Shown here piece by piece: positions 1 to 20,190 of a DNA stretch of 20,190 bases. The number at the start of each line of letters is the position of its first letter. Within the stretch, counting starts at the first letter, position 1. Position numbers and translations under genes: made by a program. Source of the stretch: a virus; the IMG/VR virus record IMGVR_UViG_3300044301_000691, positions 1 to 20,190 of that record; one strand, 5' to 3'. The notes beneath the pieces were generated by a model. It ran no database searches. It was not told where the DNA came from and was given only the letters and a program-made list of their open reading frames with translations.

Positions 1-146
1 GATCCAGGTTTTGGTAGATCTACTTCACCAGTAGCTCTGAATTTATAAGTACCATCTTCACCGTTTACACGATAGATGACTTTTTTTACATACCCATCGG
101 CTAATTCGCGTTCGAGGGTGTTGATTTGCCAAGTTTTAGTTGCCAT
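1..146 (-). CDS. Small conserved phage protein, partial (3' end outside window)
   Basis: The gene runs off the left edge of the window; 48 codons are visible. The protein begins MATKTWQINTLERELADGYV and continues with a charged segment, KKVIYRVNGEDGTYKFRATG. I recognise this opening as typical of a short protein found beside tail-fibre genes in marine cyanophages and related uncultured phages; its function is unknown. The start is an ATG one base after the stop of the 94-residue gene (TAA A ATG), so it is probably translationally coupled. It would be the last visible gene of the fibre cluster. Family membership is from memory, not from a search. Confidence 0.8.
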   Translation of the reverse strand, partial: MATKTWQINTLERELADGYVKKVIYRVNGEDGTYKFRATGEVDLPKPG

Positions 147-147
147 T

Positions 148-432
148 TTAAATTGAGTCCTTTTGTGCTATAAGCCAAGCTTTGTAGTCTGCTTTGATTT
201 GAGTTGTCCAAGCTGCGTTAGCAATTGCCTGAACGTCAGCGTCTTCTCCACTGATATCTGTATCTACTAAGTTATCACTAGCATCTAGTGTCCCAGGTAC
301 AAGTACCTTTCTACTGAAGGAACGAGTAAGTTCTTTACCATCTTCTTTAATGACGGATGCAGTTCTTACTTGTATATTCCATTTATTAACGACTTCTATT
401 TTATCGTTCTCTAGTGTTTTTGTTATTGCCAT
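148..432 (-). CDS. Small fibre-cluster protein, paralogue 1 (94 aa)
   Basis: A 94-residue, charged, soluble protein of unknown function with no signal peptide or membrane segment. It is a clear paralogue of the 98-residue protein encoded at 3359..3655: 65 of the first 88 residues are identical with no gap, including ENDKIE, QVRTA, IKEDGKEL and NAAW. Both copies follow a fibre gene with a related tip domain and are preceded by the same leader of about 60 bases with a hairpin over the ribosome binding site. A role linked to the fibre (assembly helper, tip adaptor or small virion protein) is inferred from position only. The family is common next to fibre genes in marine phages. Confidence 0.85.
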   Translation of the reverse strand: MAITKTLENDKIEVVNKWNIQVRTASVIKEDGKELTRSFSRKVLVPGTLDASDNLVDTDISGEDADVQAIANAAWTTQIKADYKAWLIAQKDSI

Positions 433-495
433 TTAAGGAAGCTCTCCGAGCTAAATAGGTTTATGGCTTAGTTTAGAGACTTAGCGGCGGTCTAA
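433..495 (-). repeat. Duplicated leader, copy A
   Basis: This intergenic leader lies between the 416-residue fibre and the 94-residue gene. It matches the leader at 3656..3714 at about 55 of 65 aligned positions, with no gap. The conserved core on the minus strand includes GCTAAGTCT and TAAACTAAGCCATAAACCT, followed by a hairpin next to the ATG. The leader is at least as conserved as the protein it precedes, which suggests it has a function. A short AGAC/GTCT inverted repeat is also kept in both copies. Confidence 0.85.
440..452 (-). promoter_or_regulatory. Hairpin over the ribosome binding site, copy A
   Basis: On the minus strand AGCTC-GGA-GAGCT forms a perfect 5 bp stem with a GGA loop, ending 7 bases before the ATG at 432. 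The loop and the descending arm contain GGAG, the only Shine-Dalgarno-like sequence in the leader, so folding would mask it. The second leader copy keeps the fold with different paired bases. An overlapping alternative, GGA pairing with TCC downstream, is also possible in both copies. Confidence 0.6.
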
Positions 496-1746
496 TTAAG
501 TTGCTGTATATGTAATAGAAAAACAATAATAAGCGTCTGATTGAGCTGCAATGGCCTCATTTGCAGCATTATCTTTATTATATTGGAATCTCATATCTGT
601 CCAACCATCGGCAATTAGGACAAAAACACCATAACTCTGATCTGAACCATAGTCATGACTATGAGTTCTAAGAGCACCAACAGCATGTCCACTTGAGTCT
701 GGTCCATTATCAGCAGCAAAAGGTATATTTATTCTAAGCAGAGCATTACTATTATCAGAATCAACTCTTATTTGACCTTGTAAGTGTACTAATCTACCTA
801 CTTTTGTATAAAAACAATCTTCAATAGTCCCATGAAGAGTAACACTGTTCTGCGGTGTTGCAGTGAAAGTTCCTTCCTCATAATCATCCATCTCATTGGC
901 CGCATTATTACCACCTAATCTTATACCACCAGTTACGTTGACGCCAGTTGAAGTTGTCTCAAACTTCTTAATATTATCATAGTATAATTCAACATTCCCA
1001 TCATGATTACAAATAATTGATTGCTCACCATTCTTTGCTTGTATTTTTATATCATCAGCTCCATTACCTCTTATATGTAGATTACCAGTACCACCATGGT
1101 CGATGTATGAATGAGATGCATCATGATAGATTTGTATATCATTTCCATCTCCTATAAATAATGTATTATTATCTCCCATGTAAATATGACCATTTTGATC
1201 AAGATTACCGCTAATAGTTATACCACTGGCTGTTGTTTCTAATTTATCTGAATCATCATAAAAAAGTTTAGCAGTCCCATTTTCATCAGCAGTTATTAAA
1301 TTTTCATTATTAGCTGCGTTATTGATTTTTAAAGCGTTTGTACAAATCTTGAGAGATCCTGTACCAGTATCTTTTATTAGGCTATCAGATGCATCATGAA
1401 ATATCTCTAAATCATCGCCTGTTCCAAGCAATATCTTTTCATTATCAGCTAAATCTAAACTTGATGGACTAAGAGTACCTGAAACAGAACCTGTTGCACT
1501 TATATCGCCTGTAACGCTAACTCCTGTACCAGTTACTTCTAATTTAGTAGTTCCACCAACTTGAAGTTGTAAATTACCTGTACCTGCATCATTTATACGA
1601 CTATTCGAACCGTCATGATAAAGCTCTAAATCATTACCTGTCCCTAAGTATATTTTCTTATTATCTAATAAAGTGACTTCATCATCTTTGGCATCCACTG
1701 AATCTGAATACCTTCCTAGGGTAATTGGCCTAACTGTTGCTGCCAT
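496..1746 (-). CDS. Tail fibre-like protein with three LGTGxDLE repeats (416 aa)
   Basis: Probable accessory tail fibre or receptor-binding protein. Residues 1 to 35 are identical to those of the 468-residue fibre at 1920..3326 and look like a docking segment. Three degenerate repeats follow, beginning near residues 30, 103 and 194. Each has the pattern K/TIxLGTGxDLEIYHDxSxSxIxDxGTGNL, then a xVELYYDNxKKFETTSxGVxVTG segment. From about residue 287 a DDYEEGTFTAT motif opens a C-terminal domain related to that of the 349-residue fibre, probably the receptor-facing tip. The ATG overlaps the stop of the preceding 56-residue gene (TAATG), indicating translational coupling. The repeats are known from marine phage fibres; receptor binding is inferred. 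Confidence 0.85.
   Translation of the reverse strand: MAATVRPITLGRYSDSVDAKDDEVTLLDNKKIYLGTGNDLELYHDGSNSRINDAGTGNLQLQVGGTTKLEVTGTGVSVTGDISATGSVSGTLSPSSLDLADNEKILLGTGDDLEIFHDASDSLIKDTGTGSLKICTNALKINNAANNENLITADENGTAKLFYDDSDKLETTASGITISGNLDQNGHIYMGDNNTLFIGDGNDIQIYHDASHSYIDHGGTGNLHIRGNGADDIKIQAKNGEQSIICNHDGNVELYYDNIKKFETTSTGVNVTGGIRLGGNNAANEMDDYEEGTFTATPQNSVTLHGTIEDCFYTKVGRLVHLQGQIRVDSDNSNALLRINIPFAADNGPDSSGHAVGALRTHSHDYGSDQSYGVFVLIADGWTDMRFQYNKDNAANEAIAAQSDAYYCFSITYTAT
1642..1746 (-). repeat. Fibre docking segment, copy 1
   Basis: These 35 codons encode the same peptide as 3222..3326, beginning MAATVRPITLGRYSDSVDAK. The DNA differs at 17 of 105 positions and every difference is silent. The segment ends exactly where the first fibre repeat diverges between the two proteins. 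Confidence 0.9.
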
Positions 1747-1916
1747 TAGTCTGATACCTCCGGTGTGTTACCTGCATTTACCCATTCTAGATATTCTTGA
1801 TAATCTCTGTTAGCTTCATTCATAGGAATAAAAGCATTATCAGCTTTTCTTTTAATAATTTTTGTTTGACTTGTGCTTCCATCAGGAAATACACTATTAA
1901 TTAATTGATAAGACAT
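1746..1916 (-). CDS. Small fibre-associated protein (56 aa)
   Basis: A 56-codon gene between two fibre genes. It encodes MSYQLINSVFPDGSTSQTKI, then a basic stretch (IKRKADNAFIPMNEANRDYQ) and the tail EYLEWVNAGNTPEVSD. The YxEYLxWVxAGNTPE pattern is familiar from short proteins and C-terminal segments near phage tail-fibre genes; I do not know a proven function. Its stop overlaps the ATG of the 416-residue fibre (TAATG), and it starts 3 bases after the 468-residue fibre ends. No strong Shine-Dalgarno is visible, so it may depend on coupling with the upstream fibre. A role in fibre assembly is inferred from the coupling and the position. Confidence 0.8.
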   Translation of the reverse strand: MSYQLINSVFPDGSTSQTKIIKRKADNAFIPMNEANRDYQEYLEWVNAGNTPEVSD

Positions 1917-1919
1917 AGG

Positions 1920-3326
1920 TTATAACTCCGCATCTAAACCAATATGTTGGTTAGTATTATTTGTCAATGCTGCAGCATAGTCAGCATTCCCTAAATCGCT
2001 AGTGTTAGCTAGAGCAAGAGCAACCCAATTACTATTTTCAGTATAGGCAACGCCAAGGACGCTACTTATTGCAGAATTAGCACCTTGAGAATAAATATGA
2101 CCTCCAGCTGCCATATTTTCTACTGTTGGTTCCGTTCTTAATGGTGTAGATAAATTCAATCCTGTTGCTGTTTTATTCCCATTGTCATAAGCATAACCAC
2201 CATTTATCCCATAATCACCACCAGTACCACTACCACCCCAACGTTGGTAGTATCTCTGACACTTACTTAAAGTTTCTGCATATGATTCAAATTTGAAATC
2301 ATTTGCTGTTTGACCAAGTTCTAATTGAACTCCTGTAAGTTCAAGTGTTGCATCATCTGTTGTGTACCATGTAGAAGTATTATCTGGCATTTCTGTTCCA
2401 GAGCCATGAGCAGCCCAAGTATTTAAAGCAACCCCAGAATCTGTTTTATTTGTCCCTTTAAACATCGACCATACAATTCTTAGTCCTTCACCATTATCAT
2501 TATCAACAGTAATATTACTATTACCTGGAATTGTTTTTGTTACCTTAGTCCAAGTATCAGCTGTTAATGAACCAGTTTCAAAAGGATAATTTTGTTGAGT
2601 ACCGTCTGCTGTTTTTACATATCCATAGAAGTTTTGAGCTACACTTGATTTAATCCAAAATTGTAAGGTGATATAACTAGAAGTTGATGTATAATGCCAA
2701 CCACTATTTGCTATATTTCGTGCTTCAAGACGAAGCTGTAATTGTATTCTATCATCTACACCAGCGCCACTTGTTTGATTACCGTTTGTAACTTTCCAAG
2801 CTTTTCTAAATCCTAATTCGTAAGGAGTTGTTCCACTTGAAACATCAACTTGTGCATGTGTTGGAGTTTCATCATTATTTTGTGATTCTAGATAAAATCT
2901 GTCAACAACGATACTATCAGCAGTACTAGATGTAGTTCCGCGTTGGGCTACTACACAATTTCCATTAATAACTAGATTATTAGTACAGACACCTTTACTT
3001 GGTCCGGTTATCTTAATACCACCTTCTACAGTTTCAAAAGTTTTTTGGCCATTATGATAGATTTCTACAGAACTATCACCTATACATCTTATAAACTTTT
3101 CATTAGTAGCATACCTTCTTAATTGTAATTCATCTGCTGAACTTAAATATAAATTACCTGTACCTTTTTCATCTATGAAAGAATGAGTTCCATTATGATA
3201 AATTTCTAAATCATTACTATTACCTAAATAGATTTTTTTATTATCCAGTAATGTGACTTCATCATCTTTAGCATCTACTGAATCCGAATATCGACCTAAT
3301 GTAATCGGTCTAACTGTTGCTGCCAT
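1920..3326 (-). CDS. Tail fibre-like protein with jelly-roll type C-terminal region (468 aa)
   Basis: Probable receptor-binding fibre. Residues 1 to 35 are identical to the N-terminus of the 416-residue fibre. One fibre repeat follows (about 30 to 108: KIYLGNSNDLEIYHNG ... VEIYHNGQKTFET). From about residue 115 the protein changes to a different domain. It begins NLVINGNCVVAQRGT, contains probable beta-sandwich strands with many aromatic residues, and reaches TGVQLELGQTANDFKFESYA and LSKCQRYYQRWG (331 to 364). That last pattern is common in phage tail proteins with a carbohydrate-binding-like fold. The last hundred residues are Gly, Asn and Thr rich. AGGAAT upstream of the ATG may serve as ribosome binding site. 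Compared with the 416-residue fibre, this is one dock with a different tip. Confidence 0.85.
   Translation of the reverse strand: MAATVRPITLGRYSDSVDAKDDEVTLLDNKKIYLGNSNDLEIYHNGTHSFIDEKGTGNLYLSSADELQLRRYATNEKFIRCIGDSSVEIYHNGQKTFETVEGGIKITGPSKGVCTNNLVINGNCVVAQRGTTSSTADSIVVDRFYLESQNNDETPTHAQVDVSSGTTPYELGFRKAWKVTNGNQTSGAGVDDRIQLQLRLEARNIANSGWHYTSTSSYITLQFWIKSSVAQNFYGYVKTADGTQQNYPFETGSLTADTWTKVTKTIPGNSNITVDNDNGEGLRIVWSMFKGTNKTDSGVALNTWAAHGSGTEMPDNTSTWYTTDDATLELTGVQLELGQTANDFKFESYAETLSKCQRYYQRWGGSGTGGDYGINGGYAYDNGNKTATGLNLSTPLRTEPTVENMAAGGHIYSQGANSAISSVLGVAYTENSNWVALALANTSDLGNADYAAALTNNTNQHIGLDAEL
3222..3326 (-). repeat. Fibre docking segment, copy 2
   Basis: The first 35 codons of the 468-residue fibre. 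The peptide is identical to that encoded at 1642..1746, while 17 of 105 bases differ, all silently. Confidence 0.9.
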
Positions 3327-3358
3327 TTAAAATTCCTATTGTGTTGATTTACAAAGTT

Positions 3359-3655
3359 TTATTCCGGAATAATATTTTCGTCTTTAGCTTCTATTAAGAA
3401 TGCTTTAAAGTCTGCTTTAACTTGATCCGTCCACGCAGCATTGCAAATTGCCTGAACATCGCTGTCCTCTTTAGATAGGTCTGTATTAACTAGGTTATCA
3501 CTGTCATCAAGTATTCCAGGCTTCAAAACTTTTCTTTCAAATGAACGGCTAAGTTCTTTACCATCTTCTTTAATAATTGTAGCTGTCCTAACCTGAACAC
3601 ACCATCTATTAACTATTTCAATCTTATCGTTTTCTTTTGTCTTAGTTAAGCTCAT
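3359..3655 (-). CDS. Small fibre-cluster protein, paralogue 2 (98 aa)
   Basis: Paralogue of the 94-residue protein at 148..432, about three-quarters identical over 88 residues, with a slightly longer acidic tail (EAKDENIIPE). It is soluble and charged, with no recognisable catalytic motif. It follows the 349-residue fibre, whose tip domain is related to that of the 416-residue fibre, so the fibre tip, leader and small gene behave as one duplicated cassette. The leader hairpin overlaps its likely ribosome binding site. Function unknown; a fibre-linked role is inferred from the repeated association. Confidence 0.85.
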   Translation of the reverse strand: MSLTKTKENDKIEIVNRWCVQVRTATIIKEDGKELSRSFERKVLKPGILDDSDNLVNTDLSKEDSDVQAICNAAWTDQVKADFKAFLIEAKDENIIPE

Positions 3656-3714
3656 TTAGGGAAATTCTCCGAATTAAACAGGTTTATGGCTTAGTTTATA
3701 GACTTAGCAACGGT
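3656..3714 (-). repeat. Duplicated leader, copy B
   Basis: The leader between the 349-residue fibre and the 98-residue gene. It is the second copy of the sequence at 433..495. It keeps GCTAAGTCT, TAAACTAAGCCATAAACCT and the AGAC/GTCT inverted repeat, as well as the distance to the ATG. About ten substitutions separate the copies, and four of these are the paired changes in the hairpin. Confidence 0.85.
3663..3675 (-). promoter_or_regulatory. Hairpin over the ribosome binding site, copy B
   Basis: On the minus strand AATTC-GGA-GAATT forms a perfect 5 bp stem with the same GGA loop as copy A. Relative to copy A, two stem pairs have switched (G-C to A-T and C-G to T-A), so both partners changed and the pairing was kept. 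The GGAG in the loop and stem is the likely Shine-Dalgarno sequence. Confidence 0.6.
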
Positions 3715-4764
3715 CTAGACTGTTGAGAAACAACCAGAAATATACATTTGCATAGCAGTTCTATCCATACCACTATTTTTCATGCTTTGCCATGTAAGAT
3801 CATCTCCACATTCATAGAGCCTCATATCATTATCGGAATGTGTTAAATAACCAACTATTTGTTCTCTACTATTATCCATCTTAATTTCTTGGTGCATAAC
3901 AGTGAAAGTATGTCTTGAATAGGCATTTGCATGATTAGCTGGTGTACTAAAAGGTAAAGACATTTTGAATACGGTTGCATTATTAGGAGGTACAGTTCCA
4001 CCTGATCCGAAATAAACAAAGAAGTGTACATATACCAGTGAACCTATTTTTACGTATCTCCCTTTAGTATGTCCTGAACTGTTTTGCGCAGCAGAACCAC
4101 TATTAGGAAAGGTTATTGTCCATGAGCCCTCTTCATAGTCGTCCAAAGCATTCTCCGGTGCAGTATCCCCGTTGAAAGATATACCTCCGGCTGCTTGGAT
4201 ACGAACTTTCTCCGTAGGATTTATAGTTGTATCAGCAGTGCCATCAACATAAAATGCTAGTCCAACTTTATGACTTCCCTCATTTACTGGTCTGATATCA
4301 GCAGCACCATATTGAGATGCTCCGAATCTTAGGTAATCAAAAGGATTAGCAGCTAAATTACCTCCAATATTAATACCTGAACTAGTTGTTTCAAACTTCT
4401 TTGTATCATTATGATAAAGTTCTACAGCACCATCAGGTATAAATTTAGCCATATTTTTGTTAGTGGAACTAACATAACTTTGTATGGCTACTTCACTATC
4501 AGATCTTATTCTTAATGCACCAGTACCTTCATCTTGAATATAAGAATGGGCTCCATCATGCCATAGTTTTAAATCATGACCTGTACCAATAAATAGTTTT
4601 TGATCATCATCAAGTCGAATTGTTCTACCAGATACAGAAGAATCGAAAGTCATTTTACCTGTTATTTCGACGCCTTCACTATTTGTCTCAAACCTCAGGT
4701 TAGCATTATGGTATAGGTCAACTGCACCTACACCATCAGCTGCTTTAATGACAACTTTAGTCAT
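3715..4764 (-). CDS. Tail fibre-like protein lacking the docking segment (349 aa)
   Basis: Probable accessory fibre or fibre tip. It starts in the middle of a fibre repeat: residues 10 to 36 (GVGAVDLYHNANLRFETNSE GVEITG) match the second half of a unit. One full repeat follows, from about residue 52 (DDDQKLFIGTGHDLKLWHDG to KKFETTSSGINIGG). A spacer leads to LDDYEEGSWTITF at about 207, which opens a tip domain related to that of the 416-residue fibre. The shared MAATVRPIT dock is absent. The ATG directly abuts the stop of gp17 (TAAATG), so it should be translated together with gp17. It may attach through gp17, or it may be the distal half of a rearranged longer fibre. Confidence 0.82.
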   Translation of the reverse strand: MTKVVIKAADGVGAVDLYHNANLRFETNSEGVEITGKMTFDSSVSGRTIRLDDDQKLFIGTGHDLKLWHDGAHSYIQDEGTGALRIRSDSEVAIQSYVSSTNKNMAKFIPDGAVELYHNDTKKFETTSSGINIGGNLAANPFDYLRFGASQYGAADIRPVNEGSHKVGLAFYVDGTADTTINPTEKVRIQAAGGISFNGDTAPENALDDYEEGSWTITFPNSGSAAQNSSGHTKGRYVKIGSLVYVHFFVYFGSGGTVPPNNATVFKMSLPFSTPANHANAYSRHTFTVMHQEIKMDNSREQIVGYLTHSDNDMRLYECGDDLTWQSMKNSGMDRTAMQMYISGCFSTV

Positions 4765-6099
4765 TTATTTTCCCTCCAACTTTTCTAATCTCTCTGATAG
4801 TTCTTTAATAGCATTTACTAGAACAGGTACTAATCTTTCATATTTAATACCAAATGCAGTTCTATCTTCATTGAGATTGACAACTAACATATCATCTCTA
4901 CCATTACCAAACCCTGCACGTTGCTCAGGTTCAAGAGCTTCTTGTGCTAAGAAACCTAGATGTAGTTTATCTTGTTTTTTAGTACCATCAGGTTTACCAT
5001 TCTCATACCAATCTCTTTTATCCCATCTATAAGTTACAGGTTTTAGATCTTTAATCCAAGCTAAACCATGATTAAATTCTTTAATATCTGTTTTATCTCT
5101 TTTGTCAGATGATGATATAGAAGTATCAGCACAATAGAAATCTGTTACAGAACTATTACCTATACATACTGTATTACTAGCTGTTGTAATTTGTCCTGAA
5201 GGGCTACCTGTTTCACCTGCACCATTACCTATACATGTATTATTTGCACCTGTACTTATTGATTTACCAGCTTGATAACCTAATCCAGTGTTATTAGCAC
5301 CTGTTGCTAGGTTTAATGCTTGGTATCCTAATGCAGAGCAATTGCCATTTGTTGATATTGTAAGTAAAGCACCAGAACCAACTGCTGTATTATAGTCACC
5401 AGTTGTAATTGCAGTACCTGTATTATATCCAATGGATGTATTATGAGTACCGCTACTTGCTGTAATACTATCACCAGCATTAGTACCACCTGATGAATTA
5501 CCATCAGCATCTAATGTTAATCCTGTACCTCCTGCACCTGCTGGTCCAGTCGCACCTGTAGCACCTGCTGGACCTTGAGGACCAGCTGGACCTGTAGCTC
5601 CTGTTGCACCTGTTGCGCCTGTTGCACCCGTAGCTCCGGTAGCACCCGCAGCTCCTGCTGGACCTGCTGGACCTGCTGCACCTGTAGCACCTGCAGCTCC
5701 TGTTGCACCAGGTGTACCAGTTATTGTGCCACTAAGTACTGTACCTTGTAGATCTTGTACACATTTTAATATTTGATCATTATTTGTATTTAATTCACCA
5801 ACATCTAAAGCTGTTCCAGCTGAAAATGTATGAATTATCGTATTATAATCCGTAGATCGTGTAATACGAATATTTTTACCATTTGTTACAGGTGTAGCGG
5901 CTGGAATATTTCCACCTGTAAATCTAATTGTTGTAGGATTATGGAAATTATAATGAGTACCTTTTGTTTTTAATACCCATGATGGTGTACCACCTTCCCA
6001 GACATACACTAATACATCAGCTTCTTTTATATAGCCAAATGTAATTGTAAAATCTGTATTCGACGCATTACCTGTATATTCAACTGGAGGAAGTGCCAT
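4765..6099 (-). CDS. T7-like tail fibre with collagen-like shaft and S74 chaperone (gp17-like)
   Basis: Main tail fibre, 444 residues. Residues 1 to about 120 resemble the T7 gp17 N-terminal domain ([20 protein letters not shown] ... [13 protein letters not shown]) that anchors fibres to the tail. Residues 128 to about 193 are a Gly-X-Y collagen-like shaft rich in GAT and GPA. Residues about 210 to 316 are repeats such as [16 protein letters not shown] and NTCIGNGAG, like the beta-roll of trimeric adhesins. The C-terminus, from about 329, is a Peptidase_S74 intramolecular chaperone: the [12 protein letters not shown] start with the Ser331-Asp332 expected at the cleavage site, then [10 protein letters not shown] and a coiled-coil end ([13 protein letters not shown]). 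Self-cleavage after trimer folding is known for the family and inferred here. Confidence 0.92.
5520..5716 (-). repeat. Collagen-like Gly-X-Y coding repeat
   Basis: A run of 9-base near-repeats encodes GAT, GAA, GPA and GPQ triplets in the gp17-like fibre, residues 128 to 193. The run is GC-richer than its neighbours and leaves long open frames in the other minus-strand phases that are not genes. Such tracts change length easily by slippage. Confidence 0.85.
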
Positions 6100-6105
6100 A
6101 TTTTT

Positions 6106-9100
6106 TTACCTTGGTTGTACTTGTTGTTGTAATTGTTGTAGTTCTTCATTGATTTCAAGAACAGAATCTACATCACCAGCTCTGGTTTCACTCTTCTTGA
6201 GTCTAATGTAAGCTTCTTCTGTATCTATATCTATGAATCGACCTGTTCCATGAAGCTCAGCTTGAGCTAAACGTATAGATTGAGATAAAAGTTGATTAAT
6301 ACTTGGTATAATTGTACCAAATTCTGAATTATCTACTTCTGCTTGAGAGATATTACCACGTCTTAATGCTGTAATTATCTCAGTGTAACCATTATAAGTA
6401 TTTCCTAATTTATCTGTATAGCTTAAAGAGTTAGCAATATGCATTATATCTTTTAAACCATCTCTGAAAATACCATGCTCACCTATTTTACTATATAATT
6501 CAGCTCTTTGATGTATATCATACTCAACACCACCAGGACTTTTATTGAAATAAGGTCTTGAATCAAACTCAACATCTACAAGAAACTGTTCTTCCTCTGA
6601 TAATCCATCATGAACTTTCCAAGGATTGATAGCATTATTTACTCTTGCCCACCAATTAGAAGGATAACCTATAGGTTTACCTGTTATAAAGTTATATTTA
6701 TAAGGTAATGAACCATCTGGATCAATTACATCAATGAATCCATTTCTATTTCTTATTAAGTCACCTACCTCATTCTCATACTCCCTCTTCATAGGGGCCA
6801 TAAGGCGTGTTAAATCGGCTCTAAGCCCAGCTAAGGGTAAATAAGCATTAGCTAGCATAGAAGCCCATCTAGCGCCTGCTGCGGGGTTACCTGCTAGTAT
6901 ATCATTTAAAGGTTCTAAACTTTGTAATACTGATTTATTAGTAACACTAGCACCCATTATAAATGCTAATTTCTGACCCATCTTCTCAAAAGTTGAGGTA
7001 GACATAGAATCGAAGTTATCCACTAAGTCAGCACTAAATGCTAAAAGATCTCCTATTGGTCCTAAGAAATCATAACTATACCATTTACCGTCCCAACCTT
7101 TATATGTTTTAGCTTGCCAATTTACTTCTCTTCTTGCACCTTGTACTTGAGAATCCCAATTACCATTACCACGAATACGATCTTGTGTTGCTGCATAGAA
7201 GCCACCCATTATAGTAGTAGTTCCTATAGCTACACGACCTTTATATTCTGCTTGTTTAGTCCTAAATTGCATCTCAGCACTTGAATCAAAAGCAATACCT
7301 TTAGAAGCTAGTAATTGTTTTAATTCATCTTCTGGGTAGTTCTGCCAAGAATACTTATTAAATGCTGCATAATCACCTTCAAACTTATGTCCTATATGTA
7401 ATGCATCAACAGGGCTCCATTTACGGAATATATCTAAACTATTAGCTTGAGTTCTAGGAAACATAAAGATAGATCTTAAAATTGGAACTCTTCTTAAAAC
7501 AGAATTCAATCCACTAACTAAACCACTATCTAAGTTAAGTGCACTTTCTCTAGTTGCAAAGTCTACAGCTTCATCTGTAATCATACCTTTGGCATCAAAG
7601 AAAGTTTTATATATTTCATCAGAAGCTTGTTGTAAACTTTCAGGTGTTATCTCTCTACCACTTTCTAATAAATGATCGAAAGCTCTACCTTTAGCTTCTG
7701 CTGCAGCATACATAGCTCTATTAAAACCATCTAATGCTGTCATACTATTAGCACCAAATCTTAACCAAGGATGCCTAGCTAATTTATCTTGCTCTTCAAA
7801 AACAGTTAATAATGCACTAGCACCATATTCCCCTTTCTCTTCAGCAGCTTGAGCCCAACCTCTTAATAATTCTAATTCTTGAACTTCTTTTATAGCTAAA
7901 TCATCACGCATGATATATCCTATTGAAGTAGGATCTGTAGCAGCCTTTCTATAGACAACTTTCATGTGTTCTGCTGCTTTTGTGAAACTATCAGTAAATG
8001 CAGCATATTGATTAAATGCTCTTCTAAGAACAAGGCCATCACCTCTCATAACAGCACCTGAAAATACTGATGCTGGTTTACCTATAAGACCACCTAGGTT
8101 ACCATATAAAGCTCTGATAGGTGTAGCAAATGAAGATAATATTGAGTTGAATATTATACTCATCTGTGTTCTATTTAATATAGAAGGTATATCAGGTTTA
8201 CCATCAACAAATGCTTTTGAAAATGTACCTAATTTATTTTGTACAAAAGTATTTAACTTATACATACTATCTATATCACCATCAGTCATTTCATTAGCTA
8301 ACATAAATGTTCTAAGAAATTCTGGCTGTTCATCTATTATACCCCTTAGAGTTGTAGAGAATTTCTCAGCTTCAGGTATAATTTTTAATAGTTGATTGTT
8401 TACATCTTCCATTATTGTACCTAAAGCTTCTTCCATTATTTCAGGATCATTTGTAGCTGCAGCTTGTTTCCAAGCTTTTAGATGAGTTCTACGTGCTCTA
8501 GATTGATATGTAGCTAAACCTTTCTCAACCATTAAATATTGTAGTTTATCAAGTATCTGATGTTGTGCTCTAGCTACAGCTCCAGTGCCATCCATTAGAC
8601 GACCACCTTCTGCTATATCTGAGATTTGACCAGCTTGAGATGTTAGGAGATAAGCTCTAGCTTTCTCTGCATCCATATCAAGAATTTCAGATTTAAATAA
8701 TTTAATAGTTTCTGATAAACTTTGATTCCCTTGTCTATTTACTGCTTTAATACCATCAACATCAACCCTGAATTCATCTAATAATAATTTCATTTCACCA
8801 GGTTGCATCCTAGGATCATTTAGAATTTCAGCTAGTCGTACACCTGATTCATCAATTAATTTATTAGATAGTTTTTTACCTGATGCTAGTTGTTGTGAAA
8901 AATGTCCAGCTTTCTTTAATTGCTGTGCAACCATTCTAACAAGAGATCTATTAGATAAATTAGTAGGATCTAATCCTAATTTTAATGCAGGTTCAGTGAC
9001 TATATTACCTAAACGTCCATAAGTAGTATCTATATCATTAAGGATTCTAGCATTATCAGCAGCTGCTCCTGGGACACCATCAGCATCTACAGCTCTTACA

Positions 9101-10254
9101 CTAGATTCATTAGCATCAAAGACATCATCTCTACCTAATTTAGCTTCTGTAAAATTAGGATCAGTTTGTAAATGATAATTTCCAAGATTATCTAACTCTT
9201 TATTTGCTCTAGCTTCTGCTCTTAAGACTTGATCAGTAATTGGATTCTCATCGAATTTAACATTTGTAAATTCATCTGAAGTTAATTCTTTAAGATTCTT
9301 TTTAGCTAATTCATTTTCAGGTATAAACTTTTTAGCAGCTCTAGTTACACTTCCACCAGATTTTCCTAATAAAGCCATGCCTTCTATTAAACTTCCAAAG
9401 AAACCTAGTAAAGCACCTTCTTTAACATTCTTAGCACGTTTAATATCTGGTGAATCTGTATCTAAAGTAGCTATAGAATTAGGTATAAATTGAGAAGTTT
9501 TAGGTGCCCATTTTTTGAACATCCCAGCTAAGTTATCATCTTGCTCATTCTGTTTAGATACATAGTCAACAATAGCACCTGTACCTAAATCTATACCAGC
9601 TTCAGAAGCCCATTTAAATACTCTACTATTACCTAATGCTTGTACCTTTTGAGGAGCTACACCAGCTTTATGTACTGCGGTACCTTTAGCTATTGCTAAA
9701 CCTTTAAGCATCCTCATAGGTAGTATTAAAGCAGATATCTGCCTCACTCCTTGAAGTGCATTAGATTCGAATTCTGGAAGCTTAGGTATATTAACACCAG
9801 GTATTAGATTTAATGCATCTGTACCTGTATCTATTAGACCTGCTCCAGCTGCTAAACCACCAATTGCACTAGCATCTGTTCCCTTAGCTCTTTCAAAGAA
9901 ATCAACACCTGTTCTTTGGAGAATATTTGGATCTTTTGAACCGTAGTATTTAATGTTCCAAGCTTCTTTAGCTGCTTCTTTCTCTGGTCCTTCAGGTAAA
10001 TCTTTCCAAGCTTTTCGTTCTTCAAACTGAGTATTTAAAAACTCCTTAGTACGAGTGCCTTTGATTTTACCTGATTCATGGTGTGTTTCTGTTTCTTGAG
10101 GAGTAGTTACAGCCGTAGCTTCATCTTCTTCTCCTTCTATTGGTTGAACCTGCTGTTGTTCAACAGGTTCTAAGGCACTTTCTACAACTTTATTAAGTTC
10201 TTCTAGTGACTCTTCTTCTTCTAGGAATTCCTCCTCGTAAGGATTGTATGCCAT
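6106..10254 (-). CDS. Internal virion protein, T7 gp16-like (1382 aa)
   Basis: The largest gene of the window, placed between gp15-like and gp17-like as gene 16 is in T7 (1318 residues there). The T7 protein is part of the internal core, is ejected first and helps form the conduit through the cell envelope. Here the N-terminus is very acidic (EEEFLEEEESLEEL) and the next 100 residues are polar. Hydrophobic Gly and Ala rich stretches follow (AIGGLAAGAGL, about 130 to 140; ALILPMRMLKGLAIAKG, about 174 to 190) that could be membrane-active. The centre is helical and charged and the C-terminus Gln-rich (EELQQLQQQVQPR). I cannot find the lytic transglycosylase domain of T7 gp16: HHESGK occurs near residue 60 but no GLMQ-like motif follows. 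The start ATG is one base after the gp15-like stop. Confidence 0.85.
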   Translation of the reverse strand: MAYNPYEEEFLEEEESLEELNKVVESALEPVEQQQVQPIEGEEDEATAVTTPQETETHHESGKIKGTRTKEFLNTQFEERKAWKDLPEGPEKEAAKEAWNIKYYGSKDPNILQRTGVDFFERAKGTDASAIGGLAAGAGLIDTGTDALNLIPGVNIPKLPEFESNALQGVRQISALILPMRMLKGLAIAKGTAVHKAGVAPQKVQALGNSRVFKWASEAGIDLGTGAIVDYVSKQNEQDDNLAGMFKKWAPKTSQFIPNSIATLDTDSPDIKRAKNVKEGALLGFFGSLIEGMALLGKSGGSVTRAAKKFIPENELAKKNLKELTSDEFTNVKFDENPITDQVLRAEARANKELDNLGNYHLQTDPNFTEAKLGRDDVFDANESSVRAVDADGVPGAAADNARILNDIDTTYGRLGNIVTEPALKLGLDPTNLSNRSLVRMVAQQLKKAGHFSQQLASGKKLSNKLIDESGVRLAEILNDPRMQPGEMKLLLDEFRVDVDGIKAVNRQGNQSLSETIKLFKSEILDMDAEKARAYLLTSQAGQISDIAEGGRLMDGTGAVARAQHQILDKLQYLMVEKGLATYQSRARRTHLKAWKQAAATNDPEIMEEALGTIMEDVNNQLLKIIPEAEKFSTTLRGIIDEQPEFLRTFMLANEMTDGDIDSMYKLNTFVQNKLGTFSKAFVDGKPDIPSILNRTQMSIIFNSILSSFATPIRALYGNLGGLIGKPASVFSGAVMRGDGLVLRRAFNQYAAFTDSFTKAAEHMKVVYRKAATDPTSIGYIMRDDLAIKEVQELELLRGWAQAAEEKGEYGASALLTVFEEQDKLARHPWLRFGANSMTALDGFNRAMYAAAEAKGRAFDHLLESGREITPESLQQASDEIYKTFFDAKGMITDEAVDFATRESALNLDSGLVSGLNSVLRRVPILRSIFMFPRTQANSLDIFRKWSPVDALHIGHKFEGDYAAFNKYSWQNYPEDELKQLLASKGIAFDSSAEMQFRTKQAEYKGRVAIGTTTIMGGFYAATQDRIRGNGNWDSQVQGARREVNWQAKTYKGWDGKWYSYDFLGPIGDLLAFSADLVDNFDSMSTSTFEKMGQKLAFIMGASVTNKSVLQSLEPLNDILAGNPAAGARWASMLANAYLPLAGLRADLTRLMAPMKREYENEVGDLIRNRNGFIDVIDPDGSLPYKYNFITGKPIGYPSNWWARVNNAINPWKVHDGLSEEEQFLVDVEFDSRPYFNKSPGGVEYDIHQRAELYSKIGEHGIFRDGLKDIMHIANSLSYTDKLGNTYNGYTEIITALRRGNISQAEVDNSEFGTIIPSINQLLSQSIRLAQAELHGTGRFIDIDTEEAYIRLKKSETRAGDVDSVLEINEELQQLQQQVQPR

Positions 10255-10255
10255 A

Positions 10256-12733
10256 TTAGTTAGCTATTTGTAATGTTGGCCGTACACAAGTAACTGGTAA
10301 ACCGTTTGAATCTTTAACTCCATATTTAAATGCACACTTATTTAATTGATGTCCATCTATTCCTTGTTCAGTTAATAAAGAGTATAAAGTATTCCAATCA
10401 CCACCTTGTTCAATTATATTTTGTAAATCATCTATATCTTCTGGTACTAAATCCCAATTTTCATTAATAGCTTCAGTTAATGCAGCAGCCATATTCTCTG
10501 AACCTGGTACAACAGTTTCAAATGTATAACCCCAACCACCAGGTACTGATGTTGGATCAAATTGTTCTTTATTATGAGAAGCTAAAGCTCTTGTAGATGT
10601 ATTAGGAGTAGGATTATATAGTAAATTATTATAATCTTTATTACTAATATTAAGTGTTAATTTATCTGATAAAGGTTCTAGATTGTATAACTTTCGTTGT
10701 GCATTTATTAAATCTGTTGGTGTCATACGTAGTTGTTGGGCAGCCAATTTAGTTTTATCATCTATACGTACTCCAAAAGGTTCTTGTGATTTTAATACGT
10801 CTTCACTAAGTGATGGTATTAATTTACCTAAAACTTTAAATTTTGAAACTTTTGTTCCACCATAAGTAAGTTGAAGATCTCTAATCGTATTACTAAATTT
10901 TGTCTTTTCAGTGGTGAAATCTTTAATCCCTCCATCAAAATTTGGGAAATCATTTATTACTATTCCACCATCTGCACCTTCTCCAGCTACTATCTTGAGA
11001 TATCTTCCTTCTTCCCTTTTTCCTTTTATATATAGTTGCCCACCACCTTCTTTTTTATAATACTCTACTACTGTTGTTGATGCCTTCTCTGCTGCCTCAT
11101 CTGCATCCATAGGTGGCCTTTCCCAAGTTCCATCATCCTTTCTTTTTCCCCTGATATTTGACAGGAACTCTTGTTTATATTTATTTTCTAATTCTATGAT
11201 AACATCTCCAGAAGCTCCAGTAGCTTGCAATTGATTGTTAACTTCTATAGCACCTAACTTTTTTTTAATTGGATTTATAATTTTAGTTAAATGTTCTTGA
11301 TAGGCACCTGTTTTCTTATTTTTCCATTGAGTATTAGCTCTTCGAAACCATTCTTCTCTGTCTTTAGCAGGTAATCTATTTATAATATCAGCATGATCTT
11401 CTGGGTGTAATTCATTAGCTTCCCATAAAACATTTAAATACTCTGCAGCTCTTGAAGCTTCATCAGGTGAAGCAGGTTCTGCATATAATCTATCATGTAA
11501 TCGTTTAAGACTTGGAGGGATTGTATGCATAGTTTCTAGTTCATTTGCAAAATATTCTTGTTCTGATATACCTGCTTCTTTTGCTGCTGCAGCTCTTGCT
11601 TGTGGATCCTCTAAAGTTGTTCTTATTTTATCATCATGTATCTTTCTCTCAGCTGTATTATTTTGTACAACTTTAGTTTGTGACTTTTGTAATGCAGCTA
11701 TAAACGTACCTTTACCTTTACCAGATATACCTATGTTTGTGCCATAAACATTTGGAAATGCTTCTCTTAAAGTTTTACCATCATATGGCCCACCTTTAAT
11801 TTTAGTATCTAAAATATTCTCTATTTGAGTTTCGGTGATCTCACCCCTTTCAAATTTATCTAATAATTCTGATTGTAGATGTGCATGAGCACCTTTATAA
11901 TCTAAATAGTTGTTCTTACCATCTACAGTTCTTTTAACTGTTTCAAAATATTTATTGATATCATATTGACCATTTTTAAAATTAGCTTCAAATGCTTCAT
12001 CGCGAGCTTCTTTAGATGCTTCTATAGAAATCGCATCTTCCTTACCTTCTAAAAATGCATTATCACTTTGTACTGCATTGAAGGCATAAGGTGCAAGTAA
12101 TTTTGTATTATATTTATGTAATCCATTATTAATAAAAAATTTCCTTCTTTCAACTGCTAATGCATATGCCCATTTTGCTTTACCATCTCGTGTGTTCTTA
12201 TCTAAATCTCTTAATTTAAATGTTTCACCATTTGGTAAACTATATTCTTTTTCAGGATCTTTTAAAGCACCATAAACCTCAGTTTTATAGCGAGACATTT
12301 TACGCTTTACATCTATTACAGCTCTATCCCAAGATGGTTGGCCTCCCATCTCAGTTACTCTACTAACTGTAGTATATGGTGCGCCTTGTTTTATTAACTG
12401 ATCTGATGTTTCTCCTGAAGCTTTACCATATGCATCAAGTTGAGCATCATCATTATCATCTATTTCTTGTTGTTCTGGACTATTTGGGTATCCTATCCAA
12501 TCTCTAATTTTGAAGTCAGCTAATTCCTGTTCTGATTTATTAGCTTTCCATGTATCAACCCAACCTGCAGCAGTAGTAGAAAATGCCCCCCATTGTTCTA
12601 TATTTTTATCTTTTTGGGCAGCATTACGTAGTTCAACACCATCTACAATACTTTGTATTTTATTGTAATCTTGCTCATGTTCATCAGCTCCTAATCCAAA
12701 TTGTTGGGAGTATTGTTGTTTAAATTCTGCCAT
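10256..12733 (-). CDS. Internal virion protein, T7 gp15-like (825 aa)
   Basis: Assigned mainly by position between the gp14-like and gp16-like genes, and by size (747 residues in T7). The T7 protein is an internal core component that is ejected and forms part of the periplasmic tunnel. The sequence is hydrophilic and mostly helical, rich in Lys, Glu and Asn, with no signal peptide. The N-terminus (MAEFKQQYSQQFGLGADEHE) and several charged helical stretches fit a stacked core protein. The last hundred residues contain a conserved-looking block (NENWDLVPEDIDDLQNIIEQ, then GGDWNTLYSLL and CAFKYG) that may be a separate domain. Start: ATG two bases after the gp14-like stop. No peptidoglycan hydrolase motif seen. 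Confidence 0.82.
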   Translation of the reverse strand: MAEFKQQYSQQFGLGADEHEQDYNKIQSIVDGVELRNAAQKDKNIEQWGAFSTTAAGWVDTWKANKSEQELADFKIRDWIGYPNSPEQQEIDDNDDAQLDAYGKASGETSDQLIKQGAPYTTVSRVTEMGGQPSWDRAVIDVKRKMSRYKTEVYGALKDPEKEYSLPNGETFKLRDLDKNTRDGKAKWAYALAVERRKFFINNGLHKYNTKLLAPYAFNAVQSDNAFLEGKEDAISIEASKEARDEAFEANFKNGQYDINKYFETVKRTVDGKNNYLDYKGAHAHLQSELLDKFERGEITETQIENILDTKIKGGPYDGKTLREAFPNVYGTNIGISGKGKGTFIAALQKSQTKVVQNNTAERKIHDDKIRTTLEDPQARAAAAKEAGISEQEYFANELETMHTIPPSLKRLHDRLYAEPASPDEASRAAEYLNVLWEANELHPEDHADIINRLPAKDREEWFRRANTQWKNKKTGAYQEHLTKIINPIKKKLGAIEVNNQLQATGASGDVIIELENKYKQEFLSNIRGKRKDDGTWERPPMDADEAAEKASTTVVEYYKKEGGGQLYIKGKREEGRYLKIVAGEGADGGIVINDFPNFDGGIKDFTTEKTKFSNTIRDLQLTYGGTKVSKFKVLGKLIPSLSEDVLKSQEPFGVRIDDKTKLAAQQLRMTPTDLINAQRKLYNLEPLSDKLTLNISNKDYNNLLYNPTPNTSTRALASHNKEQFDPTSVPGGWGYTFETVVPGSENMAAALTEAINENWDLVPEDIDDLQNIIEQGGDWNTLYSLLTEQGIDGHQLNKCAFKYGVKDSNGLPVTCVRPTLQIAN

Positions 12734-12735
12734 AA

Positions 12736-13572
12736 TTATTTAAGTGATGGAAAGAGAGGTGAGTCTATTGCCCAAGGGTTATAAGGATGAACTGGTTCAG
12801 ATGGAGGTACCCCCCAACCTCCTACTGGACCTTCTACTGGCTCAATCTTATATTCTGGAGGAAGCCATGATGAGTCAGGTGTATTGTTGTAAACATCACT
12901 TGGGTTAATTGACCCACCCGATCTATTCCACTGATCCTCCAGTGGATTAGATAATGGATTTTTACCAAGATTACCAGCTATAGTATTACCTGCTAATCCT
13001 AATATACTGAATAAACCTTTATTAGATCTTCTACGTGCTGGCATTCCACCTGGTGTTGACATTGGTAATCCTAATCCAGATTTGTCATAAGCTCGCTGAT
13101 TAGCATTTTTATAAGCAGTCCAAATAGCATCAGTTTTAGCATTAACTCTTGAAGCGATTATTTTCTGATTTTCAGCTAATAATTTACCTTTTGTTAAGTG
13201 TTGAGCGATTGCCATCTTTTCTACACGTTCAGCACTTCTACCTACCAAACCACGTGCTGCTCCACTACCTTTAATTGACCTTGCTTTAGCATAAATTTGA
13301 GCTTGTTTTAGTTGGAACTCACCATAGCCATCCCAAAATTCATTCATAGTAGATTTATAAGCAGTAGAAGCTGAGTCTAAATTAGCATCAAGAGCAGCAG
13401 CATAACTTTGTTTCTTCCAAGCTCTTCCAGCTTTTTGCATCATTAAAGCCCGCTTATATTTCGCCATTTCATGACGATATCTTGCATCATCTTCATTGGA
13501 GCCACCTAGCATTCCTATTGCTTTTAAACCAAAGCTGAATAGACCACTATAACCTCCAAACATATTTAACAT
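12736..13572 (-). CDS. Internal virion protein, T7 gp14-like (278 aa)
   Basis: Called gp14-like from its place after gp13-like and its composition; T7 gp14 has 196 residues. In T7 it is ejected into the outer membrane and forms a channel. The N-terminus has a hydrophobic, Gly-rich segment (MFGGYSGLFSFGLKAIGMLGG, residues 4 to 24) that could insert into a membrane. A long Ala, Lys and Gln rich helical region follows (about 30 to 170). The last 70 residues are Pro, Gly and Ser rich and probably disordered, which accounts for the extra length. GGAGTG a few bases before the ATG is a fair ribosome binding site. There are 12 bases between this start and the gp13-like stop. Confidence 0.8.
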   Translation of the reverse strand: MLNMFGGYSGLFSFGLKAIGMLGGSNEDDARYRHEMAKYKRALMMQKAGRAWKKQSYAAALDANLDSASTAYKSTMNEFWDGYGEFQLKQAQIYAKARSIKGSGAARGLVGRSAERVEKMAIAQHLTKGKLLAENQKIIASRVNAKTDAIWTAYKNANQRAYDKSGLGLPMSTPGGMPARRRSNKGLFSILGLAGNTIAGNLGKNPLSNPLEDQWNRSGGSINPSDVYNNTPDSSWLPPEYKIEPVEGPVGGWGVPPSEPVHPYNPWAIDSPLFPSLK

Positions 13573-13584
13573 AATTTCACTCCA

Positions 13585-14025
13585 TTAAAAGTTAGATTTG
13601 ATACGACAGAATTCTATAAAAGGTAAGTTGTGAGGACCATGTTTGATCTCTCGAAGAAATTTAAAACCTAAGAATTTTAATAGTTTTAAATGTGTTTTGT
13701 TACGTTTATCCACAATATTCCAAAGGAGTTCCTCTGATCTACTGTTTAATAAATTAACGCAAACTTTTGCAAATGTATATGGACGTTCTTCAATGATAGG
13801 AGTGCATAGCATCCATATTCTTCTATCATTATCGAACCCACCCATAGCGGCAATCTTGCCGTCAGGTGTTTTATAGTAATAGGAATCACTTTGAAGAGCT
13901 AATAAAGGTACCTCTTCTGGTGATTTCCCATGACCTTCTGTAAGTTCTATATAATCATCTGAACGTAAATTAGAGGCTACTAAAATAGCAGCCTCTTTAG
14001 TAATAGGGTGAATGTGTTTAAGCAC
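13585..14025 (-). CDS. Internal virion protein, T7 gp13-like with GNAT-like fold (146 aa)
   Basis: A small protein in the place of T7 gene 13 (138 residues), a protein needed for correct head and core assembly. Residues 100 to 124 (LLWNIVDKRNKTHLKLLKFL GFKF) resemble the LWNYVWVGNTSHIRFLKTIG segment of T7 gp13 as I remember it. DGKIAAMGGF at 55 to 64 followed by RIWMLCT fits an acetyltransferase-like (GNAT) core. The start is GTG at 14025, and the gene overlaps the end of tail tube B by 8 bases, so translation is probably coupled. Acetyltransferase activity is not implied: the fold seems reused structurally in this family. Confidence 0.78.
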   Translation of the reverse strand: MLKHIHPITKEAAILVASNLRSDDYIELTEGHGKSPEEVPLLALQSDSYYYKTPDGKIAAMGGFDNDRRIWMLCTPIIEERPYTFAKVCVNLLNSRSEELLWNIVDKRNKTHLKLLKFLGFKFLREIKHGPHNLPFIEFCRIKSNF

Positions 14026-17000
14026 GTTGGTAATAGTTAGTGTTATAATCCCCTTCCCAAGTTTGAGAATATATTGTCAAAGGAGTTGGGTGTGTTGCTC
14101 TTAAAGATAATCTATAATCTTTATTAGAAGCATATATAGGTATTGATATTTCTGAATCTAGTAATATATTATATGCATTTAAATCAAATGTATGAGTACT
14201 AGATGAATTATAATCTTCAATATAATCTGCTCTACCCTTCCGTTCTAAAACTGATGAATAATACCCAGACGGACCTAAACTAAACTTTGCTCTATGTAAA
14301 GTGAGATTAGATGCAATATCAATTGAACCATCAGGTTTGTTTAAATAAGGAGTAGGGAATTCTATTTTCATATCATAAGTAAAACCTAGATATCCCCCTG
14401 TACTTGACCAATCACCTTGTATATACCCCATACCAACTGAATTAGCAGTAAAGGCTTCGACAATTTCTACCTGACCTTTTTTCGCACCAGCTGTACCATA
14501 AACAACTTGAGATCCTCCACTTATTTGACCATGTGTTGATGGTTGACGTTTATGATTAGCAGGTAATAAGAAATTAGTTCTATTAGTTGTAGCATCATAT
14601 TGAATAAATTCAATTGGATTAGCATTATCTAGATAGACATAATGATGTTCACATACATTAGTATCATTTATAGTATTTGTAGCACTTTGCCTTTCTAAAT
14701 CAAATGCTAAGAAATGAGATTCATCATTAAAATGAACAACAGCATAATAAGTATTATCCATTATAACATGCCATAATACTTTACCATACATATCCCATTT
14801 AAACCAAGCACTTTGTACTAATTTTTGTCCATCTGAATAGTATCTATAACCCCATACAGTATTGTAAGGATCTGGACAAGGAGCATAACTAGTACCAGGG
14901 TTACCATCCCAACCTGATAATAGAACAATATTATTATCTCTTGATGTAGCCGCAGTTAATAAATTACTAGGTAATGAATTAGCTACAGTTTTACTTTGTT
15001 CTACTACAGTTGGTGCTTGATCTCTTGTTATCTTAGACATCGACCACATTCTACCTTTAGAACCACTGTTACTAGTAAATCCTATTGAATCTCCTAAACT
15101 GAATGGTTTGATACCTATATTATAATCAAAAGCTGATAAATTATTTATTTTAGCAGTTCCAGGTGCAAAGGCATCTACATCTGTTGTCACCATGAATTGC
15201 TCATATGGTGAGAATACTAATAAACCTTGATTAACTTCTATACCATCATACAAAGTAACAGGTCTAGATGAACTAGTAGATACATCTATAGGATCGCCGT
15301 CAGAAACTGACATAGCTGATTCTACCCAAAGGTTATAATAATCCCCAGCTTGTGAGAAGAAAACACTTTCATCAGTTAAAAATGCTAATCTATTTCTAAA
15401 GAATAATAAATTATTTATAGTACTTCCAACAAAACTAGGCTCAGGGTTAGTATTTTCATCTCCAACTCTCCTCGGTTCCCAATCAATTGTTTTAAGTTCA
15501 AATTTATTGCTATTAATCTTTACAAGCTTATGAGGCATTGTACATGGATTAAAATCTATATTAGGTAAACAAGGGTCATAGGTCTCTTCCCAATAACCTG
15601 CGCCACCTTTACCTGATGTATCAGATACAAATTTTAACCAGTGATCATCATCATCTTCTTTAGAATTAACTACTTTAACTAAATAACCATCAGCACAGAA
15701 TCTAGGTAATTTACTTACATCACTTACTTCATTTGTTATTATATTAAGATTATCATTCTTTGTTGTAGTTATATTAAATTTAGACCAGGTACGGCATCCA
15801 CTACCAGGAGAACCATAGTTAGCTCGTAAATGTATTCCATTACCTATCTTAGTTATAACGAAATAATTAGAAGGACATTTTAATACGATTTCATCGATTA
15901 ATGTTTCTAGAATACTATCAGCAGTTACAATCTGATCAGCTGAACTAGAAGTAGGGCATGGTCGTACAATACCTATATCAGCTGTACTTTTCCAAGTATC
16001 GGTCTCCAACACCTGAACTTTGTAATAACCTGTAGAACCAGTATCACCCATACTAACTTGAAAATGATCACCAACTTTCCAACCATATCCTCCATGTAAT
16101 AAATCCCATTCTAATCTATATACAGAATGATACTTATCATTTTCTGAATAAGGCATTCCAGTCATCTTGAGTCTGAATCTAAGATTCCTTTGAGCTGAAG
16201 TTGTGCCAGTATAATTACCAGTTTGAGGAGATGGATTAATTGTAAACGTTTTTGTATATGTATATTTTGTACTACCTACATTTCTAACATCCATGTTCTG
16301 AGGATTACCAAAATAATCAACCCATGTTGCTTTTAATTTAGTAACTGTTGTATTAGTAGTACCAGTACCAGCAGCTGCAGTACTAGAAATATCTAAAGGG
16401 TATTCTGTTTTATAATTAGCATTCTTTAATTCTATAAAAGCTTCGTAAGGTCTACCATGATTAGGGTTTTTAAAAGTATTATTGAAAGGTTTAGGCGGGT
16501 GACCATATCTACAATCATCAGTTGCTAATAATGAAACTGTTTTTTCTCTATTAACTATAAATGTATGATCATTGATTGTTAAAAATTTAAGTGATTCAGG
16601 ATCAGTATGTTTTAAATAATGATCACCAGTGCAACCACAACCACCTGCTTGTAATACTTGGGTAAAGTCATCTACAGTTATTGCTGCACCATCTGCAGCT
16701 TTCCACATATGGATCTTACCATCAGTATGTACTCTACCTATATATTTTTCAGGTTGATCTACAGGGAACCATGCAGCTTCAACATTAGTATCTATTTTAG
16801 CACCAGATGCATTTTTAATTATAGGTTGTAAATCATTACCTGAACCATCTACTTTAGTACCAGCTAATACTGATAGAAACTCACCTGCTGGACGTTTAAC
16901 TAAACCATCAGTTACATCTGGTAATGCATTAACTGAGTCTCTTACTTGACCACTCTTTTTTAATTGGTCTGGTTGTTCTGATATACCCTGAATATAATAA

Positions 17001-17026
17001 GGAATTGTTTGTGAAATTGAAGACAT
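14018..17026 (-). CDS. Tail tubular protein B (nozzle), T7 gp12-like (1002 aa)
   Basis: Forms the distal part of the short tail (the nozzle) and contacts the fibres. The N-terminus (ISQTIPYYIQGISEQPDQLK, then VRDSVNALPDVTDGLVKRPA) is the hallmark of this family. The protein is longer than T7 gp12 (794 residues). The extra length includes beta-rich segments around residues 200 to 480 with many Thr, Ser, Gly and Asn. The middle contains the family-typical block NNLLFFRNRLAFLTDESVFFSQAGDYYNLW and VFSPYEQFMVTT. The ATG overlaps the stop of tail tube A (TAATG). The C-terminus overlaps the gp13-like start by 8 bases. Confidence 0.93.
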   Translation of the reverse strand: MSSISQTIPYYIQGISEQPDQLKKSGQVRDSVNALPDVTDGLVKRPAGEFLSVLAGTKVDGSGNDLQPIIKNASGAKIDTNVEAAWFPVDQPEKYIGRVHTDGKIHMWKAADGAAITVDDFTQVLQAGGCGCTGDHYLKHTDPESLKFLTINDHTFIVNREKTVSLLATDDCRYGHPPKPFNNTFKNPNHGRPYEAFIELKNANYKTEYPLDISSTAAAGTGTTNTTVTKLKATWVDYFGNPQNMDVRNVGSTKYTYTKTFTINPSPQTGNYTGTTSAQRNLRFRLKMTGMPYSENDKYHSVYRLEWDLLHGGYGWKVGDHFQVSMGDTGSTGYYKVQVLETDTWKSTADIGIVRPCPTSSSADQIVTADSILETLIDEIVLKCPSNYFVITKIGNGIHLRANYGSPGSGCRTWSKFNITTTKNDNLNIITNEVSDVSKLPRFCADGYLVKVVNSKEDDDDHWLKFVSDTSGKGGAGYWEETYDPCLPNIDFNPCTMPHKLVKINSNKFELKTIDWEPRRVGDENTNPEPSFVGSTINNLLFFRNRLAFLTDESVFFSQAGDYYNLWVESAMSVSDGDPIDVSTSSSRPVTLYDGIEVNQGLLVFSPYEQFMVTTDVDAFAPGTAKINNLSAFDYNIGIKPFSLGDSIGFTSNSGSKGRMWSMSKITRDQAPTVVEQSKTVANSLPSNLLTAATSRDNNIVLLSGWDGNPGTSYAPCPDPYNTVWGYRYYSDGQKLVQSAWFKWDMYGKVLWHVIMDNTYYAVVHFNDESHFLAFDLERQSATNTINDTNVCEHHYVYLDNANPIEFIQYDATTNRTNFLLPANHKRQPSTHGQISGGSQVVYGTAGAKKGQVEIVEAFTANSVGMGYIQGDWSSTGGYLGFTYDMKIEFPTPYLNKPDGSIDIASNLTLHRAKFSLGPSGYYSSVLERKGRADYIEDYNSSSTHTFDLNAYNILLDSEISIPIYASNKDYRLSLRATHPTPLTIYSQTWEGDYNTNYYQRA

Positions 17027-17664
17027 TAGCGTACCAGTAATGCATGATAAGGTTGATAAGATCTATATGAATTATTATGAGGAGTACCAAAGTATGAATA
17101 ATCTCCTTGATTACAATCATATTCTAAACAAGAAGCTCTTAATAAAGATTCTTGTTGTTGTAGCGCTTGTGTCAATTGTGGATTACCGACCATACGCACA
17201 GCAGCTTTTGTAGCAGATCTATTTATAATATATCTTTTAAATACTGGTGGTATATAATCTACTGAAGTAATACCAGATGCTGGATCAGGATAGAATGGAA
17301 AGAACCATATTATATCAGCTTCAATCTTATCTGTAAACGTATAAGTATGATCAACTTTATCATAAAGTTTTCCATTTCTTCTAACTATATCCTCAGATCT
17401 ATAAATATGATCATCATGTATATCTACACGTAACATATCTTCTGAAATAAGTATCTCATCATTTACATTAGGAACTAAATCGTAATGATCTTCTGTATTA
17501 AATACCCATCCTTCAGATAATGTTTCTAATATAGATTCATCTAATATCTGTTTAATAAGGGCTGTTTCAGGATTTGAAGGGTTAATTGATGTAACTGGTG
17601 CTTGACCGATTGCTGCCAATATTGAATTAACTGCGGATAGTTCGGTATCGGATTTTAATGTCAT
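17026..17664 (-). CDS. Tail tubular protein A (adaptor), T7 gp11-like (212 aa)
   Basis: A ring protein joining portal and nozzle in T7-like tails. The N-terminal part (ELSAVNSILAAIGQAPVTSI, then ETLSEGWVFNTE) is typical of gp11, and the length is close to the T7 protein (196 residues). Conserved-looking segments include YIPPVFKRYIINRSATKAAV, near residues 140 to 160, and the Gln-rich helix QLTQALQQQESLLRA. It is the first gene after the terminator at 17681..17710, so its expression depends on read-through or an unseen promoter. No Shine-Dalgarno is visible before its ATG. Confidence 0.93.
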   Translation of the reverse strand: MTLKSDTELSAVNSILAAIGQAPVTSINPSNPETALIKQILDESILETLSEGWVFNTEDHYDLVPNVNDEILISEDMLRVDIHDDHIYRSEDIVRRNGKLYDKVDHTYTFTDKIEADIIWFFPFYPDPASGITSVDYIPPVFKRYIINRSATKAAVRMVGNPQLTQALQQQESLLRASCLEYDCNQGDYSYFGTPHNNSYRSYQPYHALLVR

Positions 17665-17680
17665 AATTCAATAATGAAAG

Positions 17681-17710
17681 ATAAAAAAGAGGGAGATCAA
17701 ATGACCTCCC
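17681..17710 (-). terminator. Intrinsic terminator after the capsid block
   Basis: On the minus strand GGGAGGTC-ATTT-GATCTCCC forms an 8 bp stem (one G-T pair) with a tetraloop, followed directly by TCTTTTTTAT. It lies between the 64-residue gene and tail tube A. T7 has its terminator T-phi in the same place, between gene 10 and gene 11. Confidence 0.88.
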
Positions 17711-17721
17711 ATTGTGTATAA

Positions 17722-17916
17722 TTAACGTTGGTTTGGAGGACTGTCGCAGTCAGGTACCACGTATGCAAATCTTAGATTATTAGTCACTGATTTGACAGCA
17801 GATTGGGAATATGTCCCACCTTCTGTACATGATACTGACTTACGCCATGCCTGTGTACCAGCGGTTGCTCCAGAAACACCATTGTTTCCAGCAGCTGTTG
17901 CGGGATTAGCAGCCAT
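17722..17916 (-). CDS. Small protein downstream of capsid (64 aa)
   Basis: A 64-residue protein, Ala, Gly, Ser and Thr rich (MAANPATAAGNNGVSGATAG ...), with two Cys residues and no membrane segment. It follows the 52-residue gene and precedes the terminator, so it belongs to the highly expressed capsid transcript. Residues 40 to 47 (AVKSVTNNL) weakly resemble AKSITKNM in the 52-residue neighbour, so the two may be distant relatives. I do not recognise a family. A minor head or decoration protein is plausible from position. No clear Shine-Dalgarno sequence precedes the ATG. Confidence 0.75.
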   Translation of the reverse strand: MAANPATAAGNNGVSGATAGTQAWRKSVSCTEGGTYSQSAVKSVTNNLRFAYVVPDCDSPPNQR

Positions 17917-17935
17917 AATATTTATTCAATTTAAT

Positions 17936-18094
17936 TTAGCAAGCTCCGTATTTCAGAGCTGTTAGCCCACCAGCAGCTACGGTACGTCCGTATTCTATTG
18001 GAGTGGGCATATTTTTAGTGATTGATTTTGCAGTACCTACACCATAACCACTAGTATTTGTTTGCTTCTGACAAACGCCAGGTTTGACTGACAT
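17936..18094 (-). CDS. Small protein directly after capsid (52 aa)
   Basis: A 52-codon gene encoding MSVKPGVCQKQTNTSGYGVG, then TAKSITKNMPTPIEYGRTVA and a C-terminus ending in LKYGAC. The start is supported by AAGGAGGT 6 bases before the ATG, the strongest Shine-Dalgarno sequence I see in the window, which overlaps the end of the capsid gene region. It lies 11 bases after the capsid stop. The protein is small, basic and Gly-rich, with Cys near both ends. Function unknown; a capsid-associated minor protein is the simplest guess because it shares the capsid transcript. The 19 bases after it are AT-rich with no evident signal. Confidence 0.78.
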   Translation of the reverse strand: MSVKPGVCQKQTNTSGYGVGTAKSITKNMPTPIEYGRTVAAGGLTALKYGAC

Positions 18095-18105
18095 AATATA
18101 CCTCC

Positions 18106-19116
18106 TTATGTATTAAGGAATTCAATGGCAGCAGCTGGGTTAAGGGTACCTACACCCATTGCTTGACGACCTACAATTAGATCACCTTGATACATTACAG
18201 AAACGTCACCAGATGTAACTTGGACTTGAGGACCAATAGCTTCTACAACACCAGCAGCATCCTTCTGATAAATTAAACCACAACTATTAGTGAAGTCACC
18301 GTTGTAAGCATTGTTTTCACCAGGAGTAGCGTTAACAGTACCTGCTAAGAATGGTAGGTTGTTAGAACGCTTGATTTGGATACCAGCGATTTCGTATAGA
18401 CCTTGACCTGAAGTTAGGTTACCTTGGCTGTTACCGTAATCTCTGTTAAGAATATTTGTGTCTACTTGTGATACAAGAGCATAGTACTGACGTGGATTTA
18501 GTACAGCAGTACGTCCATTTTGAGGTACATTCTTTTCATCAAGAACCGCTGCAGCTTCGAAGAAACCGTCAACAAGTGCTTGTGCATTATACTGGTTACC
18601 AGCTCCAAGTTGGATCTGAGTACCACCTGGTTCTGGACCAGGAGATGCAGTAATAGGATGTGCTTCACGTGCAGCTAGTGCAATTGTACGGAAGATTTTT
18701 TTGTCATAAGCTTCTGCAAGAGCATGTCCGATCTTAGCAGAAATTTCAGATCTTAGAGAGTAGTGAGCAAGTGTCTCATCGAGATCATAAACGAAAGCTG
18801 AGGATATCAGCAAGTCGTCCATCACGATGGTCTTCTCTGCTACTGGTGGATCACCACTACCTAGAATTGGTTCTCCAGGGGTATGGTAAGCCGCCTGCAT
18901 GCGACCTGTAAAGATGAACTGCATACTCTTACCATTCTTTAGGCTGCGAGATTGTACAGTTCCTTTTGCTACCGTTGCTGACTCATAAGCTTTGAAGAGC
19001 TCACCAGAGAACAGCTTAAGGTAGGTTCCGTATTTGGTATCATAAGCGTTAGCTGCTGAAGTTGTTGCTGCAGCCTTATTCAGGGTACCAACTACGGATT
19101 GAGTTAGATTAGCCAT
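18106..19116 (-). CDS. Major capsid protein, T7 gp10-like (336 aa)
   Basis: Forms the icosahedral shell. It is close in length to T7 gp10A (345 residues), and the sequence has the order of T7-like capsid proteins. The N-arm is MANLTQSVVGTLNKAAATTS. FSGELFKAYESATVAKGTVQ and GKSMQFIFTGRMQAAYHTPG follow (about residues 35 to 80), then VMDDLLISSAFVYDLDETLA (about 98 to 117) and KIGHALAEAYDKKIFRT. The C-terminal part includes the GDVSVMYQGDLIVGRQAMG block near the end. I see no slippery site for a longer 10B-like form at the stop. The gene has no clear Shine-Dalgarno, and a 7 bp inverted repeat ends 5 bases before the ATG. Two small genes and a terminator follow. Confidence 0.95.
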   Translation of the reverse strand: MANLTQSVVGTLNKAAATTSAANAYDTKYGTYLKLFSGELFKAYESATVAKGTVQSRSLKNGKSMQFIFTGRMQAAYHTPGEPILGSGDPPVAEKTIVMDDLLISSAFVYDLDETLAHYSLRSEISAKIGHALAEAYDKKIFRTIALAAREAHPITASPGPEPGGTQIQLGAGNQYNAQALVDGFFEAAAVLDEKNVPQNGRTAVLNPRQYYALVSQVDTNILNRDYGNSQGNLTSGQGLYEIAGIQIKRSNNLPFLAGTVNATPGENNAYNGDFTNSCGLIYQKDAAGVVEAIGPQVQVTSGDVSVMYQGDLIVGRQAMGVGTLNPAAAIEFLNT

Positions 19117-19121
19117 TAATT

Positions 19122-19151
19122 TTGAGAGTGTTTATACTTAACTTCTCTCAA
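19122..19151 (-). promoter_or_regulatory. Stem-loop adjacent to the capsid start
   Basis: On the minus strand TTGAGAG pairs perfectly with CTCTCAA across a 16-base loop, and the stem ends 5 bases before the capsid ATG. If formed, it would reduce ribosome access. Its upstream arm shares TTGA with the palindrome at 19148..19161, so the two structures exclude each other. Confidence 0.5.
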
Positions 19152-19161
19152 TCGCGATTGA
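19148..19161. repeat. 14 bp palindrome in the capsid leader
   Basis: TCAATCGCGATTGA is a perfect palindrome. It could be a protein-binding site in DNA or one half of an RNA switch with the neighbouring stem-loop. Confidence 0.6.
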
Positions 19162-19163
19162 AA

Positions 19164-19183
19164 TTTAATTATTATATTTGTAT
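19164..19183 (-). repeat. AT-rich 20-mer, copy in capsid leader
   Basis: ATACAAATATAATAATTAAA on the minus strand matches 17 of 20 bases with the 20-mer at 19875..19894 in the leader of the 174-residue gene. It is a possible shared late-promoter or leader element; AT richness makes chance similarity more likely. Confidence 0.35.
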
Positions 19184-19243
19184 GTGGTCTATCCCACCGT
19201 CTAGACAGCTTAAGGGTATCCAGCGTACCGGGCCAAAAGCCAA

Positions 19244-19314
19244 AGCGGGTAACCGGATTCGAACCGATGAACCTAGTTTGGAAGACTAGAGTTTTACCAC
19301 TAAACTATACCCGC
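19244..19314 (-). tRNA. tRNA-Gly (anticodon UCC)
   Basis: A complete cloverleaf. The acceptor stem GCGGGTA/TACCCGC is perfect. The D arm contains AGTGGT, the anticodon stem is CTAGT/ACTAG with loop CTTCCAA (anticodon TCC, reading GGA and GGG), and the T arm is ATCGG-TTCGAAT-CCGGT. The discriminator base is T, as expected for bacterial tRNA-Gly. CCA is not encoded, so the host must add it. The 5' half closely resembles cyanobacterial and plastid trnG-UCC as I remember it. It lies between the 174-residue gene and the capsid gene in the same orientation and should be cut from the late transcript. The gene is intact, so it is unlikely to be only an att-site remnant. Confidence 0.95.
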
Positions 19315-19318
19315 AGGA

Positions 19319-19336
19319 AGAGGGAGTGACCCCTCT
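19319..19336 (-). promoter_or_regulatory. Hairpin just upstream of the tRNA
   Basis: On the minus strand AGAGGG-GTCACT-CCCTCT forms a 6 bp GC-rich stem, 4 bases before the tRNA. Only TTCCT follows, so it is a poor terminator. A role in RNA processing or in protecting the 3' end of the upstream message is possible. Confidence 0.5.
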
Positions 19337-19350
19337 AATATCGATATTAG
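19335..19350. repeat. 16 bp palindrome across the stop codon of the 174-residue gene
   Basis: CTAATATCGATATTAG is a perfect palindrome containing the TAA stop of the upstream gene. It overlaps by two bases the GC-rich hairpin that precedes the tRNA. It could be a dimer-binding DNA site or an RNA hairpin at the mRNA end. Confidence 0.6.
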
Positions 19351-19871
19351 AATCTTTGTACTTCAACAAATGAACCCTGCTTAATAATAGCAGGTGCAGC
19401 ATTGTCTGCATACTGTGCGAATTGGAATGAGATAGTACCATTTGCAGAACCATTCTCAACAATAGCTTCAGCTTCTAAGTATCCAGCAGTACCGGCAATA
19501 TTCTGATCCTTAGTTGGGTCAGCAGCAACGAAGGTACCAGAAAGTATAGTACCATCAGGCTCTTGACCATTCCAAGCTCCATGAATATCTGTAACTGTTG
19601 GAGTGTCGATTTTAAACTTAGCTCTACCAGTAGTGTTCTGTTCCCAATGAATATGATACTTAAGAATCATACGCTCGTACTTAGCAATTGGGACATCCAA
19701 AGGTGTTACTGTACGTAATGTATCACCTACGTTTGATGCTGCAGTTTGAGAACTCTTAGGACCGTAACCAGCGTTATCGGTTTCCCAATCTTCAGTCAAT
19801 ACTTTACCAGAATCAAAAGTTCCAGGTGCATATACTACACCACCAGTGGTAACATTGGTATTAAAAGGCAT
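19347..19871 (-). CDS. Probable virion protein upstream of capsid (174 aa)
   Basis: A 174-residue, mostly beta-predicted protein rich in Thr, Gly, Ala and Asp, with no signal peptide. It starts MPFNTNVTTGGVVYAPGTFD and ends GTISFQFAQY ... GSFVEVQRF. In T7 the gene before the capsid gene encodes the scaffold, but this sequence lacks the acidic helical character of a scaffold, so a head decoration, head fibre or other minor structural protein is more likely. It shares the late transcript with the tRNA and capsid gene. No Shine-Dalgarno is visible: the bases before the ATG are AT-rich and contain a 20-mer repeated in the capsid leader. I do not recognise the family. Confidence 0.75.
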   Translation of the reverse strand: MPFNTNVTTGGVVYAPGTFDSGKVLTEDWETDNAGYGPKSSQTAASNVGDTLRTVTPLDVPIAKYERMILKYHIHWEQNTTGRAKFKIDTPTVTDIHGAWNGQEPDGTILSGTFVAADPTKDQNIAGTAGYLEAEAIVENGSANGTISFQFAQYADNAAPAIIKQGSFVEVQRF

Positions 19872-19874
19872 TGT

Positions 19875-19894
19875 TTTAAATAATATGTTTGTAT
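19875..19894 (-). repeat. AT-rich 20-mer, copy before the 174-residue gene
   Basis: ATACAAACATATTATTTAAA, 3 bases before the ATG, matches 17 of 20 bases at 19164..19183 in the capsid leader. A shared regulatory role is possible but weakly supported. Confidence 0.35.
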
Positions 19895-19902
19895 TACCCT
19901 AT

Positions 19903-19919
19903 GTATAGTTCCGCTATAC
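19903..19919 (-). promoter_or_regulatory. Leader hairpin of the 174-residue gene
   Basis: GTATAG-CGGAA-CTATAC forms a perfect 6 bp stem with a 5-base loop, 31 bases before the ATG. No U-tract follows, so it is more likely a leader structure than a terminator. Confidence 0.45.
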
Positions 19920-20000
19920 TGTGGGTTTAATAGTTTTGCGTGGTTTCGCACGGTACTTCATTCTTATGAAATTCTAAATGAGAAGATTCAATATAAATGA

Positions 20001-20030
20001 AAAGGGATAGCAGTAATAAAACTGCTACCC
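20001..20030 (-). terminator. Terminator-like hairpin after the beta-barrel gene
   Basis: On the minus strand GGGTAGCAGT and ACTGCTATCCC pair with one bulged A across a TTTATT loop, followed by TTTTCATTT. It lies 14 bases after the stop of the right-end gene. The stem is strong and the T-run short, so termination may be partial. Confidence 0.65.
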
Positions 20031-20044
20031 ACGGTCCATTAAAT

Positions 20045-20190
20045 TTAGAAACTATACTTGGCACCTATTTTAGTACCGTATGCAGTGTCAGCAGTATCAT
20101 CAGTTGCAAAAGATACTTCTCCATATACACCTAACTTCTCAGTAGCTGCAAATTTTACTCCGCCTTTACCTGAGAAATCGGTGTCACCAT
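20045..20190 (-). CDS. Putative outer-membrane beta-barrel protein, partial (C-terminal 47 aa)
   Basis: Only the last 47 residues are inside the window. They alternate polar and hydrophobic residues in beta-strand fashion: GGVKFAATEKLGVYGEVSFA, a DDTADTA turn, then YGTKIGAKYSF. The final strand ends in Phe after Y-S, like the C-terminal signal by which outer-membrane barrel proteins are recognised by BamA. This would be an envelope protein of the host encoded by a phage, or a virion protein with a similar ending. A terminator-like hairpin follows, so it may be a separate transcript. The N-terminus, signal peptide and length cannot be judged. The barrel call rests on pattern only. Confidence 0.6.
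   Translation of the reverse strand, partial: GDTDFSGKGGVKFAATEKLGVYGEVSFATDDTADTAYGTKIGAKYSF

Follow-up and report, generated by a model that had tools for sequence, protein, structure and literature searches.

A conserved Shine–Dalgarno hairpin in the leader of a small fibre-linked cyanophage gene, a candidate element of translational control

Few ocean viruses are more abundant than those that infect Prochlorococcus and Synechococcus, and to our knowledge post-transcriptional control in them has been little explored. CsrA/RsmA sites present GGA in hairpin loops over Shine–Dalgarno (SD) sequences, T4 gp43 and the coat proteins of RNA phages are autogenous translational repressors, and hairpins at the 5′ end of an mRNA can stabilize it. 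Leader hairpins of the T4 genes e, soc, 49 and I-TevI sequester the SD sequence and/or the AUG in a helix, and the gene 43 operator of T4 and RB69, a hairpin with a UAAC loop about 40 nt upstream of the AUG, binds DNA polymerase (PMC3014915). RegB alone cleaves efficiently where GGA is unpaired and the fourth G is constrained (PMC3014915). Structured RNAs of marine phages include the cyanophage motifs PhotoRC-II, manA and wcaG (PMC2864571) and the glutamine riboswitch of Melnitz/Mosig (PMC9004378).

We describe here a leader in which the GGA of the SD sequence lies in the loop of a short hairpin framed by a mismatch and an outer base pair, an architecture not found in any family searched. Rfam 15 (4227 families) gave no match at the element, either at gathering cut-offs or at relaxed E-values (E ≤ 5 for the window, the whole 20,190-nt stretch of DNA analysed; E ≤ 1 for 12 related loci), and no paper describing it came up in the open-access papers searched; the preliminary description likewise knew of no such element. 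Judged by comparison of sequences, it forms a new RNA family within a known general type, that of structured leaders at ribosome binding sites.

Two paralogous leaders in a T7-like marine phage

The 20 kb window comes from a T7-like marine phage. Its genes include those for a major head protein, a tail tube protein and long internal proteins, together with a T7-type tail fibre gene that carries collagen repeats and an S74 chaperone and, after it, more fibre-like genes. A collagen-like G-X-Y repeat with a period of 9 nt occupies 5510–5752 within the tail fibre gene, and a tRNA-Gly gene (anticodon TCC) lies between head genes at 19244–19314 on the minus strand. Two small paralogues, of 94 aa (148–432, minus strand) and 98 aa (3359–3655, minus strand), are the putatively controlled genes. 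Each follows a fibre-like gene, and both belong to PHROG 6228, a family of unknown function; their proteins are 71% identical, and their coding sequences are 70% identical overall and 52% in third codon positions. The fibre-like genes at 496–1746 and 1920–3326 are nearly identical at the N-terminus (178 nt, 79%; window 1570–1747 and 3150–3327), and fibre start, leader and small gene appear from their sequence to have been duplicated as one module.

Leader 1 (433–495) fills the interval between the preceding fibre gene and the start codon of the 94-aa gene, and leader 2 precedes the 98-aa paralogue (3656–3718), with all features given here on the minus strand. The leaders are identical at 53 of 63 nt (84%), so that the approximate figures of 85% for leaders and 74% for proteins given in the preliminary description were about right. 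Each contains a single GGAG, and direct reading confirmed that in both a 5 bp stem with a GGA loop holds it. The SD hairpin of leader 1 (440–452; also supported by covariation) pairs AGCTC (452–448) with GAGCT (444–440) around the GGA loop (447–445), with the GGAG at 447–444 and the start ATG at 432; that of leader 2 (3663–3675) pairs AATTC (3675–3671) with GAATT (3667–3663) around GGA (3670–3668), with the ATG at 3655. In this layout the fourth G of the SD sequence closes the stem, and the SD sequence is nearly invariant while the sequence of the stem turns over.

The SD stem stands as first described, though the element extends further, taking in an outer purine–pyrimidine pair and a 5′ hairpin that we call P1. 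The outer pair, assigned by covariation, is A-U in leader 1 (456 with 436, spanning 436–456 around a pyrimidine internal loop) and G-C in leader 2 (3679 with 3659, spanning 3659–3679), and it alternates between A-U and G-C among relatives. Upstream of it lies a conserved linker, TAAACTAAGCCATAAACCT, identical in the two leaders (457–475 and 3680–3698). P1 of leader 1 (477–493) pairs AGAC (493–490) with GTCT (480–477) across a 9-nt loop; in leader 2 the same arms lie at 3716–3713 and 3703–3700 (hairpin 3700–3716), and the hairpin is overlapped by the TAG stop codon (3717–3715) of the gene upstream. The consensus of the element, at about 40 nt, is UAAAYC-U-R-U-Y-[4-6 bp stem]-Y-GGA-G-[stem]-Y-C-Y-UAA(A)UG.

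The hairpin is marginally stable in silico, with a mean predicted energy of −2.2 kcal/mol at 37 °C and −4.0 kcal/mol at 22 °C and a predicted pair probability in context of about 0.44; in some alleles GGA is predicted to pair with the UCC downstream instead. A terminator scan was empty, and matches to a sigma-70-type promoter stayed at chance level.

Covariation and constant positions

Two window leaders by themselves would be weak evidence of covariation. The element was found in the leaders of 71 of 80 IMG/VR loci picked by protein similarity alone, a scan with the linker motif added further loci, and 90 distinct elements were aligned. In these 90 rows 96.5% of pair cells are standard, and five pairs are changed on both sides, in 189 cells, a level reached by none of 500 shuffles. 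When the partner strand was slid by 1–3 columns, the score in the same rows fell from 0.456 to <0.1. In a set of 36 distinct rows that includes phage isolates, both sides are changed in six of seven pairs. As a phylogeny-aware null, the changes of each leader column were re-placed on a tree of the coding sequences in 150 simulated alignments and scored by G-test/APC; the pairs p5-q5, p6-q4, p7-q3 and the outer p1-q9 score above everything in these simulations. The original reading of the two leaders, that the stem keeps its pairing as its sequence drifts, is borne out by these comparisons. Apparent covariation among the linker columns u-11, u-10 and u-8 (three pairs) was rejected as an indel register artefact of GCC(A)TAAACC, and parsimony counts of double changes were dropped as event numbers, being inflated by whole-leader exchange against the coding-sequence tree.

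In 104 distinct segments, 54 of the imperfect pairs are G·U as read on the sense strand and none is A·C; this identifies the coding strand, and with it the mRNA, as the molecule that folds. A DNA operator was rejected on the drift of the hairpin arms. P1 also varies among relatives with its pairing kept (AGAC/GTCT in 131, AGCC/GGCT in 39 and TGCC/GGCA in 2). Rates of change on the coding-sequence tree differ strongly between parts of the element: the GGA of the loop, its closing G, the U at p2 opposite the C at q8, most of UAAACC and the UAA before the AUG each show 0–4 changes, single flank positions up to 13, and central stem positions 44–62. The outer purine–pyrimidine pair covaries across the U·C mismatch, which is invariant. 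Constant unpaired bases and an internal loop on a short, weak stem are what one would expect of a recognized RNA rather than of a plain obstacle.

In sum, the conserved structure carries compensatory changes and lies in the transcribed strand, two features of a cis-regulatory RNA leader. Comparison of relatives shows that the RNA structure is real, and it is the pairing, not the stem sequence, that is under selection. The original proposal that RNA structure over the ribosome binding site is selected has strong support from the covariation, the sense-only G·U pairs, the restriction to one gene family (below) and the lack of an Rfam match.

Distribution and specificity for one gene family

Searches for distant homologues and in phage isolates extended the collection to 330 distinct PHROG 6228 leaders, 258 of which have a GGA-loop hairpin directly before the AUG, with 11–14 nt from loop to start. 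The hairpin test was passed by 234 of the 330. Of 1717 other ORFs 27 passed, roughly half of them being overlooked members of the family, and the geometry precedes about 1% of other ORFs. When the model R1 was run on 64 whole records, all strong matches inspected preceded a PHROG 6228 gene, bar one decayed copy, and the idea that other genes are under the same element was dropped, since these matches gave the PHROG 6228 gene alone. The decayed copy, in RB11-B (PV261925.1 176848-176888; L257, L260), lies behind an endosialidase gene and has no PHROG 6228 gene after it.

Model matches occur in 16 of 22 named phage records, all 16 of them cyanophages. Carriers in the Autographiviridae include P-RSP2, P-GSP1, P-SCSP1u, P-SCSP2, S-SBP1, S-CBP3 and KBS-P-1A, and those in the Kyanoviridae include P-TIM68, SynMITS9220M01, S-B05, S-CAM4, ACG-2014j and S-SRM01, making the element common to T7-like and T4-like cyanophages. 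S-SRM01, like the window, has leader and gene duplicated jointly. Where annotated cyanophage neighbourhoods were inspected, the small gene is linked to fibre genes by position, as had been described for the window. The gene is present without the element in the pelagiphages, the methylophage Melnitz-3 and the roseophage CRP-804. In KBS-P-1A (L222) and six further loci (L502, L503, L505, L508, L511, L516), alleles such as TCATCTGGAGGATGACCCTAATG have an additional in-frame ATG within the 3′ hairpin arm, at which translation might begin three codons earlier (MTLM...).

Pairing is rarely lost in homologous leaders, a few of which lose either the whole element or just the GGA loop. In L357, L428 and L209 (S-T4) the stem, the mismatch and the outer pair are kept and GGA is gone from the loop, so SD display may not be the element's entire function. 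All nine cyanophage relatives without the element have their start codon within a few nucleotides of the upstream stop and no SD sequence; the element and translational coupling thus seem to stand in for one another at the start of the PHROG 6228 gene.

P1 is mostly replaced in T4-like phages by the late-promoter octamer NATAAATA (53 of 249 elements), a cyanomyovirus late promoter motif (PMC2984593). Because T4 late start sites follow the octamer at a distance of about one helical turn (PMC2988020), the T4-like mRNA likely begins near GCCUAAACC, which would give a predicted leader of only about 36–40 nt with one helix. From this predicted start we infer that the SD hairpin is the common core and P1 an accessory of the podoviruses.

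In phages of other hosts, most PHROG 6228 relatives have an ordinary SD sequence. Their leaders include GGA-loop hairpins in 14 of 52 cases, where 5.4 are expected (sd 2.0, maximum 11 in 100 shuffles); those in L200, L433, L439, L441, L481, L482, L488, L491, L498 and L214 have TGGAT or CGGAC loops, and several are followed by CGGACA and then a normal SD sequence, resembling CsrA-type tandem GGA sites. This excess hints at a GGA-binding factor.

The protein itself gave few leads. Pfam, NCBIfam and PDB sequence searches were empty, and a weak match to PHROG 2949 (T7 1.2) was rejected, as an alignment-wide scan did not support it. An AlphaFold2 model of the 94-aa protein (mean pLDDT 95.7) has long strands and two C-terminal helices; comparison with Foldseek and VIA-align returned no convincing fold, and the protein, apparently acidic, shows no likeness to any known RNA-binding fold. 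A scan of cellular contigs found no close copy and nothing for the window protein; a freshwater homologue gave one partial match, on an Opitutales MAG contig.

Proposed function and comparison with known systems

Most likely the element governs how the PHROG 6228 gene is translated, as its place over the SD sequence and next to the AUG suggests: it is probably a cis-acting mRNA leader element that gives this small gene of picocyanobacterial phages its own, tunable ribosome entry. The hairpin would set the access of the 30S subunit to the SD sequence, and its weak stem could be melted by the ribosome, so that the gene would have its own start site and would not rely on ribosomes leaving the fibre gene. 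With less assurance, we propose that the invariant internal loop and flanks may be read by a trans-acting factor, encoded by host or phage, which would raise or lower translation; that a regulator binds here is plausible. Our fuller and tentative hypothesis is of an undescribed RNA class of T7-like and T4-like cyanophages, a translational switch in which a factor, either the PHROG 6228 protein or a picocyanobacterial RNA-binding protein, would read the GGA and U·C loops and set the small fibre-associated protein independently of the fibres.

There are other possible explanations, which differ in what, if anything, binds the leader. The element could be a constitutive device without any regulator, the hairpin just keeping the SD sequence out of other structures or protecting the mRNA 5′ end. 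Its weak stem fits such a role, as do the three variants that keep the hairpin without the SD sequence and the T4-like hairpins, which would lie just behind the transcript start; but the invariant U·C mismatch, the covarying outer pair, the GGA loop and the long conserved linker exceed the needs of a plain hairpin, and other genes of the same phages manage without one, and we think this reading somewhat unlikely. The regulator might instead be the gene product, with the PHROG 6228 protein shutting off its own translation by binding to the GGA hairpin and the internal loop in the leader. Occurrence solely before this gene, joint duplication of leader and gene in the window and in S-SRM01, invariant unpaired bases with drifting stems (the pattern of a protein operator) and GGA-loop hairpins in the unrelated leaders that the family has in other phages (the 14 of 52 above) all point that way. 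The gene also occurs without the element, however, and the acidic-looking protein has a confident model that matches no solved fold, so we regard autogenous control as rather doubtful.

Readings that place the element in a known functional class fare less well. A riboswitch sensing a small metabolite, comparable to the glutamine riboswitch or perhaps to manA/wcaG-type motifs, could draw on the conserved unpaired linker adjoining the SD hairpin and, in podoviruses, on P1 as a second helix; it is improbable given the short, single-helix leader predicted for T4-like phages, a gene linked to fibres and not to metabolism, and the absence of an Rfam match. The unpaired GGA and constrained fourth G match the geometry of RegB targets (PMC3014915), and GGA in a hairpin loop over the SD sequence would suit a CsrA-like repressor, yet in the 22 phage records the REGB_T4 profile was over cut-off in none and no CsrA was encoded, leaving a RegB-like endonuclease or CsrA-like repressor very improbable. 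A function in DNA, as a folded single-strand recombination site or a boundary for swapping fibre modules, would explain the element's precise position at the ends of variable fibre genes, its joint duplication with the gene and its presence in two phage families; we give it hardly any weight, as wobbles fall on the coding strand alone (54 to 0), the loop is a suitably spaced SD sequence, and the element always lies beside the start codon of one gene family.

This compact, strongly covarying RNA, shared by two unrelated phage lineages and tied to one uncharacterized gene behind the tail fibres, offers a clear handle on how cyanophages may adjust protein amounts in the host-recognition module. 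The natural stem alleles are ready-made compensatory mutants, making it a specific, testable RNA.

Compared with PhotoRC-II, manA, wcaG and the Melnitz/Mosig glutamine riboswitch, likewise structured RNAs of marine phage genomes, the element serves a different kind of gene and matches no Rfam model, these motifs included where they are in Rfam. It shares GGA in a hairpin loop overlapping the SD sequence with CsrA/RsmA hairpins, but lacks their usual hexaloop and second GGA, and no CsrA was found in the 22 phage records. With the RegB GGAG targets of T4 it shares the unpaired GGA and constrained fourth G, whereas the strong-site consensus GGAGRAYARAA (PMC3014915) is not seen and no homologue scored over cut-off. 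Like the gene 43 operator of T4 and RB69, it is a small phage hairpin with a conserved loop upstream of one gene; here, however, a hairpin with a GGA loop directly precedes the AUG, and the binder is a candidate only. The T4 hairpins of e, soc, 49 and I-TevI are likewise phage mRNA hairpins that each cover one gene's ribosome binding site, from which the cyanophage element differs in holding GGA in the loop, in its conserved internal loop and linker, and in its occurrence in two phage families.
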